Positions 1 through 64,000 of a stretch of DNA of 64,000 nucleotides are shown here, in pieces. Position 1 is the first letter of the stretch. The number at the start of each line of letters is the position of its first letter. The notes under the pieces are model-generated. The model saw nothing but the letters and a program-made list of their open reading frames with translations, did no database searches and was not told the origin of the DNA. Made by a program: the position numbers and the translations under genes. This DNA comes from Prevotella sp. (GTDB lineage: Bacteria > Bacteroidota > Bacteroidia > Bacteroidales > Bacteroidaceae): the NCBI GenBank assembly GCA_016285055.1, contig JAEEPZ010000006.1, positions 1-64,000 of the forward strand. The letters are read 5' to 3'.

Positions 1-1
1 C

Positions 2-103
2 AACGGCCAGCGAGGACGGCTGAAGTGGCTCGGCAAGTTCTTCTACTATTACTATCCCGCCCACATGGCGGTTATAGGCCTGCTGGCCCGTTGCTTCCAA
101 TAA
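2..103 (+). CDS. TraX-like membrane protein, C-terminal fragment
   Basis: An open frame enters from the left edge and stops at a TAA at 101-103, leaving 33 residues. The tail WLGKFFYYYYPAHMAVIGLL resembles the end of TraX-family acyltransferase-like membrane proteins, where a conserved FYxFYPxHL motif closes the last membrane helix. In Bacteroidales such genes are chromosomal and not linked to pilin acetylation. The call rests on this short motif only; another polytopic membrane protein with the same ending is possible. Confidence 0.4.
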   Translation, partial: NGQRGRLKWLGKFFYYYYPAHMAVIGLLARCFQ

Positions 104-211
104 CCGTGAGGTCGGCAACTTCCCTTGTTCAACGAGTTTATAGACAGAAACAAAATCGCGGTCTGGCACATTAAAAAAGAAAGCGGCGCAGGGAAGAAAA
201 ACCGAAAATTA

Positions 212-243
212 TTTCTGAGTTTCAAAAAAATGACGTAACTTTG
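212..243 (+). promoter_or_regulatory. Bacteroidetes-type promoter of the GH28 gene
   Basis: TAACTTTG at 236-243 matches the Bacteroidetes -7 box TAnnTTTG. A weak TTTC at 212-215 lies 20 bp upstream in the -33 position. The predicted transcript start is about 25-30 nt before the GH28 start codon. Confidence 0.5.
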
Positions 244-278
244 CCCCGCTATTCACTATCTGTCACACCATCATGACT

Positions 279-1709
279 ATGAAAAAGCTCTTTGGGGCAT
301 TCTTTCTGTTTTTGTTTGCCGCAACCGTCCATGCCCAGACGGTGTATAACGTTTTAGACTTTGGAGCCAAAGGCGACGGCACTACCGACGACGCTGCCGC
401 CCTGCAGCAGGCTATAGATAAATGTACGCGCGAGGGCGGCGGCCGCGTGCTGCTGCCGCGTATGCACACGTTCCTCTGCGGTCCTGTGGAGCTGAAGAGC
501 AACGTCGAGCTGCACCTCGAGAGCACCGCCACGCTGCTCTGCAACCCCGACGAGAGCATCTATACGCTGAGCGCCTTCGGCGACAACCGCGGCGAGGGCA
601 TGATGTGGCTCTGGGCCAAGAACGCCCGCAACCTCAGCATCACCGGCCGCGGCACCATCCACGGCAACGGCATCAAGTTCATGGGCATGGAGCTGAGCGA
701 CTCATACGAGCTGAAGCCGCTGGCCGACCCCACGTTTGACCCTCGTCCCCACGTGCTGACGCTCATCGGCTGCGACAACCTGACGATACGCGACGTCACC
801 ATCACCGAGGGAGCCTACTGGACCGTGCACCTCGTGGGCTGCAATGTGGCACTCATCGACGGCATCAACCTGCTGAACAACCTGAAGATACGCAATGGCG
901 ACGGCATCGACCTGGACCACTCGAAGAACGTGCGCATCAGCAACTGCCACATCACCTCGGGCGACGACTGCATCTGCCTGAAAAACCGCCGCGAGTGGGC
1001 CGACTACGGCGCATGCCACGACATCGTGGTGACCAACTGCACCATGAGCAGCCGCTCGTGCGCCATCAAGATAGGCTCGGAGAACATGGACAATATCTAT
1101 AATGTGCTGGTGGACAACTGCATCATCACCGAGTCGAACCGAGGCATCGGCATACAGAACCGCGACGAGGGCACCGTCACCGACGTCACCTTCTCGAACA
1201 TCATGATGGACCTGCAGCTGTGGAGCGACGTGTGGTGGGGCAAGGCCGAGCCCATCTACGTGACGAGCTATCCGCGTGCCGACGGCAACCACAAGGACGC
1301 CAACTGGCGATTCCCCAAGGGACAGACCGAGGGCCGCTGCGGAGCCGTCAGCCGCATCACCTTCAACAACATCCAGGCCACCTCGGAGAACGGCTGCTTC
1401 ATCGGCGGCGACACCAACGACAAGGTGAGCGACGTCGTGCTGAACAATGTCACCATCAACCTGCGCCGCATGACGACCTACGCCAACGGCCTCTACGACC
1501 GCCGGCCCTGCAAAGGCGACGACTTTGTCACCGGCCGCGTCTACGGCGTCTACATCGAGCAGGCCTCAGGCACGAAGATTGAGAATCTCACCGTCAACAG
1601 CTATCTGGCCAACTATGAGGGCAAGGTGAAGTATCCCGCCAGCACCCTCAACCCCATACACCGCTTCAAGAACTTCGTCAACCGCACGGCAGGCGAGCTG
1701 AGCCAGTGA
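279..1709 (+). CDS. Glycoside hydrolase family 28 protein (polygalacturonase-like, divergent active site)
   Basis: A secreted or periplasmic GH28 parallel beta-helix enzyme of 476 residues. The signal peptide ends near VHAQ; the ATG at 279 (MKKLF) is preferred over 273 because it gives a normal n-region. The N-terminus NVLDFGAKGDGTTDD is the usual pectin-lyase-fold entry. The acidic catalytic signatures are present: NGDGID near residue 207 and SGDDCI near 227. The usual GHG catalytic-histidine motif is replaced by SCAIKIGSE near 260, and the basic RIK motif by RGIGIQNRDEG. It is probably active on pectic glycans but may not be a standard endo-polygalacturonase. The SusC/SusD pair follows on the same strand, suggesting a pectin utilisation locus. 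Confidence 0.85.
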   Translation: MKKLFGAFFLFLFAATVHAQTVYNVLDFGAKGDGTTDDAAALQQAIDKCTREGGGRVLLPRMHTFLCGPVELKSNVELHLESTATLLCNPDESIYTLSAFGDNRGEGMMWLWAKNARNLSITGRGTIHGNGIKFMGMELSDSYELKPLADPTFDPRPHVLTLIGCDNLTIRDVTITEGAYWTVHLVGCNVALIDGINLLNNLKIRNGDGIDLDHSKNVRISNCHITSGDDCICLKNRREWADYGACHDIVVTNCTMSSRSCAIKIGSENMDNIYNVLVDNCIITESNRGIGIQNRDEGTVTDVTFSNIMMDLQLWSDVWWGKAEPIYVTSYPRADGNHKDANWRFPKGQTEGRCGAVSRITFNNIQATSENGCFIGGDTNDKVSDVVLNNVTINLRRMTTYANGLYDRRPCKGDDFVTGRVYGVYIEQASGTKIENLTVNSYLANYEGKVKYPASTLNPIHRFKNFVNRTAGELSQ

Positions 1710-1836
1710 GCCCAGTAAGGTTAGAATTTCCAGAAAGACAAAAAGGGCCAGAACGCCTGGGAAAGCTTTGGAAAGCTTAGAAAAACCTAGAAAGCTTAGA
1801 AAGAAACATCTATATCATCATTCAAAATCTTTATTT

Positions 1837-4800
1837 ATGCAAAACGTAAGAAAAACATTCAGCCGCCTGTTGATGCTGACTCTGCTGCTGACGGTCACCA
1901 CCGTAGCCTGGGCACAACAGCGCATCGGCGGCACCGTGAGAGACGGTAAGGGCGAGGCCCTCATCGGCGTGAGCGTGAGAGAGGCCGGCACACAGAACGG
2001 CACCACCACGAACATCGACGGACAGTTCACCCTCACCGTGAAACCTGACGCACGCCTGGAGTTCAGCTACATCGGCTTCGATTCGCAGACGCTGCCCGCA
2101 CAGCAAGGCATGCGCGTCATCATGCAGGAAGACAACAAGACGCTGGACGAAGTGGTCGTCGTGGGCTACGGCACCATGCGCCGCAAGGACGTCACCAGCT
2201 CTATCACCACCGTGCAGGCCAAGGACCTGAACCGTGGCGTATTCACCGATCCCGCCTCCATGCTGCAGGGCAAGGTGGCCGGCTTGACAGTCACCTCTAA
2301 CGGCGACCCCTCGGGAGCTGCCAGCATCACCCTGCGTGGTGCCTCATCGCTGCGCACTGGCGAGGCTATGGAGCCGTATTACGTCATTGATGGTATTCCC
2401 GGCGTTGACCCGTCGATGGTGGCTCCCGACGACATCGAGAGCATCGACGTGTTGCGCGATGCTTCCGCCACGGCCATCTATGGCTCGAAGGCCGCCAACG
2501 GTGTCATCATCATCACCACGAAGAGCGGCGCCGAAGGACGTACCAGCGTTACCTATAACGGCTACGTGGCCTTTGACAAAGTGCTGAAGACGCTCGACAT
2601 GGCCTCTGCCAGCGACCTGCGCGGCAGCGGACTCATAGGCGCTGAGCAGGACGGCGGTGGCGATACCGACTGGCAGGATGAAGTGCTGCGCACGGGCATC
2701 AGCCATAACCACAACCTCAGCATCAACGGAGGCAGTGGCGCCACGAAATACATGGGCTCTATCAACTTCATGAGCCGTCAAGGCGTGGTGCGCGGCACCG
2801 GCATGAACCGCGTCAATGCCCGTACGCTGATCAGCACCAGCATTCTGAAGGACCGCCTCAACATCTCTATCGGCCTCAACGCTATGCAGGGACGCCACGA
2901 GGGAGTGCCTATGGCCACCTCTACGGGCAACGACTCGGGCAAGAGTGTGCTCGATGCCATGAACTATTACTCACCCACGAACCCCGTGCGCAATGCCGAC
3001 GGCTCCTGGTATGAAAGCTACATCGGCTCGGCCAACTACAATCCCCTGTCGATGATCTACGAGGACAACAACCGCAATGAGTGGAGACGCATACAGTACA
3101 TCACCAAGGCCACACTGAAGATTGTCGACGGCCTGACCTGGAACGCCAACTACTCGTATGACAGCGGTCAGAACACCTACAGCTGGTATCAGACACATCA
3201 GACGCAGATGGACAAGGGCTATGACGGACGCGCACATCGCGACACCTACCTGCGCCACAACCAGACTTTCGAGACCTACGGCAACTTCGACCGCACCTTC
3301 AACAAGGTTCACAAGCTGGGCCTGATGGCCGGTTACAGCTGGGAGGAGCGCGTAGGCAATGACGGCTTTGGCGTCACCGTGAACAACTTCTACAACGACG
3401 TGACGAATTTCTGGAACCTGCGCTATGCCAACAACATCAACGGCATCACTGACGTAACAGGTAGCTCGCGCACCAAGATTCGCAACATCTCTTTCTACGG
3501 CCGTGTGAACTACTCGTTCAACTCGCGCTATATGCTGCAGGCCACCATCCGCCGCGACGGCAGCTCCGTGTTCGGCAAGGATCACCGCTGGGGCACCTTC
3601 CCCTCGGCATCTGTGGCCTGGAACATCACCGAGGAAAACTTCATGCAGAACCAGAACATCTTCGACCAGCTGAAGCTCCGCGTGGGCTATGGTGTCAGCG
3701 GTAACGCTATGGGCTTCGGCGCCTTCGACGCCATCACCACCTACGGTCTGAACAGCAACTCGTTTGAGTATGTCCTGCCCGACGGCACATCGAAGACCAT
3801 GTACGGCATTTCTGCACAGAACAACGGCAACCCCGACCTGAAGTGGGAGCGCACTGCCATGCTGAATGTCGGTCTCGACTTCGCCTTCTTCGGTGGACGC
3901 ATCAACGGTAGCATCGAATACTACAACAAGAAGACCTCTGACCTGATTTGGAACTATGCTGTGTCGACCAACATCTATCCGTTGGACTGGATTCGTGCCA
4001 ATGTGGGCGACATCACCAACCAGGGTATCGAGTTTATGCTGAATGCCACACCCGTCCGCACACGTGACTTCCAGTGGCAGACTACACTCACACTGTCGCA
4101 CAACAAGAACACCGTAGACAAGCTGTCTAACGCACAATACTCAGTGGACTACGTAAACCAGGGTAATCCTAACATCGGTGGCATCTCGGCTAATGCCGAC
4201 ACGCAGCGAATCATGGAAGGCGAGCCTCTCGGCACCTTCTGGACCTACCGTCATGCCGGCTACGATGCCAATGGCAACAGCGTGTTCTTCGTGGGCGACC
4301 TGGAGAAACACAAGGATGCCGAGGGTAATGTCCAGGCCGACACCTATCAGGATGCCAACGGACAGTGGGTAACATCAAACCCCGGATATGACGACAAGAC
4401 GAAGGTGGGCTGCGCTCAGCCTAAGATTGTCTACGGCTGGAACAACACGCTCAATTACAAGAACTGGAGCCTCACAGCTTTCTTCCAGGGCGTGCTTGGC
4501 AACAAAATCCTGAATGCCACGAAGGCTCACTACAGCTACCTCGGCCATCTGGCTGGCGGCAAGAACGTACTCAAGGACGTTGTCAATGATCCCGTGGTGC
4601 GCAACGATGCCAACGGACATATACCCAGCGACAAATACCTTGAGAACGGCAACTACCTGCGCCTCTCGTCGCTTACACTGGGCTACACCTTCGACAAACT
4701 CGGGGGCTGGGCACAGAGCCTGCAGCTCTATGCCACCTGCAACAACCTGCTGACGCTGACCAACTACAGCGGCATCGATCCTGAGGTGAACCTCGGCGGC

Positions 4801-5373
4801 CTTACACCTGGCATTGACTATCGTGAGACCTTCTATCCCCACACCCGCTCGTTCATCTTCGGCGTAAAGGTCAACTTCGATACCAAGAATGAGAAAAAGG
4901 CACTTCCGCAAACCGTCTACGTGGCCGACAACGACGCCATCAACCGCCTGCAGGAGGAAATCCAGCGCCTCGCCGAGGAGAATGCAAGGCTGAAGGACAT
5001 TCGCGTCGATCCGAAGCCGAAGGTGATTACCGAGGTACAGACCGTCACCTTCCCCTATCTGGTGAACTTCACCATCGGCCAGAGCGACATCGTCAACCGC
5101 GAGAAGGTGAACCTGGAGACCGTGGCACAGATGATGAAGGCCACGCCAAACACGAAATACACAGTCTACGGCTATGCTGACAAGCAGACGGGCTCGCCTG
5201 AGCGCAACGCCCAGCTGGCCCAGGAGCGCTCGGTCAACGTCTACGACATCCTGACCAAGCAGTATGGGGTTCCCGCTTCGCAGCTCATCCGCGAGGCAAA
5301 GGGCGGCGTTGACGTGATGTATCTTGACGACCCGCAGCTCTCTCGCTCCGTCATTATCTCAGAAGTGAAGTAG
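1837..5373 (+). CDS. SusC/RagA-family TonB-dependent receptor with C-terminal OmpA-like domain
   Basis: Outer-membrane glycan importer of 1178 residues. The start at 1837 (MQNVRKTF) is preferred over the tracked 1768 because a signal peptide (to VAWAQQ) begins there. In order: a carboxypeptidase-D-like plug extension (IGGTVRDGKGEALIGVSV), the SusC TonB-box region LDEVVVVGYG, plug motif SATAIYGSKAANGVIIITTK, then the 22-strand barrel ending RSFIFGVKVNF near residue 1018. The frame does not stop there. It continues through a charged heptad-like helix (INRLQEEIQRLAEENARL) into about 110 residues resembling an OmpA C-terminal peptidoglycan-binding domain, with GYAD and NxxLAxxRSxxV motifs. This fusion is unusual. 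The preceding gap carries AAAGCTTAG-like short repeats. SusD follows after 28 bp. Confidence 0.9.
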   Translation: MQNVRKTFSRLLMLTLLLTVTTVAWAQQRIGGTVRDGKGEALIGVSVREAGTQNGTTTNIDGQFTLTVKPDARLEFSYIGFDSQTLPAQQGMRVIMQEDNKTLDEVVVVGYGTMRRKDVTSSITTVQAKDLNRGVFTDPASMLQGKVAGLTVTSNGDPSGAASITLRGASSLRTGEAMEPYYVIDGIPGVDPSMVAPDDIESIDVLRDASATAIYGSKAANGVIIITTKSGAEGRTSVTYNGYVAFDKVLKTLDMASASDLRGSGLIGAEQDGGGDTDWQDEVLRTGISHNHNLSINGGSGATKYMGSINFMSRQGVVRGTGMNRVNARTLISTSILKDRLNISIGLNAMQGRHEGVPMATSTGNDSGKSVLDAMNYYSPTNPVRNADGSWYESYIGSANYNPLSMIYEDNNRNEWRRIQYITKATLKIVDGLTWNANYSYDSGQNTYSWYQTHQTQMDKGYDGRAHRDTYLRHNQTFETYGNFDRTFNKVHKLGLMAGYSWEERVGNDGFGVTVNNFYNDVTNFWNLRYANNINGITDVTGSSRTKIRNISFYGRVNYSFNSRYMLQATIRRDGSSVFGKDHRWGTFPSASVAWNITEENFMQNQNIFDQLKLRVGYGVSGNAMGFGAFDAITTYGLNSNSFEYVLPDGTSKTMYGISAQNNGNPDLKWERTAMLNVGLDFAFFGGRINGSIEYYNKKTSDLIWNYAVSTNIYPLDWIRANVGDITNQGIEFMLNATPVRTRDFQWQTTLTLSHNKNTVDKLSNAQYSVDYVNQGNPNIGGISANADTQRIMEGEPLGTFWTYRHAGYDANGNSVFFVGDLEKHKDAEGNVQADTYQDANGQWVTSNPGYDDKTKVGCAQPKIVYGWNNTLNYKNWSLTAFFQGVLGNKILNATKAHYSYLGHLAGGKNVLKDVVNDPVVRNDANGHIPSDKYLENGNYLRLSSLTLGYTFDKLGGWAQSLQLYATCNNLLTLTNYSGIDPEVNLGGLTPGIDYRETFYPHTRSFIFGVKVNFDTKNEKKALPQTVYVADNDAINRLQEEIQRLAEENARLKDIRVDPKPKVITEVQTVTFPYLVNFTIGQSDIVNREKVNLETVAQMMKATPNTKYTVYGYADKQTGSPERNAQLAQERSVNVYDILTKQYGVPASQLIREAKGGVDVMYLDDPQLSRSVIISEVK

Positions 5374-5401
5374 ATTGAAAACTGATAATTGATAATTGAA
5401 A

Positions 5402-7114
5402 ATGAAGATTATGAAAAATATAGCAAAAATTTTCTGTGGCTGTCTCGTGGGCTGTGGCATCGCTGCTTTGACCACGAGCTGCACCGACCTCGACATCACT
5501 CCCGAGGCACAATACACGACATACCCCGATTCTAAGGAGGCCGTGGAGGCGCAGATGGCTGACGTCTACTTCCACTTGCGCGGCACGCTGGGTCGTCGCT
5601 ATATGGAGGCTCAGGCCCTCTCAAGTGATGAGTGGGTGGGTATCTCCTTCGACGGCGACTACGCCGATGGCGGCATATACGCCCAGTGCTCATTGCACAA
5701 CTTCGACGCCACATCGGCCTGCACCGACTGGTACGGCGACGTGACGGCTGGCATCACAAAGGCCAACAAGGTTATCGTGGCTATGGGCGGCGAAGAGAAC
5801 GATGCCACTGCTCAGGCCCGTTACATGCGCGCCTTCTACTCCTTCATCCTCATGGACAGCTTTGGCGATACGCCCATCCTGAACCGTGTCTTCGCTGAGG
5901 ACGAGCAGGTTGAACGCTCACCACGGGCTGAGGTGGCTAAGTGGATTGCCTCTGAGCTGGAGACCATCATCCCCTTGCTGCCCACCGACGTCAATGCCTC
6001 CACCTACGGCAAGCCGACGCGCTATGTGGCCGAGGCTCTGCTGGCCAAGCTTTACATCAACTGGCCCGTCTACACAGCTGCCAGCGTCACTGCCTACGAT
6101 GCTGCCAACTACAGCAACGAGCACCTGCAGGACGTTGTGACCCTCGTCGACGACATCATTGCCAGCAAGCAGTTCAGCCTCTCGGAGGGTGCCAGCGGCT
6201 ACCGCTCAAAATTCTGGCCGAACAACGGTCCTCAGATTAAGGACTTCATCTACGCTATGCCTTTTGATGCCATCACTGCACAGGGCTTCCAGTATTGCCG
6301 TCCGCGCATCTGGCGCCAGGGACGCAATAACGGTGAGGGTGGCGCAGGCTACTTCGGCTCCGACATCGGCAACAGCACCGGCGGTAACTTCAGCATCTCG
6401 CCCGAATTTGCCGACGTGCTCATGGCACTGCCTACCGACGACCGTCAGGAGAACATCCTCGCAGGCAAAATCTATATGTTCGACCCCACAACCTACGCCA
6501 AGACCAATACACCGTATAAGTACAAGGGCGAGGAGATAGTGCTCGACAAGACCATCCGCCTGAAGAACCGCACAGACAATGGTGCCGACTACTATGAGTG
6601 GGGCACTTCCCCTTCAACCTACCCTGCTGCTGCCGATATCTTCCAGCTCAACACCGGCAAGGATGTGAAGGGATGGAGCCAGGGCTACAAGAGCGTGAAA
6701 TACTTCGTCATCCGCGAGGACTTCATCAATGGCCGCAACCAAAGCAACGACCTGCCCATCTTCCGCTATGCCGACATGCTGCTGCTGAAGGCTGAGGCCC
6801 TCACACGTGGTGCCAAGGCTGCCAACGGCGAGACGGCGCAGATTCTGTTCAACCAGATCCGCACCTATGTCAATGCGCCCACCATCACCCATGCGCCCTC
6901 GCTCGATGACATCTATCAGGAGCGTGGCCGCGAGCTCTTCGACGAGAACTGGCGCCGCAACGACATGATTCGCTTCGGCCACTACGAGGATGAGTACGGC
7001 TTCCACCGCAAGGGCTTCCCCACCGCCCGCTTCGACAAGGAGTGCCGTGTGTTCCCCATCCCACAGAGTGTGCTGAACACCAATACCAATTGGAAGCAGA
7101 ATCCTGGCTATTAA
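5402..7114 (+). CDS. SusD/RagB-family outer-membrane glycan-binding lipoprotein
   Basis: Surface lipoprotein partner of the upstream SusC, forming the lid over the barrel that captures oligosaccharides. The lipobox LTTSC sets the mature Cys near residue 27. The TPR-like SusD fold is supported by YMRAFYSFILMDSFGDTPIL, the mid-region LLAKLYINWPVY, and the C-terminal block FRYADMLLLKAEAL ... GRELFDENWRRNDMIRFG, typical of the family. The ATG at 5402 is chosen over the tracked TTG at 5396; ATG 5411 (MKNIAKIF) is equally possible. A strong hairpin terminator follows, so GH28-SusC-SusD probably ends here. Confidence 0.92.
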   Translation: MKIMKNIAKIFCGCLVGCGIAALTTSCTDLDITPEAQYTTYPDSKEAVEAQMADVYFHLRGTLGRRYMEAQALSSDEWVGISFDGDYADGGIYAQCSLHNFDATSACTDWYGDVTAGITKANKVIVAMGGEENDATAQARYMRAFYSFILMDSFGDTPILNRVFAEDEQVERSPRAEVAKWIASELETIIPLLPTDVNASTYGKPTRYVAEALLAKLYINWPVYTAASVTAYDAANYSNEHLQDVVTLVDDIIASKQFSLSEGASGYRSKFWPNNGPQIKDFIYAMPFDAITAQGFQYCRPRIWRQGRNNGEGGAGYFGSDIGNSTGGNFSISPEFADVLMALPTDDRQENILAGKIYMFDPTTYAKTNTPYKYKGEEIVLDKTIRLKNRTDNGADYYEWGTSPSTYPAAADIFQLNTGKDVKGWSQGYKSVKYFVIREDFINGRNQSNDLPIFRYADMLLLKAEALTRGAKAANGETAQILFNQIRTYVNAPTITHAPSLDDIYQERGRELFDENWRRNDMIRFGHYEDEYGFHRKGFPTARFDKECRVFPIPQSVLNTNTNWKQNPGY

Positions 7115-7139
7115 GCCTTCAACCGCTAAAAAAACATAA

Positions 7140-7187
7140 AAACGCGCACGTTTGCACTTGGCAGGCGTGCGCGTTTCATTTGTTTTT
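7140..7187 (+). terminator. Intrinsic terminator after the SusD gene
   Basis: Eleven-base perfect arms AAACGCGCACG (7140-7150) and CGTGCGCGTTT (7166-7176) enclose a 15-nt loop and are followed by a T-rich run. It sits 26 bp past the SusD stop. Confidence 0.75.
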
Positions 7188-7189
7188 CC

Positions 7190-7197
7190 TATCTTTG
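7190..7197 (+). promoter_or_regulatory. -7 box TATCTTTG upstream of the AAA ATPase
   Basis: TATCTTTG lies directly after the terminator and 87 bp before the ATPase start. No clear -33 TTTG at the right spacing was seen. Short direct repeats (gaaactttcgcaatg) follow between the box and the start codon. Confidence 0.4.
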
Positions 7198-7283
7198 CAT
7201 TGCGAAAAACATGCAACGAAACTTTCGCAATGAAACTTTCGCAATGGGCAATGGAGAGAAACCGCTTTTAATGACACTGCGCT

Positions 7284-8432
7284 ATGGCAAAGAAGAAGAC
7301 AAGAAATCTGGAGAACCCTTTTGTTTTCAGGGGTTATGAAGGGCCTGAATACTTCTGTGACCGTACGGAAGAGACAGAACGACTGCTCTCCGGATTGAGC
7401 AATAGGCGTATTATTACGCTTATTTCACCACGAAGAATGGGCAAAACAGGACTCATTAAGCACGTTTTTCATCTCATTTCAGCGCAACAGAAAGATGCTG
7501 TTTGCCTGTATGTTGACATTTTTGCCACCAACAACTTGCATGAATTCGTGGAGTTGTTCTGCAGCTCATTTGTGACAGATGTCGTGCAACGCGAGAAAAC
7601 ATTCTTCGGCAAGGCTATAGACGCTTTCAAGGGGTGGCGCCCTACGCTGACCGCCGACCCCGTGACGGGTATGCCGCAGGTGTCGGTCAGCATAGAGCCG
7701 GTACAGACGACCAATACGCTGAAAGGAATCTTTGATTATATTGAGCGACTGGATAAAAAGGTGTATATTGCCATTGATGAATTCCAGCAGATAACGGAAT
7801 ATCCAGAGAAAGGCACAGAGGCATTGCTGCGCAGCTATATTCAGTTTAGCCATGCCAGCTTCATCTTTTCGGGAAGCAAGTTCCACCTGATGTCGGAAAT
7901 GTTCCTGTCGCCCAAGCGCCCGTTCTATCAAAGCACAGAATTTCTCAGCCTTCAGCCGCTGCACGAGGAAATCTATTTCACATTTGCCCGTCATTTCTTC
8001 GAGCAGGCAAAGGGCAGCCTCAGCGAAAATGTGTTTCATGACATCTATACACGTTTCGATGGAATCACCTGGTATGTTCAGCTGGTGTTAAATGAACTCT
8101 TCGGCACCGTCAAACAGGCTGATGACATCAAGTGTGTGGCACACGCCATTGACGCTGCTCTGCAGACAGTCTCAACAAGCTATGAGGGCTTGCTCCCTTT
8201 CCTTACGCCAAGCCAGAAAGCACTGCTGAGGGCCATCGCCCGTGAAGAGCCCGTTGACCAGCCATTAAGGAGCGACTTCATCAAAAAACATGACTTGCCA
8301 TCGACAAGCACCATCAAGTCGGCCTTGGAAACCATGCAACGCAAGGAACTTGTCTATCGCACTGACAAAGGCTATATCATCTACGACCGCTTTTTCTCAC
8401 TCTGGCTGAAACGAATCTATGGCGCATACTGA
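7284..8432 (+). CDS. AAA-family ATPase (ATPase_2-like) with C-terminal winged helix
   Basis: Predicted cytosolic ATP-binding protein of 382 residues, from a family very common in Bacteroidales and of unknown biological role. Seen: a P-loop variant SPRRMGKTGL (residues 48-57), Walker B VYIAIDEFQQI (160-170), then a helical domain and a C-terminal winged-helix-like segment (LTPSQKALLRAIA ... YRTDKGYIIYDRFFSLWL). This arrangement matches the PF01637 archaeal-type ATPase group, in which the C-terminus often resembles a DNA-binding or nuclease-like module. Base composition looks lower in GC than the flanking genes, compatible with transfer. The protease gene begins 7 bp after its stop. Confidence 0.8.
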   Translation: MAKKKTRNLENPFVFRGYEGPEYFCDRTEETERLLSGLSNRRIITLISPRRMGKTGLIKHVFHLISAQQKDAVCLYVDIFATNNLHEFVELFCSSFVTDVVQREKTFFGKAIDAFKGWRPTLTADPVTGMPQVSVSIEPVQTTNTLKGIFDYIERLDKKVYIAIDEFQQITEYPEKGTEALLRSYIQFSHASFIFSGSKFHLMSEMFLSPKRPFYQSTEFLSLQPLHEEIYFTFARHFFEQAKGSLSENVFHDIYTRFDGITWYVQLVLNELFGTVKQADDIKCVAHAIDAALQTVSTSYEGLLPFLTPSQKALLRAIAREEPVDQPLRSDFIKKHDLPSTSTIKSALETMQRKELVYRTDKGYIIYDRFFSLWLKRIYGAY

Positions 8433-8439
8433 TACCACG

Positions 8440-9630
8440 ATGTCACACCGCAGCATACTCTTGATAGCCGCACTGCTGCTGACCATGCAGGCCATGGCGC
8501 AGCTGGGACGTTACAAGGCCGACATCCGGGCCTTGCCACAGGACTTCTGCGACACTGTCAGCGTGGAATGGGAGCGCGACCAGCTGTATGTGCCCGTCAC
8601 GGCGGGCGGACGCACCTACCGTTTCCTCTTCGACACGGGAGCTGGCCAGTCGGTCGTCTTCAGTGGCACACCGTTGGCCGACGCGCCGTGTGTGAGCAGC
8701 CTGCTGTCGCACGATGCCGCCGGCAATATCGACACCGTCAGCGTGGTCAAGCTGCCGCCGCTGCATATAGGGGAAACCACCCTCTACGAGTGTCAGGCCA
8801 CCGTGCAGCCGCGTGGCGTGGGGGCACGCAGCATCGACGGCATCCTGGGCTTCGACCTGGTGAACAGCGGCCTGTGCCTGAAGCTCGACATGCAGTCAAA
8901 GCATCTGATCATCAGTGACCGCGAGTGCAGCTTCGACCGTGATGAGGGCGCCGCAAGCCTCCGTTACCGCCTGTTCTACCATGTGCCCTATATCGACATC
9001 ATTCCCTTCGGCAGAAAGCCTGAGCGCGTGCTCTTCGACACAGGCAGCCGCAGTTTCTTCTCCATGAACATCGGCCATTTCAATGAAGCCGAGGAACAGC
9101 GCCACCGTTTCGACCGGCCCTACCGTGTGGAGGGACACACCACAGGGCAGCACGCCATAGGCCACGGCGGGGTGGAGCCGATGGGTGAGGTTGTCTTTCT
9201 GCGCTTAGACAGTCTGGGACTCGGAGCGTGTTCGTTCCGCGATGTGCACGCCATCACCACGCAGGGCGGCTCCCACCTCGGCGCACGTCTGCTGCGCTAC
9301 GGCACCGTGGCCTTCTGCCCCAAGCACAGCCGTCTGTTCTTCCAGCCATACGAGGGAATGACCACCACGGTCGGCAACCGCCAGATAGACATCGCCTTCG
9401 TGGCCGACGCCATGGGCCGTGCGCAGGTGGGGCTGGTGTGGTCGCAGGGCACGCCCTATCTGCAGGGCTTCCGTCAGGGCGACGTCATTGAGCAGATAGA
9501 CGGGCGCCCCGTGCGCAGTCTGGCGCAGTTTGTCAGCTGGCCTTTCGAGCGAGGTCGCGAGTATCTGTTCACTGTGCGCTCCGCCGACGGCCGCCGCCAC
9601 GACATCAAGTGGGTGCGGGTGCCGCAATAG
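8440..9630 (+). CDS. Retropepsin-like aspartic protease with C-terminal PDZ domain
   Basis: Exported protein of 396 residues. ATG 8440 (MSHRSILLIAALLL, cleavage near MAQL) is chosen over the tracked 8419, which would lie inside the ATPase gene and lack a signal start. Two aspartic-protease half-sites are visible: FLFDTGAGQSVVF near residue 65 and VLFDTGSRSFFSM near 200, so one chain carries both catalytic Asp lobes. The last 80 residues (PYLQGFRQGDVIEQIDGRPV) form a PDZ module. This clan AA plus PDZ arrangement is common in Bacteroidetes, probably periplasmic, with unknown substrates. Probably co-transcribed with the ATPase. Confidence 0.82.
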   Translation: MSHRSILLIAALLLTMQAMAQLGRYKADIRALPQDFCDTVSVEWERDQLYVPVTAGGRTYRFLFDTGAGQSVVFSGTPLADAPCVSSLLSHDAAGNIDTVSVVKLPPLHIGETTLYECQATVQPRGVGARSIDGILGFDLVNSGLCLKLDMQSKHLIISDRECSFDRDEGAASLRYRLFYHVPYIDIIPFGRKPERVLFDTGSRSFFSMNIGHFNEAEEQRHRFDRPYRVEGHTTGQHAIGHGGVEPMGEVVFLRLDSLGLGACSFRDVHAITTQGGSHLGARLLRYGTVAFCPKHSRLFFQPYEGMTTTVGNRQIDIAFVADAMGRAQVGLVWSQGTPYLQGFRQGDVIEQIDGRPVRSLAQFVSWPFERGREYLFTVRSADGRRHDIKWVRVPQ

Positions 9631-9670
9631 GCGCATGAGAAAAAAAAGATAAAAAAAAGTTACATTTTCT

Positions 9671-9701
9671 TTTGTCGTTTTTGCAAAATCATTTACCTTT
9701 G
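9671..9701 (+). promoter_or_regulatory. Bacteroidetes promoter upstream of the 9791 gene
   Basis: TTTG (9671-9674) and TACCTTTG (9694-9701) are separated by 19 bp, matching the Bacteroidetes -33/-7 consensus. The 5' UTR would be about 80 nt and is AT-rich. Confidence 0.7.
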
Positions 9702-9790
9702 CATTTATATACATATCAGATACTAATTTGGAATTAGTAGTTGAAATCCTAAATGCAATGTTATAAACTTTAATTACTATCTTTTTTTCT

Positions 9791-10474
9791 ATGAAAAAAC
9801 TATTATTTATCTTATTCGCGTTTACTGTTGCCATGCCTTCTTTTGCACAGGAGAAGAAAAGCGGCAGTTTTGTAAGTGTTAACGTTGGTGGTGGAGCCGG
9901 CTCGTTCAATCCCTCCATCAAGTCCAAGGTGACCACCACGTACAGTGATGGCAAGAAAGAGGAAAACAGAGAGGGCTACAAGTTCAAATACGATGCCATC
10001 AACTTTTTTGCCGATGTTGAGTACACCTTCAATGGCTTCACTACGCTGTTTGAAGGTTGCTACGGTCAGGCCAAAAACGGCGAATGGGAAATGAAGACGA
10101 AAGTAACAAACCCGCTGGTGAAGCTCGACGAAAGCAAGTTTGAAGACAAGGCCTCGTTCTACTCCGGCTCCGTGTATATCGGCCCTATCCTCTTCCCGAA
10201 GAAACGCTTCCAAATGCCTATCCTCGGTGGTATTGGCCTAACCTATAACGACGGTGAGCCGTTCAACAAGCTGTCCTTCGATTTTTGCTACAAAGTAAGG
10301 GCAAAGTTCTATATCACCAGAAACGTGGGTCTCTTTGCCGGCGTCAGTGGCAACATCGGAATAGCTGGAGACACGGAAGTGCTGGGTGGAAAAGAAGACG
10401 ACAAGGCTGACATCACCATGCACCGGCTCAGCTTCGAGGGTGGTCTGACAGTCATGTTGGGACGCAAGAAATGA
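9791..10474 (+). CDS. Predicted outer-membrane beta-barrel protein, function unknown
   Basis: A 227-residue protein with a clear signal peptide (MKKLLFILFAFTVAMPSFAQ). The rest alternates polar and hydrophobic residues with many aromatic strand ends (INFFADVEYTFNGFTTLF, FDFCYKVRAKFYITRNVGLFAGVSGNIGI) and ends on LTVMLGRKK, as in small 8-10-strand porin-like barrels. I do not recognise a specific family. The next gene begins 34 bp downstream and may share its transcript. Confidence 0.6.
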   Translation: MKKLLFILFAFTVAMPSFAQEKKSGSFVSVNVGGGAGSFNPSIKSKVTTTYSDGKKEENREGYKFKYDAINFFADVEYTFNGFTTLFEGCYGQAKNGEWEMKTKVTNPLVKLDESKFEDKASFYSGSVYIGPILFPKKRFQMPILGGIGLTYNDGEPFNKLSFDFCYKVRAKFYITRNVGLFAGVSGNIGIAGDTEVLGGKEDDKADITMHRLSFEGGLTVMLGRKK

Positions 10475-10508
10475 TGAAACCTGTTCTATTAGCTTCACAC
10501 CCAAACCT

Positions 10509-12302
10509 ATGAAAAGAGTATTTGTTCTTGCCATACTGGTTATGACAGCCTTGGCAGGTATGGCGCAAGAGAAACTTTTCGACCAGGCCATAAAGAATGG
10601 TCGTGCACAGAAGCAGTTGTATGAGATATACAATGCCAAGTCAAAGATGATCAAGCCCGACAAGCTGACTCAGGTGGGAAGAGAAAGAGGCTACATCCTG
10701 GGAGGCTACACCATGAAGGAAGTGGGGCGTTTCGGCGATGTGGCAGAGACGGTTGAGCGCTACTTTTTCATCCCGAAGGATCAGTATGGCGAATATATCT
10801 TTGAGAACATCAGTGAGACGACGCCTTATTCCAAGCTCACTGCCCAAGGAAAAGTCTATTTCTACAGAAAGCCGGCTGACAACGGCGAATTCTTCACACC
10901 TTATTCCGACGCCAAATGGTCGGGCGAGGTGAGAAACGGCCTCATCTGCGGCACAGGAGAGGGCTTCAAGCAAATCGGCGACAGGATCTTTGTTTACTTC
11001 AAGGGAACATTCAATGAAGGCCTGCCTACTGGTGAAGCCCAGTTTTGCACCTACGATTACGGCAGAATGCAGGAGTTTATCTACAACAAGAGTCTGTGCC
11101 AACAAGAAACGTCGACCACAGGTAAGCTCAGTGACGGCATGTGCTGGATAAAGGGCGGAGAGCAAAGGTACGGCTTCGTCAATGCACAGGGCAAAACCGT
11201 CATCGTTCCGCAATTCCGTGCCGTCAAGGATTTCTCCAATGGCATCGCCTATGTCACTGAGGGGAAAACGGAAGTGAAGATCAACAAAACAGGCAAAGTC
11301 GTTGCTATCTCAGAAAACGCCACGTTGACATTCGACGAGATGGTGACCATGAAGAAAAACCACCCCGACCTCCTTGCTTCCATCGAGGTGCTGGCAACGA
11401 AATATGCCAACAGCGGGCTGAACTTCGACCAGCTGGTAAGCGTGGAAAAGGAATTTCCCAACCTGAAGGCCACGGTGCTTCCGCACAAGACGGCACTCTA
11501 TCGCAAAGACTGTCAAGAGCTGGACAGTTACTATGACAAGTGCGTAGAGGCCTGCAAGGCTGGCCAGCGTGATTTCTCAGGTCGCAGCAAGGCCAACAGC
11601 TTCCGCTCCCTCTACGGCAAATACGATTTCGACCCTGACGGCAGACTGCCGAAAGCAAGCAGGATGATTGACTATTACACGGTATGCGACGCTACCAACG
11701 TCTACGTCAGGGGCAGTTACTGGAATACAAGCTACTCAGGGGAACCGAGCTTTGACGACAGCTGTTACGGCGACCTCTCACTGCTTTCGTCTGCCAACAG
11801 CATCTGCGACAGTGGGGCCGAGACCGACTTTGCCGACTTCTATGCATCTGTGAAGCCCACTATAGCGTCGAAGCGTAATAACTTGTCTTTAACAGCAGAC
11901 AGAAGCAGATCAGAGTATAACAGTGCCCACAACCGGTACGTGGAAGAAAAGAGAAGGCAGGAGGAGGCCAAGAGAGAAGCGAAGAAACGTGCCCTCGACT
12001 CGGTCAATGCCAGCAATATCTATCAGTATGTGGTGCGCGAGAAGGACTGGAGCCGTGGACGTTTTTTGGACTCTGACGATGACTATGACGACCACCGAGA
12101 AGTGTATTTTAAGGACCTTGACCATGAAGGATACGAATTCTCGGAAACCATTCACGAGGTCTACAATCGGGAACATAACAAACACTATTATTGGGTCAGC
12201 ACTGGTCTCTTCAGTTCTTCCAGTCACACTACCTACGCCGACTGCTTGGTGGCGGCCTTCCTCAACAGATACGGGCGCAGCTGGTACGAGAACAATTATT
12301 AG
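10509..12302 (+). CDS. Exported WG-repeat/MORN-like protein, function unknown
   Basis: A 597-residue protein with a signal peptide (MKRVFVLAILVMTALAGMAQ). The middle contains MORN-like strands (WSGEVRNGLICGTGEGF, YFKGTFNEGLPTGEAQF), then a WG repeat (RYGFVNAQGKTVIVPQF ... FSNGIAYVTEG, about residues 218-258). The C-terminal third is charged and partly coiled-coil (RYVEEKRRQEEAKREAKKRA), ending in a Tyr/His-rich stretch. WG and MORN repeats are adhesion or interaction modules, and the architecture suggests a periplasmic or surface scaffold. Same strand as, and close behind, the putative barrel protein. Confidence 0.6.
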   Translation: MKRVFVLAILVMTALAGMAQEKLFDQAIKNGRAQKQLYEIYNAKSKMIKPDKLTQVGRERGYILGGYTMKEVGRFGDVAETVERYFFIPKDQYGEYIFENISETTPYSKLTAQGKVYFYRKPADNGEFFTPYSDAKWSGEVRNGLICGTGEGFKQIGDRIFVYFKGTFNEGLPTGEAQFCTYDYGRMQEFIYNKSLCQQETSTTGKLSDGMCWIKGGEQRYGFVNAQGKTVIVPQFRAVKDFSNGIAYVTEGKTEVKINKTGKVVAISENATLTFDEMVTMKKNHPDLLASIEVLATKYANSGLNFDQLVSVEKEFPNLKATVLPHKTALYRKDCQELDSYYDKCVEACKAGQRDFSGRSKANSFRSLYGKYDFDPDGRLPKASRMIDYYTVCDATNVYVRGSYWNTSYSGEPSFDDSCYGDLSLLSSANSICDSGAETDFADFYASVKPTIASKRNNLSLTADRSRSEYNSAHNRYVEEKRRQEEAKREAKKRALDSVNASNIYQYVVREKDWSRGRFLDSDDDYDDHREVYFKDLDHEGYEFSETIHEVYNREHNKHYYWVSTGLFSSSSHTTYADCLVAAFLNRYGRSWYENNY

Positions 12303-12354
12303 CCGTATTATTCACGGAACGGCAACCGGCAGGAAAAGCAAAGGACTGTTAAAA

Positions 12355-12397
12355 GTGTACAGAGCCTATGTACACTCTGTACAAAGGCTCTGTACAC
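12355..12397. terminator. Inverted repeat between convergent genes
   Basis: Twelve-base arms GTGTACAGAGCC and GGCTCTGTACAC enclose a 19-nt loop that itself carries further TGTACA motifs. It lies between the convergent 10509 gene and the GH92 gene. It could act as a bidirectional transcription stop, although no long T run follows; it may instead be a palindromic repeat. Confidence 0.45.
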
Positions 12398-12408
12398 AGT
12401 GTACAAAG

Positions 12409-15400
12409 CTAACGACTGCGTATGGACCAGTCGATGCCCAAGGGATTGTGACGCATCTCCGTGACGAGCCAGAGGCGTAGGCGCTGGTCGTAGGTGATGA
12501 CCATCTCCGTACCGTCAATGTCGGCTCGCACGCGGTGGCTATGCTTGGGCACGTCGCTATCTATCAGGCGCCAGACGATGCCGTCATAGATGAAGAGCCC
12601 TGCTATTTCCAATTGGCGCATGGCCCCTTCAGAGACGAAGAGGAAGGTGCCGCGCACGTCGTGATAGACGGTGCCGTCGTCCTGCGGTGTCAGCCAGCAG
12701 AAACCCGTCGCTTTCTCGGTCTCACTGCGCGGGATGAGGTAGAGTGTCTTCTTGCAATAAACGCCCAGCGTGTCGCCCATCCAGCGCATTGTCAGCGGCC
12801 AGGTGCGGAACTGGCGGTTCAGGATGAAAGAGACTTCGTATGGCGTGTTGGGGGTCATAGTACTCATAGTTCCCATAGGCCCCATAGGACTCATAGGACT
12901 CATAGGACCCATAGGACCCATAGGACTCATAGGACCCATAGGACTCATAGGACCCATAGGACTCATAGGACCCATAGACCTACTCAGCCCAAAGACGAGC
13001 TCGCCGCCCTGCATCAGCTCTGCGTGGGTGATGCGGGCGTCGCTCAGCTCTCGGCCGTTCAGACTGACGGAAAAGACCTTTTTCCTGTCGCGGCGCTTGC
13101 TCACTCGCAGGCTGCGGCCGTTGGGCAGCTGCAGCGTATAGGCGTCGAGCAGGGGAACATTCAGTAAGTAGTAGTCCTGTCCGGCGTTGGGGTAGAGGCC
13201 CATCATGTGGAAGGCGAGCCACGACGACATCGCGCCGCCGTCGTCGTTGCCGGGCAGACCGTCGGGCTGGTCGCTATAGTTGTCGCTGATGATCTGGAGG
13301 ATGCGCTGTGTGCTCAGGTCGGGCCGACCGAGCCAGTGGTAGAGACAGGGCGTGAGGAACGACGGCTCGTTGCCCACGTTGTAGCGGCCCCGCTCGAAGA
13401 AGAGGTCCAGACGGCGACGGAAGGCTTCTTTTCCGCCACACGCCTCTATCAGGCCCTCCACGTCGTGCGGGATGGAGAGCGAGTATTCGGCCGACAGTGC
13501 CTCGTAGAAGAACGTGTCCCACCAAGGGATGTACCACGGCGCCACCTTCGTCACCGGCGTATAGGGGATGCGCGGCTTAAACACCTTCGAGCGTCCCCAG
13601 GGCACGCTGTCTAACCAGACGCCATTCTCGTCGCGCGGCATGATATAGCCACTGACGTCGTCCCACTCATAGTCCTTGCGCCACAGGTTGCGCCAGTTGC
13701 GCGAGCGCTGCAGATATTCTTCGTAGACATCCTGACGGCCGAGGCCTTTTGCCACCAGCGCTATGCAGTAGTCGTCGTAGGCATACTCCACAGTGCGGGT
13801 GCCGGCCCGGGGGATGCCGTAAGGCACATAGCCCAGACGGCGGTACTCGTTCAGTCCGCCGCGCCCGTGCTTCTCGTGGTCGGCGCCAGGGTCTTGCTCA
13901 GCGTCTTTCAGCATCGCCTCCAGCGCCAGCTGATAGTCAATGCCGCCCAAACCTTTCACAAAGGCATCTGCGATGACCACCTCGGCATTGCTGCCGCCCT
14001 GTGTGCGTCCGTTGCAGTCGCCGCTGCGGGCATCGGGCATATAGCCTTCGCGCGCGTATATATTTAATAATGAGTTGACGATGTCCACCTGACGCTCTGG
14101 CCAGAGCAGGGTCAACAGCGGCGACGAGGTGCGGTAGGTGTCCCAGATGGCGTAGTAGTCGTCGTAGTAGGGCGTCTCGGTCCACTTCGGGTTCTCGCCC
14201 GTCTTGCAGACCGGCATCAGCATGGTGTGATAGAGGGCGGTGTAGAACATGCGTTTCTGCTGCTCGGTGCCTTCAATGTGCACCTTCTGCAGCTGCTCTT
14301 CCCATGTGTTGCGCAGGCGCTGCAGCTGCTCGTCGAAGCCGTGCACGTCGATGTTGCGGCGTGCCTGCATGGTGCTGACATAGCTGATGCCCACCTTGAC
14401 GTTGACCACCGTGTCGGCAAAGAGCAGGACAGTACAAGCCCCAAAAGCCCCCCCTACGGCCCCCGAGGGGGCTTCATGTGTTAGCAAGCCCTGACTACAA
14501 GGTAGTGTAGCCCCCAAAGCCCCCCCTACGGCCCCCGAGGGGGCTTCATGTGTTAGCAAGCCCTGACTACAAGGTAGTGTAGCCCCCTCGGGGGCCGAAG
14601 GGGGGGCTTTGGGGACTTTTGGGGCTTTGGTCTTGAAGGGCTTGTCTGTGCTGAGGAAAAAGTAGACAGTGTAGGCGTCGCCGTTGTTCCAGCCGCCGCG
14701 CACGCGGCTGTAGCCACAGACCTCGTGGTCGCTCACCAGTTCCACCTCGGCGTCCACAAACTGCTGCTTCTCGCGTAAGTTAGGCACCGAGTCTTTACCA
14801 AGGAAATGTGTGGCATCGATCAGCAAAGCCCCCCATACAGCCCCCGAGGGGGCTTCAAGTGTTGGTAAACCCTGGCTATTAAGTAGTGTAGCCCCCTCGG
14901 GGGCTGAAGGGGGGGCTTCGGGGGCTGAAGGGGGGGCTGGGGGGTAATGGAAGCGGTAGTGGGCGCAGCGCTCGTTAGTGGTGATTTCTGTGCGGATGCC
15001 GTTGTCGTAGGTCGTGGAGTAGTAGCCCAGCTCGATGGTCTCGCTGAGGCGGTGCTGGGGCTTATGGGTCTCATAGGACTTATAGGGCTCATAGGACTTA
15101 TGGGTCTCATAGGACTTATGGGTCTCATAGGACTTATAGGGCTCATAGGACTCATAGGGCTCATAGGACTCATAGGTCTCATGAGACTCATAACAGGGCT
15201 GCAGGAGGATGTTGCCGTACTTCTGGCCGCCGCCTGTGCCGCTGACGTGTGTCTGCGAGAATCCGCTGACGGCCTCGGGCATCGGTGCCCAGCCAGCGTT
15301 GGGCAGCACGCCGCAGTCGGGACCTGGCTTCACCATGCCGAAGGGCATGGCCGGGCCAGGGAACGTGCGGCCTACGCCCACACTGCCGATGCGCGGGTCA

Positions 15401-15477
15401 ACGTATTTCCATAGCTGTGCCTGTGACGGCACGACAACTATCGTCAGCAGAAAAAGCCAAAGCAAGCGGTTGTTCAT
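12409..15477 (-). CDS. Glycoside hydrolase family 92 (alpha-mannosidase) with multiple in-frame repeat insertions
   Basis: Secreted Ca-dependent exo-alpha-mannosidase type (signal MNNRLLWLFLLTIVVVPSQAQ). GH92 signatures: DPRIGSVGVGRTFPGPAMPFGMVKPGPD, GFSQTHVSGTGGG, and the catalytic-domain block GLPGNDDGGAMSSWLAFHMMGLYP. The family is usually about 750-780 residues; this one is 1022. The excess lies in four low-complexity blocks listed separately: a Tyr-Glu-Ser nonamer tract near residues 96-140, two clusters of the GC-rich palindromic element (about 181-217 and 291-344), and a Met-Gly/Ser-Pro tract near 835-876. The frame stays open throughout. It is downstream of the S46 peptidase with a 15-bp tandem repeat between. 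Activity with these insertions is not certain. Confidence 0.85.
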   Translation of the reverse strand: MNNRLLWLFLLTIVVVPSQAQLWKYVDPRIGSVGVGRTFPGPAMPFGMVKPGPDCGVLPNAGWAPMPEAVSGFSQTHVSGTGGGQKYGNILLQPCYESHETYESYEPYESYEPYKSYETHKSYETHKSYEPYKSYETHKPQHRLSETIELGYYSTTYDNGIRTEITTNERCAHYRFHYPPAPPSAPEAPPSAPEGATLLNSQGLPTLEAPSGAVWGALLIDATHFLGKDSVPNLREKQQFVDAEVELVSDHEVCGYSRVRGGWNNGDAYTVYFFLSTDKPFKTKAPKVPKAPPSAPEGATLPCSQGLLTHEAPSGAVGGALGATLPCSQGLLTHEAPSGAVGGAFGACTVLLFADTVVNVKVGISYVSTMQARRNIDVHGFDEQLQRLRNTWEEQLQKVHIEGTEQQKRMFYTALYHTMLMPVCKTGENPKWTETPYYDDYYAIWDTYRTSSPLLTLLWPERQVDIVNSLLNIYAREGYMPDARSGDCNGRTQGGSNAEVVIADAFVKGLGGIDYQLALEAMLKDAEQDPGADHEKHGRGGLNEYRRLGYVPYGIPRAGTRTVEYAYDDYCIALVAKGLGRQDVYEEYLQRSRNWRNLWRKDYEWDDVSGYIMPRDENGVWLDSVPWGRSKVFKPRIPYTPVTKVAPWYIPWWDTFFYEALSAEYSLSIPHDVEGLIEACGGKEAFRRRLDLFFERGRYNVGNEPSFLTPCLYHWLGRPDLSTQRILQIISDNYSDQPDGLPGNDDGGAMSSWLAFHMMGLYPNAGQDYYLLNVPLLDAYTLQLPNGRSLRVSKRRDRKKVFSVSLNGRELSDARITHAELMQGGELVFGLSRSMGPMSPMGPMSPMGPMSPMGPMGPMSPMSPMGPMGTMSTMTPNTPYEVSFILNRQFRTWPLTMRWMGDTLGVYCKKTLYLIPRSETEKATGFCWLTPQDDGTVYHDVRGTFLFVSEGAMRQLEIAGLFIYDGIVWRLIDSDVPKHSHRVRADIDGTEMVITYDQRLRLWLVTEMRHNPLGIDWSIRSR
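12850..12975 (-). repeat. Nonamer tract inside GH92 read as Met-Ser/Gly-Pro
   Basis: Fourteen 9-bp units (ATGAGTCCT / ATGGGTCCT on the coding strand) encode MGP/MSP/MGT/MST/MTP triplets. It is the same DNA nonamer as the 15058-15192 tract but read in a different frame. Confidence 0.9.
14446..14607 (-). repeat. In-frame GC-rich palindromic element, tandemly duplicated, in GH92
   Basis: Fifty-four codons: one full element (A-P-P-S-A-P-E-G ... [10 protein letters not shown], 30 codons) followed by a 24-codon, 72-bp direct duplication of its distal part. The core between arms (ATLPCSQGLLTHE) is nearly identical in both halves. Confidence 0.9.
14827..14937 (-). repeat. In-frame GC-rich palindromic element in GH92 (second site)
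   Basis: Thirty-seven codons. The left arm is partly duplicated ([16 protein letters not shown]), then comes a core ATLLNSQGLPTLE and the right arm EAPSGAVWGA. Core similarity to the 14446-14607 copies suggests one spread from the other within the gene. Confidence 0.9.
15058..15192 (-). repeat. Nonamer tract inside GH92 read as Tyr-Glu-Ser/Pro
   Basis: Fifteen 9-bp units (TATGAGTCC, TATGAGCCC, TATAAGTCC, CATAAGTCC) encode YES/YEP/YKS/YET/HKS triplets. They interrupt the N-terminal GH92 region just after YGNILLQP. Confidence 0.9.
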
Positions 15478-15480
15478 TTG

Positions 15481-15555
15481 TCCTTACTCCCCAACTCCTT
15501 ACTCCCCAACTCCTTACTCCCCAACTCCTTACTCCCCAACTCCTTACTCCCCAAC
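15481..15555. repeat. Perfect 15-bp tandem repeat between S46 peptidase and GH92
   Basis: Five identical copies of TCCTTACTCCCCAAC plus a partial sixth fill the whole 81-bp gap between the two minus-strand genes. Confidence 0.95.
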
Positions 15556-15558
15556 TCC

Positions 15559-17631
15559 TTACTTCGCATTGATCTCGCGCAGCAGGCGGTCGGCGTGGCC
15601 CCACTTGTCCATCATGTAGAGGACGTAGCGTATGTCGACGCCGATGCAGCGGGCCAGCTCGCGGTCGAAGAAGATGTCGCTGGAGAGCGAGTCCCAGTTG
15701 CCGTCGAAGGCCAGACCGATGAGGCGGTTCTTGCCGTCGAACATCGGCGAGCCGCTGTTGCCGCCGGTGATGTCATTTGTGGTGAGGAAGCACAGCGGCA
15801 TGTCACCGGCCTGACTCATCAGCTGCACCATCTCAGGCTCCACACGGTAGTCCTCGATGCGGTCGCCAGTGCGCATCTTCGCCACGATGCTGGGCGCCGT
15901 GGTGCGGTATCCCGATGGCTTGCCGCCCAGCAGATACTGTTTCACCTGTCCGTAGCTGAGGCGCATGGTGAAGTTAGCGTCGCTGTAGTGTGGCTGGTCC
16001 ATCTCCATGCGCACTTTCACGTCGCACAAGCGGCGCTCCTGCTCGTCGATGCTGTCGCTGACGGCCATGTATTCAGCGATGAGGCTGGCGCGCAGCGTCA
16101 CCAGGTCGAGGCCGAACTGCATGCCGGGATCCTTCTGGTTCGACTTCTTGTTCGGGTAGACACGTTTCTTCTTGATAAGAATCGATTTCTTGTACAGCGC
16201 GTCGGCGTAGGCCTGGCAGTCGCCGTTGAACTTCTTGTCGATGACGTTATAGAACGAGGGCAAGTGAGCGGCATCAGTGATGTGGCTGCGATAGTTGGCT
16301 AACAGCGTGCCCAGAACCTCGCGGTCGGTGGCCAGGTCCCACGTCTCGCGGTTGTCCTTGATGTTGATGTGCTGGCGCTTGCCGTTGCCCACGGGCTCCG
16401 CACCGTTGTGTACATGCTGCGCACGGACAGACAGCTCGTCGTTGCGTGAGAACGTCTCAGAGAAGAGCAGCAGTGCCTTCGAGGCCTTGATACGCTGCTC
16501 GTAGAGGCTGGTCATCTTCTCGAAGTCCACCTTCTGCAGACCTTTTATCTGGACGGTGTCCTGCCACTGCGCTATCTGGCGCTCGAAGCGTTCCTTCTGC
16601 GCGATGAGACCGATGCTGTCGATGCACTTGTTCATGCCGATGCTGTTCTTCCAGTAGTTCGACGAGGTGGCGTACTTCGAGTCGTACTTGATGCGGACGG
16701 CCTCCGAGGCGTCCATGTGGCGCTTCATCACCTCCTGCTTCACGCCGCGCACCTGGGCACGGATGGCGTTCTGTTCATAGCGCTCCTGTATGCCGTAGCT
16801 TGACAGGTAGCGTGACGTGGAGCCGGGATAGCCCATCGTCATCGAGAACGTGCCCTCGTTATAGCCCTCGAGCGACACCTGTGCCCAGTGCTCGGGATGG
16901 TAGGGCACGTTGCGCTCAGAATATTCGGCGGGGCCGTTGGTGTCCGGGTCGGCGTAGATGCGGAACACGCTGAAGTCGCACGTCTGGCGCGGCCACATCC
17001 AGTTGTCGGTCTCGCCGCCGAACTTGCCCATCGACTTGGGAATGGCGAAGACGAGGCGCAGGTCGGTGAAGTCGCGGTAGGTCGTGGCGTAATACTTGTT
17101 GCCCTCGAAGAAGGCCTTCAGCTCTAAGCGCAGCGTCTTGTCCTGCTCCTTCACCGCCTTCGACATGGCGTTCTCGATACTGTCCAAGTAGAGGGCCTGC
17201 TGGCGGCTGTCCATCTGGCGGAACTCATCGGTGACGACCTGGTCGGTGACGTCCTTCTGCTCCACCATGAACGAGACGAACATGTCTTTATTGGGCAGCT
17301 CCTCTTCGAAGCTCTTGGCAATGAATCCGTTGAGCATGTAGTCGTGCTCGGTGGTGCTGTGGCTGCGTATGGCCTCGAAGCCGCAGTGGTGGTTGGTGAA
17401 GACGAGGCCATCGGGCGAGACAACGACGCCGGAGCAATAGCCGGAGAAGTTGACGACGCTCTTCATAATGGCGTCGTCGGCGCGGTACAGCTTGTCATAG
17501 GGCAGCTGGTAGCCTTCGGCCTGCATCTGCTCGTAGACGGTCTGCGGCAGGTCGTAGAGCGTCCACATGCCTTCGTCGGCCTGTGCCGTGAGGGCAAAGG
17601 CCGCTGTCATAGATAAAAGAATTTTCTTCAT
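15559..17631 (-). CDS. S46-family serine dipeptidyl-peptidase, DPP7-type
   Basis: Periplasmic exopeptidase that removes dipeptides from oligopeptide N-termini, feeding amino-acid-fermenting Bacteroidales. 690 residues with signal peptide (MKKILLSMTAAFALTAQA). The chymotrypsin-like halves carry the His site FTNHHCGFEAI (about 78-88), an Asp site CDFSVFRIYAD, and the Ser site ITGGNSGSPMFDG (Ser626). The residue 18 positions after the catalytic Ser is Gly (IGLAFDGNW). In characterised enzymes this position is Gly in DPP7 (hydrophobic P1) and Arg in DPP11 (acidic P1), so DPP7-type specificity is inferred. The gene sits upstream of GH92 on the same strand. Confidence 0.92.
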   Translation of the reverse strand: MKKILLSMTAAFALTAQADEGMWTLYDLPQTVYEQMQAEGYQLPYDKLYRADDAIMKSVVNFSGYCSGVVVSPDGLVFTNHHCGFEAIRSHSTTEHDYMLNGFIAKSFEEELPNKDMFVSFMVEQKDVTDQVVTDEFRQMDSRQQALYLDSIENAMSKAVKEQDKTLRLELKAFFEGNKYYATTYRDFTDLRLVFAIPKSMGKFGGETDNWMWPRQTCDFSVFRIYADPDTNGPAEYSERNVPYHPEHWAQVSLEGYNEGTFSMTMGYPGSTSRYLSSYGIQERYEQNAIRAQVRGVKQEVMKRHMDASEAVRIKYDSKYATSSNYWKNSIGMNKCIDSIGLIAQKERFERQIAQWQDTVQIKGLQKVDFEKMTSLYEQRIKASKALLLFSETFSRNDELSVRAQHVHNGAEPVGNGKRQHINIKDNRETWDLATDREVLGTLLANYRSHITDAAHLPSFYNVIDKKFNGDCQAYADALYKKSILIKKKRVYPNKKSNQKDPGMQFGLDLVTLRASLIAEYMAVSDSIDEQERRLCDVKVRMEMDQPHYSDANFTMRLSYGQVKQYLLGGKPSGYRTTAPSIVAKMRTGDRIEDYRVEPEMVQLMSQAGDMPLCFLTTNDITGGNSGSPMFDGKNRLIGLAFDGNWDSLSSDIFFDRELARCIGVDIRYVLYMMDKWGHADRLLREINAK

Positions 17632-17648
17632 GGTATATTTTCTCTAAT

Positions 17649-17700
17649 AGTCTAAATAGTCTAAATAGTCTAAATAGTTTTAATAGTCTAAATAGTTTTA
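17649..17700. repeat. AGTCTAAAT nonamer tract
   Basis: Direct 9-bp repeats AGTCTAAAT, with AGTTTTAAT variants, fill the gap between the flippase stop and the S46 peptidase start. Confidence 0.9.
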
Positions 17701-19143
17701 ATGTTTGAAGAACTTGCCGACTATGGGCAGACTGCTCAGCGGGAAGTCCTTGCGGATGATGATGGCAACGAAGCAGGCGATGGCCATCGTGTTGTAGATG
17801 AGTGAACCCCATACGGGCAGCACCTGAGCGAAGTAGTTCATGCTGAGCCACGAGACCAGGGCGATGAGGACGTAGTAGCCGATGTCCTGCATGGGATAGC
17901 GGATGGGGTGCTCCTTCTGGCCGACAAAGTAGCTCAGCGTCATGGCCACGGCGTAGCCCGCAAAGCCGGCCCATGCGCAAGCCATGTAGCCGTAGCGCGG
18001 CACGAAGAGCACATTGGTGAGCACGAGGACGACACAGCCGGCACCGCTGAAGATGGAGCCCCACCACGTCTTGTCGTCGAGCTTATACCAGAAGGAGAGG
18101 TTGAAATAGATGCCGAACATCAGCTCTGCCGCCATGACGATGGGCACGACGCGCAGGCCGGGCCAGTAGTCGGCGGCGATGATATACTTCAGCAGCGGCA
18201 GCCAGCCCATGACGCAGAGGTAGGCCAGGAGGGTGAAGATGATGAAGTATTTCATGGCCTTGGCCTGCGTCTCGTCGTTGTCGCGGTCCTTGGTCTTGCC
18301 AAAGACGAAAGGCTCGTAGGCATAGCGGAAGGCCTGTGTGATCATCGCCATGATCATGGCTATCTTCACGCAAGCGCCGTAGATGCCCAGCTGCGCCTGC
18401 ATGTCACTGCCCTTATAGACGAAGGGGAACAGGATTTTGTCGGCCACCTGGTTGAGGATGCCGGCGATGCCGAGGATGACGATGGGCCAGCTATAGCGCA
18501 ACATGCGGCGCATGAGGCGTGGGTCGTAGCCGTGGCGTATCTGGCTGATTTCGCGATAGAGGCACAGCGTCACCACGGCCGAGCAGACGAGGTTGATGTA
18601 GAAGGCGTAGCCCGGGTCGTGGCCGTCCATGCCCACGTAGTAGACGAGGTTCAGGACAATGTTGATGCCGATGTTCAGCAGCTGCAGGGCTGCGAACTTG
18701 ATGGCTTTCTTCTGCTGGCGGAGGTATGCGAAGGGAATGGCGCGGATGGCGTCGATGGCCACGGCGAGGGCCATCACCCAGACGTACTGCGGTGTCTGCT
18801 CATAGCCTAAGAAGCGGCTCACCGGCGTGATGAACAGCAGCACGGCGAAGAAGAACAGCGTGGCGGTGCTGCTGATGCCGATGAGGATGGTGGAGAAGAC
18901 ACGCTGCGGCTGTTCGCCTTCTTTGTTAGCGAAGCGGAAGAACGTGGTCTCCATGCCGAAGGTGAGCAGCACCAGTACCAGTGCTGTCAGCGCATACATG
19001 TTGGTGATGATGCCGTAGCCGCCGGAAACAGCCGTGAGTTTCGCGGTGTAGAGTGGTACGAGCAGGTAGTTGAGGAAGCGTCCGATGATGCTCGACAGGC
19101 CGTAGATGGCGGTGTCTTTGGCTAATGACTTGAGGGAGGGCAT
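17698..19143 (-). CDS. Wzx-like oligosaccharide flippase (MOP superfamily)
   Basis: A 481-residue polytopic inner-membrane protein with about 12-14 predicted helices. The start MPSLKSLAKDTAIYGLSSIIGRFLNYLLVPLYT is typical of polysaccharide biosynthesis/O-antigen flippases, followed by GGYGIITNMYAL and the FGMETTFFRFAN motif common in Bacteroidetes members. The role would be moving a lipid-linked glycan across the inner membrane for capsule, O-antigen or glycoprotein assembly. No glycosyltransferases lie nearby, so the substrate is unknown. Twenty-seven bp separate it from the upstream spm-like gene on the same strand. Confidence 0.85.
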   Translation of the reverse strand: MPSLKSLAKDTAIYGLSSIIGRFLNYLLVPLYTAKLTAVSGGYGIITNMYALTALVLVLLTFGMETTFFRFANKEGEQPQRVFSTILIGISSTATLFFFAVLLFITPVSRFLGYEQTPQYVWVMALAVAIDAIRAIPFAYLRQQKKAIKFAALQLLNIGINIVLNLVYYVGMDGHDPGYAFYINLVCSAVVTLCLYREISQIRHGYDPRLMRRMLRYSWPIVILGIAGILNQVADKILFPFVYKGSDMQAQLGIYGACVKIAMIMAMITQAFRYAYEPFVFGKTKDRDNDETQAKAMKYFIIFTLLAYLCVMGWLPLLKYIIAADYWPGLRVVPIVMAAELMFGIYFNLSFWYKLDDKTWWGSIFSGAGCVVLVLTNVLFVPRYGYMACAWAGFAGYAVAMTLSYFVGQKEHPIRYPMQDIGYYVLIALVSWLSMNYFAQVLPVWGSLIYNTMAIACFVAIIIRKDFPLSSLPIVGKFFKH

Positions 19144-19170
19144 GGTTATTTGGTGGGTTTGGTAGGTGGG

Positions 19171-20403
19171 CTACCCAAAGAACATATACGCTATGAAAAT
19201 TCCGGCTACGATGCCGACGAAGTCGGCGAAGAGGCCGCAGGTGACGGCATGGCGCGTATAGCGGATGCCCACACTGCCGAAATAGACGGCGAGGATATAG
19301 AACGTGGTGTCGGTGCTGCCCTGGAAGATGCAGCTCAAGCGACCCACAAAGCTGTCGGCGCCGTAGGTCTCCATTGCGTTCACCATCATGCCACGGGCGC
19401 CGCCGCCGGAGAGCGGTTTCATCAGCGCCGTGGGCAAGGCTCCCACGAAGTCGGTGTCGATGCCGATGGCGGCGATGCACCAGCTGAGCCCGTCGATGAG
19501 CGCATCCATGGCGCCGGAGGCACGGAAGAGGCCCACGGCCACGAGGATGGCCACCAAGTAAGGGATGATGCGCACGGCAGTAGTGAAGCCCTCCTTCGCA
19601 CCCTCGATGAACGCATCGTAGCAGTTCACCCGCTTGCGCATACCCGCCAGGATGAAAAGCACGATGATGCTGATGAGCATGATGTCGGCTATCGACACAC
19701 TGACCAGGTTCATCGTCGCGCTGTCAAGGCGTGTGAGACCCCACATCAACGCTGCCACGGCCACGCACATGCCGCCGAGGGCGAGGATGAGCGTGCGGCT
19801 AAAGAGGTTGATGCGCTGATACAAAGAGGTGATGATGATGCCCGCCATCGTAGAGAAGAACGTGGCCAGGAGGATAGGCACAAAGACATCGGTAGGCTGC
19901 GCGGCACCCTGCTGGGCGCGGTAGACGAGTATGCTGACGGGGATGAGCGTGAGGCCACTGGTGTTCAGCACGAGGAACATGATCATCGAGTTCGAGGCCG
20001 TGTCCTTCTTCGTGTTCAGCTCCTGCATCTGTTCCATCGCCTTCAGGCCCATCGGTGTGGCGGCGTTGTCGAGGCCCAGCATGTTGGCCGACAGGTTCAT
20101 GAAGATGCTGCCGGTGACGGGATGCCCCTTGGGTATGTCGGGGAAGAGCTTCTGAAAGACGGGGCCGAGCAGCCTGGCCAGCGCGTTCACCACGCCGCCG
20201 CGCTCACCCACCTTCATCACACCAAGCCACAGCGACAGCATGCCTGTGAGTCCCAAGGAGATTTCGAAGGCTGTCTCTGCCTGCGCAAAGAGCATGTCTT
20301 TCATCGCGGGGAACACCTCATAGTCACCGAAAAACGCCAGCTTGACCAAGCCGACGATGAACGCTATGACGATAAACGCAATCCAGATATAGTTCAGTAC
20401 CAT
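19171..20403 (-). CDS. Nucleoside-recognition (Gate) domain membrane protein, SpmA-SpmB fusion type
   Basis: A 410-residue inner-membrane protein. The start at 20403 (MVLNYIWIAFIVIAFIVG) is preferred over the tracked 20433 because it begins at the first helix and the upstream terminator occupies the extra codons. Two Gate-type repeats are visible: the SpmA-like half with FMNLSANMLGLDNAATPMGLKAM, and the SpmB-like half with GFTTAVRIIPYLVAILVAVG and ALMKPLSGGGARGMMV. In Firmicutes SpmA and SpmB are separate spore-maturation proteins; in non-sporing Bacteroidetes the fused form is widespread with unknown transport function. Confidence 0.85.
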   Translation of the reverse strand: MVLNYIWIAFIVIAFIVGLVKLAFFGDYEVFPAMKDMLFAQAETAFEISLGLTGMLSLWLGVMKVGERGGVVNALARLLGPVFQKLFPDIPKGHPVTGSIFMNLSANMLGLDNAATPMGLKAMEQMQELNTKKDTASNSMIMFLVLNTSGLTLIPVSILVYRAQQGAAQPTDVFVPILLATFFSTMAGIIITSLYQRINLFSRTLILALGGMCVAVAALMWGLTRLDSATMNLVSVSIADIMLISIIVLFILAGMRKRVNCYDAFIEGAKEGFTTAVRIIPYLVAILVAVGLFRASGAMDALIDGLSWCIAAIGIDTDFVGALPTALMKPLSGGGARGMMVNAMETYGADSFVGRLSCIFQGSTDTTFYILAVYFGSVGIRYTRHAVTCGLFADFVGIVAGIFIAYMFFG

Positions 20404-20408
20404 TTCTT

Positions 20409-20444
20409 TTAAAAGAGGGGCGGCCATTCGCATGGACGCCCCTC
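20409..20444 (-). terminator. Intrinsic terminator of the LruC-domain gene
   Basis: On the minus strand GAGGGGCG and CGCCCCTC arms (20415-20422 and 20437-20444) enclose a 14-nt loop and are followed by TTTT. It lies between the LruC gene stop and the spm-like start. Confidence 0.7.
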
Positions 20445-20485
20445 CCGGCTAATGTAAAAATGATATGTGAGTATTTGATGTCTTC

Positions 20486-22381
20486 TTACTTTATCACCAT
20501 GTCTGCATCGTAGAACTTATACCACTCCGTAGGCTTGCAGGTCTGCACCCATGTCGAGAAATTTCTGAAGGCGGTGCTCATATTGACCTTCTCCTTTGCC
20601 CAAGGTGTTCCTACGGGCACGGCAATCTTAGCGGTGGGCTCACCCGGATGTGCAATCACCTCAATCTCGCTACCCTCTCTTTGCAGCGTGATCTTGATTT
20701 TTTCGTTCACGTCCTGCAAGAAGTTGTCCTTGCTGATGCCGCCATCGATGGTAAGGTCGAATGGCGCAGGGGCAGGGACGTCCTCAGCAAAGTAGTTCAC
20801 GCCGTCAGCGTATGCCCCTGCGTCGGTGTTCACCATCGTCTTGGCGGCGTTAGGACCAGTCAGACCGAGCTCAGCATGTACCTCACGACCGTTGATGTAG
20901 ATTGGCATGGTACCACCGGCAGCCTGAATGGTAATAGACACCGTGTTAACGGTCTCCACGCCTGCGGGGAATGTAGCCTCCACGTCGAACACTACGTCGT
21001 TGAAGTCGATGTCGCTGCCAGCATTGGCGGCCACGTCCTCAGCCATGATGCGGATGCTCTTAGTAGTAGGATCGGGGGTAGTATTATCATACCTCTTAGC
21101 CTCGGTCAGAGTGACAATCCAGTCGCTGTAGTAGCCGTCAGCAGTGCCACCAACCTTCACCCATGTCTGAGCCTTATCCTCGGTGGGATAGTATCCTGCC
21201 TCAAAAGCTGCCTGGATAATTGGCAGGTTCAGGCACTCAACGTTTTTCACGTCTTCGCTGTAATCCCTATATACCTTCAGGTTGTTCTGAGTGATGTTTT
21301 CCAGAATGTTCTGGGCGTCCAGACGGGTACCGGCATACAAGTTTTTATCTGTAATAAGATATGGAATCTTCTGACCGTTAATCTTGATGAACTCATCATA
21401 GCCCTCGGCAAAAGTATAAATGGGTTGCCAATTTGCGTCATATGTAACGTCATACCACTTGACGACACGCTCACCATCCCAAATGTACTGGGGAGCGTTG
21501 CCAGGGATGTCACTGAGCTTTACATAGCGATCCTGAAACAGGTTAGGTCCAACCATCATCTCGAAGTCGAAGCCCATGAACGAGCGGTTCCAACCGTCGT
21601 TAAGGCAGTTAGCCTCGGCACCGAGACGGTCAATGATTGTCTGATAACTGACCAGGCCTGTGTATTCTGTACGACGAACAGAACTGTTGCTGTTGTAATA
21701 GCCGAAACTTGCTGTGGTGGAGTTTGTCATCAGATTGATCTTGTCAGCATGACGATATTCATTGCCAGAATTCACAGGGTAAGTCTCTTCGACAGTAGTT
21801 AACGTACCTTTGTAGTTAAGCACATTGTCATATACGCCACAATCACCATGGTTAAAATTGTTGTTATGATCAACAAAATCACCATTAATTGCTGCCAGGT
21901 GATCCATGTTGTTGGAACCAACAATCTTGGTCTGTCCATCTGCAGCATTATATTGCTCAGGAGATTTAGCTCCAGCTGTTTGGGGATCTCCCTTATAGAC
22001 CTGCTGGATGAAGTAGTTTGTCCATTGCGGATCCTGATAAGTAGGATTCTTTACAGTCTGAAAATACTTTATCACGACATTCCTCTGTTCGTCTGTTAGC
22101 ACAGGGGGAACCTTGTACATACAATCAGCACGGTCGTTTGCGGCCCACTCATTTCCGTTTGCGAACACACTACGTGTCACGCGGCTCTGTGCGGCATCTC
22201 CGAAGCCCCATGTCTGGTTGGCAGCGGGCTGTCCGAAGACACTAATGAAAGCTGCCTGATAGTCCTGAAGGAACTTCTGGGCATTAGCCGCAGGATCATA
22301 AAGATCCTTGTCGTTGGAACAGCTGGTAAACGATGCGCCCATCATAAGGGCAGCTGCTCCCATCATCAAATACTTTTTCAT
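20486..22381 (-). CDS. LruC/DUF4842-domain surface lipoprotein
   Basis: A 631-residue lipoprotein: signal MKKYLMMGAAALMMGASFTSC with the lipid Cys at residue 21. The mature N-terminus carries FLQDYQAAFISVFGQPAANQTWGF, seen in Bacteroidales LruC proteins. The C-terminal half has the acidic DIDFNDVVFDVEATFP motif, probably Ca-binding, followed by beta-rich sequence (VSITIQAAGGTMPIYINGREVH) that defines the domain. Function is unknown; relatives are cell-surface proteins of gut Bacteroidales. It has its own promoter-like box and terminator, so it is probably monocistronic. GC content looks lower than in neighbouring genes. Confidence 0.8.
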   Translation of the reverse strand: MKKYLMMGAAALMMGASFTSCSNDKDLYDPAANAQKFLQDYQAAFISVFGQPAANQTWGFGDAAQSRVTRSVFANGNEWAANDRADCMYKVPPVLTDEQRNVVIKYFQTVKNPTYQDPQWTNYFIQQVYKGDPQTAGAKSPEQYNAADGQTKIVGSNNMDHLAAINGDFVDHNNNFNHGDCGVYDNVLNYKGTLTTVEETYPVNSGNEYRHADKINLMTNSTTASFGYYNSNSSVRRTEYTGLVSYQTIIDRLGAEANCLNDGWNRSFMGFDFEMMVGPNLFQDRYVKLSDIPGNAPQYIWDGERVVKWYDVTYDANWQPIYTFAEGYDEFIKINGQKIPYLITDKNLYAGTRLDAQNILENITQNNLKVYRDYSEDVKNVECLNLPIIQAAFEAGYYPTEDKAQTWVKVGGTADGYYSDWIVTLTEAKRYDNTTPDPTTKSIRIMAEDVAANAGSDIDFNDVVFDVEATFPAGVETVNTVSITIQAAGGTMPIYINGREVHAELGLTGPNAAKTMVNTDAGAYADGVNYFAEDVPAPAPFDLTIDGGISKDNFLQDVNEKIKITLQREGSEIEVIAHPGEPTAKIAVPVGTPWAKEKVNMSTAFRNFSTWVQTCKPTEWYKFYDADMVIK

Positions 22382-22442
22382 AGATCTGTTGTTTTAAAAT
22401 AATTAATTATGTATAAAATTACGTTATATGCAAATTTGGCTG

Positions 22443-22450
22443 CAAAGATA
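22443..22450 (-). promoter_or_regulatory. -7 box for the LruC gene; notes on the 22382-22690 gap
   Basis: CAAAGATA on plus reads TATCTTTG on minus, 62 bp upstream of the LruC start. The 309-bp divergent gap to typA otherwise holds AT-rich DNA, a short AAAAACG-GGG-CGTTTTT hairpin near 22493-22511 serving no visible gene, and the typA promoter box. Confidence 0.5.
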
Positions 22451-22655
22451 ATAGAAAATAAGTAATGTGCACACGTTTGACTGTTAAAAAAACAAAAACG
22501 GGGCGTTTTTTGTTACTACGGAGCCTCCGCTTGAACAGTTCCCAACTTGCTTGGTTCACGTCATGGCAACAGCCGGCACATTTGTGTTAAATCTATATTT
22601 TGGCAGATTTATAAAGATTTATGTCCGCGCTTTCTTTAAACTCAAAAAAAATATT

Positions 22656-22663
22656 TAATTTTG
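22656..22663 (+). promoter_or_regulatory. -7 box TAATTTTG for typA
   Basis: TAATTTTG lies 28 bp before the ATG at 22691. It overlaps the TTG start proposed by the ORF track (22661), which argues for the downstream ATG as the true start. Confidence 0.5.
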
Positions 22664-22690
22664 CAGCCGATAATCAACAGAACAAGGAAC

Positions 22691-24568
22691 ATGCAAGACA
22701 TCAGGAATATCGCAATCATTGCGCACGTAGACCACGGAAAGACGACGTTAGTAGACAAGATGATGCTGGCCGGCAACCTGTTTCGCGAGGGCCAGAACCT
22801 AAGCAACCAGGTGCTCGACGCCAACGACTTGGAGCGCGAGCGAGGCATCACCATCCTCTCAAAGAACGTCAGCATCAACTGGAAAGGCACGAAGATCAAC
22901 ATCATCGACACGCCGGGACACTCCGACTTCGGCGGCGAGGTGGAACGTGTGCTGAACATGGCCGACGGTTGCCTGCTGCTGGTCGATGCCTTCGAGGGCC
23001 CGATGCCGCAGACGCGCTTTGTGCTGCAGAAGGCATTGGAGATAGGCCTGAAGCCCATCGTCGTGGTGAACAAGGTGGACAAGCCCAACTGTCGCCCCGA
23101 GGAGGTCTACGAGATGGTGTTTGACCTGATGTTCACGCTCAATGCCACCGAAGACCAGCTGGACTTCCCCGTTGTCTACGGCTCGGCGAAGAATGGCTGG
23201 ATGGGGCCTGACTACAACAAGCCCACAGACAACATTACTTATTTATTAGACAAGATTGTGGAGGTCATCCCCGCCCCGCAGCAGATAGAGGGCACCACGC
23301 AGATGCTCATCACCTCTTTGGACTACAGCAGCTACACGGGCCGCATCGCCGTGGGCCGTGTGCACCGCGGCACGCTGACCGACGGCCAGATGGTGACCAT
23401 TGTTCACCGCGACGGCTCTACGGAGAAGACGAAGGTGAAGGAGCTGCACACGTTTGACGGCATGGGCCACCACCGCACCGACAGCGTGGACTGCGGCGAC
23501 ATCTGCGCCGTCATCGGCTTAGAGAAGTTCGAGATTGGCGACACCATCTGTGACCTGGAGCAGCCCGAGCCGCTGCCGCCCATCGCCATCGACGAGCCTA
23601 CAATGTCAATGCTCTTCACCATCAACGACTCACCGTTCTTCGGCCGCGAGGGTAAGTTTGTCACCTCACGCCACATCAACGACCGCCTGATGCGCGAATT
23701 AGAGAAGAACCTCGCCCTGCGCGTAGAGCCTTTCGAGGACTCTACCGACAAGTGGGTGGTGTCGGGCCGTGGCGTGCTGCACCTCAGCGTGCTCATCGAG
23801 ACCATGCGCCGCGAGGGCTACGAGCTGCAGGTAGGCCAGCCGCAAGTCATCTTCAAATATGCCCCCCCTACTGCCCCCGAGGGGGCTTCAATAGACCAAA
23901 GCGTCTTGACAAATGTAGCCCCCTCGGGGGCTGAAGGGGGGGCTCGTCGTTTTGAGCCTATCGAAGAGCTGACCATCAACGTGCCCGACGAGTTCGCCTC
24001 GAAGATGATTGATATGGTGACACGCCGCAAGGGCGAGATGACCAGCATGGAGAGCCAGGGCGAGCGCACGAACATCGAGTTCCTCATCCCCTCACGCGGC
24101 ATCATCGGCCTGCGCACCAACGTGCTCACCGCCAGCCAGGGCGAGGCCATCATGGCCCACCGCTACAAGGAGTACCAGCCGTACAAGGGCGACATTGAAA
24201 GGCGCGTCAACGGTTCGATGATTGCCTTGGAGACGGGCACGGCCTACGCATACGCCATCGACAAGCTGCAGGACCGCGGCAAGTTCTTCATCGACCCGGG
24301 CGAGGAGGTGTACTACGGTCAGGTGGTTGGCGAGCATGTGCACGACAACGACCTGGTCATCAATGTGTGCAAGGCCAAGCAGCTCACCAACGTGCGCGCC
24401 TCGGGTACCGACGAGAAAGCCCGCATCGTGCCGAAGGTCATCATGTCGCTTGAGGAGTGCTTGGAGTATATCAAGGAGGACGAGCTGGTGGAGGTGACGC
24501 CGAAGTCGATGCGCATGCGCAAGGTCATCCTCGACCACGACCAGCGCAAGAAGGCCAGTCGGTCGTAG
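22691..24568 (+). CDS. typA: Ribosome-associated GTPase TypA/BipA with an in-frame palindromic insertion
   Basis: Translational GTPase related to EF-G and LepA that acts in ribosome assembly and stress adaptation. The start at ATG 22691 ([20 protein letters not shown]) matches the family start. G motifs: AHVDHGKT (11-18), the RGITI switch region, [17 protein letters not shown]. The C-terminal domain ([40 protein letters not shown]) is intact. Length is 625 residues against about 600 in Bacteroides; the difference matches a 28-residue insertion at 391-418, between QPQVIFKY and [14 protein letters not shown], encoded by the GC-rich palindromic element. It lies where a short loop joins the domain-III and domain-V-like parts, so function may be kept. 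Confidence 0.95.
23861..23944 (+). repeat. In-frame GC-rich palindromic element in typA
   Basis: 84 bp, 28 codons (A-P-P-T-A-P-E-G-A ... [11 protein letters not shown]). The right arm AGCCCCCTCGGGGGCTGAAG is close to the reverse complement of the left arm. Each arm also contains its own CCCCCGAGGGGG palindrome. Confidence 0.95.
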
Positions 24569-24571
24569 TTT

Positions 24572-24744
24572 TTGGGGGAGTTAAAGGAGAAGGAGTTAAA
24601 GGAGTTAAAGGAGTTAAAGACAATACCTTTGCTGCGGAGTTCAACCCATAGAGAAAGCTTTTCTTGGAAGAGTCATTTGTCTTTAACTCCTTTAACTCCT
24701 ACTCCTTATACTCCAAAAAACTCCTTTAACTCCAAAAAAGGAGC
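24572..24744. repeat. GGAGTTAAA hairpin element between convergent typA and mutS
   Basis: Tandem GGAGTTAAA units on the left and their complements on the right form a perfect 21-bp inverted repeat (24601-24621 with 24679-24699, 57-nt loop), with more units outside it. It fills the convergent gap and could terminate transcription from both sides. A second copy is at 49583-49800. Confidence 0.85.
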
Positions 24745-27432
24745 TTACTTGCCGCTGACGATGCGCTTGATGTCATTGAGCTTGTTGAGGGCTTCGACAG
24801 GCGTGAGGTTGTTGATGTCGAGGCCGAGAATCTCGTCGCGTACCTGAAGGAGGACGGGGTCGTCGAGCTGGAAGAAGCTCAGCTGCATCCCTTCGCGCGT
24901 GTCGGCAATCTCGCTGATGGGCTTGCCCGCCTTGCCCACGCTGGCGTTCTCAGCCTCCAACTGCTTGAGAATGACGTTGGCACGCTTCACGATGCTACGC
25001 GGCATACCCGCAATCTCCGCCACATGGATACCGAAGGAGTGCTCGCTGCCGCCACGCTCCAGTTTGCGCAGGAAGATGACCTTGCCTTCTACTTCTTTCA
25101 CCGAGACGTTGTAGTTCTTGATGCGTGAGAAGTTCTTCTCCATCTCGTTCAGCTCGTGATAATGGGTGGCGAAGAGGGTGCGCGCCTGTGCCCTTGGCTG
25201 CTCGTGCAGATACTCCACGATGGCCCATGCTATCGAGATGCCGTCGTAGGTCGAGGTGCCGCGTCCCAGCTCGTCGAAGAGCACGAGCGAGCGCGGCGTC
25301 ACATTGTTGAGGATGTTTGAGGCTTCCGTCATCTCCACCATGAACGTCGACTCGCCCAATGAGATGTTGTCGGAAGCGCCCACGCGAGTGAAAATCTTGT
25401 CCACCATGCCGATGTGTGCACTCTCTGCCGGCACGTAGCAGCCTATCTGCGCCATGAGGACGATGAGGGCGGTCTGGCGCAGCAGGGCGCTCTTACCCGC
25501 CATGTTCGGGCCGGTGATGATGATGATTTGCTGGCGGTCCTGGTCCAGCAGGATGTCGTTGGGCACATACTGCTCGTCGATGGGCAGCTCGGTCTCTATG
25601 ACGGGGTGGCGCCCTTGGCGTATGTCTATGACGTCGGTCTGGTCGAGGACGGGCCGTATGTAGCGGTGCTCCTCGGCCGTCTTCGCAAACGACAGCAGAC
25701 AGTCGAGGCGGGCCAGCAGTGCTGCATTGATCTGCAACTGCGGAATAAACTCCTGAACGGCCATCACCAGGTCGTTGAACAGCTGTGTCTCTAACGACAG
25801 TATCTTGTCTTCGGCGCCAAGAATCTTCTCCTCGTACTCCTTCAGCTCCTGCGTGATGTAGCGCTCGGCCTGTGCCAGCGTCTGCTTGCGCACCCATTCA
25901 GCCGGCACCTTGTCCTTGTAGGTGTTGCGCACCTCGAGGTAGTAGCCGAACACGTTGTTGTAGCCTATCTTCAGACTCTGTATGCCCGTCTCGGCGGCCT
26001 CGCGCTCCTGTATCTGCAAGAGGTAGTCCTTGCCACTGTAGGCGATGTGTCGCAGCTCGTCCAGCTCCTGACTCACGCCGTCGCGTATGACGCCGCCTTT
26101 CTGCACCAGCTGGGGCGGCTCGGGCGTCAGTTCGCGGGTGATGCGGTCGCGCAGGCTCTCGCAGAGCGACAGACGCTCGCCGATGGAGCGGATAGTAGCC
26201 CCCCCTACTGCCCCCGAGGGGGCTTCAATTGTTTCAGGCACAGGAGGCGTTGTGTTCCCCTCGGGAGACGAAAGGGAGGCCGCACACGCGCCTTTTATCA
26301 CGGCTATCGCCTCCAGGGCAATCCTCAGCTGCAGGACCTCACGGGGCGAGACGCGTCCCACGCTGGCCTTGGCGATGATGCGCTCGAGGTCGCCCACGCG
26401 GTGCAGCTGCTCGTCGACAAGCTGGCGGAAGTCGGGCTCGCGGAAGAAGCAGTCCACCACGTCCAGACGCTCGTTGATGGGTTTCTCGTCTTTCAGCGGG
26501 AACACCAGCCAGCGGCGCAGCAGACGGCTGCCCATCGGCGACACGGTGCGGTCGATGACGTCGAGCAGCGAGCGACCGTCGTCCTGCATGGGCTGCAAGA
26601 GCTCCAGACTGCGGATAGTGAACTTGTCGAGGCGGACATATTTCTCCTCTTCGATGCGCGAGATGTGGGTGATGTGGCCCAGCTGCGTGTGCTGCGTCTG
26701 CTCCAAGTATTGCAGGATGGCGCCGGCGGCGGTGACGCCGTTCTTCAGATGCTCCACGCCAAAGCCTTTCATGCTCTTCACGCCGAAGTGCTTCAGCAGC
26801 TTCTGGTGCGCCGTCTGCTCGGTGTACACCCAGTCGTCAAGCTCGAAGGTGAAGTAGCGGTTGCCGAAATAGCGCTCAAAGTCGGCTTTGCGCCCCCTTA
26901 CGAAGAGCACCTCCTTCGGCTGGAAGTTAGAGAGCAGCTTCTCTACGTAGTCGTAGGTGCCCTCGCCAGTGAGGAACTCGCCCGTGGAGATGTCGAGGAA
27001 GGCCACGCCGCAGGCAGACTTGCCGAAGTGGACGGAGGCCAGGAAGTTGTTCTCCTTGTAGTTCAGCACGTTGTCGCTGAGGGCCACGCCGGGCGTCACC
27101 AGCTCGGTGATGCCGCGCTTCACCAGTTTCTTCGTCAGCTTCGGGTCTTCCAGCTGGTCGCAGATGGCCACGCGCTTGCCGGCACGGATGAGCTTGGGCA
27201 GGTAGGTGTCGAGGGCGTGATGTGGAAAACCGGCCATTTCATCGCCTTTGTTGTAGCCGTTGTTTCGCTTTGTCAGGGTGATGCCCAGGATGCGCGATGC
27301 CGTCACGGCGTCCTCGCAGTACGTCTCGTAGAAGTCGCCGCAGCGGAACAACAGCACGGCGTCGGGGTGCTTCGCCTTCAGGTCGAAGAACTGTTTCATC
27401 ATCGGCGTCAGCTCGCCGTCTTTCTTTGCCAT
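24745..27432 (-). CDS. mutS: DNA mismatch repair ATPase MutS with an in-frame palindromic insertion
   Basis: Mismatch recognition protein MutS, 895 residues. The N-terminal mismatch-wedge motif is present in [13 protein letters not shown] (Phe-x-Glu), with LTKRNNG in the same domain. The ABC ATPase has Walker [21 protein letters not shown], signature [11 protein letters not shown], Walker [18 protein letters not shown] and ATHYHEL. The family in Bacteroides is about 865-870 residues. A 28-residue palindromic-element insertion at about 385-412 (S-S-P-E-G-N-T ... [10 protein letters not shown]) separates [11 protein letters not shown] from [14 protein letters not shown] in the lever region, accounting for the extra length. 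Divergent from queH; convergent with typA. Confidence 0.95.
26197..26280 (-). repeat. In-frame GC-rich palindromic element in mutS
   Basis: 84 bp, 28 codons on the coding strand. The right arm matches the other copies ([10 protein letters not shown]); the left arm is more diverged (ASLSSPEGN), so it may be an older copy. Confidence 0.93.
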
Positions 27433-27492
27433 AAGCTTCTTATAATGTAATCGCTTTTATTTTAGACTCCCGTCATAGGACGGGATGAGCTG

Positions 27493-27500
27493 CAAAGTTA
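27493..27500 (-). promoter_or_regulatory. -7 box for mutS
   Basis: CAAAGTTA on plus is TAACTTTG on minus, 61 bp upstream of the mutS start. A small CCCGTC/GACGGG hairpin lies in the 5' UTR. Confidence 0.55.
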
Positions 27501-27540
27501 CGACTTTTTCCTGATTTAATGGAATTTTTCTTTTAAAATC

Positions 27541-27572
27541 TTTGGCAGTAAAGAAGAAATAGTCTAACTTTG
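27541..27572 (+). promoter_or_regulatory. Promoter of queH
   Basis: TTTG (27541-27544) and TAACTTTG (27565-27572) are spaced by 20 bp, a full Bacteroidetes promoter match, ending 14 bp before the queH ATG. Confidence 0.7.
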
Positions 27573-27586
27573 CGTCGTCAAAACGT

Positions 27587-28186
27587 ATGAAGAAACCCGC
27601 CATACAGTTGCCTGAGAATGGATGCAGCGAAGTGCTGCTCCATGCCTGTTGTGCCCCGTGCAGCAGCGCCATCGTGGAATGGATGTTGCAGAATGGCGTG
27701 CGTCCCACCATCTTTTACTACAATCCCAACATCTTCCCCCGTGAGGAATACGACATCCGCAAGGAGGAGAGCAAGCGCCATGCCGAGAGCCTCGGCCTGA
27801 CGTGGATTGACGGCGACTATGACCATGCGTCGTGGCGCTGTGGCGTCAGCGGTCTGGAGGATGAGCCGGAGCGCGGCAGCCGCTGTCTGCGCTGCTTCAC
27901 CCTGCGTCTCACAGCTGCCGCCCAGAAGGCGCGCCAGCTGGGACTGAAGTATTTCACCACCACGCTGGCCTCGTCGCGATGGAAGAGCATCGAGCAGATT
28001 ACCGCTGCCGGTCTGGCGGCCGAGCAGGCCGTGCCCGGCACGATGTTCTGGGCCCAGAACTGGCGCAAGGGAGGACTCAGCGACAGGCGCAACCAGCTGC
28101 TGCGCGAGTATGGCTTCTACAACCAGCAATACTGCGGATGTGAGTTCAGTATGCGCCAAGACAAGCCGACAAACCAGACAGAATAA
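27587..28186 (+). CDS. queH: Epoxyqueuosine reductase QueH
   Basis: Catalyses the last step of queuosine tRNA modification, reducing epoxyqueuosine to queuosine in place of QueG. 199 residues. Diagnostic cysteine motifs: HACCAPCSS near 19-27 and ERGSRCLRCFTLRL near 95-108 for Fe-S and metal binding, then FYNQQYCGCEFSM at the C-terminus. YYNPNIFPREEYDIRKEE and the TTTLASSRWKS segment are also family hallmarks. Length is normal. It is transcribed divergently from mutS; the CE7 gene begins 38 bp downstream but belongs functionally to the mannan module. Confidence 0.95.
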   Translation: MKKPAIQLPENGCSEVLLHACCAPCSSAIVEWMLQNGVRPTIFYYNPNIFPREEYDIRKEESKRHAESLGLTWIDGDYDHASWRCGVSGLEDEPERGSRCLRCFTLRLTAAAQKARQLGLKYFTTTLASSRWKSIEQITAAGLAAEQAVPGTMFWAQNWRKGGLSDRRNQLLREYGFYNQQYCGCEFSMRQDKPTNQTE

Positions 28187-28223
28187 AAGCGAAAGACAAT
28201 ATAACAACATAACCAAAAAAACT

Positions 28224-29594
28224 ATGAAACTATCTACTATTCACCATTCACTATTCGTGAGTGTGGTGCTGATGTTGTTCGCTTTGCAGCCAGTGTCAGC
28301 ACAAATCCGAGGCAACAACATCGTCGTCACCGTTGAGCCTGACCATCAGGACTGGAACTACAGCGTGGGACAGACGGCGAAGTTCACCGTGGAGGTGCGC
28401 CGCTCCGGCACCCTCGTCGACAATGTCAGCATCGACTATGCCGCAGGGCCCGAGATGTACCAGACAGAGAAGAAGAGCCTGACGCTGAAAGACGGCACGC
28501 TGAAGCTCTCAGGCACGATGAAATCGGCCGGTTTCTATCGTGTCGACGTCACAGCGCATGTCGACGGCAAGGACTACAAGGGCGCCTGCAACGCTGCCTT
28601 CTCACCCGAGAAGCTGCAGCCCTCGACGGTGATGCCCGACGACTTCAAGGCGTTCTGGGAGCAGGCCGTCCAGCAGGCACGCTACACGCCGTTGGAGCCA
28701 ACGAAGCGCCTGCTGCCCGAGCGCTGCACAAAGGACGTGAATGTCTATGAGGTGAGCTTCAACAACATGGCTTGGGACTCGCGCACGTATGGAATATTAT
28801 GTGTGCCTGTGAAGGAAGGGAAGTATCCTGCCTTGCTGCGCGTACCCGGCGCCGGCTGCCGTCCCTATCAGGGCGACGTGTGGACAGCCTCGCAGGGCGT
28901 CGTCACGCTGGAGATAGGCATCCACGGCATCCCCGTCACGCTGGAGCAGATAGTGTACACCAACATGAACAAGAACGCCCTCTCACATTACTGGGACTGG
29001 GGCATGGACGACCGTGACCAGTCCTACTACAAGATGGTGGTGCTGGGCTGCATCCGCGCCGTCGACTACATCGAGCAGTACACGCCGTGGAACGGTCAGC
29101 AGCTGGGTGTCACCGGCAGCTCGCAGGGCGGCTTCCTGTCGCTGGTCACCGCCGGACTGGACAAGCGCGTGACCTGCTACGCTCCTGTACACGCCGCCCT
29201 CTGCGACCACACCAACTCGCTCAACGGCAAAGCCTGCGGATGGCCCCACTATTTTTACGGGTTGAGTGTTCAGGGTTTAGTGTTGAGTGACGTTTGGTCA
29301 CCGGCAGTAAAGTCACTCAACACTAAACCCTCAACACTTAACAAAATCATTACCTCACGCTATTACGACGGCGTGAACTTCGCCCGCCTCATCACGCCGC
29401 AGCAGAAGGGGTGGTTCTCCTTCGGCTACAACGACGACGTGGTGCCGCCCACCTCTGCCTGGGCCACGTACAACACCGTCACCGGCCCGAAAGAGATATC
29501 CATCTACCAGCAGACGGCCCATTTCTGGTATCAGGAGCAGTGGGACGAATGGGAGAACTGGCTGCTGAAGCAGTTGGGAGTGAAGGCGGAATAA
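28224..29594 (+). CDS. CE7-family acetyl esterase (acetylxylan esterase-like) with an in-frame hairpin insertion
   Basis: Exported alpha/beta hydrolase of 456 residues that removes acetyl groups from hemicellulose or its oligosaccharides. ATG 28224 (MKLSTIHHSLFV ... VSAQI) is chosen because the tracked start at 28110 lies inside queH. An N-terminal beta-sandwich is followed by the CE7 core: nucleophile GVTGSSQGGFLSLV, oxyanion-region RVPGAGCRPYQGD, Asp region SRYYDGVNFARLI, and His near the C-terminus in QTAHFW. About 27 residues (GLSVQGLVLSDVWSPAVKSL ...) between WPHYFY and KIITSRYYD come from an unrelated inverted repeat at 29261-29342. Lying before GH26, it probably deacetylates mannan. 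Confidence 0.85.
   Translation: MKLSTIHHSLFVSVVLMLFALQPVSAQIRGNNIVVTVEPDHQDWNYSVGQTAKFTVEVRRSGTLVDNVSIDYAAGPEMYQTEKKSLTLKDGTLKLSGTMKSAGFYRVDVTAHVDGKDYKGACNAAFSPEKLQPSTVMPDDFKAFWEQAVQQARYTPLEPTKRLLPERCTKDVNVYEVSFNNMAWDSRTYGILCVPVKEGKYPALLRVPGAGCRPYQGDVWTASQGVVTLEIGIHGIPVTLEQIVYTNMNKNALSHYWDWGMDDRDQSYYKMVVLGCIRAVDYIEQYTPWNGQQLGVTGSSQGGFLSLVTAGLDKRVTCYAPVHAALCDHTNSLNGKACGWPHYFYGLSVQGLVLSDVWSPAVKSLNTKPSTLNKIITSRYYDGVNFARLITPQQKGWFSFGYNDDVVPPTSAWATYNTVTGPKEISIYQQTAHFWYQEQWDEWENWLLKQLGVKAE
29261..29342 (+). repeat. In-frame inverted repeat inside the CE7 esterase
   Basis: 31-base arms (29261-29291 and 29312-29342) match at 29 positions around a 20-nt loop. The arms consist of GTTGAGTGTT/AGGGTTTAGT-like short repeats, unlike the GC-rich element. 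The frame stays open. Confidence 0.9.
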
Positions 29595-29602
29595 CGAATT
29601 GT

Positions 29603-29730
29603 CGTTATAACGTCATAACGTGATAACGTGATAACGTGATGACGTAATAACGTGATAACGTAATAACGTGATGACGTAATAACGTGATAACGAAAACAAA
29701 ACGTGATAACGAAAACAAAACGAAATAACA
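29603..29730. repeat. TAACG-based tandem tract (CE7/GH26 gap)
   Basis: Units such as ATAACGTGATAACGTAATAACG fill the 136-bp gap between the esterase and mannanase genes. Related tracts occur at 32032-32065, 38426-38472 and 41871-42013. Confidence 0.9.
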
Positions 29731-30852
29731 ATGAAACTATCAACGATTATCATTAGCGTAGCGCTATTGGTGGCCTGTGGCGGACAGAAGAACACCGCTA
29801 ACGAGAGTAATAACCAGACCCTGGCCCAACAGTTGTTCAACCGCTTAGACACCTTGCGCCAGCAGGGCTGTATGTTCGGCCATCAGGACGACCCGATGTA
29901 CGGCTTGACCTGGGCGTATGAGAGCGACAGCAGCGACGTGAAGAACACCTGCGGCGACTGGCCCGCCGTGATGGGCTTCGAGCTGGGCGGCATTGAGATG
30001 GGCGATGAGAAGAGCCTCGACGACGTGCCCTTCAGCAAAATCACCGAAGAGGTCATCCGTCACCATGAGCGCGGCGGCATCGTCACCCTGAGCTGGCATC
30101 CGCGCAACCCGCTGACCACCGCCGAGGCCTTGGCCGACCGTAAGGCACAGCCCTGGCCGCAAGGCTCCGCATGGGATGTGCGCGACACCATCGTGGTGAA
30201 GAGCATCCTGCCCGGAGGCGACAACCATGACAAGTTCCAGCTGTGGATGCAGCGCGTCAGCGACTTCCTCGCCACGCTGAAGACCAGCGACGGCAAGAAG
30301 GTGCCCATCATCTGGCGACCCTGGCACGAGAACACCGGCTCGTGGTTCTGGTGGGGCGAGAAACTCTGTACGGCCGAGGAATACAAGGCGCTGTGGAACA
30401 TGCTGCAGGACAAGCTCAATGCCGACGGCTTCGACAACCTGCTGTGGGCCTACTCGCCCGGCATGGCTCCCGACCTGACGAAAGAGAAATACTTGGAGCG
30501 CTATCCCGGCGACGACCGCATCAGCCTCGTGGGCATCGATGGCTATCAGTGGGGCACAAAGGAGGACTTCGTCAGCCAGCTCGACCAGAACCTCGACATG
30601 CTGACAAAGTTTGCCAAGGAGCACGGCAAGATAGCTGCCCTCACGGAGTGCGGCCTGAAGAACCTCACCGACCCCACCTGGTGGACCTCGACGCTGACTC
30701 CCGTCACCGACAAATATCCCATCAGCTACTTCCTCGTCTGGCGCAACTATGAGAAGGAGTGGTTCGGCCCGTCGCCTGCCCAGCCTGACGCTCCTTACTT
30801 CCGTGAGATGTTCCAGAAGAAGAACGTGTTGTTCCTCAATGACATTAAGTAA
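29731..30852 (+). CDS. GH26 endo-beta-1,4-mannanase lipoprotein
   Basis: Cuts beta-mannan or glucomannan to mannobiose or oligosaccharides, at the cell surface or in the periplasm. Lipoprotein signal MKLSTIIISVALLVAC with the lipid Cys at 16; 373 residues, a single catalytic domain. GH26 features: CMFGHQDD at the N-terminus, acid/base Glu in IIWRPWHENTGSWFWWG (about Glu200), nucleophile Glu in AALTECGLKN (about Glu305), and SWHPRNP. Together with GH130, the symporter and the 2-epimerase it matches the mannan pathway described for Bacteroides fragilis. Next gene 9 bp away, so a tight operon. Confidence 0.93.
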   Translation: MKLSTIIISVALLVACGGQKNTANESNNQTLAQQLFNRLDTLRQQGCMFGHQDDPMYGLTWAYESDSSDVKNTCGDWPAVMGFELGGIEMGDEKSLDDVPFSKITEEVIRHHERGGIVTLSWHPRNPLTTAEALADRKAQPWPQGSAWDVRDTIVVKSILPGGDNHDKFQLWMQRVSDFLATLKTSDGKKVPIIWRPWHENTGSWFWWGEKLCTAEEYKALWNMLQDKLNADGFDNLLWAYSPGMAPDLTKEKYLERYPGDDRISLVGIDGYQWGTKEDFVSQLDQNLDMLTKFAKEHGKIAALTECGLKNLTDPTWWTSTLTPVTDKYPISYFLVWRNYEKEWFGPSPAQPDAPYFREMFQKKNVLFLNDIK

Positions 30853-30861
30853 GCAAACAAT

Positions 30862-32028
30862 ATGACAGAATTTGAAAAGAAAGTGGCAGCCCTGCGACAG
30901 CATCACGAGGAGCTGCTGAGCCGCAAGAACAGCCCTAAAGAGTGGGGAAACGGCATTTACGAGAAGTATGAGAACCCCATCCTGACCGCCGAGCATACGC
31001 CCTTGGAGTGGCGCTACGACTTCTGCGAGCAGGACAACCCCTTCCTCATGCAGCGCATCATGATGAACGCCACGCTGAACAGCGGCGCCATGAAGTGGGG
31101 CGACAAATATGTGTTAGTAGTCCGAGTGGAGGGCGCCGACCGCAAGTCGTTCTTCGCCGTGGCCGAGAGCCCTAACGGCGTGGATAACTTCCGTTTCTGG
31201 CCTGAGCCGATTACGATGCCCGACACCGACGACCCTGCCACGAACATCTACGACATGCGAATCACGAAGCATGAGGACGGCTGGATATACGGCGTGTTCT
31301 GTGCCGAGCGCCACGACCCGTCGCAGCCCGGCAACCTCAGTGCGGCCACCGCCACCGCCGGCATCGCCCGCACGAAAGACCTCATCAACTGGGAGCGTCT
31401 GCCCGACCTCGTGTCGAAGAGCCAGCAGCGCAACGTCGTGCTCCATCCGGAGTTCGTCGACGGCAAGTATGCTTTCTACACCCGCCCGCAGGATGGTTTC
31501 ATCGACACGGGCAGCGGCGGCGGCATCGGCTGGGCCTTGGTCGACGACATCACACATGCCGAGGTGAAGGAGGAGAAGATCATCTACGAGCGCAAGTACC
31601 ACACCATCACCGAGGTGAAGAACGGTGAAGGCCCCCACCCCATCAAGACCCCGCAGGGCTGGCTGCACCTGGCTCATGGCGTGCGTGGCACCGCCGACGG
31701 CCTGCGCTACGTATTATATATGTACATGACGGCCCTCGACGACCCCACACGCGTCATCGCCCGGCCTGGCGGTTGGTTCCTTGTGCCCGAGGGCGACGAA
31801 TACTTAGGCGACGTGATGAACGTAGCCTTTGCCAACGGCTGGATAGCCGACCCCGACGGCCGTGTGTTCATCTACTACGCCTCGGCCGACACCCGCATGC
31901 ATGTGGCCACCTCCACCATCGACCGCCTCGTCGACTACTGCATGAACACGCCGGAAGACGGGCTCACCACGGCCGCCAGCGTGGAAACCATCAAACGCCT
32001 CATCGCCAAAAACCAAAAGACTAACTAA
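30862..32028 (+). CDS. GH130 4-O-beta-D-mannosyl-D-glucose phosphorylase
   Basis: Cytosolic phosphorylase: Man-beta-1,4-Glc plus phosphate gives alpha-mannose-1-phosphate and glucose. 388 residues, the normal length, no signal peptide. The five-bladed propeller signatures are clear: [24 protein letters not shown]-like [28 protein letters not shown], and the catalytic Asp region [40 protein letters not shown] is typical of the GH130_1 mannosylglucose phosphorylase subgroup. Substrate is inferred from this similarity and the neighbours. It follows GH26 by 9 bp. Confidence 0.93.
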
Positions 32029-32031
32029 AGC

Positions 32032-32065
32032 CGATATAACGAAATAACGTTATAACGTCATAACG
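32032..32065. repeat. TAACG tract (GH130/symporter gap)
   Basis: Short run of ATAACG-type units (gatataacgaaataacgt, then more) filling most of the 51-bp gap between the phosphorylase and symporter genes. Confidence 0.8.
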
Positions 32066-32079
32066 AAAAAAAGAAAACA

Positions 32080-33423
32080 ATGGCTACCTTAAAAGAAAAA
32101 ATCGGCTACGCCCTTGGCGACGCTGCCGCCGGCGGCATCACGTGGAAAGTGATGTCTATCGCCTTCCCTGTGTTCTTCACCAGCATCTTCGGCCTGACGG
32201 TGGCCGACACTGCCGCGCTGATGCTCATCGCACGCATGTTTGACGTGGTCACCGACCCGCTGATGGGCTCGCTGGCCGACCGCACGCAGTCGCGCTGGGG
32301 CACCTACAGGCCCTGGCTCATCTACGGCGCCATACCCTTCGGCGTTATCTTCGCCCTGCTGCTCTACACGCCCGACTTCGGTCCTGTGGGCAAGCGCATC
32401 TGGGCCTACACGTTCTATCTGCTGATGATGGCTTGCTACACCGCCGTCAACGTGCCCTACGGCTCGCTGCTCGGCGTGATGACCGACGACGACAACGAGA
32501 AGAACCAGTTCTCGTCGTTCCGCATGGTCGGCGCATACGCCATGGGCTTCATCACGCTGTTTTCCTTCCCCTACCTGCAGAAGATAGTGGGCGGCACGGA
32601 GCAGCACCAGTATGCCGTGCTCGGCATCTTCTTCGGCGTGCTGGCCGCAGCAGGAACGCTGGCCTGCGGACTGATGACGAAGGAGCGGCTGAAGCCAGTG
32701 CGTGCCGAGAAGTTCTCGTTCAAGCCCTTCGCCGACCTGGTGAAGAACAAGCCGTGGATCTACCTGACGCTCATCGGCATCTGCACCAATTTCTTCAATG
32801 GTTTCCGCTACGCCGTGGCCGCGTATATGTTCGACTACATCCTGGGCAAGGAGATCACCATGGGCGGGCTCATCATCAACTACACCGTGTTTATGATGTT
32901 TGGCGAAGCCACCTGCATGGTCTTCGGCGGTCTGTCGCCTAAGTTCACGCAGTGGGTGGGGTCCAAGCGCAAGGCCTTCATGCTGGCCGCTGTCATCTGC
33001 GCCGCTTTCTCCGTGCTCTTCTTCTTCATGCCAAAGGATCCTGCCTACATCTGGCTGCTCATCGCCATCGTCATCCTCACCAGCGTGGGCATCGGCCTCT
33101 ACTCGCCCCTGCTCTGGTCGATGTACGCCGACGTGGCCGACTATGCCACCGAGAAGAACGGCACCAGCTCCACGGGCCTCATCTTCAGCAGCGGCACCAT
33201 GGCACAGAAGTTCGGCACTGCCATCAGCGGCTCGTTGGTGGCCATGCTCCTCGGCTTCTCCGGCTTCGAGTCGGGCACCGACCCCACGACGGGCGAGACC
33301 ATCGTCACCATCACCGACATGGAGTCGGTGAAGCAAATGATATGGTGTCTCTTCTCCATCTTCCCCGCCATCATCGCCGGCATCATCGTCCTGCTCACCA
33401 GGATTTATCCCATCAAGAAGTAA
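32080..33423 (+). CDS. GPH-family sugar:cation symporter (probable beta-manno-oligosaccharide transporter)
   Basis: Inner-membrane transporter of 447 residues with 12 predicted helices. The signature DRTQSRWGTYRPWLIYGAIPFG after helix 2 and MLIARMFDVVTDPLMGSLAD mark the glycoside-pentoside-hexuronide family. Helices and loops look complete up to the C-terminal MIWCLFSIFPAIIAGIIVLL. Placed between the mannosylglucose phosphorylase and the 2-epimerase, it most likely imports mannobiose released by GH26; this is inferred from context. A large hairpin follows 22 bp after the stop. Confidence 0.9.
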   Translation: MATLKEKIGYALGDAAAGGITWKVMSIAFPVFFTSIFGLTVADTAALMLIARMFDVVTDPLMGSLADRTQSRWGTYRPWLIYGAIPFGVIFALLLYTPDFGPVGKRIWAYTFYLLMMACYTAVNVPYGSLLGVMTDDDNEKNQFSSFRMVGAYAMGFITLFSFPYLQKIVGGTEQHQYAVLGIFFGVLAAAGTLACGLMTKERLKPVRAEKFSFKPFADLVKNKPWIYLTLIGICTNFFNGFRYAVAAYMFDYILGKEITMGGLIINYTVFMMFGEATCMVFGGLSPKFTQWVGSKRKAFMLAAVICAAFSVLFFFMPKDPAYIWLLIAIVILTSVGIGLYSPLLWSMYADVADYATEKNGTSSTGLIFSSGTMAQKFGTAISGSLVAMLLGFSGFESGTDPTTGETIVTITDMESVKQMIWCLFSIFPAIIAGIIVLLTRIYPIKK

Positions 33424-33445
33424 GCGTACCAACACAGATTGTCTC

Positions 33446-33487
33446 AACGGCACACAAGTTTGCAATTCCGCAAACTTGTGTGCCGTT
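33446..33487 (+). terminator. Hairpin after the symporter gene
   Basis: Eighteen-base perfect arms (AACGGCACACAAGTTTGC and its complement, 33446-33463 and 33470-33487) around a 6-nt loop, followed by a short T-rich tail. Probable operon terminator. The 33424-34316 gap (893 bp) otherwise holds only repeats and the epimerase promoter. Confidence 0.7.
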
Positions 33488-33540
33488 TCTCAAGGGCACA
33501 GCAAACCATCCACGTCATCCAATGCAAGGCGCCCAAAATC

Positions 33541-33623
33541 GTCCGAAGGCTTCGGACGCTCCGTCCGAAGGCTTCGGACTCATCGTCCGAAGGCTTCGGA
33601 CAAACAGTCCGAAGGCTTCGGAC
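33541..33623. repeat. Array of four 17-bp palindromes, 22-bp period
   Basis: GTCCGAAGGCTTCGGAC occurs at 33541, 33563, 33585 and 33607, each separated by a different 5-bp spacer. Related arrays are at 47940-48000 and 61140-61222. Confidence 0.97.
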
Positions 33624-33691
33624 AAAAATGCGCAGGCTCGGCCAAGAACGCAAATGTCCGCGAATGGCACGCAAATGCCCGCAAAAATATA

Positions 33692-33803
33692 GGCAATGAT
33701 ATAGCAGTTGACCCTTTGCAGAAAGGATTTATGCGCAGCCATCCCCTCCCTTCAAGGGGAGGGGATGGCTGCGCATGAATAGGCCAACTGCTATATCATT
33801 GCC
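33692..33803. repeat. Nested long palindrome
   Basis: Outer 19-bp perfect arms (GGCAATGATATAGCAGTTG at 33692-33710, complement at 33785-33803) enclose an inner 20-bp perfect hairpin (ATGCGCAGCCATCCCCTCCC, 6-nt loop). It resembles a small MITE; no coding content. Confidence 0.93.
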
Positions 33804-33902
33804 AAAATATATACATTCACGAAAATGATTATCCGCAATTGCCCGATAGTGTGCACGCCAATATAGAAGCAAACCGACTCCTCATGAGAATATATCATGA
33901 CA

Positions 33903-34138
33903 GATACAAGCAAGGCTTGCGGTAACTCAATTCTCCCCCTTGCAAAGGGGGAGTTAGAGGGGGATTCATCTGCGCATATGCGAATCCCCCCCTGCCCCCC
34001 CTTTGCAAGGGGGGGAATAAGATACAAGCAAGACTTGCGGTAACTCAATTCTCCCCCTTGCAAAGGGGGAGTTAGAGGGGGATTCATCTGCGCATAGGCG
34101 AATCCCCCCCTGCCCCCCCTTTGCAAGGGGGGGAATAA
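33903..34138. repeat. 118-bp tandem duplication with internal inverted repeats
   Basis: Two head-to-tail 118-bp copies (33903-34020 and 34021-34138) differ at about two positions. Each contains CTCCCCCTTGCAAAGGGGGAG and a G/C-rich complement flanking a TGCGCATATGCG-like centre. Spurious ORFs reading PPLTPPLQGGE arise here. Confidence 0.95.
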
Positions 34139-34261
34139 GTTACTTTTGCGGCAGCACGTGTTTGTCTGATAATGAATGAGACAGAACATGGTAACAAAGG
34201 CATCCATCGGCTATGCATGAATGATTCAAGTTAGAAAAACAAGAAAAAACAGACTCAAAAA

Positions 34262-34292
34262 TTGCTGGAATCAAAAAAATGCCTTATATTTG
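34262..34292 (+). promoter_or_regulatory. Promoter of the AGE-family epimerase
   Basis: TTG (34262-34264) and TATATTTG (34285-34292) are spaced by 20 bp, ending 24 bp before the start codon. The epimerase therefore probably has its own transcript, separate from the mannan operon upstream. Confidence 0.65.
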
Positions 34293-34316
34293 CAGTAAAC
34301 TTTAACGAAAACAACT

Positions 34317-35723
34317 ATGATGCTTACTGAAAACAAAGACCCAATGGTACAGAGGGCTGTCGCAGTGGCTACCCTCAAGGCTGAGGCACTGGAGGTGCTG
34401 AAGCAGAACATCCTTCCGTTTTGGATGAAAAAGATGAAGGACAGAGAGCACGGCGGTTTCTATGGACAGATGACAGGCCGGTATGAGCTGAACAGGGAGG
34501 CCGACAAAGGTGCTATCTTGAATGCCCGCATCCTGTGGTCGTTTTCGGCCGCCTATAGGGTGCTCTCACAACTCACGCCCGAATCCTCTCAACTCTCCGC
34601 TTATTTAGAGGCAGCGACGCAGGCAAAAGATTATATTTTGGACCATTTCATCGACAAGGAATACGGCGGCGTGTACTGGAGCGTGGACTATTTAGGGCAG
34701 CCGAAGGACACGAAGAAGCAGTTCTATGCCCTGGGCTTTGCCCTCTATGGCCTGTCGGAATATGCCCGTGCCACCGGCGACCGTGAGGCTTTGGACTATG
34801 CCCTGCAGCTCTTCGACTGTATAGAGGAGCATGCCTTCGACCCAGAGAACAACGGCTACATCGAGGCCACAACCCGCGACTGGCAACCCATCGCCGACAT
34901 GCGGCTGAGCGACCTCGACCAGAACTATCCGAAGTCGCAGAACACCCACCTGCACATCATTGAGCCTTACACCAACCTGCTGCGCGCCCTGCGCGAGATG
35001 CAGGCGGCTCAAAGCTGTGCCTATGTGCCGGCCATCGGCTCTATCCTGCCCATCGACATTGCTGTCCCGCACGAGATGATGATACGTGTAGAAGGGGCCT
35101 TGCGCAACCTCATCGACATCTTCACGGAGAAGATTCTCAACCCCTTCACCCACCACCTCGACCTGTTCTTCGAGATGGACTGGACGCGCGGTGCCAGCCA
35201 GCTGGAGAGCTATGGCCACGACATAGAGTGCTCCTGGCTGTTGCATGAGGCGGCGCTGGTGCTGGGCGATGAGGAGGTGCTGAGAAAGGTGGAGCCCATC
35301 GTGCAAATGGTGGCAAAAGCCAGCGAGAAGGGCCTCAACGCTGACGGGTCAATGATACATGAGGGGAAAGCCCCCCTGTCGTCCCCCGAGGGGGACACAT
35401 TACCCTGCAAACAGACTAATGAAGCCCCCTCGGGGGCCGTAGGGGGGGCCAAGGCTGACGACGACCTGCACTGGTGGGTGCAGGCCGAGAATGTCGTGGG
35501 ATGGCTGAATATCTATCAGCACTTCGGAGATGAGGAGGCACTGCAGCGTGCCTTGCGTTGCTGGCAGTATATCAAGAAGAACCTGATAGACTGGGAGCAC
35601 GGCGAGTGGTACTGGAGCCGCCGTGCCGACGGCACGCTGAACCAGGATGACGACCATGCCGGCTTCTGGAAGTGCCCGTATCACAACAGCCGTATGTGCC
35701 TGGAAATCATCGAGCGCTTCTGA
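34317..35723 (+). CDS. AGE-family cellobiose/mannobiose 2-epimerase with an in-frame palindromic insertion
   Basis: Cytosolic (alpha/alpha)6-barrel epimerase converting beta-1,4-mannobiose to mannosylglucose, the substrate of the GH130 enzyme. 468 residues against about 390-410 in characterised cellobiose 2-epimerases. Family residues are present: HGGFYGQMTG, FYALGFALYGLSEYARATGD, NTHLHIIEPYTNLLRA, SYGHDIECSWLLHEA, HWWVQAENVVGW, DHAGFWKCPYHNSRMCLEI. A 27-residue insertion at 352-378 (GC-rich element) splits GSMIHEGK from ADDDLHWW. A further 25 or so unusual residues (AAQSCAYVPAIGSILPIDIA ...) interrupt the normally short link before ALRNLIDIF near residue 235. Mannobiose specificity is inferred from context. 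Confidence 0.88.
   Translation: MMLTENKDPMVQRAVAVATLKAEALEVLKQNILPFWMKKMKDREHGGFYGQMTGRYELNREADKGAILNARILWSFSAAYRVLSQLTPESSQLSAYLEAATQAKDYILDHFIDKEYGGVYWSVDYLGQPKDTKKQFYALGFALYGLSEYARATGDREALDYALQLFDCIEEHAFDPENNGYIEATTRDWQPIADMRLSDLDQNYPKSQNTHLHIIEPYTNLLRALREMQAAQSCAYVPAIGSILPIDIAVPHEMMIRVEGALRNLIDIFTEKILNPFTHHLDLFFEMDWTRGASQLESYGHDIECSWLLHEAALVLGDEEVLRKVEPIVQMVAKASEKGLNADGSMIHEGKAPLSSPEGDTLPCKQTNEAPSGAVGGAKADDDLHWWVQAENVVGWLNIYQHFGDEEALQRALRCWQYIKKNLIDWEHGEWYWSRRADGTLNQDDDHAGFWKCPYHNSRMCLEIIERF
35370..35450 (+). repeat. In-frame GC-rich palindromic element in the AGE epimerase
   Basis: 81 bp, 27 codons (A-P-L-S-S-P-E-G-D-T ... [11 protein letters not shown]), flanked by AAA GCC and GCC AAG, which may mark a short target duplication. 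Confidence 0.95.
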
Positions 35724-35738
35724 CGGGCGAGTCGGCCA

Positions 35739-36518
35739 TCAGTGGCTTAGGGCATCGAACAGTCGGTCGAGGGCGGCGTCAGCGTCGCCCTCGGCTTCGT
35801 TGAGGAGGGTGACAAACTTCGAACCGATGATGGCACCGGCGGCGTTGTCCTGTGCTGCCTTCAGCGTCTGCGCGTTGCTGATGCCAAAGCCTATCATGCG
35901 CGGATTGCGCAGGTGCATCGCATCGATGCGGCGGAAGTAAGCCTGCTTAGCCTCGTCGAAGCTCTTCTGCGCACCGGTGATGGCAGCCGACGAGACCATA
36001 TAGATGAAGCCGTCGGTGTGGTCGTCGATAAAACGGATGCGGTCGTCGCTGGTCTCGGGGGTGATGAGCATGATGACACGCAGGTCGTAGCGGTCGGCGA
36101 TGGGCTTGACGATGTTCAGATAGTCGTCGAAGGGCAGGTCGGGGATGATCATGCCGCTGACGCCCGCCTCGACGCAGCTCTGGCAGAAAGGCTCAATGCC
36201 GTAGTGCAGGATGGGGTTGAGATAGCCCATGAGAATCAACGGGATGGACACCTCGTCCTTGATGGCTTTCAGCTGGTCGAAGAGCAGTTGCACGCTCATG
36301 CCGTTCTTCAGAGCCTGCGTGGCAGCCGACTGGATAACGGGGCCGTCGGCCAGCGGGTCGCTGAAGGGAATGCCGACCTCGATGAAGTCGATGCCTCTTT
36401 TTTGCATGGTCTTGATGACGTGGCCAGTGCTGTTGAGGGTGGGGCAGCCGGCGCAGAAATAGAGGCTTAACAGTTTGCGGTCGGCGCGGGAGGAGAAAAG
36501 ATGGTTTATCTTGTTCAT
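35739..36518 (-). CDS. trpA: Tryptophan synthase alpha chain
   Basis: Splits indole-3-glycerol phosphate to indole and glyceraldehyde-3-phosphate and passes indole to TrpB. 259 residues. The start at 36518 (MNKINHLFSSRADRKLLSLYFCAGCP) is chosen; the tracked upstream extension overlaps trpC and is unrelated. Catalytic Glu in DFIEVGIPFSDPLADGPVIQSA and the Asp of PDLPFDDY are present, with MVSSAAITGAQ and GFGISNAQT forming the phosphate site. Last gene of the trp operon. Only 28 bp separate it from trpC, so no trpF lies between them. Confidence 0.96.
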   Translation of the reverse strand: MNKINHLFSSRADRKLLSLYFCAGCPTLNSTGHVIKTMQKRGIDFIEVGIPFSDPLADGPVIQSAATQALKNGMSVQLLFDQLKAIKDEVSIPLILMGYLNPILHYGIEPFCQSCVEAGVSGMIIPDLPFDDYLNIVKPIADRYDLRVIMLITPETSDDRIRFIDDHTDGFIYMVSSAAITGAQKSFDEAKQAYFRRIDAMHLRNPRMIGFGISNAQTLKAAQDNAAGAIIGSKFVTLLNEAEGDADAALDRLFDALSH

Positions 36519-36546
36519 GGTTGTTTTGTTTTTATGGGACTTATGC

Positions 36547-37281
36547 TTACAGCTGGGCGATGAAGGCACCAAGGGCCTGGCCTGGCTCGGGGTGGCGCAT
36601 GAAGGTCTCGCCGATGAGGAATCCACGGAAGCCGGCAGCACGCAGATCCTTGACGGTCTGCGGATTGCTGATGCCGCTCTCGCTGACCTTCACGGCCTCC
36701 TTCGGCAGGAGCTCAGCCAGACGGTAGCTGTTCTCGACAGAGGTGACAAAGGAGCCGAGGTTGCGGTTGTTGATGCCGCAGAGGTCGGGCTGCAGCTCGG
36801 CATACTCCAGCTCGCGCTCGTCGTGCATCTCCAGCAGCACCTCCAAGCCCAGCTCGTGCGCCTTGTGCAGCAGTGTTTTGCACTGCTGTTTCGACAGACA
36901 TGCCGCAATGAGCAGCACCGCACTGGCGCCGCAGTGGAGGGCGGCATAGAGCTGCGCCTCGTCGATGACGAAGTTCTTATATAATATAGGTAATGTGACG
37001 CCGCTTTTCCGCGCCATGCGGATGAAGTCGTCGTGGCCGCCGAAGTAATGCTCGTCGGTGAGGATGCTGAGGGCTGCGGCCCCGTTCTGCTGATAAGCCA
37101 GAGGGATGATGTCGGCGCGGCCCTCTTCCTTGATCCAGCCTTTGGAGGGCGACCTGCGCTTGAACTCGGCGATGATACCCGTCGGGCTGTCGAGCAGGGC
37201 CTGGCGCAGAGAGGCCTTCCGGGCTTTCAGCAGCGACAGCTCCTCGAGCTTGGTAGCAATGATTCTTTGAAGGATATCCAT
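36547..37281 (-). CDS. trpC: Indole-3-glycerol-phosphate synthase
   Basis: Ring-closing decarboxylase making indole-3-glycerol phosphate. 244 residues, a stand-alone domain not fused to TrpF. TIM-barrel signatures: IIAEFKRRSPSKGWI (catalytic Lys), LSILTDEHYFGG, LPILYKNFVIDEAQ (Lys), VLLEMHDERELE, GINNRNLGSF, VSESGISNPQ. Lies between trpD and trpA on the minus strand; the gap to trpD carries short ACTATAGAA-type repeats. Confidence 0.96.
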   Translation of the reverse strand: MDILQRIIATKLEELSLLKARKASLRQALLDSPTGIIAEFKRRSPSKGWIKEEGRADIIPLAYQQNGAAALSILTDEHYFGGHDDFIRMARKSGVTLPILYKNFVIDEAQLYAALHCGASAVLLIAACLSKQQCKTLLHKAHELGLEVLLEMHDERELEYAELQPDLCGINNRNLGSFVTSVENSYRLAELLPKEAVKVSESGISNPQTVKDLRAAGFRGFLIGETFMRHPEPGQALGAFIAQL

Positions 37282-37379
37282 GGGGGAGAGGATTTGAGAG
37301 GACTAAAGAGGTTTTTAGAGGACTGAAGAGGATTATAGAGACTATAGAAACTATAGAAACTATAGAGGCTATAGAAGCC
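37282..37379. repeat. Short-repeat gap between trpD and trpC
   Basis: Runs of GAGAGGACT-like units and ACTATAGAA nonamers fill all 98 bp. Nothing else is visible here; in particular no room for trpF. Confidence 0.85.
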
Positions 37380-38390
37380 CTATGAGTTCAGCTCCACAAA
37401 TTTCTTGAAGGTGCGCAGGGCGGCGCCGCTGTCGATGCTCTCGCGGGCAATGGCGATGCTCTCCTCTATGCTCTTCTGGCCCTTCTCCAGCACCTGGATG
37501 CCGAAGGCGGCGTTGGCCAGGACGATGTTCTTCTGGGCGGGCAGGGCGCGGTTCTCAAGCACTGCATCGAAAATCTCCTTTGCCTCCTGCTCGGTAGCAC
37601 CGGCGACAAGCTCCTCGGGCTTGGCAATGTCGAAGCCGAGGTCGCGTGGGCTGAAGATGCGCTCATAGTTGTTGGTCGTCACTTTGAAGTCGCCAGTCAG
37701 CGAAATCTCGTCGTAGCCGTCGATAGAGTTCACGATGCCGTAATCGATGCCGATGCGTTGGTACACCTGATGATAGAGGCGCATCTGGTCGAGGTTGGCC
37801 ACGCCTAACAGCTGACAGCTGGGCTGGCTGGGGTTGACCAGCGGGCCGAGCAGGTTGAAGATGGTGGGAAAGGGCAGCGCCTTGCGGATGGGCCCCACGA
37901 ACTTCATGGCTTTGGCAAAGAGCTGCGCGTGCAGATAGACGATGCCCGCCTCCTGCATACAGCGGTTCAGCTGGTCCAGGTCGTCGGTGAACTTCACGCC
38001 ATGCTGGGCGATGACGTTAGAGGCGCCGCTGGTCGACGTGGCGGCGTAGTTGCCGTGCTTGGCCACCTTATAGCCCGCTCCTGCAATGACGAAGCATGAG
38101 GTGGTAGAGATGTTAAAAGTGTTCTTGCGGTCGCCGCCGGTGCCCACGACATCGATGTAGCGGTCGCAGTCTAAAGGAACGGGCACGCCCGTCTCAAGGA
38201 TGCCGTCGCGGAAGCCGAGAAGCTCGTCGACGGTGACGCCGCGCATCTGCAGGCAGGTCAGCAGGGCGGTAATCTGCTCGTTGGGGTACTCGCTGTGGGT
38301 GATGCCCACCAGGATGGTCTTCATCTCCTCACGGGAGAGCTCTTCGTGGTTCAACAGGCGGAAGAGGTAGCCTTTCATGGTCTGTTCCAT
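37380..38390 (-). CDS. trpD: Anthranilate phosphoribosyltransferase
   Basis: Transfers phosphoribose from PRPP to anthranilate. 336 residues from ATG 38390 (MEQTMKGYLFRLLNHEELSREE); ATG 38378 is an alternative, and the tracked 38561 start overlaps trpG. PRPP-binding VDVVGTGGD-type motif YIDVVGTGGDRKNTFNISTT, KHGNYAATSTSGASNVI, and FNLLGPLVNPSQPSCQLLGV are all present. Not fused to trpG. The 88-bp gap upstream holds a TAACG tract. Confidence 0.96.
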   Translation of the reverse strand: MEQTMKGYLFRLLNHEELSREEMKTILVGITHSEYPNEQITALLTCLQMRGVTVDELLGFRDGILETGVPVPLDCDRYIDVVGTGGDRKNTFNISTTSCFVIAGAGYKVAKHGNYAATSTSGASNVIAQHGVKFTDDLDQLNRCMQEAGIVYLHAQLFAKAMKFVGPIRKALPFPTIFNLLGPLVNPSQPSCQLLGVANLDQMRLYHQVYQRIGIDYGIVNSIDGYDEISLTGDFKVTTNNYERIFSPRDLGFDIAKPEELVAGATEQEAKEIFDAVLENRALPAQKNIVLANAAFGIQVLEKGQKSIEESIAIARESIDSGAALRTFKKFVELNS

Positions 38391-38425
38391 TATTCTGGTT
38401 TTTTTTATGTTGTTTTGCTTTTTTT

Positions 38426-38472
38426 CGTTATAACGTGATAACGTGATTTCGTTATAACGCCATTTCGTTATC
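38426..38472. repeat. TAACG tract (trpG/trpD gap)
   Basis: CGTTATAACGTGATAACGTG-type units, same family as the tracts around GH26 and in front of trpB. Confidence 0.85.
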
Positions 38473-38478
38473 TTGTGG

Positions 38479-39042
38479 TTAGAGGAAGAGCCAGTTCTGC
38501 AGCATCTTCTTGCCGTCGGGCGTGAGGACGCTCTCTGGGTGGAACTGTATGCCGCGCACATTGAGTGTCTTGTGGCGGAGGGCCATGATCTGTCCCTCGT
38601 CCGAGACGGCTGTCACCTCGAGGCTGTCGGGCAGACCTTCGCGTGCGACGACCCATGAGTGGTAACGGCCGATGGTGATGTCGCGACTGATGCCGCTGAA
38701 GATGGGGTCGTCGGCTATGATATGGCAGGGCGTAGCGACGCCGTGGAAGACGTCAGAGAGGTTCTCGAGCCTTCCGCCGAAGACCTCGCCGATGGCCTGA
38801 TGGCCGAGGCAGACGCCGAGGATAGGCTTGCGGCCGGCGTAGGTGCGGATGACGTCGAGCAGCAGGCCCGCCTCTGAGGGGATGCCGGGGCCGGGCGAGA
38901 GGATGATCTTACTGTAAGGCTCTAAATCGGCGAGCTCGAACTGGTCGTTGCGCACGACGGTGACTTCGGCGCCCAGTTCCTTTACCAGGTGACTCAGGTT
39001 GTAGGTGAATGAGTCGTAGTTGTCTATGATGGCTATTTTCAT
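38479..39042 (-). CDS. trpG: Anthranilate synthase glutamine amidotransferase subunit
   Basis: Class I glutamine amidotransferase providing ammonia to TrpE. 187 residues. N-terminus MKIAIIDNYDSFTYNL, oxyanion loop ILSPGPGIPSEAG, nucleophile Cys in ILGVCLGHQAIGE, and the His-Glu pair in GIQFHPESVLT are typical. It may also serve folate synthesis as PabA, which cannot be told from sequence. Located between trpE and trpD. Confidence 0.95.
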   Translation of the reverse strand: MKIAIIDNYDSFTYNLSHLVKELGAEVTVVRNDQFELADLEPYSKIILSPGPGIPSEAGLLLDVIRTYAGRKPILGVCLGHQAIGEVFGGRLENLSDVFHGVATPCHIIADDPIFSGISRDITIGRYHSWVVAREGLPDSLEVTAVSDEGQIMALRHKTLNVRGIQFHPESVLTPDGKKMLQNWLFL

Positions 39043-39045
39043 GAT

Positions 39046-39146
39046 GGGTTGTAGGATTAAGAGGACTTGAGAGGATTTTAGAGGACTTGAGAGGACTTGA
39101 GAGGACTTATAGGACTCATAAGACCCATAAGACTCATAAGACTCAT
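39046..39146. repeat. GAGAGGACT / TATGAGTCT nonamer tract overlapping the trpE stop
   Basis: The trpE-trpG gap consists of nonamers related to those inside GH92 (TATGAGTCT, TATGGGTCT, TATAAGTCC on minus). The trpE stop TGA (39143-39145) is made by the first repeat unit. Confidence 0.85.
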
Positions 39147-40624
39147 AATGTGGCGGCTTTCTCGATGGCTTTGCGGAGGGCGCCGAGCTTGTTGTTCACT
39201 TCCTGCAGCTCGTACTCCACGTCGCTCTTGGCCACGATGCCGCCGCCAGCCTGGAACCACAGCTCACCGTTGCGGGCAACGAAGGTGCGGATGGTGATGG
39301 CCTGGTTGAGGCTGCCGTCGAGACCGATGATGCCGATGCAGCCGCCGTAGGCACCACGGCTGTGGGGCTCGTAATCGCTGATGAGCTGCATGGCGCGCAC
39401 CTTGGGCGCACCGCTGAGCGTGCCGGCGGGGAAGGTGTCGATAAACGCCTTGACGGGGTCGGCACCTTCGTCCAGCTCGCCGCTGACACGAGAGACGAGA
39501 TGGATGACGTGCGAGTAATACTGAATGTCCTTGAAATAGTCCACCTTCACGTTGTGGCAGTTGCGGCTCAGGTCGTTGCGGGCCAAGTCTACCAGCATGA
39601 CGTGCTCGGCATTCTCCTTCGGGTCGTTGCGCAGGAACTCGGCCCCGCGGCGGTCGGCCTCAGCATCGCCCGTGCGCTTCGTCGTGCCGGCGATGGGGTC
39701 GATGTAGGCGCGGAAGGACTTATGACCAGCCGGCAAAGCCTTCTGGCACTCTATGCGGCAGTGCGTCTCGGGTGAGGAACCGAAGATGCGGAAGCCGCCG
39801 AAGTCGAAATAGAAGAGATAGGGCGAGGGATTGATGCTGCGCAGGGCACGGTAGAGCTTGAAGTCGTCGCCCTCGTACTTCTGGATGAAGCGGCGCGAGA
39901 GGACTATCTGGAACACGTCGCCGCGCAGACAGTGGCGGATGCCCCGCCGGATGTTCTCCCTGTGCTCATCGTCGGTCAGCGTGCTGGTGACATCGCCTAC
40001 GGGATGGAAGGCGTAGGCCTTCACGTTGCTGCGGTTCATGGCTTTGAGGATGGCCCCCCCTACGGCCCCCGAGGGGGCTTCATTAGTTCTTACTCCGGGC
40101 TCTATGGTGTCCCCCACGGGGGACGAAAGGGGGGCTAGTTCCACGATTTTCAGCATGTTGTTGTGATGGTCGAAGACGATGACCACCTTATATAAGATGT
40201 AGAGCATGTCGGGCGCATCGTTCTTCGCCTGTGTCTCGTCTTTCATGGCGATGTCCTCGAAGTAGCGCACGGCGTTGAAGCTGGTGTAGCCGAAGAGACC
40301 GCAGACACTGGCGTCGTCGCCCTCGACGTGGATGCTGTCGATGAGCGTATGGATGGCTTCAGCGGTGCCGAAGCCTGCGCCAAGCTCCTGGCGGATGGTG
40401 CTGCCGTCGGGGTAGGCGACGGTGGCGATGCCGTGGCCTATGGCTACGCTGGCGATGGGGTTGATGCCGATGAAGCTCCTCGAGTTGCTTGCGTCGTGAT
40501 AGTCGGAGCTCTCCATCAACGCGCTCTGCGGGTAGAGGTCGCGCAGCCGCAGGTAAACGCCAACAGGGGTGTAGAGGTCGGCGAGAATCGTCTGGCTCGT
40601 TGTTTTGTATTGAAACGTCTTCAT
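39143..40624 (-). CDS. trpE: Anthranilate synthase component I with an in-frame palindromic insertion
   Basis: Converts chorismate and ammonia to anthranilate; the first committed, feedback-inhibited step. 493 residues, about 28 longer than Bacteroides homologues. The allosteric Trp site motif is kept in ALMESSDYHDASNSRSFIG. Chorismate-site blocks: FGSSPETHCRIE, IDPIAGTTKRTGDAEADRR, MLVDLARNDLSRNC, FPAGTLSGAPKVRAM, GAYGGCIGIIG, IRTFVARNGELWFQAGGGIV. The GC-rich palindromic element inserts 28 residues at 164-191, between LKIVEL and ILKAMNRSNVKAY, in the linker between the N-terminal regulatory and catalytic parts. Seven bp after trpB. Confidence 0.95.
   Translation of the reverse strand: MKTFQYKTTSQTILADLYTPVGVYLRLRDLYPQSALMESSDYHDASNSRSFIGINPIASVAIGHGIATVAYPDGSTIRQELGAGFGTAEAIHTLIDSIHVEGDDASVCGLFGYTSFNAVRYFEDIAMKDETQAKNDAPDMLYILYKVVIVFDHHNNMLKIVELAPLSSPVGDTIEPGVRTNEAPSGAVGGAILKAMNRSNVKAYAFHPVGDVTSTLTDDEHRENIRRGIRHCLRGDVFQIVLSRRFIQKYEGDDFKLYRALRSINPSPYLFYFDFGGFRIFGSSPETHCRIECQKALPAGHKSFRAYIDPIAGTTKRTGDAEADRRGAEFLRNDPKENAEHVMLVDLARNDLSRNCHNVKVDYFKDIQYYSHVIHLVSRVSGELDEGADPVKAFIDTFPAGTLSGAPKVRAMQLISDYEPHSRGAYGGCIGIIGLDGSLNQAITIRTFVARNGELWFQAGGGIVAKSDVEYELQEVNNKLGALRKAIEKAATL
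40052..40135 (-). repeat. In-frame GC-rich palindromic element in trpE
   Basis: 84 bp, 28 codons (A-P-L-S-S-P-V-G-D-T ... [11 protein letters not shown]). The arms are nearly identical to the AGE copy; the inner core differs. Confidence 0.95.
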
Positions 40625-40631
40625 GTTCGTA

Positions 40632-41825
40632 TTAGTTTTTTACCATATCCTTGTTTTTCAAATAGGTCTCGATGTCCTTGTCGCCGCGGCCGCTGACGGT
40701 GAGCACCACCACGTCGTCCTTCTTGAACGTCATTTTCGACAGCGCTGCGATGGCATGGGCGCTCTCTATGGCGGGGATGATGCCCTCCATGCGTGTCAGC
40801 TCGTAGCCGGCACGGATGGCCTCGTCGTCGTTGATGCTCAGCACCTGCGTGCGTCCCTGCTTCGCCATGTTGCAGTGCATGGGGCCTACGCCGGGATAGT
40901 CGAGTCCGGCACTGATGGTGAACGCCTCCTGTATCTGTCCGTCGCCGTCCTGCATCACCAGCATCTTCGCGCCGTGGAGGATGCCTACGGTGCCGCGATG
41001 GATGGTGGCCGCTGTGTAGTCGGTGTCCCAGCCGTGTCCGCCCGCCTCGGCCAGCACAATCTTCACCCGCTCGTCGTCCATGTAGTGGTAGATGGTGCCG
41101 GCAGCATTCGAGCCGCCGCCGATGCAGGCCATGAGGTAGTCGGGGTAGTCGCGGCCCGTCTTCTCCTGCAGCTGCCACTTGATTTCCTCCGAGATGACGC
41201 TCTGCATCCTCGCCACGAGGTCAGGATAGGGGTGGGGCCCCATGGTCGAGCCTACGATGTAGAAGGTGTCGGCGGGATGGCAGCACCAGTCGCGTATGGC
41301 CTCTGAGCAGGCGTCGCTCAGTGTCATGTTGCCCGTGCGGACGGGATGCACCTCGGCGCCCAGCATCTTCATGCGCTCCACGTTGGTGTGCTGGCGCTCC
41401 ACGTCGGTGGCTCCCATGAACACCTCGCACTGCATGCCCATCAGGGCGCACACCGTAGCCGTGGCCACGCCGTGCTGCCCGGCACCGGTCTCGGCGATGA
41501 TGCGTGTCTTGCCCATCTTCTTCGCCAAGAGGATCTGTCCCACGGTGTTGTTGATTTTGTGCGCCCCGGTGTGGTTGAGGTCTTCGCGTTTCAGGTAGAG
41601 TTGGCAGCCGTAGCGCTCGCTCATCCTTCGGGCGAAGTAGAGCGGCGACGGACGGCCTACGTAGTCTTTCAACAGCGCATGATACTCCGTCTTAAACTCC
41701 TCGCTCTCGATGATGGGCAGGTAAGCCTCTTGCAAGTCATGCACGCACTTGTAGAGAATCTCGGGCACGTAAGCGCCGCCGAACTCCCCATAGAATCCTT
41801 TCTCGTCAACTTGAAATTTACTCAT
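40632..41825 (-). CDS. trpB: Tryptophan synthase beta chain
   Basis: PLP enzyme condensing indole with serine. 397 residues, normal length. YGEFGGAYVPEIL at the N-terminus, PLP Lys in LYLKREDLNHTGAHKINNTVGQ, ETGAGQHGVATATV, phosphate-binding GGGSNAAGTIYHY, and the monovalent-cation region GLDYPGVGPMHC are all present. It is the first structural gene of the operon (B-E-G-D-C-A), placing it under the attenuator described upstream. The start is 190 bp after the terminator hairpin. Confidence 0.97.
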   Translation of the reverse strand: MSKFQVDEKGFYGEFGGAYVPEILYKCVHDLQEAYLPIIESEEFKTEYHALLKDYVGRPSPLYFARRMSERYGCQLYLKREDLNHTGAHKINNTVGQILLAKKMGKTRIIAETGAGQHGVATATVCALMGMQCEVFMGATDVERQHTNVERMKMLGAEVHPVRTGNMTLSDACSEAIRDWCCHPADTFYIVGSTMGPHPYPDLVARMQSVISEEIKWQLQEKTGRDYPDYLMACIGGGSNAAGTIYHYMDDERVKIVLAEAGGHGWDTDYTAATIHRGTVGILHGAKMLVMQDGDGQIQEAFTISAGLDYPGVGPMHCNMAKQGRTQVLSINDDEAIRAGYELTRMEGIIPAIESAHAIAALSKMTFKKDDVVVLTVSGRGDKDIETYLKNKDMVKN

Positions 41826-41870
41826 AATCCGGTTATTTATTTCGTTGTGATGTTTTTTTCGGGGTTTCTT

Positions 41871-42013
41871 TCGTTATTTCGTTATCACGTTATCACGTTA
41901 TTTCGTTATCACGTTTCCTCGTTATTACGTTATTACGTTATTTCGTTATCACGTTATTTCGTTATCACGTTTTCTCGTTATTACGTTATTACGTCATTAC
42001 GTTATAACGAAAC
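41871..42013. repeat. TAACG tract in the trp leader
   Basis: Units such as CGTTATTTCGTTATCACGTT fill the stretch between the attenuator and trpB. They would be transcribed in readthrough mRNA; no protein is encoded. Confidence 0.9.
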
Positions 42014-42014
42014 G

Positions 42015-42047
42015 AAAAAGAGACCCGCCGCAGTCGCGACGAGCCTC
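42015..42047 (-). terminator. trp attenuator terminator hairpin
   Basis: On the minus strand a fully paired 12-bp stem (5' arm GAGGCTCGTCGC, 3' arm GCGGCGGGTCTC, with G-U pairs) has a GACT loop and is followed by five T residues. It is segment 3:4 of the attenuator. Confidence 0.9.
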
Positions 42048-42090
42048 CGTTTTATCCTTTGATGAACATACACAGCTCAGTGCCTCGCGA

Positions 42091-42144
42091 CTAATCCTGT
42101 CTCGAGCGCCACCACCAAGCGTATGCGTTCATGCTTCGTTTCAT
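42091..42144 (-). CDS. trpL: trp leader peptide
   Basis: A 17-codon ORF, too short for the ORF track, encodes MKRSMNAYAWWWRSRQD followed by TAG. Three consecutive Trp codons (42109-42117) are placed directly before attenuator segment 1. The ATG is about 27 nt from the predicted transcript start. The peptide acts as a sensor of charged tRNA-Trp; it has no sequence counterpart elsewhere in the window. Confidence 0.88.
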   Translation of the reverse strand: MKRSMNAYAWWWRSRQD

Positions 42145-42177
42145 TGTCGTCTTTGCCGTTTAGTTTGATTTCGGCGG

Positions 42178-42208
42178 CAAAAGTACATCTTTTCTTTCAA
42201 TCTGCAAA
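42178..42208 (-). promoter_or_regulatory. trp operon promoter
   Basis: Minus-strand TTTG (42205-42208) and TACTTTTG (42178-42185) are spaced by 19 bp, matching the Bacteroidetes promoter. Transcription would begin near 42171, just before trpL. Confidence 0.75.
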
Positions 42209-42303
42209 ATTTTTCGTCACTTTTTTTGAAGAAAAAAATATCAGACGAGCTTTGTTGCGTTTTTCTTTGCCATGGCTTCCATGTCTTTAGATGGTTTTCT
42301 ATC

Positions 42304-42343
42304 ACGGAATTTCCGTGACGGAAATTCCGTCACGGAAATTCCG
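42304..42343. repeat. Three tandem ACGGAAATTCCGT palindromes
   Basis: ACGGAATTTCCGT, ACGGAAATTCCGT and ACGGAAATTCCGC follow one another with a 14-bp period between the trp promoter and the SusD terminator. Confidence 0.9.
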
Positions 42344-42399
42344 CGATGCAAAGATGGGAAAAATCATGGAAACCGCCTCATCATTTTGTCCTTTTTTTA

Positions 42400-42440
42400 C
42401 AAAGAAACTAAAGGCGGCACCCCCGAATGAGGATGCCGCC
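42400..42440 (-). terminator. Terminator of the second SusC/SusD operon
   Basis: Minus-strand GGCGGCA and TGCCGCC arms (42434-42440 and 42413-42419), 14-nt loop, then a T-rich tail (TTTAGTTTCTTT), 31 bp past the SusD stop. Confidence 0.75.
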
Positions 42441-42470
42441 AGTCGTTATAGCAGTTGCGATGCCGTTTCT

Positions 42471-44123
42471 TTACTCAGCGCTTTCGTCGGCTGTGCTCTT
42501 GAAAGCATCGTTGTAGTCAGTCTCCCACTGCGGGATGACCCATGTCCAGTTAGGATTGTTGACAGCCACGCTCTTGGCGATGGCAGCATGAGCATTGCCT
42601 CCCTGAGCCAGGCCCTTACGGTTGAGGGGCAAGTTCCAGCGCTTGTAGTCGCTGAAGCCGACGCCCTCGCCCCACAGCTCAAGCTCGCGGTAGTTGACAA
42701 TCTCCTGGAAGAGGTCGTTGCCCGTCTTGGTGCAGGTGTAGCCCGGTGTGCGGTTGGTGCTGGTGTTCAGCTCCACGAGTGCAGCCTGTGCAGCAGCGGC
42801 GTTGTTCAGGAAGTAGTTGGCCTCTGCCTCGATGAGATACATCTCTGACGAGCGGATGAAGGGCAGGTAGCCAATACCCGGCGTGTCGAACACATAGAAC
42901 TTGGTGTGTCCGCCCAGATAGTAATAGCCGGGTGCGTAGGGGCGTGCCATAGAGCTGGCGCCGATGGCATGACGAGCATTGATGTAGGCGTCCACCTCAT
43001 TCCATAAGTCGTCGTTGGTGAAGCCAAGAATACCGTATGTCATGTAATAGGTATCAACGACAGTGGGGTCGCTGAGGCTGAAGTGCTCGAACTTGTCAGG
43101 CGTCAGGAACAGGCCCTTGCGGATGTCGTTGTCGGGAATCTGGTTGGTCAGCTCAATGTTGATGGCACCGGCACCGTTAGCCGTATTGGCGGCATAATAA
43201 CCGTTGCAAGCATACTGAGTGCCATAGCTCCAGTACCACATGTTCTCCTGTGCATCGCCGTAGCTGCCGAAGATCCACTCACTGGTAGGAGTGCAGAATC
43301 CAGAGTAGTAGGCGGTGTTGTCCATGAGGGGATAGCCGTTGCGGGCCAGCTTAGCGTGCTCGAGAGCCACGGCATAGTCCTGACGGGACAATGCAGCGCG
43401 AGCCCACACGGCGTGAGCCACGTTCTCGTTGGCAATCCAGACATCGCCACTGTTGCGGTCGAGACCGCTCTCCTGGAACAGTTTCACAGCCTCTGCGCAG
43501 TCATCGTAAATCTGCTTGTAGCAGTCAGCCATGCTGGAGAGAGCCTGGCCGCCTGTCGACTCGTCAATGCGCAGGATGATGCCGTCGGCAGCGCCGTTCT
43601 TGGAGTCCTGCCAGCGCGGTGCGTAGTAGTGCAGCAGCTTCTCGAAGCTATAGGCGCGGAAAGCCAGAGCCGAAGCCTTGTCAAACTTCACCAGGTTGGG
43701 GTCGCCCGATGCATTGTCGATGTTGGCAATGATGGTGTTGGCCTGTCCGATGATGGTGTAGTAGTAGTACCAAGGATAGCAGTCGTAAGACGTGTTGTTA
43801 CGCGTGGAGTACTCCATGTTCATGATGGGAGCCCATCCTGTTGCGTAGTAGTTGTAGAAGTAATCCTGCGAGGGGTAGTTCTCATAGATGGTGTAGATGC
43901 GTCCCTCGCCTGCGCATCCCTGGCTCCAGGCATACTGCTGAGTGGACATGGTCTTGGCGATGCCGTTGAGGGCGTTGTAGCCGTTCTCGGCAGTAGAGGT
44001 TGCCATGGCAGCCGAGACGGAATCCGTGGGACTGGTCTCGAGATAATCCTCACTGCAAGCCACGAGTGCAGGGGTGGCAATGATGGCAACGCCTGCAAAC
44101 AAATTGCTGATATATCTTTTCAT
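42471..44123 (-). CDS. SusD/RagB-family lipoprotein (second pair)
   Basis: Surface glycan- or peptide-binding lipoprotein of 550 residues paired with the adjacent SusC. Lipobox PALVAC gives the mature Cys at 23. Typical features are the N-terminal NGYNALNGIAKTM, the TPR-like AYSFEKLLHYYAPRWQDS and WARAALSRQDYAVALEHAKLA, and the C-terminal FIRSSEMYLIEAEANYFLNNAAAAQAAL ... YRELELWGEGVGFSDYKRW. The latter is the RagB-like ending. No CAZyme genes adjoin this pair, so its ligand cannot be told. Confidence 0.92.
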   Translation of the reverse strand: MKRYISNLFAGVAIIATPALVACSEDYLETSPTDSVSAAMATSTAENGYNALNGIAKTMSTQQYAWSQGCAGEGRIYTIYENYPSQDYFYNYYATGWAPIMNMEYSTRNNTSYDCYPWYYYYTIIGQANTIIANIDNASGDPNLVKFDKASALAFRAYSFEKLLHYYAPRWQDSKNGAADGIILRIDESTGGQALSSMADCYKQIYDDCAEAVKLFQESGLDRNSGDVWIANENVAHAVWARAALSRQDYAVALEHAKLARNGYPLMDNTAYYSGFCTPTSEWIFGSYGDAQENMWYWSYGTQYACNGYYAANTANGAGAINIELTNQIPDNDIRKGLFLTPDKFEHFSLSDPTVVDTYYMTYGILGFTNDDLWNEVDAYINARHAIGASSMARPYAPGYYYLGGHTKFYVFDTPGIGYLPFIRSSEMYLIEAEANYFLNNAAAAQAALVELNTSTNRTPGYTCTKTGNDLFQEIVNYRELELWGEGVGFSDYKRWNLPLNRKGLAQGGNAHAAIAKSVAVNNPNWTWVIPQWETDYNDAFKSTADESAE

Positions 44124-44147
44124 AGTTCTTGTTTCCTTTTGATGTTA

Positions 44148-47100
44148 TTAGAAGTTAACCGACAGTCCGAAGTTGACCACGCGAGCAGTGACATAGGTGT
44201 CGTCGTAGCCACCGGTGAAGCTGTACTGAGGATTCATGCCCTGACGAGCAGTGAGGGTGAAGAGGTTCTCCACGCCGGCGGTGAGGGTGAGGCCATTAAT
44301 GGCACCTCCCAGATGGCTCAGCCATGCCTTCGGCAGGTTGTAGCTCAGCGAGATGTTCTTCATCACCAGGTAGGAGGCGCTGGTCAGCCAACGGTCGCTC
44401 GTGGCGTTGTTCTTCGAGCTGCGGTTGTAGTTCATCTGAGGTGTTCCGTTGGGATCGATACGGTTGGCATCGGTAAGGTTGGCAGGAGCAGCCTTCCATG
44501 AGTCAAGAGCGTCCTTGTGGATGGCCGATGCACTCGACATGGCGTTAGTCGACATCAGTGTCTGATAGGAGCCGTCGAAGGTGTATCCGCCGAGGCTGTA
44601 GGTCATCAGGATGTTGAGCGTCAGGTCTTTCCATGTCAGACCGGTGTTGAATGAGCCGTAGACCTTGGGCAGAGCTGTCTTATGGAAGTCGCGCAGACCA
44701 TAGGCGGTGTCCCTGGTGTAGTTGGTGCCACCCTCATAATAGCCCGTCTCAATCTTGTTGCCATCTTCATCCAGCACAAACTGATCTTTGTCATCTACTT
44801 CATAGAGAGGCGTGCCGCCGATGTTCACCAGCTCGCCAGCTTTCACTGCGTTGTCTATCTTCTCAGGATCAAGGGTGTAGAGTGACTGACCGTCGGCCTG
44901 GTCAACGCCCTCGAAGTGATAGGTGTAGAAATCGTAGAGCGAGCGGCCCTCGGTGTAGTTGTGCAGACCGCTGAGGATGTTGTCGCCATTAGGCAGCTTG
45001 CGGATCTTGTTGTGCAGGAAGGTAGCGTCGATGCCAGCCGTCCAGCGGAAGTCCTTTGTCTTGATGATGTCGCCGTCGAGCGAGATTTCCCAACCGTAGT
45101 TCGAGATGGTACCGATGTTCTTGGGGATAGCCATGTTGTAGTAGTCCTCGTTGTAGGAGAACGAACCGGCCGACAGGGGGAGACGCACGTCGAAGAGCAG
45201 GTCTTTATTGCGCTTGTCGAAGTAGCCGATAGAGAAGTTCAGACGGTCAAACAGACGGCCTTCCAAGGCCACGTCGATGGTCTGTGCTGTCTCCCACTTG
45301 ATGTCGGGAGCCGACAGGCTCTGCTTCATCAGGGCGCTGTTGCCGCCGTTCTTGTCGATGTAGTAGAGTGCCTGATAAGCATAATAGCCGACGCCGGCGT
45401 CATTACCTGTCTCACCGTAGCTGGCACGCAGGCGCAGCTGGTCGACCCAGTCCACATTCTCCATGAAGGCTTCCTTCTTGATGTTCCAGCTGCCGCCGAC
45501 TGAGAAGAAGTTACCCCAGCGGTTGTCCTTGTGGAAACGGCTGGAACCGTCGCGACGGATAGAGGCATCGAAGAAATACTTCTGGTCGAAGTTGTAACGC
45601 ACACGGGCCAGATAGGACTCGGTGGTGTACTCGTCGTCGTTGCCGTACAAGTAGGAGGTGTTGAGGAAGTTGTTCTGCACCGTCAGACCGGGGATGGCCA
45701 TGGTGGTGTTCATGCCGTAGAAGCTCTTCGAGTCATACTTGTAGTTCTCGTGACCGGCCAACACATCGATGTGGTGGAGGCCATAGTCGTGACCCCAGTT
45801 CAGCAGTTCCTGCATGGTGTAGGTCTCATACTCGTAAGCATAGCTCGTGAGGCGTCCGTTGTTGGTGGCACCGTCGCCAATCTCGGGGTTGTTGTAGTGG
45901 GCGCGGTTGGTGGTGCGGTGTGCCATGTTGCCCTTTACTGAGAGTACGAAGTCGTAGGGCAGGTTGATGTTGACGTAGGCGGTGGCGTCGATGACGTTGC
46001 GACGGCGCTCGTCCTGGTCGTTACGCAGCTCATAGGCGATGTTACGGTTGTCCAGGTAGTCCGACTCTGTGTCGTAGGCATATTCGCCGTTTTCATCGAG
46101 TGCAATGGTGCCGTCGGCGTTATGCTTGTAGATAGGATAGACAGGAGCCATGGTACGGGCTGTATAGAACGGGTTGGAATAATACGTTTCCGTGGCGTTG
46201 TTGTTGAAGTGCTGCTTGGAGATGGTTCCCTGCAGGTTCAGACCGGCGTTGACCCACTTGCTGGGGGTGAAGAGGGTGTTGACGCGTCCGGTGTAACGCT
46301 CGTAGTCACTGCCTATCACATAGCCCTTCTCTTTCAGGTAGCCCAGTGAGGAATAGACGTTGACTTTCTCTGTGGTGTAGTTTCCACTCAGGTTGTACTC
46401 CTGACGCTGTCCGGTGCGCTCGATGTTGTCTTCCCAGTCCAGGTCGGTATAGCCGGGCAGCACGTTGGCCACCAGCTTGCCGTTGCCGTCGAAGAGGGCA
46501 TTGGCTTCCTTGTCGAAGATGTTGCCGTGAATCACTTCCGTGGCCAGGTTCTCAGAGGCGTATTTTGCAGCCTCCTCGGGAGTCTTGTCATCGTTCCAGA
46601 TGGCATAGTTCTTCATGGCCTGCCAAGAGGTCTCCATGAAGTCCTTCACGCCCAGACGCTCATACTCCTTGATACCGCGGGTGTAGTAACCGTGGTTGAT
46701 CTTCAGGTTGATCTGCGATGTGCTGGCCGAGCGTCCGCTCTTGGTGGTGATGATGATGACACCAGCCGAAGCGCGGTTGCCATAGAGTGCAGCCGATGCA
46801 GCATCCTTCAGCACCGAGATGCTCTGGATGTCGTCAGGGTTCAGGTCGGCGATGTTGCCGCTGTAGATGATGCCGTCGACGACATAGAGCGGGGTGTTGG
46901 AGCCGTTGAGCGAGCCGATACCGCGGATGCGGATGTTGGGCTCTGCACCAGGCTCACCATAGGTGTTGTTGACCTGCACGCCGGGGGCGGCACCTTCCAG
47001 GGCACCGGTCACTGAGGTACCGATGCGCTGCTCAATCTCCTTTGAGTCGATGGAGGCCACAGAGCCTGTGATGCTCTGCTTCTTAGCCGTACCGTAAGCC

Positions 47101-47420
47101 ACGACCACCACCTCGTCGAGGGCGGTGCGGTCGCTGGTCAGCAGAATGCGCATGTTGGGACGGGCTGTCACTTCCAGCGGATCCATTCCCACATAGGTGA
47201 TGCGCAGCACGTCCTTGCCGGCAGGCGTGGTCAGCGAGAACTGTCCCTGCGCATTGGTCACTGTTCCTACATTGGTACCGACAACCTGAACGGTAGCACC
47301 GATGACGGGCTGGCCGTCATCCTGCGAAATGACGGTACCATTCACTCTCGTCTGGGCGAATGCTCCTCCAACAAAGAGGAAGAGCACTGCCAGCAGTGTC
47401 ATGATTCTTCTTTTTTCCAT
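44148..47420 (-). CDS. SusC/RagA-family TonB-dependent receptor (second pair)
   Basis: Outer-membrane importer of 1090 residues with signal peptide (to GGAFAQ). Carboxypeptidase-D-like domain VNGTVISQDDGQPVIGATVQV, TonB-box region ALDEVVVVAYGTAKK, plug motif DAASAALYGNRASAGVIIITTKSG, and a barrel ending in RVVNFGLSVNF, the ordinary SusC C-terminus. This contrasts with the first receptor, which continues into an OmpA-like domain. SusD follows after 24 bp. The promoter lies about 160 bp upstream, giving a long 5' UTR. Confidence 0.93.
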   Translation of the reverse strand: MEKRRIMTLLAVLFLFVGGAFAQTRVNGTVISQDDGQPVIGATVQVVGTNVGTVTNAQGQFSLTTPAGKDVLRITYVGMDPLEVTARPNMRILLTSDRTALDEVVVVAYGTAKKQSITGSVASIDSKEIEQRIGTSVTGALEGAAPGVQVNNTYGEPGAEPNIRIRGIGSLNGSNTPLYVVDGIIYSGNIADLNPDDIQSISVLKDAASAALYGNRASAGVIIITTKSGRSASTSQINLKINHGYYTRGIKEYERLGVKDFMETSWQAMKNYAIWNDDKTPEEAAKYASENLATEVIHGNIFDKEANALFDGNGKLVANVLPGYTDLDWEDNIERTGQRQEYNLSGNYTTEKVNVYSSLGYLKEKGYVIGSDYERYTGRVNTLFTPSKWVNAGLNLQGTISKQHFNNNATETYYSNPFYTARTMAPVYPIYKHNADGTIALDENGEYAYDTESDYLDNRNIAYELRNDQDERRRNVIDATAYVNINLPYDFVLSVKGNMAHRTTNRAHYNNPEIGDGATNNGRLTSYAYEYETYTMQELLNWGHDYGLHHIDVLAGHENYKYDSKSFYGMNTTMAIPGLTVQNNFLNTSYLYGNDDEYTTESYLARVRYNFDQKYFFDASIRRDGSSRFHKDNRWGNFFSVGGSWNIKKEAFMENVDWVDQLRLRASYGETGNDAGVGYYAYQALYYIDKNGGNSALMKQSLSAPDIKWETAQTIDVALEGRLFDRLNFSIGYFDKRNKDLLFDVRLPLSAGSFSYNEDYYNMAIPKNIGTISNYGWEISLDGDIIKTKDFRWTAGIDATFLHNKIRKLPNGDNILSGLHNYTEGRSLYDFYTYHFEGVDQADGQSLYTLDPEKIDNAVKAGELVNIGGTPLYEVDDKDQFVLDEDGNKIETGYYEGGTNYTRDTAYGLRDFHKTALPKVYGSFNTGLTWKDLTLNILMTYSLGGYTFDGSYQTLMSTNAMSSASAIHKDALDSWKAAPANLTDANRIDPNGTPQMNYNRSSKNNATSDRWLTSASYLVMKNISLSYNLPKAWLSHLGGAINGLTLTAGVENLFTLTARQGMNPQYSFTGGYDDTYVTARVVNFGLSVNF

Positions 47421-47582
47421 AAATTCTCTCTCGTTTTTTTGTTTGTAATTTTGTTATATGAAAGTTCTTTCTGTCATCATCTATATACATTATATATTAA
47501 TAGGCACTCAAACCATGCTATAGTGGGCGCTTAATGGGTCGTTTTTCAGCTGGTGCACATGCACACGAATTGTTACAGTTTG

Positions 47583-47614
47583 CAAAAATAAGCAATAGAA
47601 TTTAAAACGCCAAA
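47583..47614 (-). promoter_or_regulatory. Promoter of the second SusC/SusD operon
   Basis: Minus-strand TTTG (47611-47614) and TATTTTTG (47583-47590) are spaced by 20 bp. The untranslated leader is about 155 nt. The 47421-48244 gap (824 bp) holds this, repeats and the tyrS promoter; no gene is visible. Confidence 0.6.
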
Positions 47615-47737
47615 GCTTTTTGTTAAAAAATGAAAGGTTTCTTTTACTTTCTTGACCTTTTAGATAGTTTTTTAACCTTTTAGCCTACATTTTGCGTGCT
47701 GTGATGTGGAAAAAAGACGATTCTCCACAGTCTGTCA

Positions 47738-47820
47738 GAGGCGTGCCAGGCCTGCCCCCTCGTAGGAGGCGGGCTGAGGCGTGTCAGGCCTGCCCCTCGT
47801 AGGAGGCGGGGCTGAGGCGT
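47738..47820. repeat. 38-bp tandem repeat
   Basis: Two copies of a 38-bp unit beginning GAGGCGTG(C/T)CAGGCCTG, at 47738 and 47776, and the start of a third at 47814. Confidence 0.9.
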
Positions 47821-47876
47821 GGTCATGCTCACCATCGTCTTCCGTCATCTCTTCGGGGCTGGGCGTGCAAGGCTCG

Positions 47877-48015
47877 CCGGTCGTGTGGTGCACGTATTCG
47901 TGCACACCTGCCAGATGAAAAAGCGGAAAGGCCATTTTTGTCCGAAGCCTTCGGACGAAGTGTCCGAAGCCTTCGGACAGAGCGTCCGAAGCCTTCGGAC
48001 TTTTTTGAGGTAGCC
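47877..48015. repeat. Composite intergenic repeat with three 22-bp-period palindromes
   Basis: A 37-bp module with a GTGCACG-tatt-CGTGCAC hairpin (47877-47913), an A-rich spacer, three GTCCGAAGCCTTCGGAC palindromes (47940, 47962, 47984) and a TTTTTTGAGG-TAGCC end. The same order and ends recur at 61033-61237. Confidence 0.93.
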
Positions 48016-48101
48016 TCTACTAAAAACGCAAAGCGCCTGTGCTGCTGAAAAAAACTCGCTTATTCATACCTTTGACACCCATCAAAGGTACTTCCGCTCG
48101 G

Positions 48102-48137
48102 AAAAGCAAAAGAAAAATGGCTTTTTCTTTTGCTTTT
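48102..48137. repeat. 16-bp perfect hairpin overlapping the tyrS -33 box
   Basis: AAAAGCAAAAGAAAAA and its exact complement flank a 4-nt loop. The right arm contains the TTTG used as the tyrS -33 element. A CTCGCTTATTC-TACCTTTG motif is directly repeated on its two sides (48054-48074 and 48139-48159). Confidence 0.9.
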
Positions 48138-48159
48138 CACTCGCTTATTCGTACCTTTG
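48129..48159 (+). promoter_or_regulatory. tyrS promoter
   Basis: TTTG (48129-48132) and TACCTTTG (48152-48159) with a 19-bp spacer. A second TACCTTTG at 48067-48074 lies upstream, within a TACCTTTGA...TCAAAGGTA inverted repeat. Confidence 0.7.
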
Positions 48160-48244
48160 CACCGATTTTCGGCCTTTTGGGCCGATGCTTGCCCAAAGAG
48201 GAATACACAGACAGCATTTAGAATCAATAAAATAGAAAACACTG

Positions 48245-49579
48245 ATGAGAAAGAACTTTGTAGAAGAGCTCCGCTGGCGCGGAATGTTGGCACAAATCAT
48301 GCCTGGCACAGAAGAACTGTTGCAGAAAGAGATGGTAACGGCTTACTTGGGCACCGACCCGACGGCCGACTCCTTACACATCGGCCATCTCTGTGGCATT
48401 ATGATGCTGCGTCACCTGCAGCGCTGCGGCCACCGCCCCGTCATCCTCGTGGGAGGCGCCACGGGCATGATAGGCGACCCCAGCGGCAAGTCGCAGGAGC
48501 GCAACCTGCTGAACGACGAGACGCTGCGCCACAACCAGGAGTGCATCAAGGCACAGGTGGCCAAGTTCCTGGACTTCGGGGAAGCCCCCCTGTCGTCCAC
48601 CGAGGGGGACACAAATGCTGGCGAGCCCAGTAATAAAGCCATCATGGTGAACAACTACGACTGGATGAAGGACTTCACCTTCCTCGACTTCGCCCGCGAG
48701 GTGGGCAAGCACATCACCGTGAACTATATGATGGCGAAGGAGAGCGTGCAGCAGCGCCTCAACGGCACCGCCCGCGACGGCCTCTCGTTCACCGAGTTCA
48801 CCTACCAGCTGCTGCAGGGCTACGACTTCCTCTACCTCTACCAGCACTACGGCGTGAAGCTGCAGCTCGGCGGCAACGACCAGTGGGGCAACATGACCAC
48901 GGGCACGGAGCTCATACGCCGCACACTGGGCAACGAGGTGGAGACCTTCGCCCTCACCTGCCCGCTCATCACGAAGAGCGACGGCAAGAAGTTCGGCAAG
49001 ACCGAGAGCGGCAACATCTGGCTCGACCCGAAGCGCACCACACCGTATAAGTTCTACCAGTTCTGGCTGAACGTCAGCGACGACGATGCCGAGCGCTACA
49101 TCAAGATCTTCACCTCTTTGGACAAGGAGACCATCGACGCTCTCATTGCCGAGCACAAGCAGGATCCGGGCCGCCGCATCCTGCAGAAGCGGCTGGCCGA
49201 GGAGACCACCGTCATGGTGCACTCGCAGGAGGCGCTCGACATGGCCATCGAGGCCTCGAACATCCTCTTCGGCAAGGCTACGAAGGAGGCCCTGCAGAAG
49301 CTGGACGAGCAGACGTTCCTCGATGTTTTCGACGGTGTGCCGCAGTACACCATCCAGAAGGACCAGCTGGGGCAGGTGGCCTCTGAGCTCTTCACCACCA
49401 CCGCCAACGTGTTCAGCAGCAAGCGCGAGATCCGCGAGTTCCTCAAGAGCGGCGCCCTCAGTTTGAACAAGGAGAAGCTGGGCGACGACCGCCCCATCAC
49501 TGCCGACGACCTCATCGACGGCAAGTACCTGCTGGTGCAGCGCGGCAAGAAGAACTATTACCTTGTCACGGTAGATTAA
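48245..49579 (+). CDS. tyrS: Tyrosyl-tRNA synthetase with a partial palindromic insertion
   Basis: Charges tRNA-Tyr. 444 residues, about 14-18 more than usual. Class I motifs: HIGH variant in [24 protein letters not shown], the tyrosine-site [17 protein letters not shown] equivalent [11 protein letters not shown]-terminal S4 RNA-binding domain ([21 protein letters not shown]) is intact. Residues 114-131 ([11 protein letters not shown] ...) between KFLDFGE and [11 protein letters not shown] are the left half of the GC-rich palindromic element; the right arm is missing. The site is a loop after the Rossmann entry, away from the catalytic motifs. Confidence 0.96.
48584..48637 (+). repeat. Truncated GC-rich palindromic element in tyrS
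   Basis: 54 bp, 18 codons, containing the left arm ([10 protein letters not shown]) and core only. The core N-A-G-E-P-S-N is closest to the GH2 copy (N-V-G-K-P-S-N). Confidence 0.88.
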
Positions 49580-49582
49580 ATA

Positions 49583-49800
49583 AAGGAGTTAAAGGAGTTA
49601 AGGGAGTTAAAGGAGTTAAAGACAATAGTTTATCCCGTCACCATTCTTTAAAATAACGGCATGACAAATGTCTTTAACTCCTTTAACTCCCTTAACTCCC
49701 AACTCCTTAACTCCTTTAACTTCCTTAAAACAAATGTCTTTAACTCCTTTAACTCCTTTAACTCCTTTAACTACCAACTCCTTTAACTCCCCTAACACCC
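49583..49800. repeat. GGAGTTAAA hairpin element (tyrS / M16 gap)
   Basis: Perfect 31-bp inverted repeat (49594-49624 with 49669-49699, 44-nt loop) made of GGAGTTAAA/GGAGTTAAG units, extended by further CTCCTTTAA units. The inner arm ends (AAAGACAAT and ATTTGTCTTT-like) match those of 24572-24744. Confidence 0.9.
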
Positions 49801-49818
49801 ACTAATATTTAAATAATA

Positions 49819-52644
49819 ATGTATATGAAAAAGTTTTTCGTAGCAGCATTGTTCTTGCTGACGGCCGCCACCCCGACGGTGACGGCACAAGAGGCCTTGC
49901 CGCCCATCCCCGTGGACAAGGAGGTGCGCATCGGCAAGCTTGACAACGGCCTGACCTATTACATCCGCCACAACGAGTGGCCGGAGCACGTGGCCAACTT
50001 CTACATCGCCCAGCGCGTGGGCTCCATCCAGGAGGAGGAGAACCAGCGCGGACTGGCACACTTCCTCGAGCACATGGCCTTCAACGGCTCTGAGCACTTC
50101 AAGGGCAACGACCTCATCGAGTTCACACGCTCACTCGGCGTGGAGTTCGGCAGCGACCTGAACGCCTACACCTCGATAGACCAGACCGTCTACCGCGTCT
50201 GCAACGTGCCCACCACACGACAGTCGGCCCTCGACTCGTGTATGTTCATCCTCAAGGACTGGAGCAACGGTCTGCTCTTAGAGAAGGACGAGATAGTGAA
50301 GGAGCGCGACGTGGTGCACAACGAATACCGCTTAGGTGACGGTCCCTCGCAGCGCATGATCACACGCGCACTGCCTAAGATGTACCCCGGCTCGAAGTAC
50401 GGCGTGCGCATGCCCATCGGCCTGATGAGCGTCGTCGACAACTTCAAGCCGAAGGAGCTGAAGGCCTACTACCAGAAGTGGTACCGCCCCGACAACCAGG
50501 CCATCATCGTGGTGGGCGACATCGACGTCGACCACTTCGAGGCAAAGGTGAAGGAGCTGTTCAGCGGCATCAAGGTCAACCCGAAGGCACCGAAGGTCAT
50601 ACCCGAGGAGGTGCCCGACAACGACGAGGCTATTTACATCTTCGAGAAGGACAAGGAGCAGCAGATGAACCAGATCCTGGTGTTTATGAAGCATGAGACG
50701 ACCAAGCCGGAGGAGAAGAAGAACATGGACTACCTCATCGAGATCTATGTCAAGGCCGTGCTGTCGAACATGTTCAATGCCCGTCTGCAGGAGCTGACCA
50801 ACGATCCCGACTGCCCGTTCCTGCAGGCTATGGGCGACGACGACGACTACCTGCTGGCCTCGACGAAGGCCGCCTTCCAGATGCTGGGCGTTCCCAAGGA
50901 AGGCCGCGACATGGAGACGCTCACCGCCATGGTGCGCGAGGCACGCCGCGCCGCTGAGTTCGGCTTCACCGCCACGGAGTATGAGCGCGCCAAGGCCGAC
51001 TACCTCAGCAGTCTGGAGAAGATGTACACCAACCGCGCGAAGATCACCAACGACGACCTGGGCGACCAGTACCGCGACAACTTCCTCACCAACGAGCCTA
51101 TTCCCGCCATCGAGGACTTGTACCAGCTGATGCAGGCCATCGCTCCGAGCATCCCCGTCGACGTCATCAACATGGCGCTGCCCGAGATAATCAGCAACTC
51201 TGACAAGAACCTCGTCGTCATGGAGTGGGCACGCGAGGCCGACGGTCTCACCTACCCCACCGAGGACGACATGCGCAAGGCTGTGGCACAGGCACGCGCC
51301 GAGGAGATAGCCGCCTACGTGGACAACGTGAAGGACGAGCCGCTCATCAGCGAGATGCCCGAGAAAGGCACCATCGTCAGCGAGACCACCGACAAAGTGT
51401 TCGGCTATAAGGAGCTGAAGCTCAGCAACGGCGCCACCGTCATCCTCATGCCTACCGACTACAAGGACGACGAGGTGCAGATGAAGGCTTGGGCCGACGG
51501 CGGCAAGGGTCTCTACGGCAGCAGCGACTTCTCCAGCCTGAAGGTGTTCGACGAGGTCATCGGCATGAGCGGCCTCGGCAACTTCTCCAGCACGGAGCTG
51601 CAGAAAGCACTCGCTGGCAAGGAAGCCAACGCCGACCTCTCGCTGACAGAGATGCGCCAGTATTGCACCGCACACTCCACGCCGAAGGACTTGGAGACGA
51701 TGTTCCAGATGGTCTACCTCTACTTCACCAACGTCAGCAAGGACGAGAAGCAGTTCCAGAACCTGATGACACAGCTCGACATGGCGCTGAAGAACAAGTC
51801 GCTGTCGCCCGACCTGGTCTATACCGACTCGCTCGCCGCTACGCTCTACGGCCATAACCCCCGCTACAACAACATCGACATCAAGGACCTGCCCCAGGTG
51901 AACTACGACCGCATCCTGCAGATAGCCAAGGAGCGCTACCGCAACGCCGGCGCCTTCACCTTCGCCTTCGTGGGTAAGTTTGAGGAGGAGGCCATCCGCC
52001 CGCTCATCGAGCAGTATATCGCTTCGCTGCCCGCCACCGGCGAGCCTGCCGACAAGCCCGTCGACGTGCAGACGCTGGTCAAGGGACAGGTGAAGAACCA
52101 CTTCACCATGAAGGCAGAGAGCCCGAAGGCCATCGACGTGGAGTTCTGGACGGCAGAGGCACCCTACAACGTTGACAACATCGTGAAGATTGACGCCGCC
52201 GGACAGCTCCTGCAGATGATCTACCTGAAGACCATCCGCGAGGACGAGAGCGCGGCCTACAGCTGCGGTGCCAGCGGCAACTTCAACCTGCGCAGCACCA
52301 AGCCCACCATGATGCTGCAGGCCTACTGCCCGATGAATCCCGACAAGAGCGACATAGCCCTGCGCCTCATCCGCGAGGGCATCGAGGGTGCTGCCAAGAG
52401 CGTAAACGCTGACCAGCTGCAGAAGGTGAAGGACTATATGCTGAAGCAGGTAGACCTCGACGCCAAGACCAACAGCTACTGGATGAACGTCATCGACAAC
52501 TGGCGCACCTATAAGCTCGACCGTCATCACGACTACAAGAAGGCTGTCGAGGCTCTGACACCCGAAAGCCTCAGCCGCTTCATCCGCGAGAAGTTGCTGG
52601 GCAGCGGCAACCACATAGAGGTGGTGATGCTGCCGGAAAAATAG
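49819..52644 (+). CDS. M16-family zinc metallopeptidase (pitrilysin-like)
   Basis: Exported peptidase of 941 residues with two M16 halves. Signal peptide MKKFFVAALFLLTAATPTVTAQ; ATG 49825 is an equally likely start. The inverted zinc motif is in RGLAHFLEHMAFNGSEHF (HxxEH), with the third ligand Glu in EIVKERDVVHNEYR. Region ELKAYYQKWYRPDNQAIIVVGDID is the family core. The second half (KELKLSNGATVILMPTDYKDDEVQMKAW) lacks the motif, as usual for inactive C-terminal halves. Probably degrades peptides in the periplasm. Confidence 0.93.
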   Translation: MYMKKFFVAALFLLTAATPTVTAQEALPPIPVDKEVRIGKLDNGLTYYIRHNEWPEHVANFYIAQRVGSIQEEENQRGLAHFLEHMAFNGSEHFKGNDLIEFTRSLGVEFGSDLNAYTSIDQTVYRVCNVPTTRQSALDSCMFILKDWSNGLLLEKDEIVKERDVVHNEYRLGDGPSQRMITRALPKMYPGSKYGVRMPIGLMSVVDNFKPKELKAYYQKWYRPDNQAIIVVGDIDVDHFEAKVKELFSGIKVNPKAPKVIPEEVPDNDEAIYIFEKDKEQQMNQILVFMKHETTKPEEKKNMDYLIEIYVKAVLSNMFNARLQELTNDPDCPFLQAMGDDDDYLLASTKAAFQMLGVPKEGRDMETLTAMVREARRAAEFGFTATEYERAKADYLSSLEKMYTNRAKITNDDLGDQYRDNFLTNEPIPAIEDLYQLMQAIAPSIPVDVINMALPEIISNSDKNLVVMEWAREADGLTYPTEDDMRKAVAQARAEEIAAYVDNVKDEPLISEMPEKGTIVSETTDKVFGYKELKLSNGATVILMPTDYKDDEVQMKAWADGGKGLYGSSDFSSLKVFDEVIGMSGLGNFSSTELQKALAGKEANADLSLTEMRQYCTAHSTPKDLETMFQMVYLYFTNVSKDEKQFQNLMTQLDMALKNKSLSPDLVYTDSLAATLYGHNPRYNNIDIKDLPQVNYDRILQIAKERYRNAGAFTFAFVGKFEEEAIRPLIEQYIASLPATGEPADKPVDVQTLVKGQVKNHFTMKAESPKAIDVEFWTAEAPYNVDNIVKIDAAGQLLQMIYLKTIREDESAAYSCGASGNFNLRSTKPTMMLQAYCPMNPDKSDIALRLIREGIEGAAKSVNADQLQKVKDYMLKQVDLDAKTNSYWMNVIDNWRTYKLDRHHDYKKAVEALTPESLSRFIREKLLGSGNHIEVVMLPEK

Positions 52645-52646
52645 TG

Positions 52647-52850
52647 TAGAGTGTAGAGTGTAGAGTGTAAAGTTTGCTGCCGCCGTCCCTGCAACGGATG
52701 GTTTTGAGTATAAAGATTGCTGCCGCCGTACCATCAACGAATGGAACGGCGGCAGCAAACTTTACACTCTAAACTCTACACTCTAAACTAGTCCGTTGCA
52801 GGTACGGCGGTAGCAAACTCTACACTCTACATTCTACACTCTACACTCTA
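52647..52850. repeat. GTGTAGAGT tract with 26-bp hairpin between convergent genes
   Basis: Heptamer-like GTAGAGT units and a perfect 26-bp inverted repeat (52661-52686 with 52746-52771) carrying GCTGCCGCCGT, with additional partial copies of that motif. It separates the M16 gene and GH2 and may stop transcription from both sides. Confidence 0.88.
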
Positions 52851-55481
52851 AAGCTTCACTGCGATGTTGACACGCTGCTTCATGCCGCGTTTCTTGTCGC
52901 TGACAGTGAGCGTCAGGTTGCCGGCCTCATGGGCGGCCTGCACGATGACGACGAGCTGACCGTTGAAGAGCTGCATGGTGGGCTGGGTGAAGGGCTCCAG
53001 CGAGGTGGCGTCGCCGTTGCACACAGCACGGAAGGTGCCGGCACCGCTGACGTCGAAGGTCAGCTGGTCCTGAGCGTCGGGGACGAGCGTGCCGTTCTTG
53101 TCGACAAGGCTCACGGTGACAAAGGCCAGGTCCTGACCGTCAGCACGGAGGGAAGACGCGGAGGGCTGGGCCTGCCGCGACGGCAGCAACCACTGCCCGT
53201 CATCGGCCTGCGTCCACACATCGAGCTGCAGGTGGTGAGGCTTGCCGGCGGTGCGCATCGTCTCCTCGCCGCATGGCTTGCCCGTTTCATCGTAGACGAC
53301 CACCTTCACCTCGCCCGGCTCATACTTCACCTCGTTCCAGCGCAGGCGGTAGCGGTCGAGGCGGGAAGCCCCACCTACGACTTCATTACTGGGCTTGCCC
53401 ACATTTGTGTCCCCCTCGGGGGACGAAAGGGGGGCTTGGGGGATTTGCTTTTTGATGCGTCCCTGGCTCTTGCCGTTGATGAAAAGCTCCGCCTCGGGAT
53501 AGTCGGTGTAGCAATAGACCGGCGTCACCAGTCCCTTGCGCTTCGGCCACGTCCAGTGGGGCAAGAGATGGATGGTGTGCTCGTCTTTGTTCCACCTCGA
53601 GCGGTAGAGGAAATAGCGGTCCTTGGGCAGGCCGGCGAGGTCGCAGATGCCGAAATAGCTGCTGCGCGAGGGCCAGTACTCGTCGTAGGGCGTTGGCTCG
53701 CCTAAGTAGTCGAAGCCCGTCCACACAAACTCGCCGATGACCCACGGATAGTCATCCTGCCAGCGCCAGTCGTCGTCGGGCAGGTTGCTCCACGCACAGC
53801 TCTCCACGTCGTAGCCCGAGCACTGGCCGTCGGCGCTCTTGATGGCGGTGGGGTCGTAGCCCGCTGCCCATGAGGAATACTTTGAATTATCCGTGGTTTC
53901 AACGGGGAATTTATACACGCCGCGCGAGGAGACCGTCGATGCCGTCTCCGAGCCTAAGAGGAAACCTTGCGGCAACTGCTTGATGCCGTCGGCATAGCGG
54001 TGCAGGCGATAGTTGAAGCCCGGCACGTCCATAGCCCGAGCTACGCCGCTGGCCAAGGCATTGTCGACGCGGTCCAGACCCTGCGTGACGGGGCGCGTGG
54101 GGTCGAGGGCATGGCACAGGCCCTGCAGGTGGATGCTCAGCAGGCGTCCGTCGGCGCTGCCTTGCTCGGGAATCTCGTTGCCTATCGACCACATCACGAT
54201 GCTGGGATGGTTGCGGTTGGCCTTCACGAGGTTGGTGATGTCGCGGTCGGCCCACTCATCGAAGAAACGTGAGTAGCCATTCTTGCACTTAGGATAGCGC
54301 CACATGTCGAAGCTCTCGGCCATGACCATCATGCCTAACGAGTCGCAGAGGTCCATCTGCATCTGGCTCGGCATGTTGTGGGCGGTGCGGATGGCGTCGC
54401 AGCCCATCGCCTTCAGTATCTTGATCTGGCGGATGAGGGCAGCTTTGTTCACGGCAGCGCCCAGCGGGCCGAGGTCGTGGTGCAGGCAGACGCCTTTGAT
54501 CTTGCGCGTCACACCGTTCAACTGGAAACCGCGCTCGCGGTCGACACGGACGGTGCGGATGCCCACGTTGACGCTCTTCTCGTCAACGACTTTTGTAGTC
54601 TTCTCAATGGGGTCGTCGCCAACCATCACCTTCGCCACTAACTTATATAAATAAGGTGACTCTGGCGACCACAGCTTCGGATTCTTAACCGTCAGCTTAG
54701 CGCGGACGCCGTCGCCGCGCCTCACACCCTTGGAGGATGCAGATGCCACCTCCTGCCCATTGGCGTCAAGCAACGAGAAAGAGCACGACCCAAGGATGGC
54801 TACACTTTCCAAAGACACAGGTCTGACGAAAGGTGTCCCCGCTTCGTCTTTGCTGTTCAATTGCATATCCACCTCCAACTCAGCCTTGTCCCTGCCGATA
54901 GAGATGGTACGGACGAAGAGGCTCCAGTCATCGATATGCAACTGATTGGTGAGCACCAGCGTCACGGGGCGGTAGATGCCGGCACCCGGATACCAGCGCG
55001 AGCTCTCTTCCTGATTTCTGAGAGTCACCTCCAAATCGTTGTCGCCCGGCTTCACCAGCTTCGTGATGTCAATGCGAAAAGTGTTGTAGCCGTAAGCCCA
55101 CGAACCTGCCCACTGTCCATTGACGAGAACCACGGGTTGCGACATCGCACCGTCGAAAACCAGCTCCGCATGTCCCTTAAATCCCGATGGTATGGGCAAA
55201 TTTCGCTTATAGACACCGTCGCCTATCCAAGGCAGGGCGCCTGAGCGGCCGCTCTTCTCGGTGGCTTCCTTCTCGCCGTTCTGCTCGATGGCCACGGTCT
55301 GCAAGTCCCATTTCTTGTCGAAGGGTCCGCTGATGGCCCAGTCGTGGGGCACGCTGACGGTTTGCCATGTCTGTCTGTTTTTAGAGAACTGCCAGTTGTC
55401 GGTCAGGGTAATCTCCTGCCGCTGGCCCCATGTCCACCCTGCCATCAGGAGCAAGGCGGCTGTTGTTAGTAGTTTTTTCAT
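52848..55481 (-). CDS. GH2-family beta-glycosidase with a shortened palindromic insertion
   Basis: Exported enzyme of 877 residues, probably a beta-galactosidase or related exo-enzyme. ATG 55481 (MKKLLTTAALLLMAGWTWGQ) is chosen because the tracked start lacks a signal peptide. Domains: sugar-binding jelly roll (WQTVSVPHDWAISGPFD ... YNTFRIDITKLVKPGDNDLEVTLRN), Ig-like domain, TIM barrel with acid/base Glu in VMWSIGNEIPEQ and nucleophile Glu in VIGEFVWTGFDYLGEPTPY, then DUF4982- and Ig-like C-terminal domains. A 23-residue element copy at 683-705 separates GRIKKQIPQ from SRLDRYRLRWNEVKYEPGE in the C-terminal region. Substrate is not determinable here. Confidence 0.9.
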   Translation of the reverse strand: MKKLLTTAALLLMAGWTWGQRQEITLTDNWQFSKNRQTWQTVSVPHDWAISGPFDKKWDLQTVAIEQNGEKEATEKSGRSGALPWIGDGVYKRNLPIPSGFKGHAELVFDGAMSQPVVLVNGQWAGSWAYGYNTFRIDITKLVKPGDNDLEVTLRNQEESSRWYPGAGIYRPVTLVLTNQLHIDDWSLFVRTISIGRDKAELEVDMQLNSKDEAGTPFVRPVSLESVAILGSCSFSLLDANGQEVASASSKGVRRGDGVRAKLTVKNPKLWSPESPYLYKLVAKVMVGDDPIEKTTKVVDEKSVNVGIRTVRVDRERGFQLNGVTRKIKGVCLHHDLGPLGAAVNKAALIRQIKILKAMGCDAIRTAHNMPSQMQMDLCDSLGMMVMAESFDMWRYPKCKNGYSRFFDEWADRDITNLVKANRNHPSIVMWSIGNEIPEQGSADGRLLSIHLQGLCHALDPTRPVTQGLDRVDNALASGVARAMDVPGFNYRLHRYADGIKQLPQGFLLGSETASTVSSRGVYKFPVETTDNSKYSSWAAGYDPTAIKSADGQCSGYDVESCAWSNLPDDDWRWQDDYPWVIGEFVWTGFDYLGEPTPYDEYWPSRSSYFGICDLAGLPKDRYFLYRSRWNKDEHTIHLLPHWTWPKRKGLVTPVYCYTDYPEAELFINGKSQGRIKKQIPQAPLSSPEGDTNVGKPSNEVVGGASRLDRYRLRWNEVKYEPGEVKVVVYDETGKPCGEETMRTAGKPHHLQLDVWTQADDGQWLLPSRQAQPSASSLRADGQDLAFVTVSLVDKNGTLVPDAQDQLTFDVSGAGTFRAVCNGDATSLEPFTQPTMQLFNGQLVVIVQAAHEAGNLTLTVSDKKRGMKQRVNIAVKL
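53367..53435 (-). repeat. Shortened GC-rich palindromic element in GH2
   Basis: 69 bp, 23 codons (A-P-L-S-S-P-E-G-D-T-N-V ... N-E-V-V-G-G-A). The right arm has lost the C-C-C-T-C-G-G-G centre but keeps the reading frame. Confidence 0.9.
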
Positions 55482-55512
55482 GTCTTTCGCTTGTTGTTTC
55501 GTTTCAGTGCTG

Positions 55513-55543
55513 CAAAGGTAGGCAATTTCTTTCATTCAGCCAA
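55513..55543 (-). promoter_or_regulatory. GH2 gene promoter
   Basis: Minus-strand TTG (55541-55543) and TACCTTTG (55513-55520), 20-bp spacing, 32 bp upstream of the GH2 start. Confidence 0.65.
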
Positions 55544-55635
55544 TTTTTCAAAGGAAAAAATGACCTAAAGCAGGAAAACGTGGCACAGGGAAAAATAATG
55601 GGCGGCTGTCGCACGGTAGTTCAATTCTTTTCTGT

Positions 55636-55643
55636 ATCTTTGC
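55636..55643 (+). promoter_or_regulatory. -7 box for the purH-mre cluster
   Basis: TATCTTTG lies 55 bp upstream of the purH start, facing away from GH2. No convincing -33 TTTG was seen. Confidence 0.5.
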
Positions 55644-55697
55644 AAACTCATACATTTTTATATTATTGTATCACAACAAAGACAAAGAAAAGGAAAG

Positions 55698-56291
55698 ATG
55701 GCAGACATGAAGCAGATGAAAACGGCGCTGATTTCGGTGTTCCACAAGGACGGGCTCGACGAGCTTCTGAAGAAACTCAACGCCGAGGGCGTGCGCTTCC
55801 TCTCAACGGGCGGCACGCAGAAATTTATTGAAGAACAGGGCTACGAGTGCCAGAAGGTGGAGGACGTGACGACCTACCCCAGCATTCTCGGTGGCCGCGT
55901 GAAGACGTTGCATCCGAAGGTGTTCGGAGGCATTCTGGGACGCCGTGAGAACGCCGGCGACCAAGAGCAGATGAAGCAGTATGACATTCCTGAGATAGAC
56001 TTGGTCATCGTCGACCTGTACCCGTTTGAGCAGACAGTGGCCAGCGGTGCCACGGAGGCCGACATCATCGAGAAAATCGACATCGGCGGCATCTCGCTGA
56101 TCCGCGCCGGAGCGAAGAACTTTAACGATGTGGTCATCGTTCCCTCGAAGGCTGAGTACAGCGTGCTGCTCGACATTCTCAATCAGCAGGGCGCACAGAC
56201 CACGCTGGAACAGCGCCGCATGTTTGCCACACGTGCCTTCGGCGTCAGCTCCCACTATGACACGGCCATTCACAACTGGTTTGAGAAGTAA
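55698..56291 (+). CDS. purH: PurH N-terminal domain only: IMP cyclohydrolase
   Basis: Final step of purine synthesis, FAICAR to IMP. 197 residues covering just the MGS-like IMP cyclohydrolase domain: KTALISVFHKDGLDELLKKL, FLSTGGTQKFIEEQG, YPSILGGRVKTLHPKVFGGIL, LVIVDLYPFEQTV, IEKIDIGGISLIRAGAKN. Bacteroides PurH continues for about 300 more residues as AICAR transformylase. Here the frame stops right after SSHYDTAIHNWFEK, and the TAA is the first unit of an AGAAGTAAGGAGTAA repeat tract. The transformylase must be encoded elsewhere if the pathway is complete. ATG 55707 is an alternative start. Confidence 0.88.
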   Translation: MADMKQMKTALISVFHKDGLDELLKKLNAEGVRFLSTGGTQKFIEEQGYECQKVEDVTTYPSILGGRVKTLHPKVFGGILGRRENAGDQEQMKQYDIPEIDLVIVDLYPFEQTVASGATEADIIEKIDIGGISLIRAGAKNFNDVVIVPSKAEYSVLLDILNQQGAQTTLEQRRMFATRAFGVSSHYDTAIHNWFEK

Positions 56292-56480
56292 GAAGTAAGG
56301 AGTAAGGAGTAAAGGAGAGAAGGAGTAAGGAGTAAAGGAGTAAGGAGTAAAGGAGTAAGGAGTAAAGGAGTAAGGAGTAAAGGAGTAAGGAGTAAAGGAG
56401 TAAAGTAATAAAAGGAGTAAAGTAATAAGGAGTAAAGTAATAAAGGAGTAAGGAGTAAAGGAGTAAGGAGCAAAGGAGGA
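56286..56480. repeat. GGAGTAA(A) tandem tract
   Basis: More than twenty GGAGTAA/GGAGTAAA units occupy most of the purH-mreB gap and supply the purH stop codon. Confidence 0.95.
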
Positions 56481-56523
56481 GCCGATACTTCCTAATTCAA
56501 AATTCATCATTCTACATTCGATT

Positions 56524-57546
56524 ATGGGATTCTTTAGTTTCAGACAAGAGCTGGCCATGGACCTTGGCACAGCGAATACCATCATCATCAGCGGCGACAA
56601 GATTGTCGTCGACGAGCCCTCTGTAGTGGCTATGGACCGCCGCACCGACAAGATGATTGCCGTAGGCGAGCGTGCCAAGATGATGTATGAAAAGACACAC
56701 GACAACATCCGCACCGTGCGCCCGCTGCGCGACGGTGTCATTGCCGACTTCTCTGCCTGCGAGCAGATGATGCGCGGCCTCATCAAGATGGTTCACACGG
56801 GCCATCACTTTTTCTCGCCCTCGCTGCGCATGGTCATCGGCGTTCCCTCGGGCTCTACCGAGGTGGAGCTGCGCGCCGTGCGCGACTCTGCCGAGCATGC
56901 CGACGGACGCGACGTGTTCCTCATCTTCGAGCCTATGGCAGCCGCCATCGGCATCGGCATCGACGTGGAGGCGCCCGAGGGCAACATGATTGTCGACATC
57001 GGCGGCGGCACCACCGAGATTGCCGTCATCTCCCTCGGCGGCATCGTCAGCAACAGCAGCATCAAGGTGGCCGGCGACGACCTCACCGCCGACATTCAGG
57101 AATACATGTCGCGACAGCACAACGTCAAGGTGTCGGAGCGCATGGCCGAGCGCATCAAGATCAACGTGGGCGCCGCCCTCACCGACCTGGGCGACGAAGG
57201 CCCCGAGGATTACGTCGTGCATGGCCCCAACCGCATCACCGCGCTGCCCATGGAGGTGCCTGTGTGCTATCAGGAGATAGCGCACTGTCTGGACAAGACG
57301 GTGACACGCATTGAGAGCGCCGTGCTCACCGCTCTCGAGCACACGCCGCCCGAGCTCTATGCCGACATCGTGCAGAACGGCATCTACCTCACCGGAGGCG
57401 GAGCACTGCTGCGCGGTCTGGACAAGCGCCTCACCGACAAAATCAATATTCCCTTCAACGTGGCTGACGACCCGCTGCACTGTGTGGCCAAAGGTGCCGG
57501 CATCGCCTTGAAGAACGTCGACCGCTTCACGTTCCTCATGAGATAA
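56524..57546 (+). CDS. mreB: Rod shape-determining actin homologue MreB
   Basis: Cytoskeletal ATPase that positions the lateral wall synthesis complex. 340 residues. Actin-fold signatures: phosphate 1 MDLGTANTIII, VVDEPSVVAMDRRT, phosphate 2 IVDIGGGTTEIAVISLGG, adenosine loop GIYLTGGGALLRGLD. Length is normal. First of the mreB-mreC-mreD-mrdA run, 34 bp before mreC. A repeat tract separates it from purH, so it may be transcribed from the purH promoter or its own. Confidence 0.97.
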   Translation: MGFFSFRQELAMDLGTANTIIISGDKIVVDEPSVVAMDRRTDKMIAVGERAKMMYEKTHDNIRTVRPLRDGVIADFSACEQMMRGLIKMVHTGHHFFSPSLRMVIGVPSGSTEVELRAVRDSAEHADGRDVFLIFEPMAAAIGIGIDVEAPEGNMIVDIGGGTTEIAVISLGGIVSNSSIKVAGDDLTADIQEYMSRQHNVKVSERMAERIKINVGAALTDLGDEGPEDYVVHGPNRITALPMEVPVCYQEIAHCLDKTVTRIESAVLTALEHTPPELYADIVQNGIYLTGGGALLRGLDKRLTDKINIPFNVADDPLHCVAKGAGIALKNVDRFTFLMR

Positions 57547-57580
57547 GCCGGAGGCTCCGCACAATACGTTGTAGAGTGGG

Positions 57581-58441
57581 ATGCAGGACCTGATAGCCTT
57601 CTTCACCAAGAAATTCCACTGGTTGCTGTTCCTCTTCCTGGAACTGCTCAGCGTGATGTTGCTGTTCCGTTACAACAGCTTTCAGGGCAGCGTGTGGATA
57701 TCGTCGGCCAACGCCGTGGCAGGCAAGGTCTATGAGTGGCAGTCGGGCATCGAGCAGTTCTTCAGCTTGGAAGAGCGTGCCCGCCGACTGACCGACGAGA
57801 ACATCGCCCTGCAGCGGCAGCTCAGCCGCGTCCGCGAGGAGCTGCTCGACCTGCAAGGTGACACGGTCGCCACTGACAGCATGATGCAGGAGGTCATCGG
57901 CCAGCTGCACCTGCTGCCGGCGAAGGTGGTGAGCAACAGCCTGCGCAGGCCCGACAACCTGCTGACCATCAACCGCGGGCGCGCCGACGGCGTGCTGCCC
58001 GACATGGGCGTGGTCAGCGGCACCGGCCTGGTGGGCGTCGTCTATATGGCAAGCCAGCACTACAGCGTGGTGATGCCGCTGCTGAACGTGCACTCACGCA
58101 TCAGCTGCGCCATACGCAACCACGGATACTTCGGCTATATCGACTGGGACGGCAGCAGCGCCACCGACGCCTTCATGGAGGACGTGCCGCGACATGCACA
58201 GTTCAACACGGGCGAGTGGGTGGAGACCAGCGGCTACAGCGACATCTTCCCGCCGGGCATCACCATAGGGAAAATCACTGACATCGGCAACTCCGCCGAC
58301 GGACTGTCCTACCGCCTGCGCGTCCGGCTGAACACTGACTTCAGCCGGCTGCGCGAGGTGAGCGTCATCACCGACGACACCTTCCCCGAGCGGCTGCAAC
58401 TGCTGAAGGCGGCACGCGACTCGATGGCGCTGGCCAATTAA
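57581..58441 (+). CDS. mreC: Rod shape-determining protein MreC
   Basis: Periplasmic scaffold linking MreB and PBP2. 286 residues: one N-terminal membrane helix (FHWLLFLFLELLSVMLLF), a coiled coil (ARRLTDENIALQRQLSRVREELLDLQ, about 66-91), then the beta domain with PAKVVSNSLRRPDNLLTINRG, GVVSGTGLVGVV and SDIFPPGITIGKI. Typical for the family. mreD follows after 45 bp of short AGTAAGAAGTAA repeats. Confidence 0.94.
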   Translation: MQDLIAFFTKKFHWLLFLFLELLSVMLLFRYNSFQGSVWISSANAVAGKVYEWQSGIEQFFSLEERARRLTDENIALQRQLSRVREELLDLQGDTVATDSMMQEVIGQLHLLPAKVVSNSLRRPDNLLTINRGRADGVLPDMGVVSGTGLVGVVYMASQHYSVVMPLLNVHSRISCAIRNHGYFGYIDWDGSSATDAFMEDVPRHAQFNTGEWVETSGYSDIFPPGITIGKITDIGNSADGLSYRLRVRLNTDFSRLREVSVITDDTFPERLQLLKAARDSMALAN

Positions 58442-58486
58442 GTAAGAAGTAATAAGTAAGAAGTAAGAGGTCGGGGGAACGCTGAA

Positions 58487-58987
58487 ATGACTATAGATAT
58501 CATACGCCGGCTGTTTGTCTGCATCATCACTTGCCTGCTGCAGGTGCTGGTGTTCAACCGCATCTGCCTGCTTCATGTGGCCACGCCGCTGATGGTGGTC
58601 TATTTCATCATCGCCATGCCACGCGGCTATCCGCGATGGGGCATCCTGCTGTGGAGCTTCTTCCTCGGTCTGGCCGTCGATATGTTCCGCAACACGCCGG
58701 GCGTCACAGCTGCCTCGCTGACCATCGTCGGCATGGTACAGCCCTACCTCATCGAGCTCTTCCTGCCACGCGATGCCGAACCCGACATCAAGGCGTCGGC
58801 ACGCGCATTGGGCTGGTGGCATTTCCTCAGCCTCGCCACCATCCTCGTCGTCATCTTCTGCATCGTCTTCTTCATACTGGAGACCTTCACCTTCGCTGCC
58901 TGGCTCTACTGCCTGCAGTGTGCCGTCGCCAGCGCAGTGCTCACCCTCACCCTCATCATGGCCTTCGAAACGCTCAGGAAGAAATAG
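58487..58987 (+). CDS. mreD: Rod shape-determining membrane protein MreD
   Basis: 166-residue inner-membrane protein with five or six predicted helices (LFVCIITCLLQVLVFNRI, PLMVVYFIIAMPRG, ILLWSFFLGLAVDMFRNTPG, FLSLATILVVIFCIVFFIL, CLQCAVASAVLTLTLIMAF). The LGLAVDMFRNTPGVTAAS segment is the best MreD-like signature. Position between mreC and PBP2 supports the call. The gap to mrdA holds an ACGGTTATTGG repeat tract. Confidence 0.88.
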   Translation: MTIDIIRRLFVCIITCLLQVLVFNRICLLHVATPLMVVYFIIAMPRGYPRWGILLWSFFLGLAVDMFRNTPGVTAASLTIVGMVQPYLIELFLPRDAEPDIKASARALGWWHFLSLATILVVIFCIVFFILETFTFAAWLYCLQCAVASAVLTLTLIMAFETLRKK

Positions 58988-58997
58988 TCTTCCCAAC

Positions 58998-59075
58998 GCT
59001 TATTGGTCAACGGTTATTGTTTATTGTCTAACGGTTATTGGTTATTGGTCAACGGTTATTGTCTAACGGTTATTG
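58998..59075. repeat. ACGGTTATTG repeat tract (mreD/mrdA gap)
   Basis: Repeats of (GGTCA)ACGGTTATTG and TCTAACGGTTATTG run up to the mrdA start codon. Confidence 0.85.
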
Positions 59076-60929
59076 ATGAAAAAGGACTACGGGCTGGAAT
59101 ACAGGAAATATGTGGTGGGATTGGTGGCTGTCATCATTGTCACAGCCTACATCCTGCGCCTGCTCAGCCTGCAACTGATGAGCGACGACTACAAGCAGAA
59201 CGCCGACAGCAACGCCTTCCTGCAAAAGATTGACTACCCCGCCCGCGGCATCATCACCGACCGACACGGCACGCTGCTGGTCTACAACCAGCCCAGCTAC
59301 GACATCATGGTGGTGGAACGGGAGGCGCGTAACCGCTTCGACACGCTGGAGTTCTGCAACACCATCAACATCACCCGCGAGGACTTCGACAGGTGTGTGA
59401 AGACGATGCAAGACAAGCACCGCAACCCGGGCTACTCGCCCTACACGCCGCAACGCCTCATCAGCCAGCTCTCAGAATACGACTTCTCCGTCTTTCAGGA
59501 GAAGGCCTACCGCTTCCCGGGTTTCTCCGTGCAGAAGCGCAGCGTCCGCCAGTATGAGTATCCCTACGCCGCCCACGTCTTAGGCGATGTGGCCGAGGTG
59601 AGCGAGGCCGACATCGAGAAGGACGACTACTACCAGCCCGGCGACTACATCGGCAAGCTCGGCGTGGAGCGCTTCTACGAGAAGCAGCTGCGCGGACAGA
59701 AAGGTGTGCAGGTGCTGCTGCGCGATGCCCACGGACGCATACAGGGCAGCTACCGCAACGGTGAACTGGACAAGAAGCCCGTGCCCGGCAAGAACCTCAC
59801 GCTGGCCATCGACAAAGACCTGCAAGCCCTGGCCGAGCGCCTCTTGGAGGGAAAGATAGGCAGCGTGGTGGCCATCGAGCCGAAGACGGGCGAGGTGCTC
59901 TGCATGGCCTCGTCGCCTACCTACGACCCACGCATCATGGTGGGACGCCAGCGCTCGAAGAGTCACAAGGAGCTGGGGCAGGACCCGTGGAAGCCCCTGC
60001 TCAACCGCAGCATCATGGGACAGTATCCGCCGGGCTCCACATTCAAGACCACACAGGGCCTGACCTTCCTCAGCGAGGGCATTATCACCGAGAAGACACC
60101 CTATCCCTGCTACCGAGGCTTCGTCGTCAGGGGCCTGCGCATAGGCTGCCACGGCCACGGCTCGCCACTGTCCTTGGTGCCCGCCATCAGCACATCGTGC
60201 AACGGCTTCTTCTGCTGGGGACTCTACCACATGCTGAACGACAGGACGAAATACAGCACCATACAGATTGCTATGAACACCTGGCGCGATTACATGGTGT
60301 CGATGGGCTTCGGCTACCCCTTGGGCGTAGACCTGGCGGGCGAGAAGCGCGGACTCATCCCCAACGCACAGTTCTATGACAATGCCCATAAGACCGGGTG
60401 GAACGCCCTTTCCGTTGCCTCCATCGCCATAGGCCAGGGCGAGGTGAACGCCACGCCGCTGCAGATAGCCAACCTCGGCGCCACCATTGCCAACCGCGGC
60501 TGGTTCATCACCCCGCATGTGGTGCACGAGATAGAGGACGAGCCCCTCGACACGCTCTACACCACGCGCCGCTACAGCAAGGCGCCGCAGTGGGCCTACG
60601 AGCTCGTGGTGAGGGGCATGCGCTCGGCAGCCCTCGGCGGCACCTGCAAGGCCTTGGCACACTATGACTTCATGCCCTGCGGCAAGACCGGCACGGCACA
60701 GAACAAAGGCCACGACCACAGCGTGTTCATGGGCTTCGCACCGATGGACAACCCGCAGATAGCCGTCGCCGTCTATGTGGAGAACGGCGGCTGGGGTGCC
60801 ACCTACGGCGTGCCCATTGGCGGCCTCATCATGGAGCGCTTCATCAAGGGCAAGCTGTCGGATGCCTCAGAGAAGCGTGCTTCCGACATACAGTCACGCC
60901 GCATCAACTACGGCACGGAAGACAGATAA
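59076..60929 (+). CDS. mrdA: Penicillin-binding protein 2 (elongation transpeptidase)
   Basis: Class B transpeptidase of the elongasome, 617 residues. Start at ATG 59076 (MKKDYGLEYRKYVVGL) rather than the tracked TTG. One N-terminal membrane helix, the dimerisation/pedestal region with RGIITDRHGTLLVYNQPSYDI and DYIGKLGVERFYEKQLRG, then the transpeptidase domain: SxxK in YPPGSTFKTTQG, SxN in STSCNGFF, KTG in PCGKTGTAQNKG. Length is normal. rodA, which follows it in Bacteroides, is not found here; instead a repeat region and a minus-strand gene follow. Confidence 0.95.
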   Translation: MKKDYGLEYRKYVVGLVAVIIVTAYILRLLSLQLMSDDYKQNADSNAFLQKIDYPARGIITDRHGTLLVYNQPSYDIMVVEREARNRFDTLEFCNTINITREDFDRCVKTMQDKHRNPGYSPYTPQRLISQLSEYDFSVFQEKAYRFPGFSVQKRSVRQYEYPYAAHVLGDVAEVSEADIEKDDYYQPGDYIGKLGVERFYEKQLRGQKGVQVLLRDAHGRIQGSYRNGELDKKPVPGKNLTLAIDKDLQALAERLLEGKIGSVVAIEPKTGEVLCMASSPTYDPRIMVGRQRSKSHKELGQDPWKPLLNRSIMGQYPPGSTFKTTQGLTFLSEGIITEKTPYPCYRGFVVRGLRIGCHGHGSPLSLVPAISTSCNGFFCWGLYHMLNDRTKYSTIQIAMNTWRDYMVSMGFGYPLGVDLAGEKRGLIPNAQFYDNAHKTGWNALSVASIAIGQGEVNATPLQIANLGATIANRGWFITPHVVHEIEDEPLDTLYTTRRYSKAPQWAYELVVRGMRSAALGGTCKALAHYDFMPCGKTGTAQNKGHDHSVFMGFAPMDNPQIAVAVYVENGGWGATYGVPIGGLIMERFIKGKLSDASEKRASDIQSRRINYGTEDR

Positions 60930-60959
60930 TCATCCCCAAATAGTAGCTCAGCAAATAGT

Positions 60960-61237
60960 CCCGAAGGCACAACAGCCCACAGGCTTCGGACAAAAATCCG
61001 AAGCGGTAGGATAAAAATCCGAAGGCTGCCCACCGGTCGGGTGGTGCACGTATTCGTGCACACCTGCCAACCGAAAAAACAGAAGAGCCAACCGAAAAAA
61101 CAGAAGAGCCAACCGAAAAAACAGAAGAGCCTACTTTTCGTCCGAAGGCTTCGGACGAAGAGTCCGAAGCCTTCGGACAACGAGTCCGAAGCCTTCGGAC
61201 AGAGTGTCCGAAGGCTTCGGACTTTTTTGAGGCAGCC
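60960..61237. repeat. Composite intergenic repeat with four 22-bp-period palindromes
   Basis: Degenerate CCGAAGGC motifs (60960-61030), the 37-bp GTGCACG hairpin module (61033-61069), three exact 21-bp repeats of CCAACCGAAAAAACAGAAGAG (61067-61129), four palindromes (61140, 61162, 61184, 61206) and the TTTTTTGAGGCAGCC end. The 60930-61316 gap (387 bp) contains no gene. Confidence 0.93.
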
Positions 61238-61316
61238 AGACAGAGATGTGAAAAGCTGGCGCCCCTGCCTATGCGGACGGAAACAGACTAAGCTGCTCCG
61301 CTACTGATGCGGGGTA

Positions 61317-62432
61317 CTATTTGGGCTCGTCGGCATCTAAGCGCAGCATGGCGCCGGTGAGGGGGTCGAGCAGCAGGCGCGTGGTATAGCGCTTGTTGAA
61401 GAGACTGCCGCCGAGCAGCATGGTCTGCCCGAACTGCGGGGCGGGATGCTCCTGGGTGAGGATGGGCTTGATGCCGTCATAGAGGGTGAAGCGCAGGCGA
61501 CCCGGCACGTTGACATAGATGCCCGGCGCACTCTTGACTTTCTTCCCCCGCTTCCCTTCCTCCTCGGGAGCGGGCAGCTGCGTGATGTCGTCGATGCTGT
61601 AATAGAAAGGAGCGCCCGAGAGGTCGTCGGCCTCCACCAGGCCCTTCATCTGCGACAGGCGGAACAGTATCTGTCGCGTCGAGGCCAGAGAGTCGAGGGC
61701 TGAGGGTATGACCCATAGCACGTGCTCGGTGGTGTCGCGCCGCGTGGTACCGACGAAGAGCGAGGTGAGTGCCCGGTCCTGGCGGTCCAGCTGGCTGAGC
61801 ATCAGCTCCATCTGCCGTCCGTCCTGCGGCATGAAGTCGGCCTGACCCTTGATGAGCAGCGTGCGGTTGTCGCGCAGGTCGTAAATCTCCTGTGCCGTCA
61901 TCTCAGCCATCTTCGCCGTACTGCCGCACGACAGTATCTCCTGCCCCATGAACTGGCGCGGGTTCACCTCCTCCTGCCTTGGTGCAGGGATGAAGAAGGC
62001 GGGAGTCTCTGCATCCCCGGCATCCTCCACGTTCAGGGCCAGCAGGCGGCCGTCGTCGCTGAGCGTCATGCGCGAGGCCACGGTGCGTGCATCAAACTTC
62101 ACGGCGTAGACCTTCGTCGTGTCGGGCACGGGGCAGGGTGTCACCACGATGTCGGCAACGCGGAAGCTGGTGCTCGGGTCCTGGCTGACATCGGCCATGC
62201 GCAGATAGCGCTGTGCGTAAGGTGCAAAGTCGCCCGGCGTATAAGTGGTTTTCTCCACCAGCACGCTGACGCGCAGCGCCGTCTTCGGGAGGAAATAGAC
62301 AGCGCCCTCGGGCGTCACGCCAGGACGGTATTCACTGAGCAGCGTCTGGCCAGCAGCCGCATGAAAAGACAAAAGGCCGACGATGAGCATCCCTGCCCTC
62401 ATCAGCCTATGATAAAAAAATGATTGCCTCAT
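61317..62432 (-). CDS. DUF4831-family exported protein
   Basis: 371-residue secreted protein of unknown function. ATG 62432 (MRQSFFYHRLMRAGMLIVGLLS ... AAGQ) is preferred because it starts a signal peptide; the tracked 62489 lies within the promoter. The N-terminal mature sequence SEYRPGVTPEGAVYFLPKTALRVSVLVEKTTYTPGDFAPYAQRYL is characteristic of DUF4831, a Bacteroidetes family. The C-terminus (LRFTLYDGIKPILTQEHPAPQFG) is also typical. Divergent from the pectate lyase gene. Confidence 0.82.
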   Translation of the reverse strand: MRQSFFYHRLMRAGMLIVGLLSFHAAAGQTLLSEYRPGVTPEGAVYFLPKTALRVSVLVEKTTYTPGDFAPYAQRYLRMADVSQDPSTSFRVADIVVTPCPVPDTTKVYAVKFDARTVASRMTLSDDGRLLALNVEDAGDAETPAFFIPAPRQEEVNPRQFMGQEILSCGSTAKMAEMTAQEIYDLRDNRTLLIKGQADFMPQDGRQMELMLSQLDRQDRALTSLFVGTTRRDTTEHVLWVIPSALDSLASTRQILFRLSQMKGLVEADDLSGAPFYYSIDDITQLPAPEEEGKRGKKVKSAPGIYVNVPGRLRFTLYDGIKPILTQEHPAPQFGQTMLLGGSLFNKRYTTRLLLDPLTGAMLRLDADEPK

Positions 62433-62458
62433 GGTTGTCGTTATTTTCGCATTTGCCG

Positions 62459-62489
62459 CAAAGGTACAAACAATCTCGCAATTGGCCAA
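62459..62489 (-). promoter_or_regulatory. Promoter of the DUF4831 gene
   Basis: Minus-strand TTG (62487-62489) and TACCTTTG (62459-62466) with 20-bp spacing, 26 bp upstream of the start. Confidence 0.65.
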
Positions 62490-62508
62490 GTTTTTTCCTG
62501 CAAAATAT

Positions 62509-62539
62509 TTTGTGTATTAAGAAAATTGGCGTAACTTTG
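62509..62539 (+). promoter_or_regulatory. Promoter of the pectate lyase gene
   Basis: TTTG (62509-62512) and TAACTTTG (62532-62539) with a 19-bp spacer, 33 bp upstream of the ATG at 62573. Back to back with the DUF4831 promoter. Confidence 0.7.
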
Positions 62540-62572
62540 CACACCAAGATTACAAACTATTATCTACTAAAC

Positions 62573-64000
62573 ATGAAAAGACTTGCTACCTTTGCCTGCA
62601 CGCTCCTCTTTGGAGCCACGGCATCATTTGCACAGTATCCTCAGCTAACCGACGAGGCGAAGCATCTCATCGACGGCTTAGAGGCTCAGTGGACGGCCCA
62701 CAACGACTCGGTGTGGGAGGCCGCGTTCCCCATTGTCATCGAAGAGGCCAAGGCCGGCCGGCCCTATGTGCCCTGGGCCTCACGCCCCTACGACCTGCGC
62801 CAGGCCACGATTCCCGCCTTCCCCGGTGCTGAGGGCGGCGGCATGTACACCTTCGGCGGCCGCGGCGGCAAGGTGCTCACCGTGACCAACCTCAACGACT
62901 CGGGCCCCGGCTCGTTCCGCTGGGCCTGCGAGCAGGGCGGCGCACGCATCGTCGTGTTCAACGTCTCCGGCATCATCCGCCTGAAGTCGCCCATCTTCGT
63001 GCGTGCCCCCTATATCACCATCGCCGGACAGACGGCGCCGGGCGACGGCGTCATCATAGCTGGGGAGTCGTTCCAGGTGGACACCCACGACGTCATCGTG
63101 CGCCACATGCGCTTCCGCCGCGGCGAGACGCTGGTGTGGCACCGCGAGGACAGCTTCGGAGGCAACCCCGTGGGCAACATCATGATAGACCACTGCTCGT
63201 GCGAGTGGGGACTGGACGAGAACATCTCGTTCTACCGGCACATGTTCGACCTGCACGACGGCAAGGACAAGCGCAAGGAGCCCACGGTGAACGTCACCAT
63301 ACAGAACACCATCTCGGCCAAGGCCCTCGACACGTGGAACCACAGCTTCGGCTCGACCATCGGCGGCGAGAACACCACCTTCATGCGTAACCTGTGGGCC
63401 GACAACACGGGCCGCAACCCATCGATAGGCTGGGGCGGCGTGTTCAACTTTATTAATAATATTGTATATAACTGGGTGCACCGCACGGCCGACGGCGGCG
63501 AGTACACCACGATGTCCAACTTCATCAACAACTACTACAAGCCCGGGCCGCTGACGCCGAAGGAGAGCGCTGTGGGCCACCGCATCCTGAAGAGCGAGAG
63601 CCGCTCACAGGGACTCTTCCCCTTCAAGCAGTTCGGCCGCGTCTATGCCGTGGGCAATGTCATGGAGGGCTACCCCGAAATCACGAAGGACAACTGGAAC
63701 GGCGGCATACAGACGGCCGACAAGGACGGCGAGATGGATGCCACCGAGCTGGCGCTGATGCGCTCGAATGAGCCTTTCGTCATGCCCTTCGTCAAGATCA
63801 TGGGTGCCGAGCAGGCCTTCGACTGGGTGCTCTCGAATGTGGGCGCCACCGTGCCCTGCCGCGACATCGTAGACCAGCGCATCTGCGAAGAGGTGCGCAC
63901 AGGCATCGCCTACTATGTGCCCGACTACGAGAAGGAGCTGGCCAAGATTGAAAAGAAGACCGGCGTGAAGCAGCATCCTTACGGCGACATGTGGGGCCTG
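62573..64000 (+). CDS. Pectate lyase (PL1-like), 3' end beyond window
   Basis: Not in the ORF track because it runs off the right edge; 476 codons are visible. Signal peptide MKRLATFACTLLFGATASFAQ. After a short helical lead the right-handed beta-helix starts at AFPGAEGGGMYTFGGRGGKV and VTNLNDSGPGSFRWAC, the usual PL1 entry in Bacteroidetes. Further helix signatures are FNVSGIIRL, ITIAGQTAPGDGVIIAGESF, NIMIDHCSCEWGLDENISFY and a WNHSFGSTIGGE loop. The role would be beta-elimination of polygalacturonate, complementing the GH28 at the other end of the window. Confidence 0.9.
   Translation, partial: MKRLATFACTLLFGATASFAQYPQLTDEAKHLIDGLEAQWTAHNDSVWEAAFPIVIEEAKAGRPYVPWASRPYDLRQATIPAFPGAEGGGMYTFGGRGGKVLTVTNLNDSGPGSFRWACEQGGARIVVFNVSGIIRLKSPIFVRAPYITIAGQTAPGDGVIIAGESFQVDTHDVIVRHMRFRRGETLVWHREDSFGGNPVGNIMIDHCSCEWGLDENISFYRHMFDLHDGKDKRKEPTVNVTIQNTISAKALDTWNHSFGSTIGGENTTFMRNLWADNTGRNPSIGWGGVFNFINNIVYNWVHRTADGGEYTTMSNFINNYYKPGPLTPKESAVGHRILKSESRSQGLFPFKQFGRVYAVGNVMEGYPEITKDNWNGGIQTADKDGEMDATELALMRSNEPFVMPFVKIMGAEQAFDWVLSNVGATVPCRDIVDQRICEEVRTGIAYYVPDYEKELAKIEKKTGVKQHPYGDMWGL

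Follow-up and report, generated by a model that had tools for sequence, protein, structure and literature searches.

A probable ribosome-mediated attenuator upstream of a Prevotella trp operon: a member of the Bacteroid-trp leader class, with serial double leaders in other Bacteroidales

The stretch of DNA analyzed here (the window, 64,000 nucleotides from the metagenome genome, designated G000, of a rumen Prevotella sp.) carries on its minus strand a tryptophan operon in the order trpB-trpE-trpG-trpD-trpC-trpA. The genes trpB (tryptophan synthase beta; 40632 to 41825), trpG (anthranilate synthase component II; 38479 to 39042), trpD (anthranilate phosphoribosyltransferase; 37380 to 38393, start codon provisional), trpC (indole-3-glycerol phosphate synthase; 36547 to 37281), and trpA (tryptophan synthase alpha; 35739 to 36518, start codon provisional) matched TIGR00263, TIGR00566, TIGR01245, NF001377, and TIGR00262, respectively, over cut-off. 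Anthranilate synthase component I, trpE (39143 to 40624), was assigned from its position in the operon and from its best match, TIGR00564, which scored below the cut-off of that model. A prior interpretation made from the letters alone (the sequence-only reading) had placed an attenuator in front of a trp operon, and this location holds, with the correction that the first structural gene is trpB and trpE is second. The ESS sequence it had pointed out in trpE is likewise present, as LMESSDYH in the TrpE protein, where it is a putative feedback motif. No trpF lies between trpC and trpA (36518 to 36547); the sole PRAI match of the genome is on another contig (G000:C186:30410-31075). This genome (4.6 Mb, 5% contamination) contains three trpB genes that are ∼93% alike (contigs C221, C51, and C206), each with its own leader, and it is probably a mixed bin.

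The attenuator region occupies the minus strand from 42208 to 42015, directly 5' of the operon. A −33-like element, TTTG (42205 to 42208), is followed after a 19-nt spacer by the −7 element TACTTTTG (42178 to 42185; Bacteroidota consensus, TAnnTTTG). Downstream, an open reading frame of 17 codons plus UAG (42144 to 42091, with its ATG at 42144 and its stop at 42091) encodes MKRSMNAYAWWWRSRQD and includes three adjacent Trp codons, UGG UGG UGG (42117 to 42109). Folding predicted a 1:2 hairpin spanning 42132 to 42062. The sequence-only reading had this hairpin start right after the Trp codons, which is true of the apical stem (CUCG-A-GAC/GUC-G-CGAG, 42106 to 42099 paired with 42091 to 42084) but not of the whole structure: its long arm starts upstream, at 42132, and the Trp codons lie within that 5' arm, as they do in the Rfam consensus of RF01692. 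Antiterminator strand 2, AGUCGCGA (42092 to 42085), begins inside the stop codon of the leader ORF and is exactly complementary over 8 bp to strand 3, UCGCGACU (42039 to 42032), which comprises part of the terminator 5' arm and its loop. The intrinsic terminator (3:4; 42047 to 42015) has a GC-rich 12-bp stem (42047 to 42036 paired with 42031 to 42020), the loop GACU, and five U residues (42019 to 42015). The promoter, the 17-residue ORF with its Trp codons, the exact 2:3 pairing, and the 12-bp terminator with its T run had all been described from the letters and were borne out here. The leader fold was more stable than expected (z = −3.3), with none of 200 shuffled sequences equally stable. 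The ∼190 nt between the U run and trpB consist mostly of an 8-bp tandem array (∼17 CGTTATTA-like copies, 41872 to 42009). Similar 8-bp arrays occur in the window at 29603 to 29692 and at 38434 to 38471, and many other short intergenic tandem arrays are also present.

Conservation of the peptide and promoter was assessed at the 80 nearest named trpB loci taken from GTDB genomes, nearly all of them Prevotella-type metagenome genomes, many of ruminant origin, together with one Xylanibacter brevis. A WW(W) leader was found at 79 of these loci: at 78, a short ORF 5' of trpB contains consecutive Trp codons, and at one further locus (L123) such codons lie at the edge of a contig. At a single close locus (L098), no leader was found within 2.5 kb of trpB. 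When leaders from these loci were pooled with those from near genomes of the genus (n = 100), three Trp codons were present in 93, two in six, and four in one. An ATG no more than 45 nt upstream, in frame and open into the Trp run, was found in 100 of 100 leaders compared with 15 and 7 in the shifted frames, a contrast somewhat inflated because leaders had been chosen by an in-frame ATG within 90 nt. TAnnTTTG occurred in 98 of the 99 leaders whose 5' flank was long enough, where 3.4 would be expected. Its spacing to the first Trp codon is nearly constant (mostly 55 to 66 nt), and TTTG lay 17 to 24 nt 5' of TAnnTTTG in 90 of 99. The run of two to four Trp codons is conserved and the remaining peptide is variable. 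The anatomy of the leader is strongly conserved. The sequence-only reading had proposed conservation of the Trp codons and pairings in close relatives as its own test, and both are conserved.

This pattern also bears on what the peptide may sense. A short, Trp-containing leader ORF preceding Trp-related genes could in principle act like TnaC and detect free tryptophan within the ribosome instead of tRNA-Trp charging. However, it is the adjacent Trp codons that are kept while the remaining peptide varies, the downstream genes are biosynthetic and would need a response opposite to that of TnaC, and the leader has a 3:4 terminator with alternative pairings. We therefore consider a TnaC-like mechanism extremely unlikely and favor a leader that reads tRNA-Trp charging through its Trp codons.

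Pairing was evaluated in an alignment of 32 diverse leaders. Across the apical 1:2 stem and the 3:4 terminator, 98.2% of cells were paired, a fraction somewhat favorable to the window structure, since the reference structure was derived from the window sequence. Two-sided changes were seen in 11 of the 19 pairs of these helices, the apical stem covarying and the terminator contributing changes in 8 of its 12 pairs. Neither the fraction of paired cells nor the covariation score was matched in any of 500 shuffles, and shifting the partner by 1 to 3 columns reduced pairing to 36 to 53%. In the pooled set, the terminator hairpin was not detected within the trimmed stretch of 3 of 100 leaders.

A single column-wise 2:3 structure, by comparison, paired just 74.8% of cells across all leaders, because two subtypes, CUCGAG (including the window) and CUCAAG, pair in different registers. 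The 2:3 helix was therefore assessed separately in each type, from folds and from exchanges of strands among leaders. In the CUCAAG type, which includes most leaders, strand 2 (UCGUGAGAA-GAUAG-CC) pairs with GG-CUGUC-UUCUUGCGA, which is made up of part of strand 3, the loop, and the beginning of strand 4. In the CUCGAG type, AGUCGCGA pairs with UCGCGACU, and a second short helix forms. Both types share a core in which columns 67 to 70 pair with columns 142 to 145 in all 32 rows with the exception of one cell, and 12 rows show a two-sided exchange from U-A to C-G. Strand 2 combined with strand 3 of its own type gave −19 to −21 kcal/mol, versus −14 to −16 kcal/mol with that of the other type, a contrast explained in part by shared descent, as the sequences are related and not independent. 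The 2:3 energy of the window was equaled in 394 of 10,000 shuffles; it is modestly unusual and by itself weak evidence, so that support for the 2:3 pairing comes instead from its recurrence across leaders. On these alignments and folds, the predicted 2:3 helix has weaker support than 1:2 and 3:4.

The arrangement resembles that of trpL in Escherichia coli, which combines adjacent Trp codons with an intrinsic terminator ahead of the trp operon and has four strands able to pair either as 1:2 and 3:4 or as 2:3. The window leader shares these features of peptide, pairing, terminator, and operon but lacks a sequence match to trpL, has a Bacteroidota promoter, precedes trpB rather than trpE, and contains three Trp codons rather than two. 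As in classical attenuators, codons for the end product lie in the ORF, the 2:3 and 3:4 pairings are conserved and mutually exclusive, and the stop codon is placed such that a ribosome there could cover strand 2.

In the mechanism we propose, transcription would start just below the TAnnTTTG box. With charged tRNA-Trp scarce, a ribosome translating the 17-codon leader would pause at the three UGG codons and mask strand 1; strand 2 could then pair with strand 3 as an antiterminator, and polymerase would continue into trpB. With ample Trp, the ribosome would reach the stop codon abutting strand 2 and mask that strand, allowing the 3:4 terminator to form. If no ribosome were present, both 1:2 and the terminator would form. 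We folded the RNA left free by a ribosome that was assumed to shield 10 nt past the codon. When strand 1 was masked and the transcript reached the terminator loop, 2:3 was predicted to form (−22.0 kcal/mol); a ribosome placed at the stop masked strand 2, and 2:3 was lost; in the full transcript without a ribosome, 1:2 and 3:4 formed. Other leaders showed an energy shift in the same direction (median, −14.0 versus −5.8 kcal/mol). At equilibrium, the completed terminator was predicted to beat 2:3 even when strand 1 was masked. The antiterminator must therefore prevail through the order of events in time, as it does in known attenuators. From the conserved codons and pairings together with the predicted folds, we infer that ribosomes stall in this leader, that termination takes place in vivo, and that the outcome responds to tryptophan. 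A ribosome-mediated transcription attenuator of the trpBEGDCA operon, the classical E. coli-like device that the sequence-only reading had proposed, is the best explanation of the locus, and we hold it with high confidence; the leader very probably shuts down the genes for tryptophan synthesis under ample tryptophan.

Linkage of the leader to trp genes was examined with R1, a covariance model built from the 32 aligned leaders. A full trpB is present in 25 of the 35 nearest genomes of the genus and absent from the other 10. A strong R1 match (E < 1e-15, E-values being rough) was detected in 25 of 25 genomes with trpB and in 0 of 10 without it, with the qualification that several of the 25 supplied R1 seeds; those lacking a trpB-adjacent leader supplied none. 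One genome without trpB (G016) gave a marginal match (7e-4). In most genomes without a trpB-adjacent leader, a trpA-like gene precedes trpB; in the two loci examined (L045 and L047), the leader precedes trpD, farther upstream in the operon. Where gene order changes, the leader moves to the front of the operon. R1 matched in 79 of 100 genomes of the genus and in up to 133 of 247 Bacteroidales genomes, the latter being an upper estimate because some weak matches lack a Trp leader. Every strong match lay at a locus with a Trp-run ORF. Among 20 weaker matches inspected, such an ORF was present at 11, and the other 9 had no Trp leader. Several weak matches were rejected as trp leaders, as they resemble ordinary terminators at gene ends.

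This linkage is also relevant to whether the selected function is exerted in trans, by the terminated leader RNA or the peptide, rather than by attenuation in cis. The terminator would free a short RNA, and a trans role has been reported for peTrpL of Sinorhizobium, another trp leader peptide (PMC7298713). Nevertheless, the parts conserved here are those that switching in cis needs (the Trp codons, 1:2, 2:3, and 3:4), the peptide outside the Trp run tracks RNA pairing, and the leader is always linked to trp genes. Selection for action in trans in place of attenuation in cis thus appears very unlikely, although the leader may act in trans as well.

The sequence-only reading had left in doubt whether such a class had been described. 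It has: RF01692 (Bacteroid-trp), the "Bacteroidete tryptophan peptide leader RNA," came from a 2010 survey (Weinberg 2010; PMC2864571), a 2019 paper on Flavobacterium psychrophilum likened it to the E. coli trp leader (PMC6414381), and a 2021 F. psychrophilum transcriptome reported strong indications that leader peptides attenuate amino acid operons (PMC9723704). The RF01692 model itself did not match in the window at its gathering score, nor at E = 10 in 41820 to 42320. Weak Rfam hits, mostly to miRNA and sRNA families on the AT-rich repeat array, were set aside. Despite the missing match, the window leader resembles RF01692 in its short ORF with a UGG run 5' of trp genes in Bacteroidota, in the placement of that run within the 1:2 5' arm, and in a GUCGUGAG-like strand 2 followed by the terminator 5' arm; it differs in belonging to the CUCGAG subtype, with 2:3 in another register. 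Intermediate cases connect the two. Leaders that RF01692 scores at 52.2 bits (L025, before trpB in genome G015), 49.7 bits (L029), and 50.2 bits (L030) align with the window leader, and R1 finds them at the same places, though not independently, since these three are R1 seeds. Wherever both models match, their positions coincide, including genomes outside the R1 seed (G024, G076, G091, G088, G204, G159, and others). The attenuator class is therefore already known, cataloged in 2010, and judged by homology the window copy is a further member. Within the genus, RF01692 matched 7 of 100 genomes, 4 of them over cut-off; across Bacteroidales, it matched 19 of 247, of which 11 were over cut-off.

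The Rfam search also speaks to a sensor of the T-box, TRAP, or riboswitch-like kind that would read the leader, with the ORF incidental. Although a terminator and alternative pairings are present, no Rfam family was found at gathering threshold in the window and none plausible at E = 10 around the leader, and the frame into the Trp run is preserved in all leaders collected. An incidental ORF is hardly credible on this evidence.

Paired R1 matches ∼140 nt apart revealed serial double leaders in other Bacteroidales genomes. At ten loci (L169 to L174, L247 to L249, and L251), two Trp units lie in series, ∼140 to 150 nt apart, before trpE or trpB; in each unit, a hairpin and T run lie downstream of a short ORF whose Trp codons are clustered. 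A further locus (L250; G365:C253:848-1155) has two His-rich units before hisG, each with a terminator; the second was identified from the ORF listing and the first was read by eye from the sequence. A scan recognized terminators for both units in 9 of the 11 double leaders. TAnnTTTG was not seen between the units at 10 of the 11 loci; in L173, it occurs 28 nt before the second Trp run, nearer than the usual spacing. An exact TAnnTTTG was not found 5' of the first unit at 3 of the 11. Two units behind one promoter might gate transcription in series, multiplicatively. A search of an open-access library, in which most subscription journals are missing, found no description of such double amino acid leaders.

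Leaders for other amino acids were also detected as single units: MKSITIHHHHFSQR (HHHH) before hisG (L200; G177:C32:15696-15827) and MKISAYISINCCWCCENTSKCKQFVNM (CCWCC), with a terminator, before a cysteine synthase gene (L186; G228:C131:15458-15609). No Cys leader was found before cysteine synthase in sister genera of G228, and in the genome that contains the window no His leader was seen ahead of hisG. Leaders for His and Cys may share ancestry with the Trp leaders. We see an even chance that the Bacteroidales trp leader is one member of a modular type of attenuator, duplicated in series and re-tuned to other amino acids (His and possibly Cys). The attenuators of the Salmonella mgtCBR leader sense different signals. 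Their tandem placement in one leader (PMC3641672) resembles that of the double leaders in other Bacteroidales; in the latter, by contrast, the units repeat one amino acid sensor, and the window has a single unit.

The window element is itself ordinary for its group, and its interest for specialists lies in the under-detection of the class and in the serial double leaders. Bacteroidota use a different type of promoter, and Shine-Dalgarno sequences are seldom used among them. Attenuation of trp genes by a classical peptide leader appears to be standard in Prevotella and common in Bacteroidales, which are far from E. coli, and the public RNA model overlooks most copies of the leader. Because the strands and codons are well defined, the leader would offer a clean system for testing whether the coupling of ribosome and RNA polymerase in Bacteroidota is tight enough for attenuation, and the series-duplicated leaders of its relatives make gating by stacked attenuators testable.
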